DNA of 64,000 nt from Diaphorobacter caeni (lineage in GTDB: Bacteria; Pseudomonadota; Gammaproteobacteria; Burkholderiales; Burkholderiaceae_C): positions 186,001 to 250,000 of the forward strand of contig NZ_JADKYZ010000005.1 of NCBI RefSeq assembly GCF_015354245.1, in the 5' to 3' direction. Under the pieces are notes generated by a model that saw nothing but the letters and a program-made list of their open reading frames with translations, was not told where the DNA came from and searched no databases. Positions 1-64,000 of the stretch are shown here, piece after piece (position 1 is the first letter of the stretch; the number at the start of each line of letters is the position of its first letter). The position numbers and the translations under genes are program-made.

Positions 1-58
1 GAATTTGCGTAGGTATTGCAGCTATTTGAAACCACCGACCATTTGGGTTGGCAGGCAC

Positions 59-493
59 TCAGCCCGCCGCGCAGCTTCTGGAGGCATCGCGCATTCCATG
101 GATCAGCGCTCGTTGGTGCTTGCCCACTTCGCTGCCCTGCGCAGCCGCACGGAGCGCCCAGCGGCGGGCCTCGCAGGGATCGGTGGCGATCGCATTGCCG
201 TGGAGGCCCGGGTCGGCGAGCAGCACGCTCGCGAGCAGCTCCTGCGCGCGGACCTCGCCCGCCTCACCGGCTTCGCGCAGCAGGCGCAGCATGGCGGGGT
301 AGTCGCGCTCGGTGCGCGCTTCCAGCGCCATCTGGTAGACCTGCTCGGGCGAGTGCGTCGGCGGGCTCGTCAGGTCGGCAGCCTGTGCGTCGCCGATGAC
401 CGAGACGCCCCGCGCCAGCGCGAGCGCGGTGCACAGGGCCAGCAGCGCCAGATGCGATCCGGTGGGGTGGGATTTGAGTGGGGAAGCTTGCAT
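59..493 (-). CDS. Small secreted Sel1/TPR-like protein
   Basis: A 144-residue protein with an N-terminal signal peptide (hydrophobic run about residues 12-30, cleavage near A-Q-A). A helical part follows, SPEQVYQMALEARTERDY then AMLRLLREAGEAG, whose periodicity (Ala/Gly every few residues, A-L-R-AAAQG) resembles Sel1 or TPR repeats. I start it at the ATG at 493 because an AGGAAAGAGG purine run lies just upstream; the open frame extends 28 codons further but that stretch has no signal-peptide character. It is divergent from the LysR gene at 704 and may be its target. Probably exported to the periplasm; partner unknown. Confidence 0.6.
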   Translation of the reverse strand: MQASPLKSHPTGSHLALLALCTALALARGVSVIGDAQAADLTSPPTHSPEQVYQMALEARTERDYPAMLRLLREAGEAGEVRAQELLASVLLADPGLHGNAIATDPCEARRWALRAAAQGSEVGKHQRALIHGMRDASRSCAAG

Positions 494-646
494 GGCGGGT
501 TCCTCTTTCCTTTCATGGAACAGTCGCGAAATGGCTGTCCATGGGGCTGGATTGAATCGATGCAGCGCGCTTGGCACAATGCGGTTGTTTGCCGCGAGCC
601 TTCGGTTCAGCCGAAGGCGTTGCCCTGTCCTTGCCGCGTCACCGTT

Positions 647-688
647 TCACCGACTCACCGACTCACCGACTCACCGATCCACCGATCC
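647..688. repeat. 8-bp tandem repeat upstream of LysR gene
   Basis: The octamer TCACCGAC occurs three times perfectly (647-670), then as TCACCGAT and CCACCGAT (671-686), ending 15 bp before the LysR start codon. It occupies the position expected for the leader or ribosome-binding region. Confidence 0.85.
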
Positions 689-703
689 GAAAGAGCCCGA
701 CCC

Positions 704-1603
704 ATGCGACTTGATCTGTCCGACCTTCGCCTGTTTCTCTGCGTGGTGGACGCGGGCAGCATCACGCAGGGCGCGGCGCGCGCGCATCTCGCGCTGGCTT
801 CCGCCAGCGAGCGGCTGCGCAGCATCGAGGAAGACGCGGGCGTGCAACTGCTCGAACGCAGGCCGCGCGGCGTGATCACCACCGAGGCAGGCGAGGCGCT
901 TGCGCACCATGCTCGGCGCATTCTGCAGCAGCAGGAGCTGCTCAGGAGCGAGCTCAGCGATTTCGCGCGCGGCTCGCGCGGCACGCTGGTGTTCTACGCG
1001 AGCACGGTGGCGTTGACGGAGTATCTGCCGCGCCAGCTCGCACCGTGGCTGGCGACCCGGCCCCGGCTGCGGGTGGATCTTAAAGAGCGCACCAGCACCG
1101 AGATTTCGCATGGCATCTCGAGCGGGCTGATTGAGGCGGGCATCGTCTCCGACGTGGTGCAGACGCAGGGGCTGGATCTGCAGCTGCAGCCGCTCGTCAA
1201 GGATCATCTGGTGCTGATTGCGCCCGCCGAGCACCGGCTCGCGAAGGAGGGCCGCAGGTCGCTGGCCTTCAACGAAGTGCTCGGCGAGCAGTTCGTGGGC
1301 CTGACGAGCGGCAGTGCGCTGCAGGAGCACATTGCGGAGCACGCCAGCCGCGCGGGGCGCGACATCGCGCTGCGCATCCGCATGAAGACGTTCGGGGGCG
1401 TCTGTGAAATGGTCTCGCACGGCATCGGCGTGGGCATTCTGCCGATCGGCGTGGCGCGGCGCTACAGGCGCCAGCATCCCTTCAGGATCATCCCGTTGAC
1501 GGATGCCTGGGCGCAGCGCCACCTGTGCCTGTGCTGGCGCGACTGGTCACGGCTGTCGCCGTCGATGCGCAGTCTGCTCACGCATCTGGGCGCCACGCAG
1601 TGA
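704..1603 (+). CDS. LysR-family transcriptional regulator
   Basis: A 299-residue protein of typical LysR length. The N-terminal winged helix-turn-helix (about residues 1-60) reads DLRLFLCVVDAGSITQGA then ASASERLRSIEEDAG, followed by the LLERRPRGV wing; the substrate-binding fold spans about 90-295 (TLVFYAS, IEAGIVSD, GVCEMVSHGIGVGILP). I start at the ATG at 704, which places the HTH at residue 1 as usual in the family. It converges on the Bug-receptor operon and diverges from the Sel1-like gene, so its target is not obvious. LysR proteins usually bind an effector and activate a divergent gene. The leader holds an 8-bp tandem repeat. Confidence 0.9.
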   Translation: MRLDLSDLRLFLCVVDAGSITQGAARAHLALASASERLRSIEEDAGVQLLERRPRGVITTEAGEALAHHARRILQQQELLRSELSDFARGSRGTLVFYASTVALTEYLPRQLAPWLATRPRLRVDLKERTSTEISHGISSGLIEAGIVSDVVQTQGLDLQLQPLVKDHLVLIAPAEHRLAKEGRRSLAFNEVLGEQFVGLTSGSALQEHIAEHASRAGRDIALRIRMKTFGGVCEMVSHGIGVGILPIGVARRYRRQHPFRIIPLTDAWAQRHLCLCWRDWSRLSPSMRSLLTHLGATQ

Positions 1604-1642
1604 CCGGTCGAGCTGTCGCTTCGTCGATCCGAGCGACGCGAT

Positions 1643-2626
1643 TTACTTGTCGGACCAGGGCGACTCGGCCCAGATGGTCTTGAAGCCTTCGGTCTGCTTG
1701 TCAAGTCGCGCCTTCCACGCATCGCCCTCGAGGTAGTCCATCTCGGTGAACTGGTTGCTCATCTGCTTCTGGAACTCGGGGTCCTTGGCGATGTCGCGCA
1801 GGGCTTCGGTGAGCTTGGTCTTCACGTCGTCAGGAATGCCCTTGGGAGCGACGATGCCGCGCTCGGAGTTGAACACCAGATTCACGCCCTGCTCCTTGAA
1901 GCTCGGCACGTCGGGTGCGAGCTTGGCGCGATCGGGGCTGGCCTGGCCGAGGATGCGCACCTTCTCGCGGAAAGGCATCACCTCGCCCAGATTCATGCCG
2001 CCGATCACCACCTGATCGCCGAGCACGGCCGTGCGCAGCGGGCCCGCGCCGTTGTAGGGGATGTGGTTGAACTTCGCGCCGGTCAGGCGCTGGAACAGCA
2101 CCATCGCGAGGTGATCGTCCGTGCCCACGCCGGTCGAGCCGTAGGTGATCTCGCCGGGACGCGCCTTGGCGTCGGCGATCAGGTCGTTCAGGTTCTTGTA
2201 CTTGCTCGAAGCGAGCACGCTGAACGCGCTCGGGTCGCGCACGATGTTGGCGATGTAGGCGAAATCGCCATTGTTGAACTGGCCCTTGCCGAGGCGCTCG
2301 ATGGGCAGCGTCACGAGGCCGGGCATGTTGGTCATGCCGAGGGTGTAGCCGTCGGGCTTGGCCTTGGCGACGTAGGCCAGACCGATCTCGCCCGAGGCGC
2401 CCGCCTTGTTGACCACGACGACGCGCGCGCCGGTCTTGGTGGTGAGGAACTGGGCGACCGTGCGGGCCGTGATGTCGGTGCCGCCGCCAGCGGCGAAGCC
2501 GACGACCAGCTCGATGGGCCTGTCAGTGGGCCATGCGGCCCAGGAGCTGGTGGCGGCGCCAATGGCCAGCGCGCCAACGGCCAAAGTCATTGCTCGGCGG
2601 GTGAAGTTCTTGAAGGACATGGACAT
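1643..2626 (-). CDS. Bug-family (TctC-like) periplasmic solute-binding protein
   Basis: A 327-residue tripartite tricarboxylate transporter receptor. The signal peptide covers about residues 1-30 (RRAMTLAVGALAIGAATSSWA), followed by the family hallmark WPTDRPIELVVGFAAGGGTDI, the KAGASGEIG segment and the STGVGTDDHLA loop. Bug proteins bind small organic acids; no matching TctA/TctB membrane genes are present here, which is usual because Bug receptors greatly outnumber membrane subunits in these bacteria. Start at 2626 follows an AAGGGGAAC ribosome site. It is the last gene of an operon with the aldehyde dehydrogenase (4019-5449) and the dehydrogenase (2862-3767), so its ligand may be the substrate of those enzymes (inference). 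Confidence 0.9.
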   Translation of the reverse strand: MSMSFKNFTRRAMTLAVGALAIGAATSSWAAWPTDRPIELVVGFAAGGGTDITARTVAQFLTTKTGARVVVVNKAGASGEIGLAYVAKAKPDGYTLGMTNMPGLVTLPIERLGKGQFNNGDFAYIANIVRDPSAFSVLASSKYKNLNDLIADAKARPGEITYGSTGVGTDDHLAMVLFQRLTGAKFNHIPYNGAGPLRTAVLGDQVVIGGMNLGEVMPFREKVRILGQASPDRAKLAPDVPSFKEQGVNLVFNSERGIVAPKGIPDDVKTKLTEALRDIAKDPEFQKQMSNQFTEMDYLEGDAWKARLDKQTEGFKTIWAESPWSDK

Positions 2627-2690
2627 TTTGTTCCCCTTGGTTATTGGTGTGACGAAGCCTTGCGGCTTCGATGGGTTGGTCGTTGTTGGG

Positions 2691-2784
2691 CGGCGATACA
2701 GGGCTTGATCCTTCGTTGCGCCACCTTGCCGTACGGAAGTACTGTCTGCGTCGGCGACGCCTCGTCTCAAGCCCTGTCTCGCCG
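2691..2784. repeat. Repeat family A, copy 1 (long stem-loop)
   Basis: An 18-nt left arm (CGGCGATACAGGGCTTGA, 2691-2708) pairs with 2767-2784 at 17 of 18 positions, enclosing 58 nt. The loop holds the conserved core TTGCCGTAC..A.GTACTGTC with a GTAC/GTAC mini-hairpin. A second copy, with different but still complementary arms, lies at 34705-34797. This copy sits between two genes of a minus-strand operon. Confidence 0.75.
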
Positions 2785-2861
2785 TTGTGGTTGTGGGTTC
2801 CGGCGGCAGGTTCACTTTGAAGGCCCGCTGTTGAAATCTCCAACCCACTTGGCGGTCGTTC

Positions 2862-3767
2862 TTATGCCTTTTTTGCTGGCACGGTCGGGCATCCCCAGTC
2901 GGCCCAGAGCTTGGCTACGGCGGCATAGTCATCGCGGCCGTGGCCTGCGGCCACGCCCATGTCGTAGACGCTGTGCGAGCCCTGAATGGCGAACAGCGGC
3001 ACGCCCAGCGTCTGCGCGAGTTGCAGGGCGAGGACGGAGTCCTTGCGGGCGGCGTCCAGCGGCATGCCGCCTGCGTAGTCGCCGTTGACGATGCGGTCGG
3101 CGTAGCGGTAGGTGAGCGGGCGGTGCAGGCCCATCTGTGCATCGGAGAGCAGGGTGATGAGCTTCTGGCAATCCACGCCCGAGGCGGTGGCCATGGCGCC
3201 GGCTTCGGCCACCACGACCATCACGGCGTGGGCGACGGCGTTGTTGATCACCTTGGCTGCGGCACCTGCGCCGAGTGCGCCGAAGTAGACCTGCTTGGTG
3301 GCGATGGCGTCGAGCACGCCCTGTGCGCGTGCAATCGCCTGCTCGTCACCGCCGAGCGCGAGCGAGGCCGAGCCCGCGACCATCTGGCCGACGCCGGCCA
3401 TGATGGAGGCGTCCACCACGTCGATGCCGAACGGTGCGAGCACCTTCTGTTCGGCGTGGATGTGCTCGGGGTTGACCGTGCTGGTCTCGAGCACCACGGC
3501 GCCGCGCGGCAGCTGCGGCGCGATCTGCGCGAGCACGGCCAGCGAGATGGTCGGGTTGGGCAGGCACAGCACGACGACGGTCGTGTTCTTCAGGTCTTCG
3601 GGCGAGGTGATCGCGACGCCGCCGAATTTTTCCTTGGCGCGGGCGAGCGCCGCGGCGTCGAGGTCAAACACCTGCGTGGCGAATTGGGCGCCCACGCGTT
3701 CGGCCAGTGGGAAGCCCATGTTGCCTAGGCCGTAGATGGCGACTGGGTTGTTGGTTGGTTGTGTCAT
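2862..3767 (-). CDS. 3-hydroxyisobutyrate dehydrogenase-like NAD(P) oxidoreductase
   Basis: A 301-residue member of the beta-hydroxyacid dehydrogenase family. The N-terminal Rossmann motif is IYGLGNMGFP (G13, G15, G18). The catalytic lysine is K172 in GAAAKVINN, and the C-terminal all-helical domain is complete. The usual substrate-binding motif DAPVSGG is replaced by DASIMAG-type sequence near 120-125, so the substrate is probably not hydroxyisobutyrate itself. It would oxidise a 3-hydroxyacid or reduce a semialdehyde in the cytoplasm. It lies between the ALDH and Bug genes on the same strand; a semialdehyde passed between this enzyme and the ALDH is a plausible link (inference). Repeat B copy 1 precedes it. 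Confidence 0.82.
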   Translation of the reverse strand: MTQPTNNPVAIYGLGNMGFPLAERVGAQFATQVFDLDAAALARAKEKFGGVAITSPEDLKNTTVVVLCLPNPTISLAVLAQIAPQLPRGAVVLETSTVNPEHIHAEQKVLAPFGIDVVDASIMAGVGQMVAGSASLALGGDEQAIARAQGVLDAIATKQVYFGALGAGAAAKVINNAVAHAVMVVVAEAGAMATASGVDCQKLITLLSDAQMGLHRPLTYRYADRIVNGDYAGGMPLDAARKDSVLALQLAQTLGVPLFAIQGSHSVYDMGVAAGHGRDDYAAVAKLWADWGCPTVPAKKA

Positions 3768-3821
3768 CTTGTCTTGAATGGTGTTGTGAGTGAAGCGGCT
3801 TTTTTTGCTTCTGCCGGGGCG

Positions 3822-4006
3822 GTGAGGGCGGAGGCCGGGACTGCCCCCGGCGGGGCAATCACTTTTTGGTCTTGCTCAAAAAGTAATCAAAAATGCGCCT
3901 TGAAGTCATCCGGCGGAACTCGCTGCGTTCCTTCGTCACTCCGCTCGGGCAACCGCCGGAAGTCAGTTTTGAAAAGGTGTGTTCGGCACTTCGCTTCGCT
4001 CGTGCC
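3822..4006 (+). repeat. Repeat family B, copy 1 (four-hairpin element)
   Basis: About 185 bp with four successive inverted repeats: TGCCCC-cggc-GGGGCA; ACTTTTTG/CAAAAAGT; CCGGCGG/CCGCCGG enclosing about 37 nt; GGCAC/GTGCC. Other copies are at 10893-11077, 24381-24497 and 31119-31303, all in the same orientation. This copy lies between the ALDH stop and the start of the next gene on the minus strand. Confidence 0.85.
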
Positions 4007-4018
4007 TACTGCTCGTGC

Positions 4019-5449
4019 TTACTTTGCGACGGCCAGTGGTTGTTCGTGGAGGCCGAAATACATGCTCTTCACCTGTGCATAGAGCTTCATGCCATCGATG
4101 CCCTTTTCCCGTCCGATGCCGCTGTTCTTGAAGCCGCCGAACGGCGTGCTCGTCACCGACTGCTTGTAGGTGTTGATCCACACGGAGCCCGCTTCGAGCG
4201 CGCGGCCGATGCGCCAGGCCTTCTTGAAGCTCTCGGTCCAGATGCCGCAGGCGAGGCCGAAGGCCGTGCCGTTGGCCTTGGCGATCAGGTCGGCCTCATC
4301 CTTGAAGGGCAGGGCCACGAGCACCGGGCCGAAGGCTTCTTCCTGACACGAGACCGCGTCGTAGCCGAGGCCGTCGATCACGGTGGGCGGGTAGTAGGCG
4401 CCCTGGTCGAACACGCCGCCCGTGGGCACTTCGCCGCCGCAGAGGATGCGGCCGCCTTCCTCGCGGGCACGGTCCACGAAGCGGACCACGCGTTCGCGAT
4501 GGTGGAACGAGGCGAGCGGACCCATCTCGACGCCGTCGGCATCGGGCGCGGCCACGCGGATGGTCTTGGCGCGGGCGACGACCTGCGCGAGGACCTCGTC
4601 GTAGATGCGCTCTTCGATGAACAGGCGCGAGCCGGCCACGCAGGACTGGCCCGCCGAGCCGAAGATGCCCGCGACGACGGCGGCCACGGCGTGTTCGCGG
4701 TCGGCGTCGGCGAACACCACGTGTGGCGACTTGCCGCCGAGTTCGAGCGCAGTGGGGATCAGCTTGTCACCGGCCACGCGGGCAATCGCGCGGCCCGAGG
4801 TGGTGCCGCCGGTGAACGAGACCATGCGCACGCCGGGATGTGCGACCAGCGCGGCGCCCACGTCCGCGCCACGGCCCTGCACGACCTGCAGCAGGTCCTT
4901 GGGCAGGCCGGCGGCGAGCGCGATGCGGGCCAGCTCGGGGCCGAGCAGCGGCGAGTCTTCCGAGGGCTTGAGCAGCACGGCGTTGCCAGCGGCGAGCGCG
5001 GGAGCGACCTTGGTCGCGTCGTTCATGATCGGCGAGTTCCACGGCGTGATCGCCGCAATCACCCCGAACGGCTCCAGCACCGTGAAAGAGACATAATCTC
5101 CGCGCGACGGCGTGACGTCGGTTTCCAGCGTTTCGCAGACGCCAGCGTAGTAGCGGAACGTGCCGATGGCCGATTCCACCATGCCGCGGCATTCGCCAAG
5201 CGGCTTGCCGTTGTCGGCCATCTGCAGGCGCGCGAGCGATTCCTTTTCGGCGACGAGGCCGTCGGCGATCTTGTTGAGCACGAGAGCCCGCTTGTGCGGC
5301 AGCAGCTCTTTCCAGCCCGAGTGGTGAAAGGCCTGCCAGGCGCGCTCGACGGCCGCGTCCAGCTCCTGCATGGAGGTGATCGCGACGCGCGCGATCTCTT
5401 CGCCGGTGGCGGGGTTGGTGCTGATGAGTTCGGTGTTGCTGGAAGCCAT
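4019..5449 (-). CDS. NAD(P)-dependent aldehyde dehydrogenase
   Basis: A 476-residue ALDH of full length. Visible motifs are the oxyanion/NAD segment ITPWNSPI, the cofactor motif SFTGGTTSG, the general base E236 in LELGGKSP, the nucleophile C270 in GQSCVAGSR, and EEAFGPV. It oxidises an aldehyde to the acid in the cytoplasm. Start at 5449 has a CCAGGACAG ribosome site. It is the first gene of the minus-strand cluster with the 3-HIBADH-like enzyme and the Bug receptor, divergent from the GntR gene at 5657, which probably controls it. The exact aldehyde cannot be told from sequence; semialdehyde or aromatic aldehyde dehydrogenases are both possible. Confidence 0.88.
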   Translation of the reverse strand: MASSNTELISTNPATGEEIARVAITSMQELDAAVERAWQAFHHSGWKELLPHKRALVLNKIADGLVAEKESLARLQMADNGKPLGECRGMVESAIGTFRYYAGVCETLETDVTPSRGDYVSFTVLEPFGVIAAITPWNSPIMNDATKVAPALAAGNAVLLKPSEDSPLLGPELARIALAAGLPKDLLQVVQGRGADVGAALVAHPGVRMVSFTGGTTSGRAIARVAGDKLIPTALELGGKSPHVVFADADREHAVAAVVAGIFGSAGQSCVAGSRLFIEERIYDEVLAQVVARAKTIRVAAPDADGVEMGPLASFHHRERVVRFVDRAREEGGRILCGGEVPTGGVFDQGAYYPPTVIDGLGYDAVSCQEEAFGPVLVALPFKDEADLIAKANGTAFGLACGIWTESFKKAWRIGRALEAGSVWINTYKQSVTSTPFGGFKNSGIGREKGIDGMKLYAQVKSMYFGLHEQPLAVAK

Positions 5450-5656
5450 GACTGTCCTGGAAAATTCTTGAAAGCAGATGCAGTCTAGAGAGCGTTTTCA
5501 CGAAGTTCAACAGGCACGTTGTCGCCGATTTTTGTGATGAAATTATTGATAAAAGCGTCGACCGGAAATCCGCCCGTGCAGCAGTCACTTGCGGACCTTC
5601 GGCCCTTGCATCGGCAGGGCGCACGCAGCCCGCAGCCGCAACCGTGATCAGGTTCT

Positions 5657-6346
5657 ATGTCCCGAAATCCTTCGAAAAACGACTTGGGTGTCTTCCCACA
5701 TGCCGAGCTGCCACCGCCCGTGGCAGCCGTGATCGAGGCCATCGAGACCGACATCATCCGCGGCATCATCCTGCCGAGCACGCGGCTGATCGAGGACCAT
5801 CTGATGGAGGACTACGACGCCAAGCGCCATGTGGTGCGTGCGGCGCTCGTGGAGCTGCAGCGCCTTGGGGTGGTGGTCAAGCCGCCGCACATCGGCGCGC
5901 GCATCCGCCGCTTTGACGCCGCGAGCCTGGAGGCGCTCTACCACTTCCGCTCGGTGCTGCACCGCGCCGCGGTCGAGGCCATGCCGCTGCCGGTGGCCGA
6001 GGCGCGTCTTGCGGCCGTGCATGCCGCCGCCCAGGCGCACGCCGAGGCCACGCAATCGGGTGACCTGATCGCGATCCACCGCGCCAACATGGCGTTCCAT
6101 CGGTTGTTCTTTGGGCTCTGCGACAACCCCTACATCGAGGAGTCGATCCGCCTGCACGACTGGCTGAGCTTTCCGGCGCGGGCCTATGCCATCACCGACC
6201 AGTCGGCGCTGTCGCGCGCCTGCGAGGAGCATGGACAGATGGTCGCGGCCATCGAGCGCTGCGACCGCGAAGCGCTTCTCTCGCTCGCGCTCGGCCACAT
6301 GGTGCAGGCGCGGCGCATCTACGAGGGCAAGTACCTGTCGCGTTGA
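5657..6346 (+). CDS. GntR-family (FadR/VanR type) regulator
   Basis: A 229-residue regulator. Residues about 15-80 form the winged HTH (VIEAIETDIIRGIILPSTRLIEDHLMEDYDA), though the recognition-helix part is less canonical than in the second GntR protein of this window. Residues about 95-220 form the all-helical FCD ligand-binding domain (LYHFRSVLHRAAV, HRANMAFHRLFF, EEHGQMVAAIERCD). FCD regulators bind organic acids, often through a metal held by the conserved His and Asp residues. It is divergent from the ALDH operon across 207 bp of AT-richer DNA that includes a weak TTAT-TG-ATAA inverted repeat at 5543-5552. Its TGA directly abuts the stop of the convergent shikimate kinase. Confidence 0.85.
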   Translation: MSRNPSKNDLGVFPHAELPPPVAAVIEAIETDIIRGIILPSTRLIEDHLMEDYDAKRHVVRAALVELQRLGVVVKPPHIGARIRRFDAASLEALYHFRSVLHRAAVEAMPLPVAEARLAAVHAAAQAHAEATQSGDLIAIHRANMAFHRLFFGLCDNPYIEESIRLHDWLSFPARAYAITDQSALSRACEEHGQMVAAIERCDREALLSLALGHMVQARRIYEGKYLSR

Positions 6347-6868
6347 TTACGGGTCCATTTCGAGCTGCATCACGATCATGTTGACCAGCGTGTTCACCGT
6401 GGGGCGTCCCGTCTCGATGACGTAGTGCGACGCCGCGCGGTACAGCGGATCGCGCACCGCATAGAGATCGCGCAGACGCTGCAGCGGATTGGCCACCTGC
6501 AGCAGCGGGCGGGTCTTGTCATGGCGGATGCGCTTGAAGATCTCGTCGGGCGAGGCGCGCAGATACATCACGCTGCCGCCACCGGCGAGCAGATGGCTGC
6601 GGTTGTCCTCGCGCAGCACGGCACCGCCGCCGGTCGAGAGGATCATGTCGCCGGGCGCGCCGGTCAGCTCGGCCAGCAGCTGGGCCTCGCGATCGCGGAA
6701 CGCCTCTTCGCCCTGTTCCTCGAAGTACTGGCGGATCGTGGAGCCGAGCACTTCCTCCAGACGCTGGTCGAGATCGATGAAGGGCACATTCAGACGGCGC
6801 GCGAGCTGGCGTCCAACCGTGGATTTTCCGGAGCCGGGCATGCCGACCAACGAGCAGCGCTTGCGCAT
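6347..6868 (-). CDS. aroK: Shikimate kinase
   Basis: A 173-residue enzyme that phosphorylates shikimate with ATP in the chorismate pathway. Visible are the P-loop GMPGSGKST (residues 9-17), the Asp pair DLD in FIDLDQ, the substrate glycines STGGGAV, and the lid motif KTRPLL. Length is typical. In many betaproteobacteria aroK stands before aroB beside the pil genes; here no aroB is adjacent, so this may be a second or relocated kinase. Its stop codon directly abuts the GntR stop with no spacer, so transcripts must converge. Confidence 0.93.
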   Translation of the reverse strand: MRKRCSLVGMPGSGKSTVGRQLARRLNVPFIDLDQRLEEVLGSTIRQYFEEQGEEAFRDREAQLLAELTGAPGDMILSTGGGAVLREDNRSHLLAGGGSVMYLRASPDEIFKRIRHDKTRPLLQVANPLQRLRDLYAVRDPLYRAASHYVIETGRPTVNTLVNMIVMQLEMDP

Positions 6869-6969
6869 GGTGAAAGAGAGGTCCTGTTCTTGTCTGATGT
6901 TGCGAGTTTATAGGCCTTGTCGGCCTGCTCTGACATGTGAGTGCAAGTGGACGCGGCCACAATGCGTGC

Positions 6970-7947
6970 ATGAGTTCTTCTTTCAAGCAGCGCGTGATCG
7001 ATTGGGGCAAGCAGTGCATGGCGGTCGCCTCGCCGCTGATCCGCGCGGTGGGCCTGTGGCTGGATGCCGATGGATTGCGCATGAGCGCGGCGATGTCGTT
7101 CTACGGCATGCTGAGTCTGGCGCCGCTGCTCCTGGTGCTGGTGGGTGTGCTGAGCTGGTGGATCGACCAGTCGTATCTGGAGTCCAACCTGCTCGCGCAG
7201 GTCAGCGGCGTGGTCGGCGAGCGCGGCGCGGAGGTGGTGCGCATGGCGCTGTCGAGCGCGCGCAATCCGTCCGAGGGCTGGTTCGCCTCGATTGCGGGTT
7301 TCGTGCTGCTGCTCTCGGGTGCGTCCGGCGTTTTCGTGGAGCTGCAGAACTCGCTGCATCGCCTCTGGTACGCCGGAAAGGAGCCGCCCAAGACGGAGAA
7401 ACCGGCCTGGTGGAACATGGCCTCGCTGCGTCTGCGGGGGCTGGCCTACGTGATGGCGATCGGCTTTCTGCTGCTGATCTCGCTGGTCGTCTCCACCGCC
7501 ATCAAGATCATCGCGACCTGGGCGAGCGCGTGGTTGCCGTTCGGCTCGGGCATGCTGCTGCAGCTGGTCAACGAGCTGGTCGCCTTTGGCGTGGCGATGG
7601 CGCTGTTCGTCGGCATGATGCGCATCGGTGGCCCCGCCGCGCCGCGACTGCGGTTTCTGTGGATCGGCGCGTTCGTGGGCGCGATTCTGTTCACCGGTGG
7701 CAAGCAGGCGCTGGCCTTCTACCTGTCGACGGCCGCCGTGGTGTCGGCCTACGGCGCGGCCGGTTCGCTGGTGGTGCTGTTGATGTGGATGTACTTCTCC
7801 GCCGCCGTTTTATTGTTCGCGGCCAGCGTGGCGCGGGCCTTGCAGGAAGAGGAAGAAGAAGAAAAAAAAGAAGGGGAAGACGGGCGGAGGCGGAAAAACA
7901 GTAGCAGCACCGCCGCGTCCACCTTGGATGAGCCGATGGCCTCGTAG
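6970..7947 (+). CDS. YihY/BrkB-family inner-membrane protein
   Basis: A 325-residue polytopic membrane protein with about six hydrophobic segments: MSFYGMLSLAPLLLVLVGVLSWW; SIAGFVLLLSGAS; AYVMAIGFLLLISLVV; LVAFGVAMALFVGMM; LWIGAFVGAILF; LVVLLMWMYFSAAVLLF. It carries family features such as LQNSLHRLWY and GAAGSLVVLLMWMY. The C-terminus is a charged cytoplasmic tail with a run of Glu and Lys. Function in this family is not settled; the old name ribonuclease BN is wrong. The start could instead be a GTG at 6937, which adds 11 residues; I prefer the ATG at 6970. Confidence 0.88.
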   Translation: MSSSFKQRVIDWGKQCMAVASPLIRAVGLWLDADGLRMSAAMSFYGMLSLAPLLLVLVGVLSWWIDQSYLESNLLAQVSGVVGERGAEVVRMALSSARNPSEGWFASIAGFVLLLSGASGVFVELQNSLHRLWYAGKEPPKTEKPAWWNMASLRLRGLAYVMAIGFLLLISLVVSTAIKIIATWASAWLPFGSGMLLQLVNELVAFGVAMALFVGMMRIGGPAAPRLRFLWIGAFVGAILFTGGKQALAFYLSTAAVVSAYGAAGSLVVLLMWMYFSAAVLLFAASVARALQEEEEEEKKEGEDGRRRKNSSSTAASTLDEPMAS

Positions 7948-8131
7948 TTTCCCTAGACGCAAAGCCGGGGAAAAGGCGTACACAGCTGCTTACGTCACTT
8001 ACTGCGACTACTGCCCAAACTGTCATGTTTGCCCATTAACCTCTGCCCCCAGTTGCTTGTTTGTTGCCTCTACGGGGTGGCAGGGAAGTAAGTATTTGAA
8101 TTTTCTCAGGATCTGTTTCTTGCAATTGCCC

Positions 8132-8467
8132 ATGGATTTGAAGTCGACCGCGCCGGTGGCGCCTCCCATGTCGGCCGGCGTGTCCACACGCTGGCTCTGG
8201 GTGGCCATCGTCGGGCTGGTCGCGTGCATGGGCGCGCTGGCGGGCGCTTGGATGATGATGCCGGGCGTGGGAACCGCCCATGCGGCCGGTGCCACCGCGT
8301 CCGTCACCGCCGCCAAGGAGTCCATCCGCAGAGGGCTCCATGCCGCGCCTGCCGCTGCGCAGGGCATGCAGGCACCGGAGCGCTATACCGGCAGCGGCAT
8401 CGCACAGAATTCCGCCTCGGGCCTCGGCATCTCTCCTGTGGGCTCCGTCAAGCTGACCGTTCGTTAG
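8132..8467 (+). CDS. Small single-pass membrane protein, unknown function
   Basis: A 111-residue protein not assignable to a known family. One strong transmembrane segment lies at about residues 19-42 (LWVAIVGLVACMGALAGAWMMM), preceded by a short polar N-terminus and followed by an Ala/Gly-rich periplasmic tail. The open frame continues upstream but the added part is Cys-rich and unlike a protein. It stands alone between YihY and the terminator at 8602. Moderate confidence: coding character rests mainly on the membrane segment and clean termination before a terminator. Confidence 0.45.
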   Translation: MDLKSTAPVAPPMSAGVSTRWLWVAIVGLVACMGALAGAWMMMPGVGTAHAAGATASVTAAKESIRRGLHAAPAAAQGMQAPERYTGSGIAQNSASGLGISPVGSVKLTVR

Positions 8468-8601
8468 GCCTTTGCTGTGTTGTGGCGCTGTCCCTCGCGC
8501 CGATGAACCAATCGACTGGAGGCGCGGACATGGGGCGGTTGGTTCCGGCGTTCTGCACGCTTCGTTTGCCCGCTGCTTGAATGCGGAGTCCGTGCCCAAT
8601 G

Positions 8602-8631
8602 AAAAAAGCGCCGTATTTGCGGCGCTTTTTG
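8602..8631. terminator. Bidirectional intrinsic terminator
   Basis: Stem AAAAAGCGCCG / CGGCGCTTTTT around the loop TATTTG. The A-tract and T-tract on either side allow termination of both the small membrane-protein gene and the convergent fpr gene. Confidence 0.85.
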
Positions 8632-8649
8632 TTGGAGCGGCGGGTCGGC

Positions 8650-9423
8650 TTATTTCTCGACGAACGCGCGTTCGATCACGAAGTCGCCGGGCGTGGTGGT
8701 GTTGCCTTCCTTGAAACCGCGCTTCTCGAGCAGTTCCTTCAGTTCGGACAGCATGGCCGGGCTGCCGCAGAGCATGACGCGGTCGGTTTCGGGGTTCAGA
8801 TCGGGCAGGCCGATGTTCTGGGGGAACTTGCCTTCATTGATCTGCGTGGAGATGCGGCCGTGGTTGCGGAACTCCTCACGGGTCACCGTGGGGTAGTAGA
8901 TCAGCTTGTCGCGGACGATGTCGCCGAGGAATTCGTGCTGGGGCAGTTCCTTCTCGAACAGGTCCTGATAGGCCAGTTCGTTGGCGTGACGCACGCCGTG
9001 CACCACCACCACCTTTTCGTACTGCTCGTAGGTCTCAGGATCGCGCGCCACGGCCAGCCAGGGGGCGAGGCCGGTGCCGGTGCCGATCAGGTACAGGTTC
9101 TTGCCGGGCAGCAGGTAGTCGATCAGCAGCGTGCCGGTGGGCTTCTTGCCGACGATGACGGTGTCACCGACCTTGATGTTCTGCAGCTTCGACGTGAGCG
9201 GGCCGTTGGGCACCTTGATCGACAGGAACTCGAGGTGCTCTTCGTAGTTCGGGCTGGCGATGGAGTAGGCGCGCAGCAGATTCTTGCCGTCCACCTTCAG
9301 GCCGATCATGGTGAAATGGCCGTTGGAGAAACGCAGCGACGTGTCGCGGGTGGTGGTGAAGGAGAAAAGGCGGTCCGTCCAGTGGTGTACCGAGAGGACG
9401 GTTTCTTCGAGAAATGCACTCAT
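8650..9423 (-). CDS. fpr: Ferredoxin--NADP(+) reductase
   Basis: A 257-residue flavoprotein of the bacterial Fpr type. The FAD-binding motif is LRAYSIASPN with the preceding FSNGHFTMIGL. The NADP part begins with LIGTGTGLAPWLAVARD and includes VHGVRHANELAY and MLCGSPAM. The C-terminus ends AFVEK, typical of this subclass. It transfers electrons between NADPH and ferredoxin or flavodoxin in the cytoplasm, often under oxidative stress. The start at 9423 (MSAFLEE) fits homologues; the open frame extends 20 codons upstream as a hydrophobic artefact. Monocistronic, ended by the terminator at 8602-8631. Confidence 0.93.
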   Translation of the reverse strand: MSAFLEETVLSVHHWTDRLFSFTTTRDTSLRFSNGHFTMIGLKVDGKNLLRAYSIASPNYEEHLEFLSIKVPNGPLTSKLQNIKVGDTVIVGKKPTGTLLIDYLLPGKNLYLIGTGTGLAPWLAVARDPETYEQYEKVVVVHGVRHANELAYQDLFEKELPQHEFLGDIVRDKLIYYPTVTREEFRNHGRISTQINEGKFPQNIGLPDLNPETDRVMLCGSPAMLSELKELLEKRGFKEGNTTTPGDFVIERAFVEK

Positions 9424-9636
9424 GTTCGTTGGATAGCGAATAAACAGGGGCAGGAAAAAAACGATGCCTGCCGATAAAAACACGCTTGGAAACTGAGAGC
9501 TTGGGTAAAACTGGTTGCCTGGCTCTTGGCAGTGGACCTCGCGGACTGATTACAACGTTATTTTCGGATAAATACCAACTTCCGGGTACATTGCAAGGCC
9601 TTGTTTTGAGATCAATTAGTGATAAGGAGAATGACG

Positions 9637-10872
9637 ATGACTACGGTCAATAGCTTGCAAAAATGGTCGAAATGGCGGGTGTCGCTTCCGCTCGCGGCCT
9701 GTGTGCTGGCATCGCATTCCTATGCCGCCGAGGTCATCAAGATCGGTGAAATCAATAGCTACAAGGCCCAGCCCGCCTTCCTCGAGCCCTACAGAAAGGG
9801 CATGGAGCTGGCCGTGGAGCAGGTCAACAAGGCCGGTGGCGTGGCCGGCAAGAAGCTGCAGCTCATCGTCCGCGACGACAACGGCAACCCGGCGGATGCG
9901 GTGCGCGCCGCTGAAGAGCTCTATGCGCGCGAGAAGATCGACGTGCTCACCGGCAGCTTTCTGTCCCACGTGGGGCTGGCGCTCACCGACTACGCCAAGC
10001 AGAAGCAGCGCTTCTTCCTTGCCTCCGAGCCGCTGACCGACAAGATCGTCTGGGCCGACGGCAATGCCTATACCTACCGCCTGCGCGCCTCGACCTACAT
10101 GCAGGTCAGCATGCTCGTGCCCGAGGCCGTCAAGCTCAACAAGAAACGCTGGGCAATTGTCTATCCAAACTACGAATACGGACAATCTGCGGTCGCCACC
10201 TTCAAGAAGCTCATGAAGGAAAAGCAACCGGACATCGAATTCGTCGCCGAACAGGCCCCGGCACTGGGCAAGATCGATGCGGGCAGCGTCGTGCAGGCGC
10301 TGGCGGACTCCAAGCCGGATGCGATCTTCAACGTGCTTTTCGCGACCGATATGGGTAAGTTCGTGCGAGAAGGCAACACGCGCGGTCTGTTCAAGGGCCG
10401 TGAGGTGGTGGGCCTGCTCACCGCCGAGCCGGAATACCTCGATCCGCTCAAAAAAGAGGCACCCGTCGGCTGGACGGTGACCGGCTACCCCTGGTATTCG
10501 ATCGCCACTCCCGAGCACACGGCCTTCCTCAAGGCCTACCAGGCCAAGTACAAGGACTATCCGCGTCTGGGCACCATCGTCGGCTACAACGCGATCCAGT
10601 CCATCGCCGCAGGTCTGCGCAAGACCGGGGGCAGCGGAGAGACCGCCAAGCTGGTGGAGGCGTTCAAGGGGCTGGAGGTGGATACGCCGTTCGGTCGCAT
10701 CACCTATCGCGCGCAGGATCATCAGTCGACGATGGGGGCCTACATCGGGAAGACGGCCTACGACGCCAAGCTGGGGCGGGGTGTGCTGGTGAACTATCAC
10801 TATGCGGATGGGAAGGACTTTCAGCCTTCGGATGACGAAGTGAAGAAGTTGCGGCCTGCTGCGGCTAACTGA
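9637..10872 (+). CDS. LIV-type ABC transporter substrate-binding protein
   Basis: A 411-residue periplasmic type-1 binding protein with a signal peptide (about 1-32, WRVSLPLAACVLASHSYA). The mature domain has IKIGEINSYKAQPAFLEPYRKGMELAVEQVN, the DDNGNP loop and GSFLSHVGLALTDYA. I start at the ATG at 9637 because the AAGGAG at 9624-9629 is 7 bp upstream; an ATG at 9631 is too close. It lies next to the cyclohexanecarboxylate genes and may feed the LivHM/G/F transporter at 16392-19800, which lacks its own binding protein (inference). Repeat B copy 2 follows its stop. Confidence 0.85.
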   Translation: MTTVNSLQKWSKWRVSLPLAACVLASHSYAAEVIKIGEINSYKAQPAFLEPYRKGMELAVEQVNKAGGVAGKKLQLIVRDDNGNPADAVRAAEELYAREKIDVLTGSFLSHVGLALTDYAKQKQRFFLASEPLTDKIVWADGNAYTYRLRASTYMQVSMLVPEAVKLNKKRWAIVYPNYEYGQSAVATFKKLMKEKQPDIEFVAEQAPALGKIDAGSVVQALADSKPDAIFNVLFATDMGKFVREGNTRGLFKGREVVGLLTAEPEYLDPLKKEAPVGWTVTGYPWYSIATPEHTAFLKAYQAKYKDYPRLGTIVGYNAIQSIAAGLRKTGGSGETAKLVEAFKGLEVDTPFGRITYRAQDHQSTMGAYIGKTAYDAKLGRGVLVNYHYADGKDFQPSDDEVKKLRPAAAN

Positions 10873-10892
10873 TTTTTGTGCCTGCTGGAGTG

Positions 10893-11077
10893 GTGAGGGC
10901 GGAGGCCGGGACTGCCCCCGGCGGGGCAATCACTTTTTGCTTGCGCGCAAAAAGTAATCAAAACCGCGCTTTGAAGTCCTCCGGCGGAACTCGCTGCGCG
11001 ACTGCGTCGCTCCGCTCGGACAACCGCCGGAAATCAGTTTTGAAGAGGTGTTGGCGGCACGTCGCTGCGCTCGTGCC
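10893..11077 (+). repeat. Repeat family B, copy 2 (best preserved)
   Basis: The full four-hairpin element, with ACTTTTTGC-ttgcgc-GCAAAAAGT as second hairpin and an extra GCGAC-tgc-GTCGC hairpin inside the third. It lies between convergent genes. Four bases beyond the last arm, TCAGGTCGC (11082-11090) encodes the final Ala-Thr-stop of the acyl-CoA ligase; the same nine bases follow copy 3. Confidence 0.88.
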
Positions 11078-11081
11078 GGGG

Positions 11082-12728
11082 TCAGGTCGCGTTTTGGCCT
11101 TGGATCCATTCTCTGAGTTTGAACTTCTGGATCTTTCCTGAGGGAGTCGCCGGCATTTGCGTGACGATGTGCAGGCGCTCGGGAATGTATTGCAGCGCCA
11201 CGCGTTCGTTTTGCAAAAAGATGCGCAGGTCTTCCAGGTTCAGCGTTGCGCCTTCGCGCGGTACAACGACGGCGCAGGCTCGTTCGCCGAGGCGTGCGTC
11301 GGCGTAGGCGACGATGGCTGCGTGCTGGATGTCAGGGTGGCGGTAGAGCAGTGATTCGATCTCGACCACGGGAATGTTTTCGCCGCCGCGAATGATCACG
11401 TCCTTGCTGCGGCCGGTGATGCGAATGTAGCCTTCAGCATCCATGCGGGCCAGATCGCCGGTGTCGAACCAGTCGTCGGCGTCGGTGGCGTTGAGGTGCG
11501 GGCGCTTCAGATAGCCGCCGAAGTTGGAGCACGAGCGCAGCATGAGCTTGCCTTCCTGGCCTGCTGGCAAGCAGGTGTCATCGATGTCCACGATGCGGAT
11601 TTCGACGCCGGGAAGGGGGCGGCCGTCGGTCTGCACCGCGCGCTGGTCGTCGTCTTCGGGAAGCGTGGTGGTGACGGCGCCGTTTTCCGTCATGCCCCAT
11701 GCAGAGATGATCTTGGCGCCGAGCGCGCTTCTTGCCTGTTCCACGAGTGCGCCGGGCAAGGGAGCGCCGGCGCTCAGGAAGGTTCGCAGACTTGGAATGC
11801 CGCCACCGTCGGCCACGACCGCCTTGGAGAGATCGCTGAGGAACGGCGTCGAGGCCATGGTGAACGTCACGCCTTGCTCGCGGATGAGGGCGATGGCTTT
11901 CGGCGCGTCCCAGATGTCCTGGAGCACGGCGCTTGCCTGCAGCAGGATGGGCATCATCAGGCCGTACATGAAGCCGGTCTGGTGCGCCATGGGCGAGGCC
12001 ATCAGCACCATGTCGTCGGCGCCCAGATGCAGGCGGTCCGCATAAGGGATGATGTTGGAGATCAGCGTATTGGCCGTGTGCTGCACGCCCTTGGGCTCGC
12101 CCGTCGTGCCCGAGGTGTAGATGAGCTGGGTGACATCGTCGGGCGCCGGACGCGAACCGGTGAGAATGGCCGGCGCATCAGGTTCTCGCTCCCATGGCGG
12201 CGCGGCGAGCAGCGCGTCGAAACTGTTCTCGCCCTGACCATCGACCACCACGATGTGTCGCAGCAGCGGCAATTGGGCCTTGAGTCCGTTGGCCATCGAC
12301 TCGAAATCGTGGCCGCGAAACTGTCTCGGTACGATGAACACCTTGGCGGCGCCGTGCGCGAGCATGAATGACAGTTCGCGCTCGCGGAAGATGTGCATGA
12401 GCGGATTCATCACCGCGCCGATGCGCGAGCAGGCCAGATGGATGAGCGTGAATTGCCACCAGTTGGGCAATTGGCCAGCGACCACATCGCCCTTGCGCAC
12501 GCCGAGTCTGTGCAGCCCCACCGCAATGCGATCCGCCATGCGCGCAAGTTCGCGATAGCTGAACTGTGTGCGCTCGCCGGTCTCCACCCGCAGCGCCGTG
12601 AGCGCCAGCTTGTCCGCGTGCGCGGTGGCGCAGGCGTCCAGCGCATCGTTGATCGTGCGCTCGTGCCAGAGCTTTTGCTCCAGCATGCGGGCACGGCGGC
12701 GGGGCAACAAAACGGCATCGAACTCCAT
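11082..12728 (-). CDS. aliA: Cyclohexanecarboxylate-CoA ligase (AMP-forming)
   Basis: A 548-residue acyl-CoA synthetase. The AMP-binding signature LIYTSGTTGEPKG lies at about residues 203-214. Further motifs are WGMTENGAVTT, WFDTGDLARMDAEGYI, GRSKDVIIRGGENI and the C-terminal catalytic lysine in PSGKIQKF. It would activate cyclohexanecarboxylate to its CoA thioester. The specific name rests on context: aliB, badI, badH and a divergent badR-like gene follow the arrangement known from Rhodopseudomonas palustris. Start at 12728 has an AGGAGACAAG site. The last residues Ala-Thr and the stop are encoded by the edge of repeat B copy 2. Confidence 0.8.
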   Translation of the reverse strand: MEFDAVLLPRRRARMLEQKLWHERTINDALDACATAHADKLALTALRVETGERTQFSYRELARMADRIAVGLHRLGVRKGDVVAGQLPNWWQFTLIHLACSRIGAVMNPLMHIFRERELSFMLAHGAAKVFIVPRQFRGHDFESMANGLKAQLPLLRHIVVVDGQGENSFDALLAAPPWEREPDAPAILTGSRPAPDDVTQLIYTSGTTGEPKGVQHTANTLISNIIPYADRLHLGADDMVLMASPMAHQTGFMYGLMMPILLQASAVLQDIWDAPKAIALIREQGVTFTMASTPFLSDLSKAVVADGGGIPSLRTFLSAGAPLPGALVEQARSALGAKIISAWGMTENGAVTTTLPEDDDQRAVQTDGRPLPGVEIRIVDIDDTCLPAGQEGKLMLRSCSNFGGYLKRPHLNATDADDWFDTGDLARMDAEGYIRITGRSKDVIIRGGENIPVVEIESLLYRHPDIQHAAIVAYADARLGERACAVVVPREGATLNLEDLRIFLQNERVALQYIPERLHIVTQMPATPSGKIQKFKLREWIQGQNAT

Positions 12729-12805
12729 GGCTTGTCTCCTCTTTGTGAATACAGGGAACGCTGTCGCAATCGAAAACGAATACGTTGGTTGTTCATGGCG
12801 CGTTC

Positions 12806-12870
12806 ACCGGGCGCGGCCCAGGCGAGGGCCGCCGCGCAAGGGGGAAGGTGCAAAGCGCCTCAGGGGTGAT
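12806..12870 (-). repeat. Repeat family C, copy 1
   Basis: Read on the minus strand, this is CCCCTGAGGCGCTTTGCACC followed by TTCCCCCTTGCGCGGCGG. It matches the starts of 44526-44603 and 58678-58745. It begins 8 bp after the aliB stop codon and fills most of the aliB-aliA gap. Confidence 0.7.
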
Positions 12871-12876
12871 CCACAG

Positions 12877-14025
12877 TTACCCAACGGCTTTTCTGCCCGC
12901 TCGCGTGCGGGAGATGATGGTCTTCATGATCTGCGCCGTGCCATCGCCAATCTGGAAGCCGAGCACGTCTCGCAGGCGCTGCTCGATGACTCCGCGGTCG
13001 TACCCGCCATGCCCGTGCGTGAGCAGGCACTGGTGGATCGCGTCATAGGCGAGCTTGGGCGCCCACCATTTGCACATGGCTGCCTCGACGCTGTGAGGCA
13101 GGTTGTGGTCCTTGAGCCATAACGACTGCAGGCACAGCAGGCGCGCTGCGGTCACTTGTGTATCGAAGTCCGCCAGCGGATGGCTGACGCCCTGGAACGC
13201 GCTGAGTGGCTGGCCGAAGGCCTCGCGCTGCGCCGCGTATTCCCAGCTTTCGTCGAGTGAAGCACGTGCCACGCTCAGTACCTGCAGGCCGATCAGTGCG
13301 CGCGAGAAATCAAAGCCCTGCATGACCTGCACAAAGCCCTTGTTCTCGTCGCCAAGCCGGTGATCGACGGGGACGCGGACGTTCTCGAAGAACAGGGAGC
13401 CGCGACCAATGGCGCGCTGGCCGTGGCAGTCGAAGCGGCTGCGGGTGAGGCCCGGCGCGTCGCAGGGAACGAGCAGCGCGGTCACGCCATGCGCGCCGGA
13501 TTCGATGCTGCCGGTGCGGCCGAAAACGATGACGGCGTCGGCCTGGTCGGCGGCGGAGATCGAGGTCTTCTCGCCGTTGATCACGTACTCGTCGCCCATG
13601 CGCTCCACACGCAGCCGCAGGTTGGCGGCGTCCGATCCGCCGCGCGGCTCGGTCAGCGCGATGGCGATCAGTGCATCGCCTTGGGTGAGTCGCTCCAGCC
13701 AGGGCCGCGCCACGTGCGGCTGTCCATGTTCCGCGAGAATCTGCCCGTTGAGCGAGGCCAGCAGGTTGATGTAGCTGATCGACAGGTCCGCGGCCGCAAT
13801 CGTCTCGTGAATGACTCCGGCGGCAAGACATCCCATGCCCTGGCCGCCGATGGCTTCGGGCAGCTCCGGGGCGATGAAGCCCATTTGCCCCATCTCGCGC
13901 ATCAGCCCGCGGTCGAGCACGCGCGTGCGGTCACGCTCCAGGAAACCAGGGGCGACCCGGCCGGTGGCAAAGCGCCTGGCGTGCTCGGCAAGTGTCTGCA
14001 GATCTTCGTTGAGATACGGATTCAT
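12877..14025 (-). CDS. aliB: Cyclohexanecarboxyl-CoA dehydrogenase (acyl-CoA dehydrogenase family)
   Basis: A 382-residue FAD enzyme of normal acyl-CoA dehydrogenase length. Motifs are the N-terminal helical domain with GFIAPELPEAIGGQGMG, the flavin segment ALTEPRGGSDAANL, NGEKTSISAADQADAV, and the C-terminal YDRGVIEQRLRDVLGFQIGDGTAQI. It would oxidise cyclohexanecarboxyl-CoA to cyclohex-1-ene-1-carboxyl-CoA, passing electrons to ETF. The start is the ATG at 14025 behind GAGGTCG; a GTG three bases earlier is less likely. It is 36 bp after badI and 148 bp before aliA. Confidence 0.8.
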   Translation of the reverse strand: MNPYLNEDLQTLAEHARRFATGRVAPGFLERDRTRVLDRGLMREMGQMGFIAPELPEAIGGQGMGCLAAGVIHETIAAADLSISYINLLASLNGQILAEHGQPHVARPWLERLTQGDALIAIALTEPRGGSDAANLRLRVERMGDEYVINGEKTSISAADQADAVIVFGRTGSIESGAHGVTALLVPCDAPGLTRSRFDCHGQRAIGRGSLFFENVRVPVDHRLGDENKGFVQVMQGFDFSRALIGLQVLSVARASLDESWEYAAQREAFGQPLSAFQGVSHPLADFDTQVTAARLLCLQSLWLKDHNLPHSVEAAMCKWWAPKLAYDAIHQCLLTHGHGGYDRGVIEQRLRDVLGFQIGDGTAQIMKTIISRTRAGRKAVG

Positions 14026-14061
14026 CACGACCTCGGCTGAGTGAAAAGGGTGGTTGCGGCG

Positions 14062-14844
14062 TCACTTGGCGTGCTTGCGGAATTCGGGCTTGCGTTTTTC
14101 CTTGAGCGCCGCCACGCCCTCGCGCGACTCGTCGGTGTCGTAATAGAGCTTGAGCGCATACATGCCCATGCCTGCAATGCCGGCCTGATGTGCGGTGTCC
14201 ATGTTGAAACTGCGCTTGGCGATCGCGATGGCCGTGGGGCTGCGCTCGCAGATTTCCTCGGCCCATTGCTGTACGGTCTCGTCGAGCTTGTCGGGCGGCA
14301 CGCAGAGGTTTGCCAAACCCATGGCCACCGCTTCCTGGCCGCTGTACCGGCGGTTGAGATACCAGATCTCGCGCGCCTTCTTCTCGCCGACGACGCGGGC
14401 GAGAAAGGCCGTGCCGTATCCGGGGTCGACCGAGCCCATCTTCGGCCCCACCTGGCCGAACACCGCTTTTTCGGAGCAGATCGTCAGGTCGCAGATCGTG
14501 CACAGCACATTGCCGCCACCAATGGCATAGCCCTGCACGCGCGCGATCACCGGTTTGGGCACGTCGCGCAGCGCGGTGTGCAGCTCTTCCATGGGCAGGC
14601 CGATGGTGCCGCGCCCGTCGTAGTTGCCATCGTGGGCGGATTGGTCGCCGCCGGTGCAGAACGCTTTTTCGCCCGCGCCGGCGAGCACGATGCAGCCGAC
14701 CGAACGGTCGTAGCCCGCCTTGTTCAACGCCTTGATGAGCTCATCGCAGGTGGTTCCGCGAAACGCGTTCATCTTGTCGGGGCGATTGATGGTGATCCAG
14801 GCCACGCCGTTGCGCACTTCGTAAAGAATGTCTTCGAAATTCAT
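14062..14844 (-). CDS. badI: 2-ketocyclohexanecarboxyl-CoA hydrolase
   Basis: A 260-residue crotonase-family enzyme, the same length I recall for R. palustris BadI. It opens the ring of 2-ketocyclohexane-1-carboxyl-CoA to give pimeloyl-CoA. Visible are the crotonase start ITINRPDKMNAFRGTT, the CoA/oxyanion segment FCTGGDQS, GYAIGGGN with LCTICDLTICSE, and FGQVGPKMGSVDPGYG. It is close to the naphthoyl-CoA synthase (MenB) branch, which shares the related Dieckmann chemistry; the alicyclic cluster makes BadI the better call. Start at 14844 follows a GGAG site; badH is 28 bp upstream. Confidence 0.88.
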   Translation of the reverse strand: MNFEDILYEVRNGVAWITINRPDKMNAFRGTTCDELIKALNKAGYDRSVGCIVLAGAGEKAFCTGGDQSAHDGNYDGRGTIGLPMEELHTALRDVPKPVIARVQGYAIGGGNVLCTICDLTICSEKAVFGQVGPKMGSVDPGYGTAFLARVVGEKKAREIWYLNRRYSGQEAVAMGLANLCVPPDKLDETVQQWAEEICERSPTAIAIAKRSFNMDTAHQAGIAGMGMYALKLYYDTDESREGVAALKEKRKPEFRKHAK

Positions 14845-14872
14845 GGAGGTTCTCCGTTGGTGGATGAGTGAA

Positions 14873-15640
14873 TCAGCCGTTCATGGTCAGGCCGCCCGAG
14901 ACGCTGAGCACCTGCCCGGTGATGAACGCGGAGTCGTCGCTGGCGAAGAAGCTGATGGCGCCGACCAGGTCTTGCGCGAGGCCAAGGCGGCCGAGCGGAA
15001 TGGCGCGCGTGAAGGACTCGCGCAGCTTGTCGGGATTGGGCGCGGCATCGGCAAAGTTGGCGAACAATGCGGTTTCCGTCGGCCCCGGGCAGACCACGTT
15101 CACGGTGATGCCGTGGCGCGCATGCTCGCGCGCGATGGTCTTGGAGAACGACACCAGCCCGCCCTTGCAGGCGGCGTATACCGCCTCGCCCGATGAGCCC
15201 ACGCGCGCCGCGTCGGAGGCGACGTTGACGATGCGCCCCGCCTTGCGTGCAACCATGCCGGGCAGCACGGCGTGGTGCATGTGCAGCGCGCCGACGAGGT
15301 TGATGGCGATCAACCGTTCCCATTCCTGGGCATTGGTCTGGGTGAAGGGCTTGAAGATGTCCCATCCCGCGTTGTTCACCAGCACATCGACCGGGCCGAG
15401 ACGCTGTTCGACAGCCTGCAGCGCTGCATCGACGGCGCTGCGGTCGGTGATGTCGCAGGCAAGCGCAATCCCTTTGCCGCCGCTTTGCAGAATGCGCTCC
15501 AGCGTCTTCTCGGCGGCGCCAAGGTCGCGGTCAAGCACCGCCACTTTGGCGCCTTCTTTGGCGAGACGTTCGCAGGCCGCGCCGCCGATGCCGCCGCCGC
15601 CGCCCGTCACAATGATGGTTTTGTCTTTCAGTCCTTGCAT
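14873..15640 (-). CDS. badH: 2-hydroxycyclohexanecarboxyl-CoA dehydrogenase
   Basis: A 255-residue short-chain dehydrogenase that would oxidise 2-hydroxycyclohexane-1-carboxyl-CoA to the 2-keto ester with NAD. The cofactor motif is TGGGGGIGGA (about 12-21), followed by the structural VNNAGWD. The catalytic residues are S142, Y155 and K159 (YAACK). The C-terminus has the family pattern FITGQVLSVSGG. It is the first gene of the badH-badI-aliB-aliA operon and diverges from badR across 131 bp holding a candidate MarR operator. Start at 15640 follows GAGGAACTC. Confidence 0.87.
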   Translation of the reverse strand: MQGLKDKTIIVTGGGGGIGGAACERLAKEGAKVAVLDRDLGAAEKTLERILQSGGKGIALACDITDRSAVDAALQAVEQRLGPVDVLVNNAGWDIFKPFTQTNAQEWERLIAINLVGALHMHHAVLPGMVARKAGRIVNVASDAARVGSSGEAVYAACKGGLVSFSKTIAREHARHGITVNVVCPGPTETALFANFADAAPNPDKLRESFTRAIPLGRLGLAQDLVGAISFFASDDSAFITGQVLSVSGGLTMNG

Positions 15641-15702
15641 CTGAGTTCCTCAAGTGTGGGTGCAGCCATGGTGTTGGTTGCATATTTGGTTGGCCATTTA
15701 AG

Positions 15703-15722
15703 TAAATATGTTGTCATATATA
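15703..15722. promoter_or_regulatory. Candidate BadR operator between badH and badR
   Basis: The inverted repeat TAAATATG-ttgt-CATATATA has 7 of 8 positions paired (perfect core ATATG/CATAT) and lies centrally in the divergent badH-badR region. A second AT-rich near-palindrome, ATTTAAGTAAAT, is just upstream (15696-15707). MarR dimers bind such sites; the assignment to BadR is inference. Confidence 0.5.
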
Positions 15723-15771
15723 TTAGACCTGCAGGACCGCGTCGACAATTCCTGAATTGAAACGAGTTGCC

Positions 15772-16314
15772 ATGGATAAACCTAAAGAAACAACATCAGA
15801 TAAGACGCAAGCAGTGGCCCGTGAGTTGGCCAACAGGATTTTCTTTAAGCTCTATCAATGTGCAAACATGTTGCATAAAACCGGCAGCAGAGCGGTGGAG
15901 GAGCAGGGGCTGACCACTCAGCAGTGGGCGGTGCTGGGGGCGCTTTCGCGGCGCGATGCCGAGCGCGGCATGGGCGTCGGGGAGTTGGCGCGCTATCTGA
16001 TGGTGAGTCGGCAGAATCTCTCGGGCCTCGTCGGACGCATGGAGCGTGATGGTCATGTGGAGCTGGTGGCCGATCCGCAGGACCGCCGCTCGCGTCTGGT
16101 GCGGATGACGGTGACCGGCGGGCGCATCTGGCGCGAGGAGGCGCAGGCCAATATCCAGCGTTACTACGATCAGGCGCTGGCCGAGTTCTCGGTGGGTGAT
16201 CGCACGCATCTGCTGCACTATCTGCTCAAGCTGCTCGACAACATGCAGACCATTGACCGGAGCAGCGGAACGGACGACGACACCGAGGCCAATGACACTG
16301 CGCAGGCCAAGTAA
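15772..16314 (+). CDS. badR: MarR-family regulator, BadR-like
   Basis: A 180-residue MarR protein. The helical N-terminus (ELANRIFFKLYQCANMLHK) leads into the winged HTH: GLTTQQWAVLGALS, VGELARYLMVSRQNLSGLVGRMERDG and the DPQDRRSRLVRMT wing. In R. palustris the MarR protein BadR represses the badHI-aliAB genes until a ring CoA ester appears. The same divergent placement here supports that role (inference from context). I use the ATG at 15772; a TTG five codons upstream is possible. It is followed 77 bp later by the LivHM gene and may be co-transcribed with it. Confidence 0.83.
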   Translation: MDKPKETTSDKTQAVARELANRIFFKLYQCANMLHKTGSRAVEEQGLTTQQWAVLGALSRRDAERGMGVGELARYLMVSRQNLSGLVGRMERDGHVELVADPQDRRSRLVRMTVTGGRIWREEAQANIQRYYDQALAEFSVGDRTHLLHYLLKLLDNMQTIDRSSGTDDDTEANDTAQAK

Positions 16315-16391
16315 CATCGTGGCTTCGCACATCCCATCCCCCACGCAACCCAAGGACATCGCCCAGTGAACCGTAGCAGGAGCTTCACAGA

Positions 16392-18290
16392 ATGAGCGCA
16401 TCCGGCCTGCTTGCGCAGCTGCTCAATGGCCTCGCCAGCGCGTCGTCGCTGTTTCTGGTGTCCGTGGGGCTGTCGCTGATCTTCGGGGTCACGCGCTGCA
16501 TCAATTTCGCGCATGGCTCGTTCTTCATGCTGGGGGCGTTCATCGCCTATTCGAGCGTGGATGTGCTTGCGCCGCACATCGGGTTCTGGCCGGCGCTGCT
16601 GCTGGCGCCGCTCGCGTGCGGAGTGCTCGGGGCGCTCACCGAGATCCTGCTGCTGCGGCGCATCTATGGCGCGCCGCAGCTGTTCCAGTTGCTGGCGACG
16701 TTTGCGCTGGTGCTGGTGATCAAGGATGCGGCGCTGTGGATCTGGGGGCCGGAGGAGCTGTTCGGGCCGCGTGCCGAGGGGCTGGATGGCGCGGTGGAGA
16801 TTCTCGGGCGGCAGTTCCCGAGCTATGACCTGCTGCTGATCGCGGTGGGCCCACTGGTGCTGCTGGCGCTGCATGTGCTGCTCACCAAAACGCGCTTCGG
16901 CACGCTGGTGCGCGCCGCGACACAGGATCGCGAGATGGTGGGCGCGCTCGGGGTGAACCAGGCGTGGCTCTTCACGGCGGTGTTTGCGCTCGGCACGTTG
17001 CTCGCGGGGCTGGGTGGTGCGCTGCAGTTGCCGCGCGAGCCGGCGAGTCTGGAGATGGACATGCTGACCATCGGCGCGGCGTTCGTGGTGGTGGTGGTCG
17101 GTGGCATGGGCAGCATTCCGGGAGCGTTCGTCGCTGCGCTGGTGATCGCCGAGCTCAAGGCGGTGTGCATCTGGCTGGGGCTGCAGGAGATCGGCGGGGT
17201 GGAGATTTCTTTTTCCAAGCTCACGCTGGTGGTCGAGTTTCTGGTGATGGCCGCGGTGCTGGTCTGGCGTCCTTGGGGGCTGATGGGCAAGCCGCAGTCG
17301 CTGGCGCGCAATGCGACGGCCATCGAAGCGCCGCTGCGCATGGCGGGGCATGGCGCGACGGCCGCATGGATCGCGTTGCTGCTGATGCTGTTCGGCCTGC
17401 CGCTCGTGGCGGGGCAGGAGAGCTATGCGGTCGTGCTGGTTACCGACATGGCGATTGCCGCGCTGTTCGCGGCGAGCCTGCATTTCATTCTTGGACCGGG
17501 CGGCATGCATTCGTTTGGCCATGCGGCGTATTTTGGTCTGGGCGCGTATGGCGCCGCGCTGCTGGTGCGCCAGCTTGATTTGCCGATGGAGGCGGCTCTG
17601 GTGCTCGGCCCGCTGGTGGCGGCTGCGGGCGCATTGCTCTATGGCTGGTTCTGCGTGCGGCTCTCCGGTGTGTACCTCACCATGCTCACGCTTGCGTTCG
17701 CGCAGATCAGCTGGGCCATCGTGTTCCAGTGGGACGACTTCACCGGCGGCAGCAACGGGCTCACCGGAGTGTGGCCGTCGGAATGGGCGGCGCATGGTGC
17801 GGTGTTCTACTGGCTGGCGCTTGCCGTGTGCGCAGCGGGCGTTTATGTGCTGCGCCGCATGCTGTTTTCGCCGCTCGGGTTTGCGCTGCGCGCGGGGCGT
17901 GATTCGGCCTTGCGCGCCGACGCCATCGGCATTGACGTGCGGCGCGTGCAGTGGGCGGCGTTCGTGATCGCGGGATTGTTTGCGGGGCTGGCGGGTGCGC
18001 TGTTCGTGTTTTCCAAGGGCAGCGTCGCGCCCGATGCGCTCTCGGTCACCAAGTCGGTCGATGCGCTCGTGATGGTGCTGCTCGGCGGCGTGCAGACGTT
18101 GGCCGGGCCGGTGGTGGGCGCTGCGGCGTTCACCTGGCTGCATGACACCGTGGCGCGCAACACCGAGTACTGGCGCGGCCTGCTTGGCGTGATCATGCTG
18201 GCGCTGGTGCTGCTGTTTCCGCAGGGCATTGCGGGATTCGCGCAGGCGCTGTTCGCTCGTTTTGCAGCTCGCAAGGAGGTGCGCGCATGA
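16392..18290 (+). CDS. Fused LivH-LivM branched-chain-type ABC permease
   Basis: A 632-residue double permease. Residues about 1-295 are a LivH domain (SVGLSLIFGVTRCINFAHGSFFMLGAF, AAFVVVVVGGMGSIPGAFVAA). Residues about 315-632 are a LivM domain (LGPGGMHSFGHAAYFGLGAYGAALL, VYLTMLTLAFAQI, LVMVLLGGVQTLAGPVVGAA). The two are normally separate genes. No stop or frame change divides them, so this is a true fusion. Start at 16392 follows AGGAG. The next gene overlaps by 4 bp. Located after badR, it probably imports an alicyclic or aromatic acid rather than leucine (inference). Confidence 0.9.
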   Translation: MSASGLLAQLLNGLASASSLFLVSVGLSLIFGVTRCINFAHGSFFMLGAFIAYSSVDVLAPHIGFWPALLLAPLACGVLGALTEILLLRRIYGAPQLFQLLATFALVLVIKDAALWIWGPEELFGPRAEGLDGAVEILGRQFPSYDLLLIAVGPLVLLALHVLLTKTRFGTLVRAATQDREMVGALGVNQAWLFTAVFALGTLLAGLGGALQLPREPASLEMDMLTIGAAFVVVVVGGMGSIPGAFVAALVIAELKAVCIWLGLQEIGGVEISFSKLTLVVEFLVMAAVLVWRPWGLMGKPQSLARNATAIEAPLRMAGHGATAAWIALLLMLFGLPLVAGQESYAVVLVTDMAIAALFAASLHFILGPGGMHSFGHAAYFGLGAYGAALLVRQLDLPMEAALVLGPLVAAAGALLYGWFCVRLSGVYLTMLTLAFAQISWAIVFQWDDFTGGSNGLTGVWPSEWAAHGAVFYWLALAVCAAGVYVLRRMLFSPLGFALRAGRDSALRADAIGIDVRRVQWAAFVIAGLFAGLAGALFVFSKGSVAPDALSVTKSVDALVMVLLGGVQTLAGPVVGAAAFTWLHDTVARNTEYWRGLLGVIMLALVLLFPQGIAGFAQALFARFAARKEVRA

Positions 18291-19057
18291 GCGGTGTCGC
18301 ATTGCTGCAGATCGAGCAGCTCTCCAAATCCTTTGGCGGCGTGAAGGCGGTGCGCGAGGTGTCGTTCTCGGTGCGCGCGGGTGAACTGCTTGCGCTGATC
18401 GGGCCGAATGGCGCGGGCAAGACCACGACCTTCAACATGGTGGGCGGCCAGCTCGCGCCCGACAGTGGCCACGTGCTGCTCGGCGGCGAGAACATCGCGG
18501 GCCTGGCGCCGCGCCAGATCTGGCGCAAGGGCGTGGGGCGCACCTTCCAGATCGCGCAGACCTTCGCATCGTTCACCGTCATCGAGAACGTGCAGATGGC
18601 GCTGTTGTCGGCCGACCGGCGCATCTGGCAGTTCTGGCCGCGCGCCGGATCGCATCGCCGCGCCGATGCGCTGGCCTTGCTGGACAGCGTGGGCATGGCC
18701 GAGCAGGCCGATCGGGCCTGCAGCGAGCTTGCCTACGGCGACGTGAAGCGCGTGGAGCTGGCCATGGCGCTGGCGCATACCCCGAAGCTGCTGCTGATGG
18801 ACGAGCCCACCGCCGGCATGGCGCCCGCCGAGCGGGTGGCGCTCATGCAGCTCACGCGCCGCATCGCGCAGGAGCGGCAGATGGGCGTGCTGTTCACCGA
18901 GCACAGCATGGACGTGGTGTTCGGCCAGGCCGACCGCGTGGCGGTGCTGGTGCGCGGCAAGCTGCTGGCGGAAGGTACGCCGCAGCAGATCCGCGACGAC
19001 GAGCGCGTGCAGCAGGCCTATCTGGGAACCGGTCTGGTGCTGGAGAAGAACGCATGA
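18287..19057 (+). CDS. LivG-type ABC transporter ATPase
   Basis: A 256-residue ATPase: Walker A GPNGAGKTT, the LivG-typical FNMVGGQLAPDSG and GVGRTFQIAQTF, then the signature-region variant CSELAYGDVKRVELAMAL (LAYGD replaces the canonical LSGGQ, as is common in LivG proteins). Walker B is LLLMDEPTAGMAP and the H-loop is TEHSMD. It energises the fused LivHM permease. Its ATG overlaps the permease TGA (ATGA), which indicates translational coupling, and livF overlaps its end in the same way. Confidence 0.93.
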   Translation: MSGVALLQIEQLSKSFGGVKAVREVSFSVRAGELLALIGPNGAGKTTTFNMVGGQLAPDSGHVLLGGENIAGLAPRQIWRKGVGRTFQIAQTFASFTVIENVQMALLSADRRIWQFWPRAGSHRRADALALLDSVGMAEQADRACSELAYGDVKRVELAMALAHTPKLLLMDEPTAGMAPAERVALMQLTRRIAQERQMGVLFTEHSMDVVFGQADRVAVLVRGKLLAEGTPQQIRDDERVQQAYLGTGLVLEKNA

Positions 19058-19800
19058 GCGAGATGAAGAACTCCGCAGATCTGTTGCTCGACGTGAGTGG
19101 CCTCAATGCCTGGTACGGCGCGGCGCAGATCCTGTTTGACGTGGCGCTGTCCGTGCGTCGTGGCGAGGTGGTCGCGCTCATGGGGCGCAACGGCGCGGGC
19201 AAGTCGACGACGCTCAAGGCGATCGCCGCGCTGGTGGACAGGCGCGAAGGCGTGATCCGTTTCATGGGCGAGGACATTTCGCGCAAGGCTTCGCACCAGA
19301 TCGCGCAGCGCGGGCTTGGATTTGTGCCCGAAGACCGGCGCATTTTCACCGAGCTCACGGTGCTTGAGAACCTCGAGGTCGGCCGCCAGAAGCCGCGCCA
19401 GTGGCCCGACGGTACGCCCGTGGTGCGCTGGACGCCCGAGTCGCTGTTTCAGCTTTTTCCCAATCTCGGCGAGATGCCCGACCGTCCCGGTGGCGCGATG
19501 AGCGGTGGCGAGCAGCAGATGCTGACCGTCGCGCGCACGCTCATGGGTCAGCCGTATCTGGTGCTGCTCGACGAGCCCTCGGAAGGCGTCGCTCCGCTGA
19601 TCGTCGAGCAGATGGCGCGCTCTATTCTCGAGCTCAAGCGGCAGGGCGTGGGCATTCTGCTCAGCGAGCAGAACCTGCCCTTCGCGCAGGTCGTTGCCGA
19701 CCGCGCGTTCATCCTTGAAAAAGGCCAGATCGTGCACCAGTCGACGATGCAGGAACTGGCCTCGGATGCGCAGGTGCGCAGGCAGTATCTGGGAGTTTGA
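19054..19800 (+). CDS. LivF-type ABC transporter ATPase
   Basis: A 248-residue ATPase with Walker A GRNGAGKST, the LivF segment RGLGFVPEDRRIFTELTVLENL, signature MSGGEQQMLTVARTL, Walker B LVLLDEPSEGVAP and SEQNLPFA as the switch region. It pairs with the LivG-type ATPase in the same transporter. The start codon overlaps the previous stop by 4 bp. The operon ends here; the next gene is convergent with a 77-bp gap in which I see no clear terminator. Confidence 0.93.
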   Translation: MSEMKNSADLLLDVSGLNAWYGAAQILFDVALSVRRGEVVALMGRNGAGKSTTLKAIAALVDRREGVIRFMGEDISRKASHQIAQRGLGFVPEDRRIFTELTVLENLEVGRQKPRQWPDGTPVVRWTPESLFQLFPNLGEMPDRPGGAMSGGEQQMLTVARTLMGQPYLVLLDEPSEGVAPLIVEQMARSILELKRQGVGILLSEQNLPFAQVVADRAFILEKGQIVHQSTMQELASDAQVRRQYLGV

Positions 19801-19877
19801 TGCACGCCACCGGGCTCATCCCTTCGGGGCTGAAAGCGTCTGAAGAAACGGCCGACATCACTCGTGCGGCGTGAGCG

Positions 19878-21437
19878 TCATTTCATGGACGAGAGCCCAC
19901 GCCGGTACTGCATCGCTTCGGCGATGTGGGCGGCGCTGATCCGGTCGCTGCCCGCCAGATCGGCAATCGTGCGCGCCACCTTCAGTGCACGGTGCGTGCT
20001 GCGCGCCGACCAGCCGAGGCGCGTGGCGGCCGTCTGCAGAAAGCGCGCGGCGGCCTCGTCGAGCTGCGCATGCCGGTCGATGTCGCGGCCCTGCAGCCGC
20101 TGGTTGGCGCAGCCCTGGCGCGCAAAAGCGCGGGCCGCCGCCTGCGTGATGCGCTCGCGCATCGCGGCGGTGCTCTCGCCAGCGGGCGCGTTGATCAGCT
20201 CCTCGGGCGGCAGGGCGGGCACTTCCACGTGCAGGTCGATGCGGTCGAGCAGCGGGCCGCTGAGCTTGGCCTGATAACGCGCGATCTGCTCGGGCGAACA
20301 GCGGCAGTGGCGTTGCTGCGAGCCGAGATAGCCGCAGGGGCAGGGATTCATCGCCGCCACCAACGTGAAGCGCGCCGGAAATTCGGCACGCTGCGCCGCG
20401 CGCGCGATGGTGATGGTGCCGGTCTCGAGCGGCTCGCGCAGCGCCTCGAGCGCGTTGCGGCTGAACTCGGGAAACTCGTCCAGAAACAGCACGCCCTCGT
20501 GCGCCAGCGAAATTTCGCCGGGCCGGGGCGGCGATCCCCCGCCCACCAGCGCGACGGCGCTGCAGGTGTGGTGCGGATGGCTGGTGCGCCGCCGCATCCA
20601 TTCCTCGGGGGTGAACCGGCCCGCGAGGCTCGCGATGGCGGCGCTCTCCAGCGCCTGCTCGAGCGACATCGGCGGCAGCAGGCCGGCAAAGCGCTGCGCC
20701 AGCATGGACTTGCCCGATCCCGGAGGGCCGACGAACAGCATGCCGTGCATTCCGGCCGCTGCGATCTCCATGGCGCGCTTGGCGGCGATCTGGCCCTTCA
20801 CGTCGGCGAGGTCGGGGCCGGTTTCCTGCGGCGCGGTGTCGCGCGGGCGCATGAGCTGCATCGCGGGGGTGTCGGCATCGGCATCACCGTCGGCGCGTGT
20901 GTGTGCATCGGCGGGCAGAAAGTGCTGGACGACGTCGAGCAGATGCGCTGCGCGGTAGATCTGCGCATCGGGCACGAGAGCGGCCTCTTCGGCGCTGCCC
21001 GGCGGCAGCACCTGGCGCAGGTCAGGCGCTTGGGACGATTGCGCGCGGATCGCCAGGCCCGTGGCGAGCGCTCCGCGCACCGGCCTGAGCGCGCCCGAGA
21101 GCGACAGCTCGCCCGCGAACTCGTAGCCCGCAAAGCGGCTGCCGTCGATCTGGCCGCTGGCCGCGAGGATGCCCATGGCGATCGGCAGATCGAAGCGCCC
21201 CGAATCCTTGGGCAGATCGGCGGGCGCGAGGTTTACGGTGATCTTCTTGTTGCCCGGGAATTCGAGCCCCGAGTTCTGCAGCGCCGAGCGCACCCGCTCG
21301 CGCGCCTCCTTCACCTCGACGTCGGCCAGGCCCACGAGCGTGAAGCTCGGAAGCCCGTTGGCCAGATGCACCTCGACGGTGACCGGCATGGCCTGCAGAC
21401 CCGTGAGGGCGCGGCTTTGCACTAAAGCGAGACTCAT
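19878..21437 (-). CDS. YifB/ComM family Mg-chelatase-like AAA+ ATPase
   Basis: A 519-residue protein of normal YifB/ComM length. Residues about 1-170 form the Lon-protease-like ChlI domain (VEVHLANGLPSFTLVGLADVEVKEARERVRSAL, with VNLAPADLPKDSGRFDLPIA). The AAA+ domain follows, with Walker A VGPPGSGKSM and Walker B GVLFLDEFPEF. A zinc-binding-like patch NPCPCGYLG...CRCSPEQI leads to the C-terminal helical domain. ComM proteins act as helicases in integrating transformed DNA. The start at 21437 (MSLALVQSRAL) matches the family; GGGGAGAA lies upstream. It is divergent from torF. Confidence 0.92.
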   Translation of the reverse strand: MSLALVQSRALTGLQAMPVTVEVHLANGLPSFTLVGLADVEVKEARERVRSALQNSGLEFPGNKKITVNLAPADLPKDSGRFDLPIAMGILAASGQIDGSRFAGYEFAGELSLSGALRPVRGALATGLAIRAQSSQAPDLRQVLPPGSAEEAALVPDAQIYRAAHLLDVVQHFLPADAHTRADGDADADTPAMQLMRPRDTAPQETGPDLADVKGQIAAKRAMEIAAAGMHGMLFVGPPGSGKSMLAQRFAGLLPPMSLEQALESAAIASLAGRFTPEEWMRRRTSHPHHTCSAVALVGGGSPPRPGEISLAHEGVLFLDEFPEFSRNALEALREPLETGTITIARAAQRAEFPARFTLVAAMNPCPCGYLGSQQRHCRCSPEQIARYQAKLSGPLLDRIDLHVEVPALPPEELINAPAGESTAAMRERITQAAARAFARQGCANQRLQGRDIDRHAQLDEAAARFLQTAATRLGWSARSTHRALKVARTIADLAGSDRISAAHIAEAMQYRRGLSSMK

Positions 21438-21460
21438 GCTGACGGTTCTCCCCGATGAGG

Positions 21461-21478
21461 TGCGCGGTGCACCGCGCA
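21461..21478. promoter_or_regulatory. 18-bp perfect palindrome
   Basis: TGCGCGGTGCACCGCGCA reads identically on both strands. It lies 23 bp upstream of the yifB start and about 140 bp upstream of the torF transcription start predicted from the sigma-54 site. It may be an operator for either gene; the binding protein is unknown. Confidence 0.5.
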
Positions 21479-21492
21479 AAGCCGCCTACTTT

Positions 21493-21509
21493 GGCACCAA
21501 TGTGGTGCA
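21493..21509 (+). promoter_or_regulatory. Probable NtrC-binding site
   Basis: GGCACC-AATGT-GGTGCA matches the NtrC consensus TGCACC-N5-GGTGCA in 11 of 12 half-site positions. It lies about 100 bp upstream of the sigma-54 promoter at 21592, a normal enhancer distance. Confidence 0.65.
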
Positions 21510-21591
21510 TCCGGCGGGGAGATCGCGTGCACAGCTGGTTGCGGTCAACTTTTTCACGCCGGATACCTCAACAAACACGCGGTTTTTGTGG

Positions 21592-21607
21592 TGGCACGGT
21601 CCGTGCT
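21592..21607 (+). promoter_or_regulatory. Sigma-54 promoter of torF-glnK-amtB
   Basis: TGGCACGGTCCGTGCT has the -24 GG (21593-21594) and -12 GC (21605-21606) with the required 10-bp spacing. It differs from TGGCACG-N4-TTGCW at one base. Transcription should start near 21618, about 40 bp before the torF ATG. Confidence 0.75.
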
Positions 21608-21659
21608 TTGGAGGGTGTAACTACCCATTTCACAGCTTGTACTTTCCCGGAGGACCCCC

Positions 21660-22792
<1,133 letters not shown>

Positions 22793-22844
22793 GCGGCCTG
22801 GCCCCCAAGCCCATCCCTATACAGATTCACCAAGAAGTTTCGCC

Positions 22845-24254
22845 ATGAAAAAATTGCTTGCTTCATTCCTTCTGGGGTTCAGCCTGCTGGCCGGTGGTTC
22901 AGCCGCGCTGGCCCAGGCGACTCCCGTGGCGTCCGAGCCGGTGGCAGCCACCGCAGCGGCGCCCGCCGACATCTCCGCCGCTGCAGCGCCTGCTGCTACA
23001 GCAGCCCCGGCTGCTGAGGCCGCCGCAGCTCCTGCGCCCAAGATCGATTCGGGCGACACCGCCTGGATGCTGACCTCCACGCTGCTCGTGATCCTGATGA
23101 TCATTCCGGGCCTGGCGCTGTTCTACGGCGGTCTCGGCCGCTCCAAGAACATGCTGTCCGTGCTGATGCAGGTGTTCGTGATCTTCTCGCTGGTCTCCAT
23201 CCTGTGGGCCGTCTATGGCTACAGCCTGGTGTTCTCGGGTGAGGGCAAGTTCATCGGCGGCTTCGACAAGCTGTTCCTCAAGGGCGTGAACCTCGAGACC
23301 TTCGGCGCGTTGACGACGATTCCCGAATATGTGTTCATGGCGTTCCAGGGCACCTTCGCCGCCATCACCGTGGCGCTGATCGTGGGTGCGTTCGCCGAAC
23401 GCGCCAAGTTCGCTGCCGTGCTGATCTTCTCGGCCATCTGGTTCACCTTCAGCTACCTGCCCATGGCGCACATCGTCTGGGGCGGCGGCCTGCTGGCGGC
23501 CGACGGCGCGCTGGACTTCGCCGGCGGCACCGTGGTGCACATCAACGCCGGTATCGCCGGTCTGGTCGGTGCCTACATGGTGGGCAAGCGCGTGGGCTTC
23601 GGCAAGGAAGCGTTCACGCCTCACTCCCTGACGCTGACCATGGTGGGCGCATCGCTGCTGTGGGTGGGCTGGTTCGGCTTCAACGCCGGTTCCGCCGGTG
23701 CCGCCAACGCCGTTGCCGGTCTGGCCTTCGTGAACACGGTGCTGGCCACCGCCGCCGCGACGCTGTCCTGGATTGCCGGTGAAGCGCTGCACAAGGGCAA
23801 GGCCTCCATGCTGGGTGCCGCATCCGGCGCGGTGGCGGGCCTGGTGGGCGTGACGCCTGCCGCCGGTTTCGTCGGCCCGATGGGCTCCATCGTGATCGGT
23901 CTGATCTGCGGCATCGTCTGCCTGTGGGGCGTGGGTGGCCTCAAGCGCCTGCTCAAGGTCGACGACGCGTTCGATGCCTTCGGCGTGCACGGCGTGGGCG
24001 GCATCGTCGGCGCGATCCTGACCGGCGTGTTCGCTGCGCCCAGCCTCGGCGGCGTGCAGCCTGCGGACTTCGCGATGGGTCACCAAGTGTGGGTGCAGGT
24101 CAAGAGCGTGATCTTCACCATCGTGTGGTCCGGCGTGGTGGCGTTCATCGCGTACAAGGCGGCCGATCTGCTCGTGGGTCTGCGTGTCAGCGAAGAGGCG
24201 GAGCGCGAAGGTCTGGACATCACTTCGCACGGCGAAACGGCTTATCACCGTTGA
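22845..24254 (+). CDS. amtB: Ammonium transporter
   Basis: A 469-residue ammonium channel with 11 expected membrane spans. A cleavable signal peptide (about 1-24) is followed by an unusual Ala/Pro-rich stretch (about 25-65) before the first span at DTAWMLTSTLLVILMIIPGLALFYGG. The twin pore histidines are in GGTVVHINAG and FDAFGVHGVGG. The GlnK-binding C-terminal tail is intact (VSEEAEREGLDITSHGE). Start at 22845. A strong terminator follows at 24343. Confidence 0.96.
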   Translation: MKKLLASFLLGFSLLAGGSAALAQATPVASEPVAATAAAPADISAAAAPAATAAPAAEAAAAPAPKIDSGDTAWMLTSTLLVILMIIPGLALFYGGLGRSKNMLSVLMQVFVIFSLVSILWAVYGYSLVFSGEGKFIGGFDKLFLKGVNLETFGALTTIPEYVFMAFQGTFAAITVALIVGAFAERAKFAAVLIFSAIWFTFSYLPMAHIVWGGGLLAADGALDFAGGTVVHINAGIAGLVGAYMVGKRVGFGKEAFTPHSLTLTMVGASLLWVGWFGFNAGSAGAANAVAGLAFVNTVLATAAATLSWIAGEALHKGKASMLGAASGAVAGLVGVTPAAGFVGPMGSIVIGLICGIVCLWGVGGLKRLLKVDDAFDAFGVHGVGGIVGAILTGVFAAPSLGGVQPADFAMGHQVWVQVKSVIFTIVWSGVVAFIAYKAADLLVGLRVSEEAEREGLDITSHGETAYHR

Positions 24255-24342
24255 GCGTGGGGCTGGCGGGGAATTCGTGTGGTGGCATGAAGTCCCTGCC
24301 TTCAAAATTCTAGATAGGCGAGTTGTTCTCCTCCGACCATTG

Positions 24343-24369
24343 GGCCCGCAGTCTGCGGGCCTTCTTTTT
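24343..24369 (+). terminator. Intrinsic terminator of the torF-glnK-amtB operon
   Basis: Perfect 8-bp stem GGCCCGCA / TGCGGGCC with loop GTC, followed by the T-rich tract TTCTTTTT, about 90 bp after the amtB stop. Confidence 0.88.
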
Positions 24370-24380
24370 GTCTGGACGTT

Positions 24381-24497
24381 GAGGACAGAGGCCGGATTGC
24401 TCCGGCGGGAGCATTCACTTTTTGCTTGGGGTGCAAAAAAGGAATCAAAACGCGCTTTGAAGTCCTGCGACGAAATTCAACTTCGCGCTTGCGTGGC
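24381..24497 (+). repeat. Repeat family B, copy 4 (decayed)
   Basis: It retains hairpin 1 as TGCTCC-ggcg-GGAGCA and hairpin 2 as TTTTTGC-ttggggt-GCAAAAA, then loses hairpins 3 and 4 after CGCGCTTTGAAGTCCTGCGACG. The DNA to its right (24498-24716) is AT-richer and I see no gene in it. Confidence 0.7.
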
Positions 24498-24716
24498 TCT
24501 CGTAGGGTGTCCTACAGATTGCGTGCTGTGGTGTGGGACTGCGAAAGGCGCTGAACGACCCAATGTGGCAATGCCAATGGTGAAAATCCACTGCCCGAAA
24601 ATCGAATCATTCCGATGGTTTATGGAGACATTGAACCAAGGCTTCACGCGGAGATCACGCAAAGATGCACAGATCAATCTTTTTCAAATCCCCATTTTGT
24701 CAGTCGGTAAAATTTT

Positions 24717-25505
24717 TTACTCTGGTCGAGAGTAACACTGTGAGGGAGAGTTAAGGAGGCTCACAATCATCTTGCCGACCGCTTCATCAGTTTTCTCTAG
24801 GCCGTCTTCCATCCAGCATAGATTTTTCTGCTGATGAGGCATCCAATAAACTCGCAATCTTGTACCGTATCCATCTGAAAGGAGAGACAAACGAAATATA
24901 GGTATGCCTTCATGCACGAAGGCGGATCGTGTTGTAGCCGTTGATGGGCCAGAACTTTGGATGGCGAACAAGAATTTAGTCTTGCAGTCGTCATATTCGT
25001 AGACGCGAACTCCTTCTTTTATAATTGTCGAGTTCCCTTCTATGCCAATGTCAAGGGTGTCATGCGCATAGAATGCGCCTTTCCAAAAAGTGCGGCAAGA
25101 AGCGCGCAAATCCCAGTTGCCTGCAATTTGCGCAATGTCTATTCCCTGTGAGGGAGTGCATGCCACTTTAATATTTTCAATATCGGCGGTTGCTTTGCCT
25201 GAGCCGGCATCGACTGTGCAATTCAATCCGTCTGGTTGAGCCTTCACAGCGACCGAATAATTTGCTCCAGGAAATACGATTTTGTTGAATGCGAAATTAC
25301 CGTTCTGGACAACCTTGAGTTCATCTTCTTCATTGTTCTGTAGAACGATTTGCTTATCGCTCACAAGGCCAGTGACGGTTCCGCCGATCACAAAGCCGGT
25401 ATTTCCCTCCGGCGGATTCGGGTTATTGCTGCCACCACCACAAGCTCCGAAGATTGCGGACGTTAAAATCAATAATGTGAATTTTGTAATTCGTACTTTA
25501 TTCAT
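24717..25505 (-). CDS. Orphan lipoprotein, unknown function, AT-rich
   Basis: A 262-residue protein with a lipoprotein signal: TLLILTSAIFGAC with the lipid cysteine at C22, then GGGSNNPNPPEGN as spacer. Residues about 37-115 form a beta-rich module (GGTVTGLVSDKQIVLQNN, FAFNKIVFPGANYSVAVKAQP, VACTP) of the kind found in large adhesin-like lipoproteins. The C-terminal half (IAGNWDLRASCRTFWKG onward) is unfamiliar and has several Cys. Base composition and codon use are clearly AT-richer than the neighbours, and an IS element lies next to it, suggesting acquisition by transfer. No partner gene is visible. Confidence 0.72.
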   Translation of the reverse strand: MNKVRITKFTLLILTSAIFGACGGGSNNPNPPEGNTGFVIGGTVTGLVSDKQIVLQNNEEDELKVVQNGNFAFNKIVFPGANYSVAVKAQPDGLNCTVDAGSGKATADIENIKVACTPSQGIDIAQIAGNWDLRASCRTFWKGAFYAHDTLDIGIEGNSTIIKEGVRVYEYDDCKTKFLFAIQSSGPSTATTRSAFVHEGIPIFRLSLLSDGYGTRLRVYWMPHQQKNLCWMEDGLEKTDEAVGKMIVSLLNSPSQCYSRPE

Positions 25506-25676
25506 TGATTAAAGCTCCGAACAAACATTTCAAAAACACGAGCACTTGGAAATTAACGCTTGCGAATCAGGAGTACTGACTGTCGAAATGAAATTCTAAC
25601 AACGACATTTTGAGATGTCGACAACGAATGATTTCGGATGATCGCACTGTTGCGTACTCATCCTTTTGTATCTAAA

Positions 25677-25705
25677 TGTAGTTTCCCAAGAGGTTGTTCA
25701 CCCGA
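25677..25705 (+). repeat. IS481-type left inverted repeat
   Basis: It begins TGTAGTTTCCCAAGAGG and is preceded directly by the target duplication TCTAAA at 25671-25676. Confidence 0.88.
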
Positions 25706-25759
25706 GGTGAAGGAAGATGGAGGTTCTCAAGCCGGCCAACTTTCTTCAGGACTCCTCGA

Positions 25760-26707
25760 ATGAACAGCCACAAGAATGCCTCATTGACGCCCCGAGGTCG
25801 AGCGCATCTGGTACGCCAGATCACTCAGATCGGGCTTAGAGCTGCTGCTGCAGCCGCAGGAGTCAGTGAACGTACCGCCCGCAAATGGCAGCGCCGCTGG
25901 GCCATCGAAGGGGCTTTGGGCTTGCTTGAGCGCAGCTCTCGTCCCAAGCATTGCCCCTGGCGCAGCGATGCACGCAAGATCGAGCGGGCAGTGGCCCTGC
26001 GGCGCACCCAGCGGCTGAGCTACGAATGCATTGCCGAGCGCGTGGGCCTGTCCAAAAGCACTGTGGCACGAGCCTGCAAGGGCGCAGGTGTGGCGCGCCT
26101 GCCGCCACTGCAGCAGACGGTGCCTGTGCGCCGTTACGAGCGCGCATCTCCCGGTGAATTGCTGCACATCGACACCAAGAAGCTCGCTCGCTTTGACAAG
26201 CCAGGACATCGCGTGACCGGGGATCGCACGCAGAGCACACCGCGCGCTGGCTGGCAGGCGCTACACGTGGCCATAGATGATCACTCGCGCGTAGGCTTTA
26301 GTCAGATGCAGGCCGACGAGACGGCCAAGAGCGCCTGCACCTTCATGCTGGCGGCTCTGCGTTATTACAAAAGCCTGGGGGTGAAGATCCAGTGGGTGAT
26401 GAGCGACAACGGCTCGGCCTACAAGTCCAGGCGCTTTACCAGGCTGCTGCGCCGCCTGGGCATCAAACATGTGCGAACTCGCCCCTACACCCCCAGAACC
26501 AATGGCAAGGCCGAGCGCTTTATCCAGACGCTGCTGCGCGAATGGGCCTATGCCTTCGCCTACCCCAGCTCAGAGCACCGCAGTAGCGAACTGCTGCCAT
26601 GGATGCATCATTACAACTTCCATCGACCACACTCGGCTACGGAGCATCAACCTCCCATCACACGCCTTGGCATTGAGGGGAACAACGTGTTGAGAAACTA
26701 CATCTAA
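25760..26707 (+). CDS. IS481-family DDE transposase
   Basis: A 315-residue transposase. The N-terminal HTH region (LTPRGRAHLVRQITQ, AAGVSERTARKWQRRW) is followed by an rve integrase core. The catalytic triad is D138 (LLHIDTKK), D216 (VMSDNGSA) and E252 (GKAERFIQ), with exactly 35 residues between the last two (DD35E). The C-terminus has the typical YNFHRPHSA. The frame runs through the right end of the element: the last Ile codon straddles the junction and the TAA stop (26705-26707) comes from the target duplication. The start at 25760 gives the family's normal length. Confidence 0.93.
   Translation: MNSHKNASLTPRGRAHLVRQITQIGLRAAAAAAGVSERTARKWQRRWAIEGALGLLERSSRPKHCPWRSDARKIERAVALRRTQRLSYECIAERVGLSKSTVARACKGAGVARLPPLQQTVPVRRYERASPGELLHIDTKKLARFDKPGHRVTGDRTQSTPRAGWQALHVAIDDHSRVGFSQMQADETAKSACTFMLAALRYYKSLGVKIQWVMSDNGSAYKSRRFTRLLRRLGIKHVRTRPYTPRTNGKAERFIQTLLREWAYAFAYPSSEHRSSELLPWMHHYNFHRPHSATEHQPPITRLGIEGNNVLRNYI
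26674..26702 (-). repeat. IS481-type right inverted repeat
   Basis: Read outward-in it is TGTAGTTTCTCAACACG. It is followed directly by the duplicated target TCTAAA (26703-26708). Confidence 0.88.
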
Positions 26708-26712
26708 ACAAG

Positions 26713-26757
26713 CGCCTGTCAGTTGGACTGTAGCTGTCAGTCCCTGACCGACAGGCG
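26713..26757. other. Nested inverted repeats right of the IS element
   Basis: Outer arms CGCCTGTC (26713-26720) and GACAGGCG (26750-26757) enclose inner arms GGACTG (26725-26730) and CAGTCC (26738-26743). The 9-mer CAGTCACGT then occurs twice (26777-26785, 26791-26799). No gene is seen from here to 26996. It could be a terminator without T-tract for the pre-insertion locus, or the edge of an older element. Confidence 0.45.
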
Positions 26758-26996
26758 AAGCTCAATAGCAAAAGTTCAGTCACGTCTGGACAGTCACGTT
26801 GCATCGCCCAATCACACCAACTAGGTCTATACATCCTTGATTCACCAAGAGACCCTTCAAAACGACTTTGCAGCTCCGCCGCACCGTTCAAACCGCTTGC
26901 CGAAAAAGTGACCTGAAGAGAAGAGCTGGCAAGCGCTTCATTTCACTCCTGCCGTTATTTCACAGCTTTGCCCGGTGGGTGGGAAATAATGCTTGC

Positions 26997-27971
26997 ATGA
27001 ACATTCCTCTTTCCTTTGATTCATGGAATGCCGTGCCAGGCTCAGTGTCGGCGTTGGGCGAATCGCCGTTCTGGCATCCGTTGGAGTCTCGGCTGTACTG
27101 GGTCGATATCGCTGGGCGGGCGTTGTTGCGCTGGCGGCCGGGGGATGCGGTGGTCGAGCGGTGGGACATGCCCTCCGAGCCGGGCTGCATTGCGCCAGCG
27201 CGGGTGAAGGGTGTGGCTGCGGGGCTGGTGGTGGCGCTGCGGGACCGGGTCTGCCATGCGGCAGACTGGGGTGGGGCGTTGCGGGAGGTGGCGCGGCTGC
27301 CGATCGATGCCACGACTCAGCGGGCGAATGATGGCAAGTGCGATGCGCTGGGGCGGTTCTGGGTGGGCACGGTGCACGAGCCTGCCAGTGGGCCGCGTCA
27401 GCCGGTGGCGGGCTTGTATTGCGTGGATCTGCGCTCGGCCTTCGAATTGTCCGTTCGCTTGATGCTCAATGGCGTGGCCACTGCCAATGGGCTGGCGTGG
27501 TCGCCCGATGGCTCGCGCATGTACTGGAGCGATACGCCCGCGCATGCGATCCGGGTGTGGGACTGTGATGCGCGGCTGGAGCCGGTGGGGGCTCCGCGTG
27601 AATTCCAGGCGTTTGGGCACAAGCCCGCGGGATGGCAGCCGGGCATGGCGGGTTATGGCGGAAGGCCGGACGGAGCCACGGTGGATGCCAGGGGCAACTA
27701 CTGGTGCGCGATGTATGAAGGGGCGCGGGTGCTGTGTTTCTCGCCCGACGGTGCGCTGCTCGCCGAGCTGGCGACGCCCGTGCAATGTCCGACCATGCCG
27801 TGTCTGGGCGGCGCTTGCGACGATACTCGGCTGTTTGTTGCTTCCGCGAGGCAAGGGCGTTCGGCGCAGGAGATCGCACGGCTGCCCGCTTCGGGGCAGA
27901 TGCTGTACCGCGCCGTGAATGCGGCGGATGCGCAGGGGCTGCCGGTACAGTGGTGTGAGATCGGTGGTTGA
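26997..27971 (+). CDS. SMP-30/gluconolactonase/LRE-family lactonase
   Basis: A 324-residue six-bladed propeller hydrolase. The metal ligand Glu is in ALGESPFWHP. Other landmarks are YWVDIAGRALLRW, RANDGKCDALGRFWVGT (Asn and Asp ligands), NGLAWSPDGSRMYWSDT and PDGATVDARGNYWCAMY. These enzymes open sugar lactones such as gluconolactone, arabinolactone or galactonolactone, using a divalent metal. No sugar dehydrogenase lies nearby, so the substrate is open. The upstream region was disturbed by the IS element. The start at 26997 follows no strong ribosome site; position is set by the conserved N-terminus. Confidence 0.85.
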   Translation: MNIPLSFDSWNAVPGSVSALGESPFWHPLESRLYWVDIAGRALLRWRPGDAVVERWDMPSEPGCIAPARVKGVAAGLVVALRDRVCHAADWGGALREVARLPIDATTQRANDGKCDALGRFWVGTVHEPASGPRQPVAGLYCVDLRSAFELSVRLMLNGVATANGLAWSPDGSRMYWSDTPAHAIRVWDCDARLEPVGAPREFQAFGHKPAGWQPGMAGYGGRPDGATVDARGNYWCAMYEGARVLCFSPDGALLAELATPVQCPTMPCLGGACDDTRLFVASARQGRSAQEIARLPASGQMLYRAVNAADAQGLPVQWCEIGG

Positions 27972-27992
27972 GCGGATTTTTGGGAGGTGGAC

Positions 27993-28538
27993 ATGCGGGC
28001 TTTCAGGTGGTTGAAGGGTTTTCTGGCGGTGGTGTTGGCGGCGGGAGCGGCATCCGTGTGGGCCGAGGCGGACATCACGAACCGGGATGTGCAGGCGCTG
28101 CGAGGGCTCAAAGCGGTGGTGCTGCTCGATCCCGAGCTGGACGAGACTGCCACTGCCGCCGGGGTGACTCCCGCGTTGATTGCGCGACGCACTGCGGTCT
28201 ACTTGCGGGATGTGGGCGTGCGGGTGGTCGATGACTCGGCGCTGACGCCGGGCGACCGCGGCGCGGCGGCGACGGTGCTGATCCAGTTGGGCGCGGCAAC
28301 GGGGGAGGCCAGGCGGGCCGGTACCTTCGTCACCATTCATCTGTTGCGTGAAAAGGTGGAGAAGGCGGAGAAAGCAGGTGAGGTGGCCGTGGCCGCGAGC
28401 GAGACAGCGGCGCTGCCGGTCTACGTCGCGCAGGAGCGCGGGCAGGCGCGGGGCAAGATGACGCGCAGCTACTTCATGAAGGAACTCGATCTGGCGCTCA
28501 ACATGCTGCGCGAGGACCTGCGTCGCGCACGGCGCTGA
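27993..28538 (+). CDS. Secreted protein, unknown function
   Basis: A 181-residue protein with a clear signal peptide (about 1-24, WLKGFLAVVLAAGAASVWA). The mature part shows a pattern of short strands and helices (LKAVVLLDPELDETAT, GVRVVDDSAL, AAATVLIQLGAATGE, FVTIHLLREKVEKAEKAGE), perhaps a small alpha/beta domain. I do not recognise the family. An excellent GGGAGG site lies 5 bp before the ATG at 27993. It may be co-transcribed with the lactonase 21 bp upstream; glcE starts 120 bp downstream. Confidence 0.65.
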   Translation: MRAFRWLKGFLAVVLAAGAASVWAEADITNRDVQALRGLKAVVLLDPELDETATAAGVTPALIARRTAVYLRDVGVRVVDDSALTPGDRGAAATVLIQLGAATGEARRAGTFVTIHLLREKVEKAEKAGEVAVAASETAALPVYVAQERGQARGKMTRSYFMKELDLALNMLREDLRRARR

Positions 28539-28658
28539 GGCACCGAGGCACCGAGGCCTTGGGTTGGCGGGCGGACCGCCAAATCGCTCACATCCGCCGT
28601 TCAAAAAAATCACAAGTCCGGCGTGGCCATTGCCGGGCTTGGGCGCTACCATCCCCGC

Positions 28659-29801
28659 ATGGAATCTGCAGCGCTTCTTTCCCCGATCATCGAACGTGTG
28701 CGCGAGAGCGCACGCTCGGGCCACGCCCTGCGCATCTGCGGCGGTGGCACCAAGGACTTCGTGGGCGGCACTCCGCAGGCGACTGGCCGTGCGGACCCGC
28801 TGGACATGCGTGCGTATGTCGGCGTGGTCGATTACGAACCCAGCGAGCTGGTGGTGACCGTTCGCGCGGGCACGCCGTTGGCCGAGCTGGAGGCGTTGCT
28901 CGCATCGCGCGGCCAGTGCCTGCCGTTTGAACCGCCACGCTTTGCCGTGGGTGGTGCGGCGAGTGGCACGGTGGGCGGCATGGTCGCTTGCGGTCTGTCG
29001 GGCCCGGCGCGCGCGAGCGTGGGGGCCGTGCGCGACTATGTGCTCGGCATCGAGATCATCAACGGCAAGGGCGAGCTGCTGCGCTTTGGCGGGCAGGTGA
29101 TGAAGAACGTCGCGGGCTACGACGTGTCGCGCCTGATGGCGGGCTCGTGGGGCACGCTGGGCGTGATCACCGAGGTCAGTCTCAAGGTGCTGCCGGTGCC
29201 GGTGGCCGAGACGACGCTGACCTTCGAATGCGATCAGGCCAGCGCGCTCGCGCGGCTGCATGCCTGGGGCGGGCAGCCGCTGCCGCTCAACGCGAGCTGC
29301 TGGGTGCAGGACGGTGGGCGTGGCCAGCTCTTTGTGCGACTGCGCGGCGCGCGAGCGGCCGTGGAAGCCGCGTGCGTGAGCATGGGCGGCGAACGCCACG
29401 ACGGCGCGGATGTGGCCGCCGACTGGGATGCGTGCCGCGATCACCGGCTGCCGTGGTTCGTCGATGGCGCGGCGCATTCGGAGCACGCTTTGTGGCGCCT
29501 GTCCGTTCCGCAGACGGCGCCGGTGCTGGCCTTGCCGCAGGGCGTGGCGGCGCCGCTCATCGAATGGCAGGGCGGGCTGCGCTGGGTGCATGCGCCTGCG
29601 GACGCGGGCGATGCGCTGCAGGCTGCAGCGCACGCGGCGGGCGGCCACGCGGCCCTGTTCCGAGTGGGCACGGAGCCGCGTCTGGAGAGCAAGTCGCCAA
29701 AGCAGGATGCCGCCCTGCTGGCCATCAGCCGACGGCTCAAGGAGGCCTTCGATCCGGCGGGCGTCTTCGTCCAACCCCATCGCATGGGCATCGGCGGCTG
29801 A
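28659..29801 (+). CDS. glcE: Glycolate oxidase subunit GlcE (FAD-binding)
   Basis: A 380-residue FAD-binding (PCMH-type) protein. The signature region is VVDYEPSELVVTVRAGTPLAELEALL, then PPRFAVGGAASGTVGGMVACGLSGP and MKNVAGYDVSRLMAGSWGTLGVITEVSLKVLP. The C-terminus ends LKEAFDPAGVFVQPHR, as in FAD-linked oxidases. GlcE is the smaller flavin subunit of the three-part glycolate oxidase GlcDEF. GlcD, usually just upstream, is missing here; its place is taken by the lactonase and the secreted protein. Start at 28659 by length; a GTG at 28623 is possible. glcF begins 53 bp downstream. Confidence 0.92.
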   Translation: MESAALLSPIIERVRESARSGHALRICGGGTKDFVGGTPQATGRADPLDMRAYVGVVDYEPSELVVTVRAGTPLAELEALLASRGQCLPFEPPRFAVGGAASGTVGGMVACGLSGPARASVGAVRDYVLGIEIINGKGELLRFGGQVMKNVAGYDVSRLMAGSWGTLGVITEVSLKVLPVPVAETTLTFECDQASALARLHAWGGQPLPLNASCWVQDGGRGQLFVRLRGARAAVEAACVSMGGERHDGADVAADWDACRDHRLPWFVDGAAHSEHALWRLSVPQTAPVLALPQGVAAPLIEWQGGLRWVHAPADAGDALQAAAHAAGGHAALFRVGTEPRLESKSPKQDAALLAISRRLKEAFDPAGVFVQPHRMGIGG

Positions 29802-29854
29802 AGCCACCGTCCTCAGACCACAGACCACGACAGACCGAATCAGCGAAGCAAGCC

Positions 29855-31096
29855 ATGCAAACACAGCTAGCTCCCGAATACAAGAATACTCCGCACGGGC
29901 AGGAGGCCGAGGCCATTCTGCGCAAGTGCGTGCACTGCGGTTTCTGCACCGCGACCTGCCCCACGTATCAGACGCTCGGAGACGAGCTCGACGGCCCGCG
30001 TGGACGCATCTATCTGATCAAACAGGTGCTCGAAGGCAAGGAGCCCACGCGCGCCACGCAGGAGCACCTGGACCGCTGCCTGACCTGCCGCAACTGCGAG
30101 AGCACCTGCCCAAGCGGCGTGCAGTACGGGCATCTGCTCGATATCGGTCGGCAGGTGGTCGATGAAAAAGTGCCGCGTCCGGCGGCTGAGCGCTTGAAGC
30201 GCTGGGCCCTGAAGGAAGGCATTCCGTCGCCGCTGTTTGCGCCCGCGATGAAAATCGGCCAGGCGGTGCGCGGCCTGCTGCCCGAAAGCATCCAGGCCAA
30301 GGTGCCGCCCAAAACGGAGCACGGCGTCTGGCCCACGCGCGAGCATGCGCGCAAGGTGCTGCTGCTCGCGGGCTGCGTGCAGCCTTCGATGCTCCCCAAC
30401 ATCAACTACGCGACGGCGCGCGTGCTCGATGCCGCCGGCATACAGACCGTGGTTGCGGGCAACGCGGGCTGTTGCGGCGCGGTGAAGTTTCACCTGAACG
30501 ATCAGGATGGCGGCCGTGCGCAGATGCGCGCCAACATCGACGCGTGGTGGCCCATGGTGTCGTCGGGCCAGGTGGAGCACATCGTGGTGAACGCCTCGGG
30601 CTGCAGTGCCATGGTCAAGGACTACGCACATGCGTTGAAGAGCGACAAGGACTATGCCGAGAAGGCCAAGCGCATCAGCGCCATCGCGCGCGATCTGAGC
30701 GAGCTGCTGCCCGCGATGTTGCCCGAGCTGGCCGAGAAGCTCGAGGGCCGCGTGAAGCTCAAGGGCAAGCTCGCGTATCACCCGCCGTGCACGCTGCAGC
30801 ATGCGCAGAAGCTCAAGGGCGTGGTCGAGCGTGATCTGGCCAAGCTGGGGTTTCAGATGCTGGTGTCACGCACCGAATCGCACCTGTGCTGCGGCTCCGC
30901 AGGGACCTATTCGATCCTGCAGCCGGAGCTGTCCAAGCAACTGCGCGAGCGCAAGCTCGCGGCGTTGGATGAAGCGTGTGGCGGCGAGAAGCCTGCGGTG
31001 ATTCTGTCCAGCAATGTGGGGTGCATTACGCATTTGCAGGCTGGGACGGGGGTGGCTGTGCGGCACTGGGTTGAGGTGTTGGACGAGGCTCTTTGA
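29855..31096 (+). CDS. glcF: Glycolate oxidase iron-sulfur subunit GlcF
   Basis: A 413-residue protein with two [4Fe-4S] ferredoxin motifs, CVHCGFCTATCP (about 25-36) and CLTCRNCESTCP (about 76-87). Two CCG domains follow (NAGCCGAVKFHL and LCCGSAGTYSILQ). It passes electrons from the flavin subunits to the quinone pool at the inner membrane while glycolate is oxidised to glyoxylate. A full-length GlcF with intact cysteines implies that a GlcD exists elsewhere. Repeat B copy 3 follows the stop. Confidence 0.94.
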   Translation: MQTQLAPEYKNTPHGQEAEAILRKCVHCGFCTATCPTYQTLGDELDGPRGRIYLIKQVLEGKEPTRATQEHLDRCLTCRNCESTCPSGVQYGHLLDIGRQVVDEKVPRPAAERLKRWALKEGIPSPLFAPAMKIGQAVRGLLPESIQAKVPPKTEHGVWPTREHARKVLLLAGCVQPSMLPNINYATARVLDAAGIQTVVAGNAGCCGAVKFHLNDQDGGRAQMRANIDAWWPMVSSGQVEHIVVNASGCSAMVKDYAHALKSDKDYAEKAKRISAIARDLSELLPAMLPELAEKLEGRVKLKGKLAYHPPCTLQHAQKLKGVVERDLAKLGFQMLVSRTESHLCCGSAGTYSILQPELSKQLRERKLAALDEACGGEKPAVILSSNVGCITHLQAGTGVAVRHWVEVLDEAL

Positions 31097-31118
31097 GCTG
31101 ACCCCTCACTGCTCTTTT

Positions 31119-31303
31119 GGAGGGTGGAGGCCGGGAGTTCCGCCCGGCGGCGGAGTCACCTTTTGCTTGCGCGCAAAAGGTAACCCAAAACGCGCTTTCA
31201 ATACCTCCGGCGGAACTCGCTGCGTTCCTTCGTCACTTCGCTCGGACAACCGCCGGAAGTCAGATGGGAAGAGGGGCGGTCGGCACTTCGCTGCGCTCGT
31301 GCC
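31119..31303 (+). repeat. Repeat family B, copy 3
   Basis: The four-hairpin element with changed arms: hairpin 1 is TCCGCC-cggc-GGCGGA and hairpin 2 is ACCTTTTGC-ttgcgc-GCAAAAGGT. Both keep pairing relative to copies 1 and 2. It lies between convergent genes. TCAGGTCGC at 31309-31317, five bases after the last arm, encodes the final Ala-Thr-stop of the molybdoenzyme. Confidence 0.86.
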
Positions 31304-31308
31304 TGTTT

Positions 31309-33624
31309 TCAGGTCGCTGGTGGGTCGAAGGCTCTGATGGGTGGGAGGGGGGCGTCATATCGCTCCACTTGCACGGTGCTGATCTGACCTGCGCAGCCCT
31401 GTCCCAGTGCGGATGTTCCCAAGTCTCTGGCGACGATGTTGGGGTTGCCGTGCACGCAGATCACGCCATGTCTTGCGTCGGGTCTGGGGTCGTACCAGGC
31501 GCCCGTGGGGAGTTGGACGACGTCTTTGCGGACCTCTTCGCTCAGGTGGGCGCTGGCGAGGCAGGCTCCCAGCTCGTTGTGCAGTTGGATGATGTCGCCT
31601 TCCTTGATGCCGCGCGCAGCGGCTGTGTCCGGGTGCAGGCGGCAGATTTCGCGGCCCTGGCGTTTGTTGTCCATGCTGTAGCGGCCGAAGTCGAGCTGGC
31701 TGTGGAGCTTGGTGTAGGGCTGGTTGGCGATGAGCCAGAGCGGGTGCTCTTCGGTGGGCGCGTGCTGTGGCGGCAGGTGCGCGGGGTGGCCGGGGCAGTC
31801 CGGGTAGCCGAAGCTCGCGATGATGGGAGACGATATTTGCACCTTGCCACTGGGCGTGGGCAGGGGCGTGCCCTCCGGGTCGTTGCGGAAGGCGCGCAGC
31901 AGGCCGCCGTCGTCGGGGAGCTGGGGGATCAGGAGTTCGCCCTGGTCCCAGAATTCTTCGAAGCTCGGCGCGGATTGCGGGCCCGTTTTTTCGATGCCTC
32001 GGCGGGCGTGTTCGTAGAGGTGGGCCAGCCATTGGCGGGTGTCGCGGCCTTCGGTGAAGGCTTCGCGTTTGCCGAGGCGCTCGGCGAGGTCGCTGAAGAT
32101 CGCGTAATCGTCGCGCGATTCGCCGAAGGGCTCGGCGATGCGCTTCATCGCGATCACGAGAGGATCCGTGGAGGTGGCGCCGATGTCGTCACGCTCGAGG
32201 GTGAGCGTGGTGGGCAGGACGATGTCGGCGTGGCGCGCGGTGGCGGTCCAGACGCTTTCGTTGACGATGAAGGTGTCCAGCGTCTGGAAGGCGCGCGAGA
32301 GGCGGCGCAGGTCCTGGTGGTGGTGGAAGGGATTGCCTCCCGCCCAGTAGGCGAGGCGGATGTGCGGATACGTCATGCGCTGGCCGTCGTAGTCGAACGG
32401 CTCGCCGGGGTGCAGCAGCATGTCGGCGATGCGCGCGACGGGGATGAAGGCCTTGACGCTGTTGCTGCCCTGCGGGAGCGGGGCGACGGGCCAGGCGTTG
32501 TTGCGCCTGCCGTAGTGTGCGAGCGTGCCAAGCGCGTAGTTGTAGCCGCCGCCGGGCAGGCCGAGCTGGCCCAGCGCTGCGGCGAGCACCGCGCCCATCC
32601 ACACGGGCTGTTCGCCGTGTTCGGAGCGCTGCAGCGAATGCGAGACGGTGATGAGCACGCGCTTGCCGACGAGCGAGCGGGCGAGTTCGGTGATGCGCCG
32701 CTCGGGCACATCGCAGATGCGCGCGGCCCATGCGCAGCTTTTGACGACACCGTCGCTGCGGCCGAGCAGGTAGTCCTCAAAGGTGTTCCAGCCATCGCAA
32801 TAACGCGCGATGAAGTCGCGGTCGAGCGTGTCGTCCTGCCAGAGCTGGTGGACGATGGCGAGCATCAGCGCGGTGTCGGTCATCGGCACGGGCGCGATCC
32901 ATTCGGCGTTGATTTCGTCGGGCAGGTCGTCGCGCAGCGGGCTGATGTTGATGAAGCGGCACCCGCGCTGGGCTGCGGCCTCCATCGCGCCGCGTTCCTT
33001 GTGCTGGCTCACGCCGCCGGATGCGACGCGCGAATTCTTCAGCGCCATGCCGCCGAACGAGAGCACGATCTCGGTGTGCTCGGCGAGCTGCTCGAGCGTC
33101 ACGTTCTGGCGGGCGATCTGCTCCATCGTGCCGATCACGTGCGGCAGCAGCGGCGCGGCCGCGCCCGCGCTGTAGGTGTTGACCGAGCGCACATAGCCGC
33201 CGAGCGCGGTGTTCAGAAAGCGGTGGACCTGGCTTTGCGCGTGGTGAAAGCGACCGGCGCTCGACCAGCCATACGAGCCGCCGAAGATCGCCTCGCAGCC
33301 GTGCGTTTGCTGCACGCGCCGCAGTTCGCTCGCGAGGCGGTCCAGCACCTCGTCCCAGTCCATTTCGACATGGTCATCGCTGCCGCGCCGCGCGTCGGGG
33401 CCGGGGCCGTTTTCGAGCCAGCCCCTGCGCACCATGGGCCGCGCGATGCGCACCGGGTGGCGCAGCGCGTCGATGAGGTTGTCGATGATCGGGTTGGGGT
33501 CCGGGTCGCGCGGATGGGGCCGGACCTTGAGCTCGCGGCCGTCCCACGCGGCGGAGAACGCGCCCCAGTGGGCGCTGTGGGGCTTCATTTCCGGGCGGGC
33601 CGGTGTTGTCTCGCTGGGCTGCAT
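31309..33624 (-). CDS. DMSO-reductase-family molybdoenzyme, BisC-like
   Basis: A 771-residue molybdopterin oxidoreductase without an N-terminal iron-sulfur motif and without a Tat signal, so probably a soluble cytoplasmic enzyme like biotin-sulfoxide reductase BisC. It aligns by eye with BisC at AHWG, PMVRRGW, IFGGSYGWSSAGRFHHA and the Mo-ligand region NTYSAGAAAP (Ser152). The C-terminal MGD-binding domain is present (LHSQLDFGRYSMDNKRQGREICRLHPDTAAARG). The segment normally ANP..NL is here LKNSRVASGGVSQ, so the substrate may differ (an S- or N-oxide, inference). I choose the ATG at 33624, downstream of AAGGAG; an ATG at 33648 is possible. The last Ala-Thr-stop is encoded by the edge of repeat B. 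Confidence 0.85.
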   Translation of the reverse strand: MQPSETTPARPEMKPHSAHWGAFSAAWDGRELKVRPHPRDPDPNPIIDNLIDALRHPVRIARPMVRRGWLENGPGPDARRGSDDHVEMDWDEVLDRLASELRRVQQTHGCEAIFGGSYGWSSAGRFHHAQSQVHRFLNTALGGYVRSVNTYSAGAAAPLLPHVIGTMEQIARQNVTLEQLAEHTEIVLSFGGMALKNSRVASGGVSQHKERGAMEAAAQRGCRFINISPLRDDLPDEINAEWIAPVPMTDTALMLAIVHQLWQDDTLDRDFIARYCDGWNTFEDYLLGRSDGVVKSCAWAARICDVPERRITELARSLVGKRVLITVSHSLQRSEHGEQPVWMGAVLAAALGQLGLPGGGYNYALGTLAHYGRRNNAWPVAPLPQGSNSVKAFIPVARIADMLLHPGEPFDYDGQRMTYPHIRLAYWAGGNPFHHHQDLRRLSRAFQTLDTFIVNESVWTATARHADIVLPTTLTLERDDIGATSTDPLVIAMKRIAEPFGESRDDYAIFSDLAERLGKREAFTEGRDTRQWLAHLYEHARRGIEKTGPQSAPSFEEFWDQGELLIPQLPDDGGLLRAFRNDPEGTPLPTPSGKVQISSPIIASFGYPDCPGHPAHLPPQHAPTEEHPLWLIANQPYTKLHSQLDFGRYSMDNKRQGREICRLHPDTAAARGIKEGDIIQLHNELGACLASAHLSEEVRKDVVQLPTGAWYDPRPDARHGVICVHGNPNIVARDLGTSALGQGCAGQISTVQVERYDAPLPPIRAFDPPAT

Positions 33625-33804
33625 GGGCTGCGTGGCTCCTTGTTGCATTCTTCGCAAAAGTCGGTGCACAGCATAGGACGGATCGGCAATTTCTGCAGAT
33701 TGGCCGGTGTTTCAGGCCAAAAACGCCGGTGGGTTTACTGAAAATGGCATGATGGAGTGTTTTTGACTGAGGCGCGGCCGTGTGGGCTGCGCGATTGATT
33801 GCAA

Positions 33805-34644
33805 ATGAACTCTCCAGTGACTGAAGCCGAAAAGTCTGCCGCGACGGATGCCGGTGTGCAAAATAACGACAACGGCGCGCCACAGAATCCTCAGTCCGAA
33901 TCGCGTGAATCGGGCACGGGTGCCCCGCGTCGCAAGCGCGGCGGTCGTCGCCACAACAAGGCCCGACCCGCAGGCGATGGCGCAGAGGCCAAGCCTCAGG
34001 CCAAGGCCAGCGAAGCGGGCCAGAACAAGCCCGCGCAGACCGCGCCGCGTCGCCAGAATCCCGCTCTGCTGCAACTGCAGCAGCTCTATCCCCAGCTGTT
34101 CGGCGAGAACCCGAAGCCGCTCAAGCGCGGCATCTTCCAGGATCTGGAAGCCGCGCAGCCCGGCGTGTTCGCACCTGCCGACCTGAAGCTCGCGCTGGGC
34201 ATCCACACGCGTTCCGGTCGTTATCTGCAGGCCGTCTCGCAGGGCCAGCCGCGCCACGATCTGGCGGGCCAGGTGGTTGAACAGATGGCGCCCGAGCATG
34301 TGTTCCACGCGCTCGTCGAAGTGTTCCGCCGCAAGAAGCCGCGCGAAGGCGAGGATCTCACGCAGAAGCTGCGCCGCCGCATGGAAATCGCCTTTGAAGC
34401 CTCGGGCCTCACGCGCGAAGCCTATCTGGAACTGGTGCGCGGCCGCGACGAGGCGACCAACGCGCTGCTCGACGAAGCCCTCGCCGAAGTGGCGGCCCGC
34501 AGCGCCAAGGACGAGGCGCTGCTGCGCGCCTACGAGATGAGCGGAGCGACCAGCGTCGAGGCGTTTGCCGACATGTATGGCATGCAGGCACGACAAGTCG
34601 CCCAGCAGCTGGACCGTGCCCGTCGTCTGAAAAGCGGGGCTTGA
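33805..34644 (+). CDS. ProQ/FinO-family RNA chaperone
   Basis: A 279-residue protein. A long basic, disordered N-terminus (about 1-75, APRRKRGGRRHNKARP) precedes the ProQ/FinO domain (about 78-190): LLQLQQLYPQLFGENPKPLKRGIFQDL, ADLKLALGIHTRSGRYLQAVSQGQPRHDLAGQVVEQM. A helical, charged C-terminal extension (MEIAFEASGLTREAYLELVRGRD, AYEMSGATSVEAFADMYGM) replaces the usual Tudor-like domain. Members bind structured RNAs and small RNAs. It is monocistronic; repeat A copy 2 follows its stop. Confidence 0.88.
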   Translation: MNSPVTEAEKSAATDAGVQNNDNGAPQNPQSESRESGTGAPRRKRGGRRHNKARPAGDGAEAKPQAKASEAGQNKPAQTAPRRQNPALLQLQQLYPQLFGENPKPLKRGIFQDLEAAQPGVFAPADLKLALGIHTRSGRYLQAVSQGQPRHDLAGQVVEQMAPEHVFHALVEVFRRKKPREGEDLTQKLRRRMEIAFEASGLTREAYLELVRGRDEATNALLDEALAEVAARSAKDEALLRAYEMSGATSVEAFADMYGMQARQVAQQLDRARRLKSGA

Positions 34645-34704
34645 TTTCGTCCGGGCTGGTTGGGTGACATGACGGTGCGTGCTTTGGCAGTCTTCCTTTC
34701 GGGG

Positions 34705-34797
34705 TGACGATACGGCCTCTCATGCGTCGTTGCGAAGGCTTGCCGTACCGACGTACTGTCCGCGCCTTCACGTCTAGCCTGAGGTGCCATCCCGTCA
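34705..34797. repeat. Repeat family A, copy 2 (long stem-loop)
   Basis: Left arm TGACGATACGGCCTCTCA (34705-34722) pairs with 34780-34797 at 13 of 18 positions plus one wobble, across 57 nt. The loop repeats the core TCGTTGCG, CTTGCCGTACCGACGTACTG and TCCGCG of copy 1 (2691-2784). Several arm positions differ from copy 1 on both sides, so pairing is kept. It fills most of the 312-bp gap between proQ and the VOC gene; I see no gene there. Confidence 0.72.
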
Positions 34798-34956
34798 TTG
34801 TGGCTGCTGATTCGAGCGCTCACTGCGCTCCTGACATCGCCGCCGGATGCTCGCAATGAGCTTTTGGAGCTGATGCCAGTCTGCTGACACTACGGTGTCA
34901 GCAGCAGGTCGTCAGCATGGAGTCCTGTTCAACTTTCTGAAGCTCAGGAGATCCAC

Positions 34957-35340
34957 ATGACCGCTGTTCAAACCGCCATCAACTGGTTCGAAATTCCCTG
35001 CACCGATCTGCCGCGCGCGCAGGTCTTTTATGAGGCCATGCTCGGGCGCAAGATGCATCAAGACGACTGTGGCGGAGTGCCGATGGTCATCTTCGCTGCC
35101 GACTGCGCCGCGACGGGTGGTTGTCTGGTGGGTGCGGGGGCGATCCAGCCTTCCAACGACAAGGGCGTGCGCATCTATCTCGATTGCGAGCCCAGCGTCG
35201 AGGCCGCGTTGGCGCGCGCGGCGAAGGCAGGTGGTCAGGTGCTCGACGAATGCGTCGAATTGCCCAAGGACATCGGCTTCATCGCCCACGTGCGCGACAC
35301 CGAGGGCAACACCATCGGGCTGCATGCCAAGTCGCGCTGA
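34957..35340 (+). CDS. VOC-superfamily (glyoxalase-like) protein
   Basis: A 127-residue single-domain protein of the vicinal-oxygen-chelate fold. The first beta-alpha-beta module is INWFEIPCTDLPRAQVFYEAMLGRKM. The second ends DIGFIAHVRDTEGNTIGLHAKS, with the usual D-x-x-G-N-x-I metal-end motif. Members are lyases, isomerases or resistance proteins acting as dimers; the function here is unknown. A CAGGAG site precedes the ATG. It is followed 35 bp later by a WYL regulator on the same strand, which may control it. Confidence 0.85.
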   Translation: MTAVQTAINWFEIPCTDLPRAQVFYEAMLGRKMHQDDCGGVPMVIFAADCAATGGCLVGAGAIQPSNDKGVRIYLDCEPSVEAALARAAKAGGQVLDECVELPKDIGFIAHVRDTEGNTIGLHAKSR

Positions 35341-35375
35341 TGCGAGGTAGCTCGAGCGCAGCTTAATATCAGCGC

Positions 35376-36065
35376 ATGCGCCGTGCCGACCGACTCTTTC
35401 AGCTTGTGCAGCTCATCCGTGGGCGGCGCTTGTCCACGGCCGCGTTTCTCGCGCAGCGGCTGGAGGTGTCGCTGCGCACCGTCTACCGCGATGTGGCCGA
35501 TCTGCAGCATCAGGGCGTGCCCATTGAGGGCGAGGCGGGCGTGGGTTACCGCCTGGGCTCGGGCTTCGAGCTGCCGCCGCTGATGTTCACCCAGGCCGAG
35601 GCGAATGCGTTGGTCATCGCTTCGCGCGTGGCTGAGGCGTGGATCGACGGTGCATTGGCGCGCGATGTGGAGAGCGCGCTCGGCAAGATGCTTTCGGTGC
35701 TGCCGCCTGCTGCGCGCGTGGCGGCCGAGGCGCAGGCGCTGTTTGCGCCGGGCACGGGACTCAACGAGCGCACGCAGGACACGCTCAAGGCGCTGCGCGA
35801 CGCGGTGCAGCGGCAGCGAGTCGTGCGGCTGATGTATCTCGATCTGGAAGACAGGCCCAGTGAACGGCGCGTGCGGCCGCTCGCGTGTCTTTACTGGGGC
35901 AAGGTGTGGACGCTGTCCGCGTGGTGCGAGCTGCGCGAGGACTTCCGCACGTTCCGCGTTGACCGCATCAGCGCCTGTGATGTGCTGGACGAGAGCTATC
36001 CGCAGGAGTCTGGAAAAATGCTGGCCGATCTGATGCGGCGCGTGCAGTGCGAGGGCGGTGGCTGA
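35376..36065 (+). CDS. HTH/WYL-domain (YafY-type) regulator
   Basis: A 229-residue regulator. The N-terminal HTH (about 1-55) reads MRRADRLFQLVQLIRGRRLSTAAFLAQRLEVSLRTVYRDVADLQ, typical of the YafY group. After a helical linker (PPLMFTQAEANALVIASRV) comes a WYL-type domain (about 145-210): VVRLMYLDLEDRPSERRVRPLACLYWGKVWTLSAWCELREDFRTFRVDRI. WYL domains bind small ligands or nucleic acid. It lies 35 bp after the VOC gene, an arrangement in which such regulators often control the partner enzyme. The next gene is convergent. Confidence 0.88.
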   Translation: MRRADRLFQLVQLIRGRRLSTAAFLAQRLEVSLRTVYRDVADLQHQGVPIEGEAGVGYRLGSGFELPPLMFTQAEANALVIASRVAEAWIDGALARDVESALGKMLSVLPPAARVAAEAQALFAPGTGLNERTQDTLKALRDAVQRQRVVRLMYLDLEDRPSERRVRPLACLYWGKVWTLSAWCELREDFRTFRVDRISACDVLDESYPQESGKMLADLMRRVQCEGGG

Positions 36066-36074
36066 ATCCGCGTG

Positions 36075-36566
36075 TCAGGCCGCCGAGGCGAGCGCGGCCT
36101 CGATGTCGGCGTCGAGTTCCTGCGGCCTGGTCTTGGGCGCGTAGCGCCTGAGCACGCGGCCGTCGCGGGCGATGAGGAACTTGGTGAAATTCCACTTGAT
36201 GCTCTTGGTGCCGAGCACGCCGGGCGCTTCTTTCTTGAGCCAGTCGTAGAGCGGAATCGCGTTGGGTCCGTTCACGTCGACCTTGGACATCATCGTGAAA
36301 TCCACGCCGTAGTTCTTCTCGCAGAACGCGCCGATGTTGATGTTGCTGCCGGGGTCCTGCTTGCCGAACTGGTTGCACGGAAAGCCGAGCAGCACGAGGC
36401 CGCGCGCCGCGTATTTTTTGTGCAGATCTTCCAGCCCCGCGAACTGCGGCGTGAAGCCGCAGGCGCTTGCGGTGTTCACGATCAACAGCACCTGACCGCG
36501 GTAGTCCGACAGACGCAGGGGCTGGCCGTCGATGCGCGCGGCCTGGAAGTCGTAGAGGCTGGTCAT
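36075..36566 (-). CDS. Glutathione peroxidase
   Basis: A 163-residue thiol peroxidase with a cysteine, not selenocysteine, active site: C36 in NTASACGFTPQF. The family motifs LLGFPCNQFGKQDPG and KWNFTKFLIARDG are present, supplying the Gln and Trp of the catalytic site. It reduces peroxides using glutathione or thioredoxin in the cytoplasm. The start at 36566 (MTSLYDF) overlaps the stop of the upstream EamA gene by 4 bp, so the two are translationally coupled. Confidence 0.93.
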   Translation of the reverse strand: MTSLYDFQAARIDGQPLRLSDYRGQVLLIVNTASACGFTPQFAGLEDLHKKYAARGLVLLGFPCNQFGKQDPGSNINIGAFCEKNYGVDFTMMSKVDVNGPNAIPLYDWLKKEAPGVLGTKSIKWNFTKFLIARDGRVLRRYAPKTRPQELDADIEAALASAA

Positions 36567-37501
36567 GGTGTGATGCGGCGCTGTGGTGAATCCGATGATT
36601 GTGCCGCTTTGGCGGTGGATTGGGCAGACCGCGGCCATGCCGACCATGCGGCGGCGAGCAGGATCAGCGCACCGCCGACGATGCTGCGAGTGTCGAGTTG
36701 TGCGGCGCCCAGCAGGACGGACGAGACGCTCGCGAACGCCACCTCGCTGAGCATGACGACGGCGGTCACCGAGGCCGCGAGCCGCGACGCGCCGTATTGC
36801 AGCGCCCAGTTGCCGATGAACAGCACGGCCGCGAGCAGCACGGCGGTGACCATCCACGTGGCGTTGGGAGCGGGGAAAGCGGGCACGAGTCCCATGCGGC
36901 CGCCGACGAAGGCCGCGAGCAGGGCCATCAGCGTGCAGCCGCCGAACATCGCGAACATGCGGGCCTGACCGGGCGTGGCGCTCATGCGGCGCAGCGTGAC
37001 ATTGGTGAACGCGAACATGAAGCCGCCGAACAGCGCCAGCCAGTCGGCGAGCGAGAGCGCTGCGAAGAGGCGGGCAAAGCCGCCCTCCTTGGGCCAGATG
37101 ACGAGAAACACGCCCGCGAACGCGAGCAGCAGGCGCGCGATGGCGGTGGGCGTGGGGCGCTCGCCGAGGACCTTCCAGGCCAGCAGGATGGCCCATGCGG
37201 GCATGAGATAGAACAGCAGGATCACGCGCACCACGTCGCCGATGGTGATGGCCCAGTTGAACGCGACGTTGTTCAGCCCGGAACTCAGCGCCAGCATCCA
37301 CAGGCCCGGATGTGCGGCCAGTTGCCTGAGGATGCCGGGGCGGAACGCGAGCAGGCCGATCAGCACCATGATGTACATGACCGCCGTGGCCCACAGCGGA
37401 TGCAGTCCGGCCTCGTTCATGTGCCGGAACGGCCACCACGTCAGGCCCCAGACGAGCGCGTTGAACAGCAGGGCGAAAACCGGAAGCGGCGACGAATGCA
37501 T
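36563..37501 (-). CDS. EamA/DMT-superfamily transporter
   Basis: A 312-residue inner-membrane protein with about ten hydrophobic segments in two EamA repeats (first: VFALLFNALVWGLTWWPFRHM to FAGVFLVIWP; second: ADWLALFGGFMFAFTNVTLRR to GGALILLAAAWSAW). Members export metabolites, amino acids or drugs. The substrate is unknown. It precedes and overlaps the glutathione peroxidase gene, forming a two-gene operon. The C-terminal tail is Ser/Ala-rich and cytoplasmic. Confidence 0.88.
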   Translation of the reverse strand: MHSSPLPVFALLFNALVWGLTWWPFRHMNEAGLHPLWATAVMYIMVLIGLLAFRPGILRQLAAHPGLWMLALSSGLNNVAFNWAITIGDVVRVILLFYLMPAWAILLAWKVLGERPTPTAIARLLLAFAGVFLVIWPKEGGFARLFAALSLADWLALFGGFMFAFTNVTLRRMSATPGQARMFAMFGGCTLMALLAAFVGGRMGLVPAFPAPNATWMVTAVLLAAVLFIGNWALQYGASRLAASVTAVVMLSEVAFASVSSVLLGAAQLDTRSIVGGALILLAAAWSAWPRSAQSTAKAAQSSDSPQRRITP

Positions 37502-37652
37502 GGTATCGGGGGTGGGTGCGCGGACGAGGGGCGTGGGGCGTGGATGTGCCGGTGAGCGAAAGCGCCCATCTTGCCTGCAGAACGCCGCCTCGGCAGGATT
37601 GCTGCAGGTGCGACCCTGCCCGCTTTCCGGTCACCGGAAAGCGGAGCGGGGA

Positions 37653-38930
37653 TCAATGGCAATCGCGTTTTGCGATTTCGAGCAGCCGGTTGACTTCTTC
37701 GGGGTGGTCCTTGCAGTTGCGCTTGTGCCAGCGGCCAATCAGCCACATGGTGCCCGCGACGACGATGCCGAACACGGTGATCGCGCCGAAGGCCGAGAGG
37801 CCGAACTTGGTGGACAGGCTGTAGAACGCGCCGAGCGCCAGGATGCAGGCCTGCTCGTTGAAGTTCTGCACGGCGATGGAGCGGCCCGAACCCATGAGGT
37901 TGGCGCCGCGATGCTGCAGCAGCGCGTTCATCGGCACGACGAGGAAGCCGCCGAGTCCGCCGAGGATGATGAGGAAGGGAATCGCCATCCACAGCGTGTC
38001 GATGACGTTCATGAGGATCACCAGCAGGCCCATGGCGATGCCCAGAGGAATCACCTTGGTCGCGCCCTCGAGCTTCATCTGCACCGAGGCGAGCACGGCA
38101 CCGGCGGCCGTGCCGATGGCGACCACGCCCACGAGCGCCGAGGCCTGGGTGGTGCTGTAGCCGAGCGCAGCGGCGCTCCAGGCCAGAACGATGTATCGCA
38201 GGTTGCCCGAGACGCCCCAGAACAGCGTGGTGGTGGACAGCGAGATCTGGCCGAGCTTGTCTTTCCACAGGCGGTTGTTGCAGCTCCAGAAGTCGGGCAG
38301 CAGCTCCAGCGGATTGCGCGGCATGGGGCGCAGTTCGGCGCTGGTGCGGGGGATGCGCAGGTTGAACCAGGCGGCGAGCGCGTAGATCGGCACCAGCGAC
38401 AGGATGGCAGCCTCGGCCGGCAGGTCGATGCCGAGGTCGACGCCCGGCATGTCGAAGTCCAGCAGCACGCCCGACAGATGCGGGCCGACCAGCTGGCCGC
38501 CCAGCAGCACGCCGAGGATGATGGAGGCGATCGTCAGGCCTTCGATCCAGCCGTTGGCGCGCACCAGTTGGGAGGCGGGCAGCAGCTCGGTCAGGATGCC
38601 GTACTTGGCCGGGGAGTACGCCGCCGCGCCCAGTCCGACGACCGCATAGGCGAGCAGCGGATGGTGGCCGAACAGCATCATCAGACAGCCCACGACCTTG
38701 ATCGCGTTGCTGATGAACATGACCTTGCCCTTGGGCATGGAGTCCGCGAACGCGCCCACGAACGGCGCGAGCACCACATAGAACAGTGCGAACATGGGCA
38801 CGAGGGCCGCGCGCTGCCATTCGGGTGCGCCGCTGGTGCGCAGCAGCTCCACGGCGGCCACGAACAGGGCATTGTCGGCCAGCGAGCTGAAAAACTGCGC
38901 CGACATGATGGTGTAGAAACCGCGCTTCAT
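37653..38930 (-). CDS. lplT: Lysophospholipid transporter LplT (MFS)
   Basis: A 425-residue major facilitator protein of LplT type. Marks are the N-terminus MKRGFYTIMSAQFFSSLADNALFVAAVELL, the loop SMPKGKVMFISNAIKVVGC, SPAKYGILTELLPASQLVRANGWIEGLTIASIILG, and PMNALLQHRGANLMGSGRSIAVQNFNEQ. LplT flips lysophospholipids inward across the inner membrane for reacylation. It is divergent from alanine racemase with a 268-bp spacer in which I see no gene. Confidence 0.93.
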   Translation of the reverse strand: MKRGFYTIMSAQFFSSLADNALFVAAVELLRTSGAPEWQRAALVPMFALFYVVLAPFVGAFADSMPKGKVMFISNAIKVVGCLMMLFGHHPLLAYAVVGLGAAAYSPAKYGILTELLPASQLVRANGWIEGLTIASIILGVLLGGQLVGPHLSGVLLDFDMPGVDLGIDLPAEAAILSLVPIYALAAWFNLRIPRTSAELRPMPRNPLELLPDFWSCNNRLWKDKLGQISLSTTTLFWGVSGNLRYIVLAWSAAALGYSTTQASALVGVVAIGTAAGAVLASVQMKLEGATKVIPLGIAMGLLVILMNVIDTLWMAIPFLIILGGLGGFLVVPMNALLQHRGANLMGSGRSIAVQNFNEQACILALGAFYSLSTKFGLSAFGAITVFGIVVAGTMWLIGRWHKRNCKDHPEEVNRLLEIAKRDCH

Positions 38931-39198
38931 CGTCTTGGGTGGGAACTCAGGCGGCGTCGCGATCCGCGACTTGGGAGATGGAACTGCATGGGGATGCAGT
39001 CTGGCGCGTTGCGCCTGGGCTGTGTCGAGTGAAACTCATCTTGCAAATTCGGTGAAAACAGGCCCCGGCTTGAACTATCAGCCAAACTGATGCTGGGAAA
39101 AATATCCGAACAGTCTGCTGTGTGACGGGCGGTTATATCACGCAGACAAAGTCTAGCGATGACAGAATGACCACCTTTGGCTCCGTACAAACACCGTC

Positions 39199-40293
39199 AT
39201 GCCCCGTCCCATACAAGCGACCATTCACACTGCTGCAGTGCAACACAATCTGGCGCGAGCGCGTCAGGCGGCGGTGGACGCGAAGGTCTGGGCCGTGGTC
39301 AAGGCCAACGCCTATGGTCATGGCATCGAGCGGGTCTTTGACGCCCTGCGCGCGGCCGACGGATTCGCGCTGCTCGACCTCGCCGAGGCCGAGCGCATCC
39401 GCCAGCTGGGCTGGCGTGGCCCGATCCTGCTGCTGGAGGGCGTCTTCGAGCCGCGCGATCTGGAGATCTGCTCGCGCCTGGGCATCTGGCACGCCGTGCA
39501 CTGCGACGAACAGATCGACTGGCTGGCCGCGCACAAGACGCAGGCGCCCCACCGCGTCTTCCTCAAGATGAACTCCGGCATGAACCGTCTCGGCTTCACG
39601 CCCGAGCGCTACCGCAGCGCCTGGGCACGTCTGAACGCGCTGCCGCAGGTCGACGAGATCGGCTTCATCACCCATTTCAGCGACGCGGACGGCCCGCGCG
39701 GCATCAACCATCAGTTGAAGGTGTTCCTCGAGACCACGCAGGACCTGCCGGGCGAGCGCACCATGAGCAACAGCGCCGCGACGCTGCTGCGCGGCAGCGA
39801 GTCCGAAGTGCGCGGCGACTGGGCGCGCGCGGGCATCGTGCTCTACGGCAGCGCGCCGGACTATCCGCAGCGCACCATCGCCGACTGGGACCTGCAGCCG
39901 ACCATGACGCTCTCGGGCAAGCTGATCGGCGTGCAGCATCTGCAGAAGGGCGACACCGTGGGCTACGGCTCGACCTTCACCGCCGAAGGGCCGATGACCA
40001 TCGGCGTGGCGACCTGCGGCTATGCCGATGGCTATCCGCGCCACTGCAGCACCGGCACGCCCGTGCTGGTCAACGGCGTGCGCACGCAGCTCGTGGGCCG
40101 CGTCAGCATGGACATGCTGACCGTCGACATCACCGACGTGCCGGGGGCGCGCATCGGCTCGGAGGTCACCTTCTGGGGCAAGGCCGCGAACGGCACGGTG
40201 CTGCCCATCGACGAGGTCGCGCAGGCGGCGGGCACGGTCGGCTACGAGCTGATGTGCGCTGTCGCGCCGCGTGTGCCAGTGGTTGTAGATTGA
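39199..40293 (+). CDS. alr: Alanine racemase
   Basis: A 364-residue PLP enzyme making D-alanine for peptidoglycan. The PLP lysine is K35 in [12 protein letters not shown]; the catalytic Tyr is in the [14 protein letters not shown] segment. [13 protein letters not shown] and the C-terminal [17 protein letters not shown] match the family. Length is normal. The start at 39199 ([10 protein letters not shown]) aligns with homologues. A small membrane-protein gene follows 30 bp downstream. Confidence 0.96.
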
Positions 40294-40323
40294 GGCTTTG
40301 CCCCCGCGAGCGCATCGGATAGG

Positions 40324-41076
40324 ATGCGCTCGCATATGGCCTCATTCGACCAAAGCCCATCCCGCAGCTCCAACTGGCGCCGCATGCGCGTGCCGTGTCG
40401 CGAGGATTTCCAGCAGAGTCTGAAACGCCGCAATTCGCTCACGCTGCATGGCTGGGTGATCGGCCTCTTCATGATGAGCTTCATGTGGGCGATGTCGCGC
40501 TTTCAGTGGATGCTGCTTGGCGACGGCTCGCTCGCGCTGCGCTATCTGGTCACGCTGGGCTCGGGCTATCTGGTCTATCTGCTGGTGCTGCACGAATGGT
40601 CCAAGTGGATTCTCATCAGGGAAGAGCACGAGGGCACTGACGTCGACATAGGCGACGCGCTCGACATCGCCGATGCCGTCACGCCGCGTTTCGACGGCAA
40701 TGGTCTGGGCGACGTGGCGTCGGGAGCGTTGGACGGGCTGGGCGCAGCCGACGAGGGTGCCATCGTCGTCGTGCCGGTCGTCGCCATCTTCGTTGCCGTG
40801 GTCGCGTTGGTCACCGGGGCCGGGGCGCTGATGTGGCTGTACTTCGGCTCGGAAGTGCTGCTCGCGGTGGCTGTGGAATTGGCTTTTTCGGTGGCCACGG
40901 CCCGCGCGCTCATGGGCGCCGAGCGTGCTGGCTGGATCACCGCGGCCGTGCGCCTCACTTGGAAGCCGCTGCTCGGCGCGCTGGTCTGCGCCGTGGCGCT
41001 TGGCTGGGTCATCGACCACTATCTGCCCGAAGCGCAATCGCTGCCCCACGCCGTGCGGTTGTGGCGGGGCCATTGA
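40324..41076 (+). CDS. Conserved-type membrane protein, unknown function
   Basis: A 250-residue protein with about four membrane segments: TLHGWVIGLFMMSFMWAMSRF; LRYLVTLGSGYLVYLLVL; IVVVPVVAIFVAVVALVTGAGALMWLYF; LLGALVCAVALGWVI. Between the second and third lies an acidic soluble loop (EEHEGTDVDIGDALDIADAV). I do not recognise a family. It follows alr closely and may share its transcript. An in-frame ATG at 40336 is an alternative start. Confidence 0.7.
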   Translation: MRSHMASFDQSPSRSSNWRRMRVPCREDFQQSLKRRNSLTLHGWVIGLFMMSFMWAMSRFQWMLLGDGSLALRYLVTLGSGYLVYLLVLHEWSKWILIREEHEGTDVDIGDALDIADAVTPRFDGNGLGDVASGALDGLGAADEGAIVVVPVVAIFVAVVALVTGAGALMWLYFGSEVLLAVAVELAFSVATARALMGAERAGWITAAVRLTWKPLLGALVCAVALGWVIDHYLPEAQSLPHAVRLWRGH

Positions 41077-41297
41077 CGCATGCGATGAGTTTGATGCAAT
41101 CGGCTATCGCCCCAAATAATCGGCAGCAAAAGCCGAATCGCTTGCCCAACATCAACCAGATGTAACCGGGACTCCAGAAGAATGGGCATACAGCGAACCG
41201 GGGTTGCCTGTCCTTGAAGCACGACAAGAATACACAGGGGCTCGCACCGCCCGTCATGGGTTCGCTGTCTGTCAGCCATGCAATGAACGGAGTCCCC

Positions 41298-42326
41298 ATG
41301 AAAAAATCATTCCACAGCCCTCTCCTCCATCGCGCGCTCGGCGCGGTGAGTCTTGCCACGCTGCTGCTGGTCAGTGGCGCGGCGAGCGCCGCGCAGGCGC
41401 AGCAGGAGCCGATCCAGCCGATTCCCGCAGCCAAGGTCACCAGCCCCGCCAAGGTGGAACTGGGCAAGAAGCTGTTCTTTGACCCGCGTCTCTCGCGCTC
41501 GGGCTTCATCTCGTGCAACTCGTGCCACAACCTCGGCATGGGCGGCTCGGACAACCTCAAGACCTCGATTGGCGACAAGTGGCAGAAGGGGCCGATCAAT
41601 TCGCCCACGGTGCTCAACTCCAGCCTGAACCTCGCCCAGTTCTGGGACGGCCGCGCCAAGGACCTCAAGGAGCAGGCCGGCGGGCCCATCGCCAATCCCA
41701 AGGAAATGGCCTTCTCGCATGATCTGACCGTGGACATGCTGCGCTCGATTCCGCAGTACGTGGCGGAATTCAAGCAGGTTTTCGGCAACGACCGGATCAG
41801 CATCGATGAAGTGACCGCCGCCATCGCCGCCTTCGAGGAAACGCTTGTCACGCCCAACGCGCCGTTCGACAAGTGGCTCAAGGGCAACAAGAAGGCCATC
41901 AACGCCCAGGAACTGCGCGGCTACCAGCTGTTCAAGAATTCGGGCTGCGTGGCCTGCCACAACGGCGTGAATGTCGGCGGCACCTCGTTCCAGAAGATGG
42001 GTCTGGTCGAGCCCTACAAGACAGAGAACCCTGCGGAGGGCCGTTCTGCGGTGACCGGCAACGATGCCGAGCGCTTCAACTTCAAGGTGCCGACGCTGCG
42101 CAACGTGGAGCTGACATACCCCTATTTCCACGACGGCGCGGCGGACACGCTTTCGCAGGCGGTGGACACCATGGGTCGCATTCAGCTCGGCAAGACCTTT
42201 ACCCAAGCGGAGAATGAGGACATTGTGGCGTTTTTGAAGACGCTCACGGGGGACCAGCCACGGTTCACGATGCCTGTTTTGCCCCCATCAAGCGACAAAA
42301 CCAAGCGTCCGCACCCATTTGAGTGA
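41298..42326 (+). CDS. Di-haem cytochrome c peroxidase
   Basis: A 342-residue periplasmic peroxidase. A signal peptide covers about 1-33 (AVSLATLLLVSGAASAAQA). Two c-type haem sites are visible, CNSCH (73-77) and CVACH (217-221). LGKKLFFDPRLSRSG and VPTLRNVELTYPYFHDGA are standard for bacterial CCPs. The enzyme reduces hydrogen peroxide with electrons from cytochrome c. The ATG at 41298 is preceded by GGAG; the frame continues upstream without coding character. A strong terminator follows at 42374. Confidence 0.94.
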   Translation: MKKSFHSPLLHRALGAVSLATLLLVSGAASAAQAQQEPIQPIPAAKVTSPAKVELGKKLFFDPRLSRSGFISCNSCHNLGMGGSDNLKTSIGDKWQKGPINSPTVLNSSLNLAQFWDGRAKDLKEQAGGPIANPKEMAFSHDLTVDMLRSIPQYVAEFKQVFGNDRISIDEVTAAIAAFEETLVTPNAPFDKWLKGNKKAINAQELRGYQLFKNSGCVACHNGVNVGGTSFQKMGLVEPYKTENPAEGRSAVTGNDAERFNFKVPTLRNVELTYPYFHDGAADTLSQAVDTMGRIQLGKTFTQAENEDIVAFLKTLTGDQPRFTMPVLPPSSDKTKRPHPFE

Positions 42327-42373
42327 TAAATTACGTCTGCCCGGTGCAACTGCCGGGCAGAGGTGATACGCGG

Positions 42374-42406
42374 AAAACCGGGGTCGAAAGACCCCGGTTT
42401 TTCTTT
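42374..42406. terminator. Strong bidirectional intrinsic terminator
   Basis: Perfect 12-bp stem AAAACCGGGGTC / GACCCCGGTTTT closed by a GAAA tetraloop, followed by TTCTTTT. It ends the peroxidase gene and, read backwards, the convergent GST gene. Confidence 0.92.
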
Positions 42407-42423
42407 TGCGGCGTTTGTTTTGC

Positions 42424-43038
42424 TTATGCCAGAGCGCGCTGTACCGCCGCACGTTCCTTCATGCGGCGGAAGTGGTCATTCACATTCTTGAACTGCGCCA
42501 TGTCGACGCTGTCGCCCTTGAGCCATCCGGCCACGGTGAACAGATAGCCGTCGCAGACGCTGTATTCCTCGCCCAGCACCCACGGACCCTTGAGATAGTT
42601 GGCCTCGATGTACTGAAAATTCTCGGTCATGTTGGCCGGAACCTTGCGCTGCATCGCCGCCTGGGCATCGGCGTCGTCGGCCCAGCGCGCGGCGCGCGGA
42701 CGGTGGGCGTGGTTGATGTGCACCGTCGAGGCGAGGAAGCTGTTGAACTCCTGCATGCGCGCAAAGCCGAATGCATCGGTGGGCGCGAGCCTGGCGTCGG
42801 CAAAGCGCTGGGCGATGTAGGCCAGCAGGGCGGGTGCCTCGGTGAGGGTGCCGTGCTCGGTCACCAGCGCGGGCACGCGGCCCTTGGGGTTGACGGCGAG
42901 GTACTCGGGCGAGCGCTGCTGCTGGTTCGCGAAGTCCACGCGGCGGAGGTCATAGGCGGCGCCGGCTTCTTCGAGCGCGATGCGCACGGCCTGGGCGCAG
43001 GTGCCGGGGGTGTAGTAGAGAGTGAGCGACTGGGTCAT
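42424..43038 (-). CDS. Glutathione S-transferase
   Basis: A 204-residue GST. The thioredoxin-like N-terminal domain reads LTLYYTPGTCAQAVRIALEEAG; the glutathione-binding part is NPKGRVPALVTEHGTLTEAPALLAYIA. The helical C-terminal domain is complete (FNSFLASTVHINHAHR, VCDGYLFTVAGWL). It is of the bacterial beta-like type with T9-C13 in the active-site region. Substrate is unknown. The start is at 43038 (MTQSLTL). The 346-bp region upstream, to 43384, holds the binding-protein promoter and a HpaR-like operator; I see no gene in it. Confidence 0.9.
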   Translation of the reverse strand: MTQSLTLYYTPGTCAQAVRIALEEAGAAYDLRRVDFANQQQRSPEYLAVNPKGRVPALVTEHGTLTEAPALLAYIAQRFADARLAPTDAFGFARMQEFNSFLASTVHINHAHRPRAARWADDADAQAAMQRKVPANMTENFQYIEANYLKGPWVLGEEYSVCDGYLFTVAGWLKGDSVDMAQFKNVNDHFRRMKERAAVQRALA

Positions 43039-43290
43039 GGAGTGTCTCTGTGTGTCCGTCGATGGCAATGGATGATCGGTGTGCAGCGGCGACTCGCCGT
43101 GCCGGATCGCGGAAAGCGCGCCAACTTCTTGCGTTGTGGCGCTTGCGCGACGGTGCTGTCGATGCGGGTGATCGCAGCTTAAATATAAGTCACAAAGGTT
43201 TGATGTGTGCGAGACTGCGCAATGCCTGTCCGTGAGAGTGCGCACTAGTGAAAACGAGCACTTCAAACGGTGTTCAGACCAGTAGGCAAA

Positions 43291-43310
43291 ATTTATTTAA
43301 CAAGTTAAAT
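43291..43310. promoter_or_regulatory. HpaR-like operator upstream of the second ABC system
   Basis: ATTTATTTAACAAGTTAAAT contains the perfect inverted repeat ATTTAAC-AA-GTTAAAT (43295-43310). It equals 19 of 20 bases of 54150-54169 at the hpaR start. It lies 75 bp before the binding-protein ATG. Confidence 0.7.
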
Positions 43311-43384
43311 TGTTGTCACTGCCTTTCCGGACTTCTGCGACACCCGTCCTGGACCGCAGCCGAATTTTCAAACAGGAGACCGGA

Positions 43385-44533
43385 ATGAAGCGCTTGGCAA
43401 AACTGGGACTCGTCACTGCCGTGCTGGCTGCAGCCTGCAGCTCGGTGTGGGCCGACATCAACGTGGGGGTGGTGGTTTCCACCACCGGACCGGCGGCCTC
43501 GCTCGGCATTCCGGAGAAGAACACTTTCGCGCTGCTGCCCACGACGATGGGCGGGCAGAAGGTCAACTACATCATTCTCGACGATGCCTCCGACACGACG
43601 GCAGCCGTCGCCAATACCCGCAAGCTGATCAGCGAGAGCAAGGCCGACGTGATCATCGGCTCGAGCACCACGCCCAATTCGCTCGCGATGATCGACGTGG
43701 TCGCGGAGAACAAGACGCCGATGATGACGCTGGGCGCTTCGGCCCGCATCGTCTCGCCGATGGACGCCAAGAAGGCCTGGGTCTTCAAGACGCCGCAGAA
43801 CGACGCGATGATGGCCGGCGCCATCGTCGATCACATGGCCAAAGCGGGCATCAAGACGGCGGCCTACATCGGCTTCAACGATGCCTACGGTGAAGGCTGG
43901 CTGCAGGAATTCAAGAAGGCCACCGAGGCCAAGGGCATCAAGCTGGTGGCGACCGAGGCCTTTTCGCGCACCGACACTTCGGTGACCGGTCAGGCGCTCA
44001 AGATCATGGCGGCCAAGCCGGATGCGGTGCTGGTCGGCGGCTCGGGCACACCGGCTGCGCTGCCCGAGAAGACGCTCAAGGAACGTGGTTTCAAGGGCAA
44101 GTATTACCAGACTCACGGCGTCGCGAATGCCGACTTCCTGCGCGTGGGCGGCAAGGATCTGGAGGGCACGATGCTGCCCGCAGGCCCGGTGCTGGTGGCC
44201 CATCAGTTGCCCGACGGCCATCCGGCCAAGAAGTCCGCCGTGGCCTATGTCGATGCCTACGAGGCCAAGTACGGCAAGGGCTCGGCCGCGACCTTCGGGG
44301 CGCATGTCTGGGACTCGGCGCAGGTGCTCTCCGCCGCCGTGCCCGAGGCGCTCAAGAAGGCCCAGCCCGGCACCGAGGCCTTCCGCGTGGCTCTGCGTGA
44401 CGCGCTGGAAAACGTCAAGGACATCGCCGGCGCGCATGGCGTGTTCACGATGACGCCGACCGATCACGTCGGCATCCAGCATGGGGTGGTGATGGTCAGG
44501 ATCGAAAACGGGGGGTGGAAGTACACCCCCTGA
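43385..44533 (+). CDS. LIV-type ABC transporter substrate-binding protein
   Basis: A 382-residue periplasmic binding protein with a signal peptide (about 1-23, LGLVTAVLAAACSSVWA). Domain I has INVGVVVSTTGPAASLGIPEKNTFALLP and GSSTTPNSLAMIDVVAE. Domain II has KTAAYIGFNDAYGEGWLQEFKKA. It belongs to the type-1 fold used for amino acids and aromatic acids. An AACAGGAGACC ribosome site precedes the ATG. The hpaR-like operator upstream ties it to homoprotocatechuate catabolism, so an aromatic acid ligand is likely (inference). Its terminal Pro codon and TGA stop lie inside repeat C. Confidence 0.9.
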   Translation: MKRLAKLGLVTAVLAAACSSVWADINVGVVVSTTGPAASLGIPEKNTFALLPTTMGGQKVNYIILDDASDTTAAVANTRKLISESKADVIIGSSTTPNSLAMIDVVAENKTPMMTLGASARIVSPMDAKKAWVFKTPQNDAMMAGAIVDHMAKAGIKTAAYIGFNDAYGEGWLQEFKKATEAKGIKLVATEAFSRTDTSVTGQALKIMAAKPDAVLVGGSGTPAALPEKTLKERGFKGKYYQTHGVANADFLRVGGKDLEGTMLPAGPVLVAHQLPDGHPAKKSAVAYVDAYEAKYGKGSAATFGAHVWDSAQVLSAAVPEALKKAQPGTEAFRVALRDALENVKDIAGAHGVFTMTPTDHVGIQHGVVMVRIENGGWKYTP

Positions 44534-44603
44534 GGCGCTTCGCGCGTTCCCCCTGAAGGGGGACGACGCCAGTGGCCCGGCAAAGCCGGTTCCACGGCGT
44601 CCA
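44526..44603 (+). repeat. Repeat family C, copy 2
   Basis: It begins with CCCCCTGAGGCGCTTCGCGC, contains the hairpin TCCCCCT-ga-AGGGGGA, then nested arms GACGCC/GGCGTC and CCGGC-aaa-GCCGG. The TGA in its first ten bases is the stop codon of the binding-protein gene. The remaining gap to 44714 shows no further gene. Confidence 0.75.
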
Positions 44604-44714
44604 TTGGTATGGCCTGCTCCGCGGCCTTCTGAGGGGCAGGGCGTGCGGTCGTATGGGCGAGCGTTTTCCGCTTGAATTCAACGCACTTGCCCGCTGCGGC
44701 AAAGGTGATCGAAC

Positions 44715-45746
44715 ATGGATCTACAGATTGCCTTGCTGCTGGGGCAGGACGGCATAGTCAACGGCGCCATCTACGGCCTGATGGCGGTGGCGCTGGTGCT
44801 GGTGTTCTCCATCACGCGCATCGTGTTCATTCCGCAGGGCGAGTTCGTCGCGTTCGGTGCGCTCACCATGGCGATGATGCAGGGCGGCAAGGTGCCGAGC
44901 ACGCTGTGGCTGCTGGTCGCCGTCGCGCTGTTGTCGCTGGCGGTGGACCTGTGGCGCGTGTCGCGCGGCGAGCTGGTGAACTGGGGCGCTTCGTTCCTGT
45001 GGAGCGTGGCGATGCCGCTCGTGGCGGCGGTGCTCGCGCTCGTGCTCAAGCCCACATCGCTGCTGTTGCAGGCCCTCACCACGCTGTGCATCATCACGCC
45101 GCTCGGCCCGCTGATGTACCGGCTGGTCTATCGGCCGATTGCCGATGCGACGGTGCTGCTGCTGCTCATCGTCTCGGTCGCGATGCATGGCGTGATGGTC
45201 GGGCTCGGGCTGCTGTTCTTCGGTGCGGAAGGATCGCGCACACCGGCGTTTTCCGAGGCGCAGTTTCAGCTCGGCGAGATGACGGTCTCCGGCCAGTCGC
45301 TGGTGGTGATCGGCGTGGCGCTGGTGCTGGTCGGCGCGCTCTACGCGTTCTTCGGCGGATCGATGATCGGCAAGGCGCTGCGCGCCACCGCGATCAACCG
45401 AGTCGGCGCGCGGCTCATGGGCGTGCCCACGGCGCTGGCCGGTGACGCGAGCTTCGCGCTCGCGGCGCTGATCGGCGCGGTGTCGGGGCTGTTGATCGCG
45501 CCGCTCACCACGGTGTACTACGACACCGGCTTTCTCATCGGATTGAAGGGCTTCGTGGCGGCGATCATCGCGGGGCTGGCGAGCTATCCGGTGGCGCTGG
45601 CCGGTGCGCTGCTGGTCGGTCAGCTCGAGGCGTTCTCGTCGTTCTGGGCGAGTGCGTACAAAGAAGTGCTGGTCTTCACGTTGATCATTCCCGTGCTCTG
45701 GTGGCGCTCGCGCAGCAGCCGCCATGTCGAGGAGGACGAGGAATGA
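44715..45746 (+). CDS. LivH-type ABC permease
   Basis: A 343-residue inner-membrane permease. The LivH start reads [39 protein letters not shown]. An inserted segment at about 55-115 ([20 protein letters not shown]) makes it longer than standard LivH proteins. The cytoplasmic coupling loop is [19 protein letters not shown], followed by [28 protein letters not shown]. It forms the channel with the LivM domain of the next gene, whose ATG overlaps its TGA by 4 bp. Confidence 0.9.
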
Positions 45747-47593
45747 TGAGGCGCGGCATGTTGACCACGCGCACCGTGACAGCGCTCGCGATTGCGGCGC
45801 TCGCGCTGTCGTGGCATTTCCTGCCCGACTTTACGCAGGTGATCATGGGCTACATCGGCCTGTACGCGCTGGTCGCGGTCGGGTTGGTGCTGCTCACCGG
45901 AGTGGGCGGCATGACCTCGTTCGGCCAGGCCGCCTTCGTCGGCGTGGGGGCGTATGCCACCGCCTTCATCTGCACCTCACCCGAAGTCACTCGGTGGCTT
46001 GGCGCGTCGGTCGGCGGTGCGGCGCTGCCGTGGGTCGGCCTGCTGTTCGGCCTCGTCATCGCGTTCATGGTCGCGTGGATTCTGGGCACGATCACTGCCA
46101 AGCTGCAGGGCCACTATCTGCCGCTGTGCACCATCGCATGGGGCTTGAGCCTGTATTACCTGTTCGGCAACATGCAGTTTCTCGGCGGACAGACGGGCCT
46201 GCGCGGCATTCCGCCGCTGGTGATCGGCGGGCTGTCGCTCGACACGCCGCGCACCATGGGCGTGCTGATCTGGGCGGTGCTGCTCATCGCGCTGTGGCTC
46301 ATGCACAACCTGCTCGACTCGCGCGAGGGCCGCGCGATCCGCGCGCTCAAGCGCGGGCGCATCATGGCCGAATCGGTGGGCGTGAACACGGCCCACTACC
46401 GCACCAAGCTCTTCGTGCTGGCCGCGCTGCTCGCGACGCTCTCCGGCTGGCTCTACGCCCACATGCAGCGCTTCGTGAGTCCGGCGCCGTTCAATCTCAA
46501 CATCGGGATCGAATACCTGTTCATGGCCGTGGTCGGCGGTGCGGGGCATCTGTGGGGGGCGGTGCTCGGCGCGGCCGTCATCACGCTGCTCAAGGAAAAG
46601 CTGCAGGACATTCTGCCGATGCTGTTCGGCACGGCGGGCAACTTCGAGATGATCGTCTTCGGCCTGCTCATGGTGCTGGTGCTGCAGCGCTTTGCCAACG
46701 GCCTGTGGCCCACGCTGCAGCGGCTGACGGCGGGCTTCATCGCACGCTCGCCGCAGAAGCTCCCGGCGGCCGACGCTACCACGCTGGACCAGCGCGCCAT
46801 GCCCGAGGCGGGTGACGTGCTGATGGCGGCGTCGCATGTCACCAAGCGCTTCGGTGGTCTGGTGGCCAACAACGATGTGACGATGGACCTGCGCGCGGGC
46901 GAGGTGCATGCGCTGATCGGCCCGAACGGTGCGGGCAAGAGCACCTTCTTCAACATGATCTCCGGTGTGGACTCCGCAAGCGACGGCGAGGTGCGCTTCA
47001 TGGGCCAGATCATGGGCGACGCGCCCTCGCGCCGCTTCGCGACGCTGGGACTGGCGCGCACTTTTCAGCATGTGCGCATCCTCGGCGAGCGCTCGGTGCT
47101 CGAGAACGTGGCGCTGGGCGCGCACCAGCGCGCGCACCGCGGCTGGATCAGCTCGATGCTGAGGCTCGACCGCAAGGAAGAATCTGCGCTGCTCGCCGAT
47201 GCGCGCGCGCAGATCGAGCGCTGCGGATTGGGCGATCTGGCCGACCAGCCTGCCGCTTCGCTGCCGCTCGGTCAGCAGCGCATCGTCGAGATCGCGCGTG
47301 CGCTCGCCAGCCATCCGGCGGTGCTGCTGCTCGATGAACCTGCCGCGGGCCTGCGGCATCTCGAGAAGCAGGCGCTCGCCGATCTGCTCAGGCAACTGCG
47401 CGCGCAGGGGCTTGGCATTCTGGTGGTGGAGCACGACATGGGCTTTGTGATGAATCTCGCGGATCGCGTCACCGTGCTTGAGTTCGGCAGCGTGATCGCA
47501 TCCGGCACGCCCGCTGAGGTGCAGCGCAACGAGCGCGTGCTGCGCGCCTATCTGGGCGGTGATGACGAGGAAGAGATAGAGGTGGCGCGATGA
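45743..47593 (+). CDS. Fused LivM permease-LivG ATPase
   Basis: A 616-residue protein joining two normally separate subunits. Residues about 1-330 are a LivM permease ([45 protein letters not shown]-type spans, [15 protein letters not shown]). Residues about 365-616 are a LivG ATPase (Walker [27 protein letters not shown], Walker [15 protein letters not shown]-loop VVEHDM). The signature is changed to [16 protein letters not shown]. There is no stop between the domains. The fusion fixes one ATPase to the permease; the other site comes from LivF. Confidence 0.9.
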
Positions 47594-48342
47594 ACCATGA
47601 CCTTCGCGAACAGCCGGTGCTGCTTGGGCTGCGTGACTTCAGCGTGTCCTATGGTCCGGTCGAAGCGGTGCACCGGATCGACATCGAGGTGCGTCAGGGC
47701 GAGATCGTCACCGTCATCGGCCCCAACGGCGCGGGCAAGACCACGCTGCTCTGCGCAGCCATGGGGCTGCTGCCTTCGCGTGGCGAGATCACTTTCGACG
47801 GTGTGCCGATCAAGCGCTGCACGGTCGAAAAAATGGTGGCGAAATCGGTCGCGCTGGTGCCGGAAAAGCGCGAGCTCTTTGGTGAAATGTCGGTCAGGGA
47901 CAACCTGCTGCTCGGTGGATTTTCACTGTGGAGAAAAGGCCAGCGCGACCAGAGCCAGCGCATGCGGGAAGTGTTCGCGATCTTTCCACGGCTCGAGGAG
48001 CGTGCGACGCAGCTCGCATCGACGCTGTCGGGCGGCGAGCGCCAGATGCTCGCCATCGGCCGCGCGCTGATGGCACGGCCACGCCTGTTGATGCTCGACG
48101 AGCCGTCACTGGGGCTTGCGCCCAGGATCGTGCGCGAGGTGCTGCAGGTGGTGGCGTCTCTGCGCGATCACGGCGTGTCGGTGCTGCTCGTGGAGCAGAA
48201 CGCGCGCGCCGCGCTCAAGGTGGCGGATCGTGCCTATGTGCTCGAATCGGGCAACGTGGCGTTGAGCGGCGCGGCGCGGGATCTGCTGCACGACCAGCGC
48301 ATCATCGACACTTACTTGGGTGCAGCCGGTGCCCATGCCTGA
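47590..48342 (+). CDS. LivF-type ABC transporter ATPase
   Basis: A 250-residue ATPase. Walker A is GPNGAGKTT, the LivF segment is VALVPEKRELFGEMSVRDNLLLGGF, the signature is LSGGERQMLAIGRAL, Walker B is LLMLDEPSLGLAP and the switch is VEQNARAALKVADRAYVLESG. Its ATG overlaps the LivM-LivG stop by 4 bp, completing the importer operon. Only 9 bp separate its stop from the stop of the convergent hpaH gene, with no room for a terminator, so the two operons may interfere. Confidence 0.93.
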   Translation: MNHDLREQPVLLGLRDFSVSYGPVEAVHRIDIEVRQGEIVTVIGPNGAGKTTLLCAAMGLLPSRGEITFDGVPIKRCTVEKMVAKSVALVPEKRELFGEMSVRDNLLLGGFSLWRKGQRDQSQRMREVFAIFPRLEERATQLASTLSGGERQMLAIGRALMARPRLLMLDEPSLGLAPRIVREVLQVVASLRDHGVSVLLVEQNARAALKVADRAYVLESGNVALSGAARDLLHDQRIIDTYLGAAGAHA

Positions 48343-48351
48343 GCGGCTGAG

Positions 48352-49185
48352 TCAGATGAAACGGAAGCGCAGCGTGCCGAGCCTGCCGTAGTCGGCGACG
48401 AACGCATCGCCGGGCTTTGCGGGCACGGGTCTGGTGAACGATCCGGCGAGCACGATCTCGCCGGCTTCGAGCGACTCGCCCCAGGCCGCGAGCTTGTTGG
48501 CGAGCCACGCCACGCCAATCGCCGGATGGCCCTGCACGCCGGCGGCCAGACCCGTTTCCTCGACCATGTCGTTGACCTGCAGGATGGCGCCGCACCACGC
48601 GAGATCAAGGTCCTGCGGGGCAGCGCGGCGCGCGCCGATCACCACGCCCGCGTTGGCCGCGTTGTCGCTGATGGTGTCGTGGACCTTGCGCGCGGCGTGC
48701 GTGTGGCGGTCGAACTGTTCGATGCGCGAGTCGATGATCTCGATGGCGGGCGTGACGTAGTCGGTCGCGGCGAGCACGTCCTGCTGCGTGATCTCCCGGC
48801 CACCCGGAAGGCCCGCGCCACGCAGCGGTGACTTGAGCACGAACGCGAGTTCAACTTCCACGCGCGGCGCGATGAAGTTGAGCGCGGGAATGTCGAGCAC
48901 CGCGCCCTCGTGCGCGGTGTAGAGCATGTGGTCGAGCAGCGTGCCGTAGTCGGGCTCGTCGATCTGGCTGGACTGCTGCATGGCGCGCGAGGTCAGGCCG
49001 ATCTTGTGGCCGATCACCTTGCGCCCGCGCGCGATCTGCAGCTCCACCCAGCGACGCGCGACGCGGTAGCCGTCCTCCACGCTCATGCCGGGGAAGCGCT
49101 TGGAGAAATGCTCGATCTGCTGGCGCGTGCGCTCGCTGGCGTCGAGTTCGCAGGCGAGCTGATTGAGGAGCGTGTCGGTGAACAT
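48352..49185 (-). CDS. hpaH: 2-oxo-hept-4-ene-1,7-dioate hydratase
   Basis: A 277-residue hydratase of the fumarylacetoacetate-hydrolase-like fold. It adds water to the dienoate formed after decarboxylation in the homoprotocatechuate pathway. Landmarks are [46 protein letters not shown] (the EVE metal-ligand motif), [11 protein letters not shown] and a C-terminal [22 protein letters not shown]. The paralogue MhpD acts in phenylpropionate breakdown, but the operon context favours HpaH. It is the last gene of the hpa operon in this window; the aldolase HpaI is not seen. Confidence 0.9.
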
Positions 49186-49196
49186 GTTGCGCGCGC

Positions 49197-49634
49197 TCAG
49201 GAATGCTTCAGGAACAGCGGGTGCAGGCTGCTGCGCTTGCCGTCGTAGACCTGGCCCTGGCTTTCGTCGACCTGCACGGTCAGGCCCAGGTGGATGGTAC
49301 GGAACAGTGCGTCGAAATGCGCGCTTGCGGTCGCAAGCAGCGCGTCACCGACCTTGGTGTGGACCAGCGTGGAGCGGCCGCGGCCCATGCGCAGGTTGAT
49401 GTAGACGAAGCCGTATTCGGGATTGCCGCCCGCATCCATCGCGGCCGCGCCGCCATCGGCGATCGCGCAGTGCGTGGCCGGATAGGCGAACACGCGCACG
49501 CCGCCGGTGGGAAACACCTGCGTGCCGTCTTCGGCGCGCTGGGACAGCAGCGTGTCGGCCAGCGCGTTGCAGAGCATCTGCATGTCGGCAAGCGCGTCGA
49601 GATTGGCGCTGTAGTTCATGACGATGTGCGGCAT
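49197..49634 (-). CDS. hpaF: 5-carboxymethyl-2-hydroxymuconate delta-isomerase
   Basis: A 145-residue isomerase of the tautomerase superfamily, with the catalytic proline directly after the start Met ([12 protein letters not shown]). The hallmark [15 protein letters not shown] matches E. coli HpaF by eye. It shifts the double bond of 5-carboxymethyl-2-hydroxymuconate. It is slightly longer than E. coli HpaF. Its ATG overlaps the dioxygenase stop by one base (ATGA-type junction at 49634), indicating coupling. Confidence 0.88.
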
Positions 49635-50452
49635 CAGATCACCTCCATGGTGGCGGTGGTGCAGCTCACCGCGAAGATCGGCACCGGCTCGCAGAACTGC
49701 ACGTTTCCCTGGCCGCGCGCGGCGGCGGCGATGGCGATGAAGGTGCGGATCTCGAAGCCGCCCTGACCGCCGTCGGCGTAGGTCTGCGCATCGGTGTAGG
49801 AGAGCATTGCGGCCTTGTCGTTGCGGGCCCAGCGGCCCATGAATTCGCGGTCCCAGTCGGCGTTGATCTTGCCCGAATCGGGCGTGGCCGGCCAGTGCGA
49901 GATGCCGCCCGTGCCGATGATCGCGATGCGCTCGGGCGCCCTGTCGCAGGCACGGCGCAGCGCCTCGCCGAAGGCCCATGCGCGGTGCAGCGGAGCGAGC
50001 GGCGGGCCCTGGCAGTTGATGTTCACGGGGATGATCTTCGTCGCGAATTCGGGCGTCAGAAAATGCAGCGGCACCATGATGCCGTGGTCGAACTTCCACT
50101 CTTCGGCATAAGCCACATCGACGGTCTGCATGACCTCGGTGACGAGGCGCAGCGAGAGCGCGGCGTCGCCGGGAACCTCGCGCCGTGCGATGCCCAGCCA
50201 TGCCGGGTCCTCGATGGGGCCTTCGTACGCATCCGCGATGCCGATGGCGAACGAGGGCATGTTGTTCATGAAGAAGTTGGCGAAGTGCTCGGCCGCGACG
50301 ACGATGACCGCGTCCGGCGTTGCGGCGCGCAGCTGTTCGCCGAGCCGGTTCATGGCGGCATGCACCGCGTCCTTGACCTGTGGATCGGCGAGATGGGCGC
50401 GGCTGGTGATGCCGGGGGCGTGGCTGCAGACTCCGGCGAAGACGAGGCTCAT
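49634..50452 (-). CDS. hpaD: Extradiol (class III, LigB-type) ring-cleavage dioxygenase
   Basis: A 272-residue dioxygenase of the LigB superfamily, likely opening 3,4-dihydroxyphenylacetate. Expected Fe(II) ligands are H11 (VCSHAPG) and H56 (AAEHFANFF); the catalytic His is H186 in GTGGISHWP. E. coli HpaD also belongs to this superfamily but works as one polypeptide. Here the gene is overlapped by a LigA-like small subunit gene, as in protocatechuate 4,5-dioxygenase, so the enzyme may be a two-subunit type. The name hpaD rests on the surrounding hpa genes; the substrate is not proven by sequence. Confidence 0.82.
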   Translation of the reverse strand: MSLVFAGVCSHAPGITSRAHLADPQVKDAVHAAMNRLGEQLRAATPDAVIVVAAEHFANFFMNNMPSFAIGIADAYEGPIEDPAWLGIARREVPGDAALSLRLVTEVMQTVDVAYAEEWKFDHGIMVPLHFLTPEFATKIIPVNINCQGPPLAPLHRAWAFGEALRRACDRAPERIAIIGTGGISHWPATPDSGKINADWDREFMGRWARNDKAAMLSYTDAQTYADGGQGGFEIRTFIAIAAAARGQGNVQFCEPVPIFAVSCTTATMEVI

Positions 50453-50775
50453 AGTCCGGCCACCTTGTGGTCTACGCCTGTGGTCATGGCGTAGATGCCA
50501 CGGCGCACGGGACCGTGTTTCTGGATGCCGTCGCGCATGGCCTGCAGGTACTCGGGCCAGGAGAGGCCGAGCATCGGCGCGAAGTGCATGAGCAGCTGGC
50601 CGTTGCAGCCGAGCACGTAGAGCTTGCCGATGTCACCGCTGTCGATGGCCGCGCGCTCCTCGTCATCGAGCGCATATTCGGCGAGCAGCGACGCGCGGTC
50701 AACCCGGTAACGCTGCTGCACCCTGGGCTCGCGGTTCAGGTGAAAGAAGAACTTCTGCATCGCGTACAGGCTCAT
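50449..50775 (-). CDS. LigA-type small subunit of extradiol dioxygenase
   Basis: A 108-residue all-helical protein. SLYAMQKFFFHLNREPRVQQRYRVDRASLLAEYALDDEERAAIDSGDIGKLYVLGCNGQLL matches the LigA alpha-subunit family, which caps the LigB active site and helps choose the substrate. Its stop overlaps the ATG of the LigB-type gene by 4 bp, so the two are made together. The start at 50775 lies 2 bp after the hpaE stop. A LigA-like subunit is not part of the classical E. coli hpa operon. Confidence 0.85.
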   Translation of the reverse strand: MSLYAMQKFFFHLNREPRVQQRYRVDRASLLAEYALDDEERAAIDSGDIGKLYVLGCNGQLLMHFAPMLGLSWPEYLQAMRDGIQKHGPVRRGIYAMTTGVDHKVAGL

Positions 50776-50777
50776 GA

Positions 50778-52235
50778 TCACACGCCCCAGTGCGGGATGT
50801 GGTGGCTGCCGAGCGAGACCGCCACGTTCTTCGGTTCGCAGAAGACTTCGTAGCTCCAGGTCCCGCCTTCGCGTCCCGTGCCCGAGGCCTTGGTGCCGCC
50901 GAACGGCTGACGCAGATCGCGCACGTTCTGGCTGTTGACGAAGCACATGCCGGCCTCGATGGCGGCGGCCACGCGGTGGGCGCGGCCCACGCTCTCGGTC
51001 CAGACATAGCTGGAGAGGCCGTACTGGATGTCGTTGGCGAGCGCGATGGCGTCGGCTTCATCCTTGAATGGAATGATGCAGGCGACGGGGCCGAAGATCT
51101 CCTCCTGCGCGATCCGCATGCGGTTGTCCACGTCGGCGAACACGGTGGGCACGACGTAGTTGCCCTGCTTCACGCGCGCGGGCAGCTCGGGCGCATCGAG
51201 TCCGCCGCAGAGCATGCTCGCGCCTTCCTTCTGGCCGAGCTCGATGTAGTGGCGCACCTTGGCGAGATGCGTCTTGCTGATCATCGGGCCGACGATGGTT
51301 TTCTCATCGAGCGGATCGCCGACGCTGATCTTTCTGGCTCGTTCGACGAAGCGATCGACGAACTTCGCGTAGATGCCCTGCTGCACGAGGATGCGGCTGC
51401 CTGCGGTGCAGCGCTCGCCGTTGTTGGAGAAGATCATGAACACCGCCGCGTCGAGCGCGCGCTCGAAGTCGGCATCGTCGAAGATCACGAACGGGCTCTT
51501 GCCGCCAAGCTCCATGCTGAATTTCTTGAGGCCCGCCGCCTGCACGATGCGGTTGCCGGTGGCCGTGGATCCGGTGAACGACACGGCGCGCACGTCGCGG
51601 TGCCTGACCAGCGGCTCGCCCGCCTCCGTGCCGTAGCCGTGCACGAGGTTGAGCACGCCCGGCGGCACGCCCGCCTCGAGCGCCAGTTCACCGAGGCGCG
51701 CGGCGCTCATCGGCGAGAGCTCGCTCATCTTGAGCACGGCGGTGTTGCCGAATGCAAGGCAGGGTGCGACCTTCCAGGTGGAGGTCATGAACGGCACGTT
51801 CCACGGCGAGATCAGCGCGCACACGCCCACGGGATGAAAGAGCGTGTAGTTCAGGTGCGTGGGCGTGGGATAGGTGTGGCCGTCCACACGGGTGCACATT
51901 TCGGCGAAGTAGTAGAAATTGTCGGCCGAGCGCGGCACGAGTTGCTTGCCGGTCTGCGCGATGACCTGGCCGCAGTCGTTGGTCTCGGTCTGCGCGATCT
52001 CGGGCACGTTCTGCGCGATCAGGTCGCCAAGTCTGCGGATGATCTTCGCGCGGTCGGCGGCGGGCGTGTTCGCCCATTTCGGAAAGGCGTCCTTGGCGGC
52101 TTGCACGGCGGCGTCGACATGGCTCTCGCCGCCCTCGGCCACCTCGGCGAGCATTTCTTGCGTGGCGGGGTTGATGGTCTCGAAATACCGCGCTCCCGAA
52201 ACACTTTTTCCGTTGATCAGATGATCGATGCGCAT
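50778..52235 (-). CDS. hpaE: 5-carboxymethyl-2-hydroxymuconic-semialdehyde dehydrogenase
   Basis: A 485-residue ALDH. The N-terminus MRIDHLINGKSVSGARYFETINPATQE, the base E242 (SMELGGKSP) and the nucleophile C276 (NNGERCTAGSR) are visible. The C-terminal RDLRQPFGGTKASGTGREGGTWSYEVFCEPKNV is typical of HpaE/HpcC. It oxidises the ring-cleavage semialdehyde with NAD. Placement between hpaG2 and the dioxygenase genes supports the call. Confidence 0.92.
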   Translation of the reverse strand: MRIDHLINGKSVSGARYFETINPATQEMLAEVAEGGESHVDAAVQAAKDAFPKWANTPAADRAKIIRRLGDLIAQNVPEIAQTETNDCGQVIAQTGKQLVPRSADNFYYFAEMCTRVDGHTYPTPTHLNYTLFHPVGVCALISPWNVPFMTSTWKVAPCLAFGNTAVLKMSELSPMSAARLGELALEAGVPPGVLNLVHGYGTEAGEPLVRHRDVRAVSFTGSTATGNRIVQAAGLKKFSMELGGKSPFVIFDDADFERALDAAVFMIFSNNGERCTAGSRILVQQGIYAKFVDRFVERARKISVGDPLDEKTIVGPMISKTHLAKVRHYIELGQKEGASMLCGGLDAPELPARVKQGNYVVPTVFADVDNRMRIAQEEIFGPVACIIPFKDEADAIALANDIQYGLSSYVWTESVGRAHRVAAAIEAGMCFVNSQNVRDLRQPFGGTKASGTGREGGTWSYEVFCEPKNVAVSLGSHHIPHWGV

Positions 52236-52272
52236 GCGGATTCTCCAGGTTCGGTGGCGGCGTGGCGTGGGT

Positions 52273-53034
52273 TCAGAGCGGTGGCTGGGGTTCGCCGACG
52301 ATGGTGTTGACGAGGCGGCCCACGCCGCCGATTTCGGTGACGACTTCGTCGCCCACCTTGCAGTCGGCCACGCCGTCGGGCGTGCCGGTGAGGATCAGAT
52401 CACCGGGCGAGAGCGTCATGAAGCTCGAGAGGTGCGCGATCAGCGCGGGGATGTCGTGCACCATGTCGCGGGTGTTGGCGTTCTGCTTGAGTTCGCCGTT
52501 CACCCAGCTGCGCAGCTGCAGGTTCATCGGGTCGGCAATGTCGCAGGCGTCGACGAACCACGGCCCCACGGGCGTGCAGCCGTCGCGGTTCTTCACGCGC
52601 AGGTTGGGACGGCTGTAGTTCTCGAGATAGTCGCGGATCGCGTAGTCGTTGACGGTGCAGTAACCGGCGACATGGCGGTAGGCGTCCTCGCGGCGCACGT
52701 TGCGGCAGGGCAGGCCGATGACGACGCCCAGCTCGCATTCGAAATGCATGTAGCTCACATCGGCCGGCCGGTACGAGACGCCGCGATGACCGACCAGCGC
52801 ATTCGGTCCCTTGAGGAACACCAGCGGCTCCTCGGGCGCCTTGGCGAACTGGATCTCCTTGGCATGGTCGGCGTAGTTCAGGCCGAGCGCGAAGATGGTG
52901 CCGAACTCCATGGGCGCAAGCCAGGTCACCTCGGATTCGGTGAGCGTGCGGCCGTTGGGCAACTGCAGCAGACCGTCGGCGCTTTCGGTGACCGACAGCG
53001 TCCGGCCTTTGTGGATCACGCGGGCGTGCTTCAT
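52273..53034 (-). CDS. hpaG2: HpaG2-type decarboxylase/isomerase subunit (FAH family)
   Basis: A 253-residue FAH-fold protein corresponding to the C-terminal half of the bifunctional HpaG. Landmarks are MEFGTIFALGLNYADHAKE, VFLKGPNALVG, HFECELGVVIG (metal ligands E-x-E) and FMTLSPGDLILTGTPDGV. With HpaG1 it decarboxylates 5-oxopent-3-ene-1,2,5-tricarboxylate and isomerises the product. It overlaps hpaG1 by 4 bp. The 37-bp gap to hpaE shows no terminator. Confidence 0.9.
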   Translation of the reverse strand: MKHARVIHKGRTLSVTESADGLLQLPNGRTLTESEVTWLAPMEFGTIFALGLNYADHAKEIQFAKAPEEPLVFLKGPNALVGHRGVSYRPADVSYMHFECELGVVIGLPCRNVRREDAYRHVAGYCTVNDYAIRDYLENYSRPNLRVKNRDGCTPVGPWFVDACDIADPMNLQLRSWVNGELKQNANTRDMVHDIPALIAHLSSFMTLSPGDLILTGTPDGVADCKVGDEVVTEIGGVGRLVNTIVGEPQPPL

Positions 53035-53723
53035 GCGTGGGTTCCTTGCGGGGCGGCTTCGGCGATCAGCGTGTGACGCAGCTGGCCGAGTCCGGGCACG
53101 CTGATCTGCACCGTGTCGCCCGGATGCGCCTCCGGCGAGTCCTCGCCGGGGCCGAGCAGCAGCACGTCGCCGGGCGTGAGCGTCATGAAGGCGGAGACGT
53201 CCGACAGCAGCCGGGGCGCGCTGCGCACCAGGTCGGCAAAGCCGCGTCGCCAGTTGGCGGACACATGGCCGCGGGCGTCGCGGATCTGCAGGTCGAGCGT
53301 GGCTTCGGACACCATGAATCGTGGCGGGGCCGTGAGCGCTGCACTCATCGGGCAGAACAGGTCGCGGCAGCGCTGGCGGATCGCGGGGCGGTAGTGGTTC
53401 TCGTACGGCAGCGTGAGGTCGCTGGCGATCACATAGCCGCTCACGTGCGACATCGCCTCGTCGGGTGTGACCTGCCAGGCGGTGCGGCCGATCACGAGGC
53501 CGAGGGTGGCGTCCACCCGCACCACGCCGGGCGTGCGCGGAATGGGCACGGCCGCGCCGTCGCCCGCATGGGTGTTGCGCGGCTTGATGTAGAGAACCGG
53601 AGCCTGCGGCGGCGCCTTGTAGGGCGCCTCGCCGAACTGCCGCGCCATGCGGACCAGTGTGGCGCGCTCGTTGAGCAGCGCGCCGTACACCGTGCCGTGG
53701 CGGGCGTCCGGGGCATGGCTCAT
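53031..53723 (-). CDS. hpaG1: HpaG1-type decarboxylase subunit (FAH family)
   Basis: A 230-residue FAH-fold protein matching the N-terminal half of HpaG. Landmarks are GTVYGALLNERATLVRM, LYIKPRNTHAGDGAAVPIP, VRVDATLGLVIGRTA and FMTLTPGDVLLLGPGEDSPEAHPGD. Separate G1 and G2 genes are common outside enterobacteria, so this is not a split gene. It starts at 53723, inside the hpaR stop (4-bp overlap), so regulator and enzymes share one transcript. Confidence 0.9.
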   Translation of the reverse strand: MSHAPDARHGTVYGALLNERATLVRMARQFGEAPYKAPPQAPVLYIKPRNTHAGDGAAVPIPRTPGVVRVDATLGLVIGRTAWQVTPDEAMSHVSGYVIASDLTLPYENHYRPAIRQRCRDLFCPMSAALTAPPRFMVSEATLDLQIRDARGHVSANWRRGFADLVRSAPRLLSDVSAFMTLTPGDVLLLGPGEDSPEAHPGDTVQISVPGLGQLRHTLIAEAAPQGTHA

Positions 53724-54151
53724 TGCCGCTCCAGCGCGATCAGTTCGTCGAGCAGCTTGTAGAGCTCCAGCAGCTTGCCCTTGCCGTAGGTGACTTCCAG
53801 ATCCGCGTAGTGCTGCGCGATCTCGCGCGACAGCCGTTTGACCAGCTCCAGCCCCTGTTCGGTGGCCGACACGACGGTGCGACGCTGGTCGGCGGGATCC
53901 TTGTTGCGCTGGATGAGCCCGTCGCGCTCCATGCGGGTGAGCACGCCGGTGAGGCTCGGGCCGAGGAGATAGGCGTCCTTGGCGACCTGACCGGTTTCCA
54001 GCTGCTGACCATCCCCCAGCGCACGCAGCACGCGCCATTGCTGATCCGACAGTCCGTTCTTGCGAAGATGCGGCCGCGTGTGGCCCATGATCGACTCACG
54101 CGCCTGCAGGAGCAGACTGGGCAGATTGCGATGTTTGAGTGAAGAGGTCAT
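53720..54151 (-). CDS. hpaR: MarR-family regulator of homoprotocatechuate catabolism
   Basis: A 143-residue regulator aligning with E. coli HpaR: SLLLQARESIMGHTRPHLRKNGLSDQQWRVLRAL, then LGPSLTGVLTRMERDGLIQR and DPADQRRTVVSATEQG for the wing. MarR proteins of this branch repress the hpa operon until a pathway aromatic binds. The ATG at 54151 forms the end of a perfect 26-bp palindrome and has no ribosome-binding site, so the mRNA may be leaderless. The gene heads the hpa operon; the same operator stands before the ABC binding-protein gene at 43385. Confidence 0.9.
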   Translation of the reverse strand: MTSSLKHRNLPSLLLQARESIMGHTRPHLRKNGLSDQQWRVLRALGDGQQLETGQVAKDAYLLGPSLTGVLTRMERDGLIQRNKDPADQRRTVVSATEQGLELVKRLSREIAQHYADLEVTYGKGKLLELYKLLDELIALERQ

Positions 54152-54174
54152 TTATTTAACAGGTTAAATAAATG
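54149..54174. promoter_or_regulatory. HpaR operator, overlapping the hpaR start codon
   Basis: Perfect inverted repeat with 12-bp arms CATTTATTTAAC and GTTAAATAAATG around AG. The left CAT is the hpaR start codon read on the minus strand. Upstream on that strand is a TTGCAC that could serve as -35 box. Binding here would block transcription of the whole hpa operon. Confidence 0.75.
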
Positions 54175-54331
54175 CATGAGTTTGTGCAAATGATTTTTGA
54201 CCTATTCGTGCCTAGGGAAAATACGGGGAAGCGAGCAGTCATCGCCGCTCGGCCGGAGACACCGAGGAGATGGGCAGAAAAGGCGAGCAGAAAAGACGGT
54301 GCGGGAAACAGCGGCCCATGGGCCGCTGCCG

Positions 54332-55111
54332 TCAGGCGCGCAGGCCGTGTTCCGAGGCCGGGCTGGCCCAGTGGCCCGAGGTGCCGCGCAGCACCACTTC
54401 ATGCGCGCCCTCGCCGCGCAGGGCGAGGTGCTTGGCCAGCGCCATGTTGCCGTTCTCCGAAGTGAGTCCTTGCAAGACGACGTCGAAGCCGGTCAGCGCG
54501 ATGCGCACGCTGCGGATGCCGAGCTGCGCGTCGTCGTTGATGGCGGGCAGCGTGAAATCCGGGCCGAGCAGGGCGCTCCAGCGCGCCAGCGTGGCGTCGA
54601 GATCCTGCACCGCCACGGTGATCCGGGCCACGCCGGTGGCGCCGTTGGCGTGTTGCAGCAGCGCCGCATCGTCGGGCACCCGCAGATTGCGGGGGGTGAT
54701 GTCGCCGCAGAGAAACGGCACATCGCCCGTGTCGTGGCGCGCGGTGGTCCATCGCACCTGCTGGCCGTCGGGGCGCAGGCGCTCTCCGGGCACCGGGCCG
54801 CGCAGGGTATCGAGGCCGCGAGCGCGCGCAGCCGCCAGCTCGCCCACCGGGTCGGCGGACAGCAGCGCGAAGTCGAGGAGGCCCTCGCCGCTTTTGTCGA
54901 GCGTGGCCCACCAGCGCTCCTCGGGCGCGGGCGAGCGCCAGGCCTTGAGCTCCAGATAGGAGCCGTCGGCCAGCAGGATGAGCGCGTTGTGCGAGCTGCG
55001 ACCCTGGTGGTCGCCACCCGGCTGGACGGTGAAACCCAGCGCGCGGTACTGTTCGATGGAGCGGGAGAGGTCGTCGACGGCGATGACGACGTGATCGAGA
55101 GAGAGGTTCAT
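54332..55111 (-). CDS. VOC-superfamily protein (two-module glyoxalase-like)
   Basis: A 259-residue protein. The first VOC module starts LDHVVIAVDDLSRSIEQYRALGFTVQPGG, with H7 as a possible metal ligand and YLEL at its end. The second begins GVARITVAVQDLDATLARWSALLGPDF and is more degenerate (SVRIALTGFDVVLQ). Related proteins include lyases and hydrolases of aromatic or CoA compounds; no activity can be assigned. It lies 13 bp after the Bug receptor gene in an operon with a TPP enzyme. Confidence 0.8.
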   Translation of the reverse strand: MNLSLDHVVIAVDDLSRSIEQYRALGFTVQPGGDHQGRSSHNALILLADGSYLELKAWRSPAPEERWWATLDKSGEGLLDFALLSADPVGELAAARARGLDTLRGPVPGERLRPDGQQVRWTTARHDTGDVPFLCGDITPRNLRVPDDAALLQHANGATGVARITVAVQDLDATLARWSALLGPDFTLPAINDDAQLGIRSVRIALTGFDVVLQGLTSENGNMALAKHLALRGEGAHEVVLRGTSGHWASPASEHGLRA

Positions 55112-55124
55112 TGACCGGAGTCTC

Positions 55125-56114
55125 TCACTCTTCGAGCTTGAGTTTGGTCTCCTGCACGAACTTGCGCCAGCGCTCGTATTCCTGATGCGTGTGGCGGTCC
55201 AGTCCCGGACCGTCGCTGCCGATCACCTCGAAGCCCGCAGCCGTGAGCTTGCCGTGCACGTCCGGCGTCTGCAGCGCGCCCTGGAATTCCTTGGTCAGCC
55301 GCTGCACGGTCGCGCCCGGCGTGGCCGCGGGCGCGAAGATGCCGATCCACGAGTACGCTTCGAACCCCGGAAACCCGCACTCGGCCACGGTCGGCACATC
55401 GGGCAGCTCGGGCAGGCGCTTGGCGCCGGTGACGGCCAGCGGCTTGATCTTGCCCGCGCTGATCTGCCCGCGCAGCGCCGCGTAGCTCAGCAGCGTGAGC
55501 GTGGTGACGTTGCCGAGGACCGCCTGCACGGCCGGTCCGCCGCCACCGAACGGCACGTGCAGCACGAAGGTGCCCGAGCGGCGCTTGATGTCCTCCATCA
55601 CCAGATGGTTCATCGAGCCCACGCCGGTCGACGCGTAGCTGAACTTGCCCGGATTGGCATTGGCTTCCTTCAGGAAATCGCGCAGGTCCTTGCCCTGCAC
55701 CGCCTGCGCGTTCGCGCCGATGACCAGCGGAAAGCGCACGGCCAGCGTCACGCCGACAAAGTCCTTGAAGGTGTCGTAGGGCAGCCTGGACTTGGCGATG
55801 GGGTTGATCGCGTGCGTGTCGAAGCTCACCAGCAGCGTGTTGCCGTCGGGCGCGGACTTGGCGACATACTGCGTCGCGATCTGGCTGGCCGCGCCGGGAC
55901 GGTTTTCGACGATCACCGGACGCCCGGCCAGCTCCGACAGGCGCGGCTGAATGATGCGCGAGGCGATGTCCGTGCTGCCTCCCGGCGGGAACGTGACCTG
56001 CAGGCGTATGGCGGCTTCTTCGGCAAAGCTCAGGCCGGAAAAGCCGGTGGCTGCGCTGGCGGCGCCCAGCGCGACGGCCTGGCGGCGGGTGAGAACGGGG
56101 CCTCTCTTCATCAT
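55125..56114 (-). CDS. Bug-family periplasmic solute-binding protein
   Basis: A 329-residue Bug receptor. The N-terminus LTRRQAVALGAASAATGFSGLSFA has a twin-arginine and may be a Tat signal. The mature protein shows LQVTFPPGGSTDIASRIIQPRLSELAGRPVIVENRPGAASQIATQYVAK and YASTGVGSMNHLVMEDI. The ligand is probably a small organic acid, plausibly the substrate or precursor of the neighbouring TPP enzyme (inference). The start at 56114 follows GAGGAG with ideal spacing. No membrane subunits are nearby. Confidence 0.9.
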   Translation of the reverse strand: MMKRGPVLTRRQAVALGAASAATGFSGLSFAEEAAIRLQVTFPPGGSTDIASRIIQPRLSELAGRPVIVENRPGAASQIATQYVAKSAPDGNTLLVSFDTHAINPIAKSRLPYDTFKDFVGVTLAVRFPLVIGANAQAVQGKDLRDFLKEANANPGKFSYASTGVGSMNHLVMEDIKRRSGTFVLHVPFGGGGPAVQAVLGNVTTLTLLSYAALRGQISAGKIKPLAVTGAKRLPELPDVPTVAECGFPGFEAYSWIGIFAPAATPGATVQRLTKEFQGALQTPDVHGKLTAAGFEVIGSDGPGLDRHTHQEYERWRKFVQETKLKLEE

Positions 56115-56177
56115 TCAGTGCTCCTCGGGAAAAGTCGGTGGTCGAATCGAATCAGTATGCGGTGTTTTGGTTGGAGA

Positions 56178-57881
56178 TCAACCCATCCATTGGCTCACGG
56201 GGACTGCGGTGTCCTGCAGCGGCTGCGAGAAGATGTCGACGAGCGCCGGGCCGTCATGCGCGAGCGCGGCCTTGAGCGCGCCTTCGAGATCGCTCGGGTC
56301 CTGCACCGTCCAGGCCTTCACGCCGAAGGCCTCGGCCACGCGGGCGTGATTGGTGCGGTTGAAATCGACCGAGAAGTAGCGCTCGCCGTAGCCCGTCTTC
56401 TGGCTGGCCTTGATCCAGCCGTAGACCGAGTTCGAGAACACGATCATCTTGAGCGGCACGTTGCGGCGCACGATGGTCTCGAGCTCGCCGCAGGTGAAGC
56501 CGAAGCTGCCGTCGCCCATGGCCGACACCACCACCGAATCGGGCGCGCCGACCTGCGCGCCGAACGCGGCGGACATCGAATAGCCGAGCGCACCGTGCGC
56601 GCGGTTGGTGATGAAGTGGCGGCCTTCCTGCGGCGCATCGAAATAGGCCGAGAAATACGGGCAGGGCGTGCCCGGATCGGCCACGGCGATCGCGCGCTTG
56701 GGCAGCAGCTTGTTGAGCGTGGCGAGCACGCGCTCGGGGCGGATCGGCAACTCCGCCGATTGCGCGAGCGGGTTGAAGAACGCGAGCTTTTCAAGACGCG
56801 CCTGCGCCGCCAGCGCGCGGCCGTCGGAGGTGCCCGCCGGGCGCTGGCCGATGATCTTCTGCACGGCGGCGTCCAGCGCCTCGAGCGACAGACGCGCATC
56901 GCCCACCATCGCCACGTCGGTCAGGTAGTTGGTGCCGATGGTCATCGCATCCACGTCGATGTGCAGAATCGTCACGCCACGGCCCGGCAATTGGCCGTGC
57001 TCCGTCGTGGTCGAGCCCGCGCGGCAGCCGATGAACAGCACCAGATCGGCCTGCGCAACGACCTCGCGTGTAGAGGGGACGCCGCCATTGGTGCCGACGA
57101 CGCCCGCGTTCAGCGGATGGGTGTCGGCCAGGCTGCCCTGGCCGCTCACCGTCAGGCACACCGGCGCGTTCAGGCGCGTGGCGAGGGCGTCGAGCGCCGC
57201 GCTCGCGCCCGAGATCACCACGCCGCCGCCGCAGATCAGCACCGGCGACTTCGCCGCCACCAGACGTGCCGCCGCATCTTCGATGGCGGCCGGATCGGGC
57301 GCGCTGCGCGTGGCGGGATAGTGGTCATGGCCGGGCTGCGCCCACACGTCCTGCGGGTTGGGCAGCTCGTGCTTCTGCAGGTCATACGGCAGGCAGATGT
57401 GGGCCGCGCCGGGGCGTCCCGTGGTCATCGCACGGAAGGCGCTGCGCATGGCATGCGGAATCTGGTCGACGCGGTCGATGGTGGTGTTCCACTTGGTCAG
57501 CGGCTTGTAGAGCGCCTTCTGGTCGAGCTCGGTCAGCGGAAACTTGCCGCGCGCGCCCACCGACACGTCGGTGGTGATGCCGAGCACCGGGATCGACGAT
57601 TCGTTGGCTTCCACCAGCCCCGGCAGCAGATAGGTCGCGCCGCCGCCGCTCGGGCCCTCGCACACGCCCACCTTGCCGGTCACGCGGGCATAGCCGTCGG
57701 CCATATAGGCGGCGCTGCGCTCGTCGCGCGTGAGGATGTGGTCCATGCCATGATCCAGCCGCGCCATCGCGTCGTAGAACGGCAGACTGGTGTCGCCACA
57801 GAGACCGAAAATATGCTTCACGCCGTTGTGTTGCAACATCCGTACCATTGCGTCTGCACCATTCATGGGCGTTGTGCTCAT
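56178..57881 (-). CDS. Thiamine-diphosphate-dependent enzyme (2-oxoacid decarboxylase/synthase family)
   Basis: A 567-residue enzyme with the three domains of acetolactate-synthase-like proteins. The N-terminal PYR domain carries the catalytic Glu54 (TRDERSAAYMADGYARVTG). The middle domain spans about 195-345. The C-terminal PP domain carries the ThDP-Mg motif GDGS (456-459) to SNSVYG (about 483). It would decarboxylate or carboligate a 2-oxoacid. Acetolactate synthase is unlikely because no small subunit is present. Oxalyl-CoA, benzoylformate or sulfopyruvate-type activities remain open. It is the first gene of the TPP-Bug-VOC cluster, divergent from a GntR gene. Confidence 0.85.
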   Translation of the reverse strand: MSTTPMNGADAMVRMLQHNGVKHIFGLCGDTSLPFYDAMARLDHGMDHILTRDERSAAYMADGYARVTGKVGVCEGPSGGGATYLLPGLVEANESSIPVLGITTDVSVGARGKFPLTELDQKALYKPLTKWNTTIDRVDQIPHAMRSAFRAMTTGRPGAAHICLPYDLQKHELPNPQDVWAQPGHDHYPATRSAPDPAAIEDAAARLVAAKSPVLICGGGVVISGASAALDALATRLNAPVCLTVSGQGSLADTHPLNAGVVGTNGGVPSTREVVAQADLVLFIGCRAGSTTTEHGQLPGRGVTILHIDVDAMTIGTNYLTDVAMVGDARLSLEALDAAVQKIIGQRPAGTSDGRALAAQARLEKLAFFNPLAQSAELPIRPERVLATLNKLLPKRAIAVADPGTPCPYFSAYFDAPQEGRHFITNRAHGALGYSMSAAFGAQVGAPDSVVVSAMGDGSFGFTCGELETIVRRNVPLKMIVFSNSVYGWIKASQKTGYGERYFSVDFNRTNHARVAEAFGVKAWTVQDPSDLEGALKAALAHDGPALVDIFSQPLQDTAVPVSQWMG

Positions 57882-57917
57882 TGCCGATCTCCTTGGGTAG
57901 TTACGTTAAGAATCCAT

Positions 57918-57931
57918 TTCAGTATACTTAA
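57918..57931. promoter_or_regulatory. Candidate GntR operator
   Basis: TTCAGTATACTTAA is palindromic at 12 of 14 positions with the perfect core AGTATACT. It lies in the 53-bp divergent spacer, 4 bp before the GntR start codon. FCD-type GntR proteins often bind GTATAC-centred palindromes. Confidence 0.55.
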
Positions 57932-57934
57932 AAC

Positions 57935-58684
57935 ATGCCTACGGCGAAAACCCCTAAAGCGATCAAATCGGTCAAGAAACCGCACGTCGACGCCATCTCG
58001 CGCGTGCGTCGCGAGCGCGGCAGCGATGTCTTCCAGACGCTGCGCGACATGGCCATCAGCTACCAGCTCAAGCCCGGAGAGCGGCTGAGCGAGATCGAAC
58101 TCGCCGCACGCCTCGGCGTGAGCCGCACCCCCGTGCGCGAAGCGCTCGCGCGGCTCGTGACCGAAGGCTTTCTCGAACCCTGCACGCGCGGCTACATGCG
58201 CACGCCGCTGCAGGTGCAGGACGTGCTCGATCTGTACGAAGCCCGCATGGCGGTGGAGCGCGAGTGCCTGCGCTATGCGGTCGAACGCGCAAGTCCCGAG
58301 CAGATCGCCGAGATGCAGGCCTTTCTCGACAAGAGCCGCGCGGCCGCTCCGGGCACCGCCGTGCGCGAACTGGTGGAACTCGACGAGGCTTTCCACAACC
58401 GCATCGCCGCCATGTCCGGCAACGGCGAACTCGCCCGCATGCTCGGCAACCTCAACGAGCGCGTGCGCTTCATCCGCTGGATCGACATGGAAAAGGTCGG
58501 CCGCGACTCCACGCAGAAGGAGCATGGCGCGATCGCCGACGCCATCGAGCGGCGCGACAGCCAGACGGCGGCGCGGCTCATGGACGAGCACATCGCGCTG
58601 CGCCGCGAGCAGATCATCGAGGCCGTCACGCAGGGGCTGGCGCGGATCTTTCTGGGCGAAGAACTGAGAAACAGCGCCCCCTGA
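57935..58684 (+). CDS. GntR-family (FCD type) regulator
   Basis: A 249-residue regulator with a basic N-terminal tail (about 1-27). The winged HTH (about 30-95) is GSDVFQTLRDMAISYQLKPGERLSEIELAARLGVSRTPVREALARLVTEGFLEP. The FCD domain (about 105-230) is LYEARMAVERECLRYAVERAS, LVELDEAFHNRIAAMSGN and KEHGAIADAIERRDSQTAARLMDEHI, which carry the usual metal-binding Asp and His. It probably controls the divergent TPP-Bug-VOC operon. Its last Pro codon and TGA stop lie in a copy of repeat C. Confidence 0.92.
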   Translation: MPTAKTPKAIKSVKKPHVDAISRVRRERGSDVFQTLRDMAISYQLKPGERLSEIELAARLGVSRTPVREALARLVTEGFLEPCTRGYMRTPLQVQDVLDLYEARMAVERECLRYAVERASPEQIAEMQAFLDKSRAAAPGTAVRELVELDEAFHNRIAAMSGNGELARMLGNLNERVRFIRWIDMEKVGRDSTQKEHGAIADAIERRDSQTAARLMDEHIALRREQIIEAVTQGLARIFLGEELRNSAP

Positions 58685-58745
58685 GGTGCTTCGCGCCTTC
58701 CCCTTTTCTCGCCACGCGGGAGGGGGATGCAGCCAGCGCGGCGGG
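58678..58745 (+). repeat. Repeat family C, copy 3
   Basis: It begins CCCCCTGAGGTGCTTCGCGC and continues TTCCCCTTTTC...GGGAGGGGGAT, again a C-run/G-run hairpin. The TGA is the stop codon of the GntR gene, ending the protein in Ala-Pro. Confidence 0.72.
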
Positions 58746-58798
58746 AAGCGCACAGCGTCATGGGTCACGACCGTCGATGATCACGATCGGCGTCTCTG

Positions 58799-58814
58799 CT
58801 GTATATTTAGCCAG
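58799..58814 (+). promoter_or_regulatory. LexA-like (SOS) box upstream of radA
   Basis: CTGTATATTTAGCCAG matches CTGTATATATATACAG at 13 of 16 positions, with one mismatch in the CTGT/ACAG core. It lies about 30 bp before the radA start codon. Confidence 0.5.
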
Positions 58815-58845
58815 TATTCATTCACGTTCTTCAAGCGCAGCTTCC

Positions 58846-60234
58846 ATGGCCAAAGACAAGGCAATCTTCACCTGTACCGAATGCGGCGGCACCAGCCCGC
58901 GCTGGCTGGGCAAATGTCCATCGTGCGGTGCCTGGAATACCTTGGTCGAGACCGTGGTCGAGGGCGGCAACGCCGGAGCCAGCAAGAACCGCATGAGCGC
59001 CGGGAGCTATTCTGGCCTCGCGCAGGCCCAGCCCGTCACGCCCCTCGCGGCCATCGAGGCGCAGGACGTGGCGCGCACGCCGAGCGGCATCGAGGAGCTG
59101 GACCGCGTGCTCGGCGGCGGCATCGTCGAGGGCGGCGTGGTGCTGATCGGCGGCGATCCGGGCATCGGCAAATCCACGCTGCTGCTGCAGGCCATGGACG
59201 CGCTGCACCGCACCGGCATGCCTACGCTCTATGTGACCGGCGAGGAAAGCGGCGCGCAGGTGGCGCTGCGCTCGCGGCGCCTCGGGCTGGACCACAGTCA
59301 GGTGAACGTGCTGGCGGAAATCCAGCTCGAAAAAATCCTCGCGACGATGGAGTCCACGCAGCCGGCCGTGGTGGTGATCGACTCGATCCAGACGGTGTAT
59401 TCCGACCAGCTCACCAGCGCGCCCGGCTCCGTCGCGCAGGTGCGCGAATGCGCGGCCCACCTCACGCGTGCGGCCAAGTCCACCGGCATCGCGGTGATCC
59501 TCGTCGGGCACGTCACCAAGGAAGGCGCGCTCGCCGGCCCGCGCGTGCTAGAACACATGGTCGACACCGTGCTCTATTTCGAGGGCGATACGCACTCGAG
59601 CTTCCGCCTCGTTCGCGCGATCAAGAACCGCTTTGGCGCGGTCAACGAAATCGGCGTCTTCGCGATGACCGAAAAAGGCCTCAAGGGCGTGACCAACCCG
59701 AGCGCGATCTTTCTCTCGCAGCACAGCGAGCCCGTGCCCGGCAGCTGCGTGCTCGTCACGCTGGAGGGCACGCGCCCGATGTTGGTCGAAATCCAGGCGC
59801 TCGTCGACTCCTCCGGCCCCGCCCCGCGCCGCCTCTCGGTCGGCCTCGACCGCGACCGCCTCGCCATGCTGCTCGCCGTGCTGCACCGCCACGCGGGCGT
59901 GGCCTGCGCCGATCAGGACGTGTTCGTCAACGCGGTTGGCGGCGTGCGCATCAGCGAGCCCGCAGCCGATCTGGCCGTGATGCTGTCCATCACCAGCAGC
60001 CTGCGCGGCAAGGCCCTGCCCAAGGGTTTCATTGCCTTCGGCGAAGTGGGCCTGGCCGGCGAAGTGCGCCCCGCGCCGCGCGGCCAGGAGCGTCTGAAAG
60101 AAGCCGCCAAGCTCGGTTTTACTGTCGCCATCGTGCCCAAGGCGAATGCGCCGAAAAAGCCCATCGAAGGGCTGGAAATCCACGCGGTCGAGCGGGTGGA
60201 GGAGGCGATGAATATTGTCCGCGGTTTGGGATGA
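58846..60234 (+). CDS. radA: DNA repair protein RadA
   Basis: A 462-residue RecA-like helicase for branch migration in recombination. The N-terminal zinc finger uses C10, C13, C24 and C27 (CTECGGTSPRWLGKCPSC). Walker A is GGDPGIGKST (about 103-112), the RadA-specific motif is KNRFG (260-264), and the C-terminal Lon-like domain is present (DVFVNAVGGVRI, GEVGLAGEVRP). The start at 58846 gives standard length. An SOS-box-like palindrome lies just upstream. Confidence 0.96.
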   Translation: MAKDKAIFTCTECGGTSPRWLGKCPSCGAWNTLVETVVEGGNAGASKNRMSAGSYSGLAQAQPVTPLAAIEAQDVARTPSGIEELDRVLGGGIVEGGVVLIGGDPGIGKSTLLLQAMDALHRTGMPTLYVTGEESGAQVALRSRRLGLDHSQVNVLAEIQLEKILATMESTQPAVVVIDSIQTVYSDQLTSAPGSVAQVRECAAHLTRAAKSTGIAVILVGHVTKEGALAGPRVLEHMVDTVLYFEGDTHSSFRLVRAIKNRFGAVNEIGVFAMTEKGLKGVTNPSAIFLSQHSEPVPGSCVLVTLEGTRPMLVEIQALVDSSGPAPRRLSVGLDRDRLAMLLAVLHRHAGVACADQDVFVNAVGGVRISEPAADLAVMLSITSSLRGKALPKGFIAFGEVGLAGEVRPAPRGQERLKEAAKLGFTVAIVPKANAPKKPIEGLEIHAVERVEEAMNIVRGLG

Positions 60235-60413
60235 TGTGCGGTTTTTGCGCAACGCCTGTGCACTGCTCATCCCGAGCAGGTGGAATTATTCGCTTTTCAT
60301 TGATGTATTGATGTTCCCTCGGGCATGAACTTGCCTAGATTGGCTCGGGCCACCTCTTTGCGTGGCGCATGGGTCGATCTGGCCTGCATGCAATTCTCCG
60401 AGGAGCTTTCAAA

Positions 60414-61160
60414 GTGGACATTCCACGAATCTTCAATATCTCCGAAAGTGCGCATCGCATCCACAATCCGCTGACCGCTGAAAAAATGGCCGCGCTGGGC
60501 ACAGCGCTGCGCATGGAGAAAAACACCAGCGTGCTTGATCTCGGCTGCGGTTCGGGTGAAATGCTCTGCACTTGGGCGCGCGATCATGGCATCCGGGGTA
60601 CGGGCGTCGATCTCAGCAGCCTCTTCAGCGCGCAGGCCAAACAGCGTGCGGTGGAACTGGGCGTCGCTTCGCAGGTCGAGTTCATTCATGGCGAAGCTGC
60701 GGGATATGTGGCCGCCGAGCGGGTCGACGTGGCCGCTTGCGTTGGCGCAACATGGATTGGCGGTGGCTTGCAGGGCACGATCGAACTGCTGAAAAAGAGC
60801 GTTCGCCCCGGTGGAATGCTGTTGATTGGCGAGCCTTATTGGCGAGTGATGCCGACGTCGCAGTACGAAGCGCGCGGCTGCCTTGCGAATGCCATTGAGG
60901 ATTTCCTTACACTGCCGTCGTTACTGAAACTGTTTGCAAAACTGGGTTTTGATACCGTGGAAATGATGCTCGCCGACCAGGACAGCTGGGATCGGTATGA
61001 AGCCGCCAGATGGTTCACCATGCGCCGCTGGCTGGACGAAAATCCCGATGACGAGATGGCGGGCGAGGTGCGCGAAGAGCTCTATACGGAACCCGAGCGC
61101 TACGTGACCTATCGGCGCGAACTCCTCGGTTGGGGCACGTTTGCGTTGAAGGCGCGCTAG
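60414..61160 (+). CDS. SAM-dependent methyltransferase
   Basis: A 248-residue class I methyltransferase. The SAM motif is VLDLGCGSGE (about 40-49), with the acidic residue in GTGVDLSS and the post-motif VDVAACVGATWIGGG. The C-terminal half (GGMLLIGEPYW, LPSLLKLFAKLGFD) resembles small-molecule methyltransferases. I start it at the GTG at 60414 because AGGAG (60401-60405) is 8 bp upstream; the frame extends upstream without such a site. Substrate unknown. It stands alone: the 179 bp before it and 230 bp after it show no gene. Confidence 0.85.
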   Translation: MDIPRIFNISESAHRIHNPLTAEKMAALGTALRMEKNTSVLDLGCGSGEMLCTWARDHGIRGTGVDLSSLFSAQAKQRAVELGVASQVEFIHGEAAGYVAAERVDVAACVGATWIGGGLQGTIELLKKSVRPGGMLLIGEPYWRVMPTSQYEARGCLANAIEDFLTLPSLLKLFAKLGFDTVEMMLADQDSWDRYEAARWFTMRRWLDENPDDEMAGEVREELYTEPERYVTYRRELLGWGTFALKAR

Positions 61161-61390
61161 TTCCTCTCGAACTCGAGCAGTGTTCCAAATGGCTGCGTCC
61201 CAGCCTTCACTGCTCGCCCGGTGCGCCACGCGGTTGGCGATGCCGGGGCTGCGCGCGACGGCTTGCGGGCGTAGAACCGCGATAACCGCTTCACGCTGAC
61301 GCGGAATATTCATGGAGCTACCAGTCGATCCACGGGCACTACGCAGCATCCACAGGGGGGAATTGGTCAGTTCATACGACAATGCGCCCC

Positions 61391-61837
61391 ATGAATTTCC
61401 GCAAATATCTCATTCCGATCGGTATCGCCTGCCTGTTCATCGCCTCGTACAACGCGTGGGGCTGGCAGGGGCCGATCACCGTTTCGGGTGGTCTGGTGAT
61501 GTGGGCGCTCTTGCACTACACGCGGCTCATGAACGTCATGCAGAAGGCCAACAAGAGCCCGATTGGCTATGTCGGCAGTGCGGTCATGCTCAACGCCAAG
61601 CTGCGCCCAGGGGTGAATCTGCTGCATGTGGTGGCGATGACGCGTTCGCTCGGCGAGCTGCAGACGCCCGAGGGGACGGACCCGGAAATCTACCGCTGGA
61701 CCGACGGGACGCAGTCGTTCGTGACCTGCGAATTCGTCAATGGTCGACTGGTGCGCTGGGAATTGAAGCGCCCCGAAACGCCTGCTGAAAAGGCTCCGGC
61801 TGTGGATATGGAAGCCAAATCATCCGCCCAATCGTAA
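61391..61837 (+). CDS. Small membrane-anchored protein, unknown function
   Basis: A 148-residue protein. The two N-terminal hydrophobic segments (YLIPIGIACLFIASYNAWGW and TVSGGLVMWALLHYTRLMNV) are followed by a soluble part (LRPGVNLLHVVAMTRSLGELQTPEGTDPEIYRWTDGTQSFVTCEFVNGRLVRWELKRPE). I recall similar proteins beside ilvE in Comamonadaceae, sometimes mislabelled glycerate kinase; nothing kinase-like is visible here. The ATG at 61382 is an alternative start. ilvE begins 43 bp downstream. Confidence 0.72.
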   Translation: MNFRKYLIPIGIACLFIASYNAWGWQGPITVSGGLVMWALLHYTRLMNVMQKANKSPIGYVGSAVMLNAKLRPGVNLLHVVAMTRSLGELQTPEGTDPEIYRWTDGTQSFVTCEFVNGRLVRWELKRPETPAEKAPAVDMEAKSSAQS

Positions 61838-61880
61838 AATGTTGGGTTTTGCGACTCAGAGCAATTCAAAAAGGATGACC

Positions 61881-62819
61881 ATGAGCCCCGTAGTTCCCTC
61901 GATGGCCGACCGTGACGGCAAGATCTGGATGGACGGTGAAATGCTGGACTGGCGTGACGCCAAGATCCACGTGCTGACGCACTCGCTGCACTATGGCTGC
62001 GGCGCTTTCGAAGGCGTGCGCGCGTACAAGACGGAGCAGGGCACTGCCATTTTCCGCCTGGAAGACCACACCGACCGCCTCTTCAACAGCGCCAAGATCC
62101 TGCGCATGAAGCTGCCGTTCACGAAGGAAGAAGTGAACGAGGCCCAGAAGGCCGTCGTGCGCGAGAACAAGCTGGAATCCTGCTATCTGCGTCCGCTGAC
62201 CTGGATTGGCTCCGAGAAGCTGGGCGTCTCGCCCAAGGGCAACAAGATCCACATGATCGTGGCGGCCTGGGCCTGGGGCGCCTACCTCGGCGAAGACGGC
62301 ATGAAGCGCGGCATCCGCGTGAAGACGTCGAGCTACACGCGCCATCACGTGAACATCACGATGACGCAGGCCAAGGCATCGAGCAACTACACGAACTCGA
62401 TCCTCGCCAACATGGAAGCGACCGATGACGGCTACGACGAGGCACTGCTGCTCGACGCGTCGGGCTTCGTCTCCGAAGGCTCCGGCGAGAACGTCTTCAT
62501 CATCAAGAACGGCGTGGTCTACACGCCCGACCTGTCGGCCGGTGCCCTGAATGGCATCACCCGCAACACCGTGTTCGCGATCTGCAAGGATCTGGGCATT
62601 GAAGTGGTGCAAAAGCGCATCACGCGCGACGAGGTCTACATCGCCGACGAGGCCTTCTTCAGCGGCACCGCTGCGGAAATCACCCCGATCCGCGAACTCG
62701 ACCGCGTGGAAATCGGCTGCGGCAGCCGTGGTCCGCTGACCGAGAAGATCCAGACGGCGTTCTTTGACATCGTCAACGGCCGCAACCCCCAATACGCCCA
62801 CTGGCTGACGAAGGTGTAA
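61881..62819 (+). CDS. ilvE: Branched-chain amino-acid aminotransferase
   Basis: A 312-residue class IV PLP aminotransferase. The PLP lysine is K165 in MTQAKASSNY. Landmarks are HSLHYGCGAFEGVRAYKT, LDASGFVSEGSGENVFIIKNG and ADEAFFSGTAAEITPIRELD. It makes Leu, Ile and Val from their 2-oxoacids and runs in reverse for degradation. I choose the ATG at 61881, with AAGG about 6 bp upstream; the ATG at 61875 overlaps that site. The zinc-finger gene follows 5 bp downstream, forming an operon. Confidence 0.95.
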   Translation: MSPVVPSMADRDGKIWMDGEMLDWRDAKIHVLTHSLHYGCGAFEGVRAYKTEQGTAIFRLEDHTDRLFNSAKILRMKLPFTKEEVNEAQKAVVRENKLESCYLRPLTWIGSEKLGVSPKGNKIHMIVAAWAWGAYLGEDGMKRGIRVKTSSYTRHHVNITMTQAKASSNYTNSILANMEATDDGYDEALLLDASGFVSEGSGENVFIIKNGVVYTPDLSAGALNGITRNTVFAICKDLGIEVVQKRITRDEVYIADEAFFSGTAAEITPIRELDRVEIGCGSRGPLTEKIQTAFFDIVNGRNPQYAHWLTKV

Positions 62820-62824
62820 TCGAG

Positions 62825-63031
62825 ATGACCCAAGCTGTTGTTGAACTTCTGGCCAAGGACCTGAACGCGCAAGGCGGTGTGTACTGCCCCAATCCCAAGG
62901 CCGACATGAAGCTTTGGAATTCGCACCCCAAGGTCTATCTCGATGTCGCCCATCACGGCGAAGGCAAGTGCCCATACTGCGGCACGGTGTATCGCCTGAA
63001 AGCGGGCGAAGTGGTCAGCGCCGGCCACTGA
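62825..63031 (+). CDS. Zinc-finger (zf-CHCC) domain protein
   Basis: A 68-residue protein of the zf-CHCC family, related to the NDUFS6 accessory protein of complex I. The likely zinc ligands are the Cys in VYCPN, a following His (YLDVAHHGEG) and the pair CPYC. Small proteins of this type often follow ilvE in betaproteobacteria; their role is unclear. It starts 5 bp after ilvE. Confidence 0.88.
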   Translation: MTQAVVELLAKDLNAQGGVYCPNPKADMKLWNSHPKVYLDVAHHGEGKCPYCGTVYRLKAGEVVSAGH

Positions 63032-63219
63032 TCTCGCGGCGTTCGCGGATTGATCGTTCTGCAGGGATCAGCGTCCGCCGCGCCGTCGAGGCATTCGACG
63101 CGCGCAGCGGGTGCTTGCCGTCATGGCTGTGAATTGACGTTTGCACGCTTGGCGACGGCCCCCGCTTGTGGGACAAACTGCGTTCTGCATCCACTGCGGT
63201 ACAACACGAGTCCTTCATC

Positions 63220-64000
63220 TTGACATTTGCTTCTGGAAATCTGGCCGCGCTGTCGTGGCCGGTCCGGCTGAATTCAGCCGCCGCGTTCGCCGTTCCCGGC
63301 CTCGCGCTCTGGCTGTCGTCCGGCTATTCCTATGGCGCGGTGCTGCTGTTGGTGGGCGCCATCTTCTCGCTCAAGCGCTGGGTGCTCGCGCCGCAGCGCT
63401 CGCTCACCTGGTGGTTTGCGGTCTGCATGTTCGCCATGGCGCTGCTGTGGGTGGCGCTGGCCGATCCGGCCGAGCGAATGGGGCAGTGGGACCGTCCGTC
63501 CAAATTCATTCTCGCGATTCCGTGTCTGCTCTACGCGACGGTGTTTCCGCCGCGTCCCCGGGCGTTCGTCTGGGGGCTGATCGTCGGCTGCATCGGTGCG
63601 GGGGCCATTGCCATCTGGCAGGTCCATGGCCTTGGCGAGTGGCGTGCCACCGGCCGCACCAACGCCATTCAATACGGCAATCTGGCGCTGCTGCTGGCCG
63701 TGCTGCTTGCGGTGTTCCTGGCGGCCATCCACAAGCAGCTGCACTGGGGCGAGAAGATTCTGGCCGTGGTCGCCATCGTCGCGGGGCTCGATGCCTCGGT
63801 GCTGTCCGCCTCGCGCGGCGGCTGGCTGGCGGTGCTGGTGGTGCTGCCGTTCGGCCTGGGGCTGCTGTACCGCTACCGCGCTCGGCTGTTCTGGCGCGTG
63901 GTGGTGGGGCTGATGATCGCGGTCGGGCTGATGTCGGTGATCAACCGCGAGATGCTGAGCGCGCGCTGGGACGAGATGACCTCGGAGATCAAGGTCTATG
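63220..64000 (+). CDS. O-antigen-ligase-like polytopic membrane protein, partial
   Basis: An open frame of at least 260 codons running off the window, with six or more hydrophobic segments (AFAVPGLALWLSSGYS, AVLLLVGAIFSL, WWFAVCMFAMALLWVALA, GLIVGCIGAGAIAIWQV). Its IQYGNLALLLAVLLAVFLA and VLSASRGGWLAVLVVL are typical of the Wzy/WaaL (O-antigen ligase) family. Members join O-antigen or other glycans at the periplasmic face. I place the start at the TTG at 63220, 9 bp after ACGAG, because no ATG precedes the first membrane segment in this frame and an in-frame stop lies at 63130. The C-terminus, with the large periplasmic loop, is outside the window. Confidence 0.75.
   Translation, partial: MTFASGNLAALSWPVRLNSAAAFAVPGLALWLSSGYSYGAVLLLVGAIFSLKRWVLAPQRSLTWWFAVCMFAMALLWVALADPAERMGQWDRPSKFILAIPCLLYATVFPPRPRAFVWGLIVGCIGAGAIAIWQVHGLGEWRATGRTNAIQYGNLALLLAVLLAVFLAAIHKQLHWGEKILAVVAIVAGLDASVLSASRGGWLAVLVVLPFGLGLLYRYRARLFWRVVVGLMIAVGLMSVINREMLSARWDEMTSEIKVY

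Follow-up and report, generated by a model that had tools for sequence, protein, structure and literature searches.

The REP/BIME sequences with their RAYT are abundant, intergenic and palindromic, lie near gene 3' ends and pair in inverted orientation. The element analyzed here resembles them as an abundant intergenic palindrome that forms inverted pairs (47 among 83 sites in its own genome) and lies near gene 3' ends, but its unit is an arm of ~185 nt with several hairpins rather than a single short hairpin, the Y1 gene of its genome is not flanked by arms, and its surroundings carry a strand-specific substitution footprint. Intrinsic terminators likewise place a GC-rich hairpin and then a T tract at gene ends, but here a spacer precedes the T tract, the hairpin belongs to a four-hairpin arm, and the arm takes either orientation in tandem contexts. 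R0, R2 and similar repeats in Pseudomonas fluorescens are intergenic, in several cases built with inverted repeats, and biased toward tail-repeat-tail positions between convergent genes (PMC2718517). The present element shares these traits and differs in lineage, a comparison made by description only. BRE, a Betaproteobacterial repeat of ~90 bp, is presented in the available portion of its report as mostly intergenic, often arranged in variable tandem arrays, suspected to be mobile and most numerous in Polaromonas sp. JS666 (PMC3110155). It too is Betaproteobacterial, repeated and mostly intergenic, and Polaromonas sp. JS666 also carries the core hairpin of the present element, but its length and frequent tandem arrays set BRE apart, by description rather than by sequence. 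These two repeats came nearest in searches of open-access literature, which listed no description of the present element or of such a footprint.

The window, a stretch of 64,000 nucleotides of the Diaphorobacter caeni genome (G000; 5.99 Mb in 34 contigs), contains four copies. We interpret the element as a non-autonomous DNA repeat built of hairpins, akin to REP, MITE and foldback elements and of long standing in Burkholderiales, whose arms may be polar sites of a strand-specific DNA transaction; we give this reading a probability of about 0.42. It builds on observed arm anatomy, pairing geometry, covariation, retention of sites, replacement of arms and modules, and a footprint of 300-400 nt lying mainly on the 5' side of arms. 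The cost and mode of action of common intergenic repeats are mostly unknown; here, a measurable strand-specific trace lies in neighboring coding sequence in several genera.

Arm anatomy, copy number and distribution

The repeat unit is an arm of ~185 nt with four hairpins (H1 to H4), the third of which is the core; in its own genome, it occurs alone or as an inverted pair around a centre of ~150 nt. Copies 1, 2 and 4 of the window are solo arms. The four plus-strand copies reported in the first-pass annotation were all recovered by nhmmer (E of 9.1e-21 or better), and the features are as follows.

3306..3765, plus strand: 5' flank of copy 1 (60-520 nt off), within the minus-strand gene 2862-3767 near its start; carries a substitution footprint relative to an element-free genus-mate
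3826..4007, plus strand: copy 1, a solo arm between two minus-strand genes, antisense to both, each with a Pfam match (nhmmer)
3842..3857, plus strand: copy 1 hairpin 1, identical in sequence to hairpin 1 of copy 2, then ATCACTTTTT
10873..10896, plus strand: T/G-rich leader from a stop codon to the arm of copy 2
10897..11081, plus strand: copy 2, a solo arm between two convergent genes, each with a Pfam match (nhmmer)
10913..10928, plus strand: copy 2 hairpin 1, TGCCCC CGGC GGGGCA, with TTTTT after 5 nt; terminator-like
10932..10955, plus strand: copy 2 hairpin 2, ACTTTTTGC/GCAAAAAGT (direct reading)
10977..11035, plus strand: copy 2 hairpin 3, the core, a covarying outer stem enclosing AACTC(G/A)CT ... 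CG(C/T)TC(A/G)GACA
11056..11077, plus strand: copy 2 hairpin 4, GGCAC ... GTGCC (direct reading)
24383..24499, plus strand: copy 3, a partial arm (H1, H2 and a degenerate H3) with a plus-strand gene with a Pfam match on one side and a minus-strand ORF without one on the other (nhmmer)
31122..31306, plus strand: copy 4, a solo arm; the genes flanking it converge, and both have Pfam matches (nhmmer)

Paired differences in hairpin 1 had also been reported. They are real, but two copies had been interchanged: copy 3 carries TGCTCC/GGAGCA and copy 4 TCCGCC/GGCGGA. Copy 4 is a mosaic in which an H3 of the TCCGGCGG type is joined to that H1 and to an H2 of ACCTTTTGC/GCAAAAGGT. The extent of ~185 nt first assigned to the whole element did not hold, since in 23 of the first 30 genomic copies the sequence continues through another arm, in inverted orientation, to form a composite of roughly 500-560 bp. 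The layout of these composites is a left arm, the centre of ~150 nt and an inverted, divergent right arm; of the remaining seven copies, two have a more divergent right arm and five are solo. At paired sites, the two inverted arms thus serve as long terminal inverted repeats, which solos lack.

A search with a covariance model of hairpin 3 (R1) returned at least 130 core matches at 83 sites in the own genome (E of 0.01 or better), well beyond what chance would give and a lower bound because 150 of 7331 candidates were scored. These sites comprise 36 solos and 47 inverted pairs with their 5' ends outward, every pair (47/47) being plus-minus with a spacing of 223-296 nt. In a DNA search of the same genome, 40 of 153 first-look candidates were scored, and every one of the 40 matched. 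Two loci (L020 and L028) join a usual left arm to a right arm of another family, GGCCGGGACTCGCCCCGGCGGGCGA ... CTTCTTTTGCTTCGCCAAAAGAAG, a type present in other genera too. A separate hairpin, CATCTCGCGAAGTCGCGAGATG, recurs in the composite centre (e.g., L004, L006 and L026), and a similar hairpin follows some solo arms in relatives.

Among named genomes, a pattern scan found at least 112 stretches with the core. Nearly all of the 80 matches listed came from Burkholderiales genera or from proteobacterial MAGs of loose classification, and a lone Bacteroidetes MAG was set aside; the core-bearing genera include Acidovorax, Variovorax, Rhodoferax, Polaromonas, Ramlibacter, Methylibium, Roseateles, Ottowia, Thiomonas and Corticibacter. 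Nine of these 80 hold two core matches, eight as inverted pairs and one (L165) as a direct pair, and G001, one of four genus-mates (G001 to G004), likewise has two solo arms in direct orientation. Some relatives retain H1, H2, H3, H4 and the inverted pair; others (e.g., L055, L063 and L186) have no recognizable H1 or H2 at the core, and 79 core matches lacked H1 by pattern expression. A class-wide search with the core model matched at least 6 of 274 genomes, the own genome included, and says little on absence because 19 candidates per genome were scored. Within the family, 16 of 150 genomes had a match to arm DNA, again counting the own genome. Carriage by plasmids or phages was rejected: an own-genome composite matched a single plasmid record, that of Diaphorobacter sp. 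HDW4B (77.6% over 39% of the query, two places; the plasmid holds a right arm 77.6% identical), and the longer relative L186 matched neither plasmids nor phages.

Placement beside gene ends and sites in related species

Three of the window copies had been placed between convergent genes. This stands for copies 2 and 4, with Pfam matches on both sides, but copy 3 faces a minus-strand ORF without a Pfam match, and copy 1 lies between two minus-strand genes. Across the genome, a crude ORF caller put 41 of the 83 sites between convergent, 35 between tandem and 7 between divergent genes; the 50 confidently called sites divide into 25, 22 and 3. Background gaps of at least 40 nt in one own-genome stretch (C30; n = 184) were convergent in 30 cases, tandem in 112 and divergent in 42. 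The element appears to be tolerated mainly beside gene 3' ends.

The likeliest rival has the arm acting in RNA at gene 3' ends: H1 and the T tract would form an intrinsic terminator, the later hairpins would block 3' exonucleases, and the inverted pair would serve both convergent genes in sense. The over-representation of convergent gaps (25/50 confident sites against 30/184 background gaps from the one stretch) is what this account would predict, as is the covariation of the core, but the arm of copy 2 folds no better than shuffled sequence. H1 with ATCACTTTTT of copies 1 and 2 tops the terminator-like list for the first 20 kb, although that list of 20 sites does not as a whole exceed shuffles (mean of 16.0, sd 3.8) and a 5 nt spacer ahead of the T run is unusual. 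Among arm-facing gene ends, a terminator-like site was present at 72 of 79 when H1 and H2 were counted and at 18 of 79 without them, compared to 8/52 and 6/103 in controls. Solo arms between tandem genes (n = 21) nevertheless have no preferred sense, with 12 antisense and 9 sense, and a terminator leaves unexplained a footprint that reaches 300-400 nt and appears in composition even where the neighboring gene is transcribed away from the arm. We regard this account as less likely than not; a role as a terminator or at 3' ends might, however, exist beside a DNA-level event.

Stretches of 400 kb from three species, G000, G003 and G004, were compared; nhmmer gave 14, 16 and 14 hits in the three stretches, one of them a fragment. 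Where both flanks were located, full-arm sites of G000 were occupied in G004 in 8/8 cases and in G003 in 4/6, sites of G004 were occupied in G000 in 9/10, and those of G003 were occupied in G000 in 5/7 and in G004 in 5/6. The site of the arm fragment is empty in G003. At retained sites, solo or paired form and hairpin types vary. Orthologous arms of G000 and G004 were barely more alike than non-orthologous ones (0.831 versus 0.800; p = 0.011, 10 pairs), and in comparisons with G003 the values were 0.755 and 0.757 (p = 0.61, 5 pairs). In the G003 stretch, 12 of 13 arms carry the H1 type TCGCCC/GGGCGA; the stretches of G004 and G000 have it in 3 of 16 and 0 of 12 arms, and the whole G000 genome in 9 of 125 distinct arms, among which modules are recombined. 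Sites are thus mostly kept between species, and arms are replaced module by module. Arm likeness, the distribution of H1 types and the reshuffling of modules suggest exchange between copies. Separately, the flank positions of two G000 copies (C30:307739 and 325629) relative to a stretch of G003 (C1, 40850-59802) fit an 18 kb inversion bounded by element copies.

An ordinary MITE, that is, a deletion derivative of an insertion sequence whose arms are its long inverted repeats and whose transposase was lost or acts in trans, would account for paired inverted arms, many copies and an intergenic bias. It predicts no footprint of the kind described below, however, and among the three 400 kb stretches there was neither a precise insertion nor a precise empty site. 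Some solo flanks inspected by eye had no obvious target duplication, several solo arms stop at the same GTGCC, and we consider such an origin improbable. Mobilization by a RAYT was rejected, as the own Y1 gene has no arms nearby. Y1_Tnp has one match in each of G000 to G004, that of G000 (L336, C12:491717-492004) lying beside a gene which we take to be gltB, and in ten Y1 loci neither the core hairpin (E up to 1) nor, at a significant level, the arm was matched.

A substitution footprint mainly on the 5' side of arms

Read on the strand entering the arm, G+T in the own genome climbs from about 0.46-0.51 to 0.69-0.76 beside the arm, and A drops there to 0.08-0.11. The rise begins 300-400 nt away and so lies largely within neighboring genes. 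G+T is enriched at 122 of 125 own-genome arms (p = 1.5e-21), comprising 88 of the 91 whose neighbor was called as transcribed toward the arm and all 34 others; the shift is alike in the two contexts (0.573 versus 0.474 toward, 0.600 versus 0.497 otherwise), and 9 of 10 tested neighbors called as transcribed away have Pfam matches. The footprint is therefore not confined to one direction of transcription. The same 5' gradient is present in G003, in G004 and in 40 arms of other genera, where enrichment per arm was found in 34 of the 37 with enough upstream DNA. Control gene ends in the C30 stretch (77 convergent and 164 other) had no such gradient, and control hairpins outside arms had no enrichment (155/344, 158/302 and 102/226). 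On the 3' side of solo arms, the plus strand of the arm itself is mildly G+T-rich (0.57-0.64 within 60 nt). The composition of the nearest ~60 nt on the 5' side might stem from selection for a U-rich leader.

Substitutions between occupied and empty sites lean the same way. On the strand that enters the arm, each change was scored in the direction of the occupied genome, with ancestral states unrooted; a site was called empty if no arm hit lay within 900 nt of the aligned flank, a class that includes one-flank and rearranged sites. In 20 comparisons of 5' sides, some with repeated sites, changes from A/C to G/T and the reverse numbered 58:12 at 15-100 nt and 189:33 at 100-200 nt, then 197:56, 180:135 (300-450 nt), 252:339 and 755:849. 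At 100-200 nt, the excess consisted of C>T (64 versus 5), C>G (67 versus 12) and A>G (55 versus 14). Eight comparisons of 3' sides, again on the entering strand, gave no excess (10:27, 25:26, 33:46, 50:75, 76:112 and 202:321); the plus strand of the arm leans the opposite way, most strongly near the arm (27:10 at 15-100 nt) but also far off (321:202). Ratios between two occupied 5' sides were 1.04-1.36. With one comparator for each of 12 site-sides, 10 of which had coding changes, coding changes at 60-300 nt stood at 206:54, those in third positions at 162:42 and those in far codons at 369:442; within 60-300 nt, 213 codon changes were synonymous and 55 non-synonymous. Eight of the 10 site-sides have an excess, one of them just 10:7, and two do not (5:5 and 2:9). 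The excess was seen with G003 occupied and with G000 or G004 occupied and so follows occupancy whichever genome is occupied, which disfavors a target preference for G+T-rich sites.

The strand-specific footprint points to a process at the DNA level. One route would be transcription-coupled mutation, in which transcripts entering the arm stall and expose a non-template strand that then mutates. Direct counts are higher where the neighbor is transcribed toward the arm (165:31 over 6 site-sides) than where it is transcribed away (41:23 over 4 site-sides: 20:4, 9:3, 10:7 and 2:9), so transcription may have some effect. As the source of the footprint it is disfavored, and we hold it to be very unlikely, given that the composition shift is equal in both contexts and that copy 1, whose neighbor has Pfam support and is transcribed away, yields 20:4.

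Under the preferred reading of the arm as a polar site, the arm would trigger a directional event, and the strand running 5' to 3' into it would be repeatedly exposed as single-stranded DNA. Such exposure may follow nicking or resection, for example, during recombination that would also homogenize arms by gene conversion, and repair of the exposed strand would be error-prone (C>T, C>G and A>G). Changes of these kinds, limited to a single strand and to a few hundred nucleotides, are reminiscent of damage to exposed single strands or of error-prone synthesis on them. According to a review, G:C to C:G changes in Caulobacter depend on imuB and imuC (PMC3901139). In the own genome, two matches are of the DNA polymerase III alpha type. 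The narrower proposal makes the arm a polar signal for recombination or nicking that resembles Chi in logic and not in sequence; its error-prone fill-in would leave C>T, C>G and A>G in the neighboring gene, and its events would also homogenize arms. This is rather unlikely, but were it true, many Burkholderiales would carry a built-in directional local mutator at gene borders. The Chi sequence of E. coli was not a convincing candidate, as GCTGGTGG occurs in 7 of 125 5' flanks (300 nt) and in 1 on the other strand. In the available part of a survey of Chi motifs, Betaproteobacterial candidates appear only in Paraburkholderia, as likely false positives (PMC8022716).

Several observations weigh against the polar-site reading. 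No precise insertion was found in the three 400 kb stretches, no obvious target duplication in the solo flanks inspected by eye and no partner enzyme of the Y1 family; a double-strand break would predict a footprint on both sides of a solo arm; and direct-repeat pairs exist in relatives (L165 and G001). The footprint would nevertheless matter in practice: it would bias estimates of substitution rate and codon usage for adjoining genes, and it would let the activity of the element be inferred from genome sequences and put to the test in mutation-accumulation lines.

Fold of the core hairpin

The first-pass annotation took compensatory changes between the four window copies to indicate selection on a folded form. 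H1 types are swapped between copies as whole blocks within one genome, so these copies represent few independent events, and the arm of copy 2 as RNA is no more stable than shuffles (z of -0.01). Conservation of a folded form beyond the four copies is supported, however, by an alignment of 121 core hairpins, 110 from the pattern scan and 11 from the own genome, genus-mates and family; the pattern used in the scan constrained part of the internal loop but left the outer stem free. In these, 90.1% of cells are paired versus 73.5% in shuffles, two-sided changes number 299 versus 86.4 in shuffles and 19-49 with partners slid, and the covariation score is 0.461 versus 0.169 in shuffles and at most 0.079 when slid. 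There was no excess in the number of core pairs with a two-sided change (10/14, 10.0 in shuffles) or in further pair types (28, 25.9 in shuffles). The claim that no named family matches was borne out in Rfam, where no family reached its cut-off for the window and 10 loci of other genomes; under permissive settings, 501 bases yielded a CRISPR-repeat match and a microRNA match, both far short of their cut-offs, and an Rfam identity was rejected.

Covariation produced by mutation alone, with template switching perfecting hairpins, might be expected of short hairpins whose whole modules are exchanged between copies, but it is highly improbable given that an asymmetric internal loop is kept in many genera while the surrounding stems change, both in the 121 sequences, picked by a pattern that fixes part of the loop, and in own-genome arms, which a similarity search had picked out without use of that pattern. 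Compensatory changes between copies of a repeat can thus stem from block exchange on top of conserved folding. One composite folds far better than shuffles as a long inverted repeat (z of -19.7). By eye, H2 in own-genome arms is a stem of A-T and G-C pairs followed by a single mismatch, A-C or C-A depending on the arm, with further pairs outside it.
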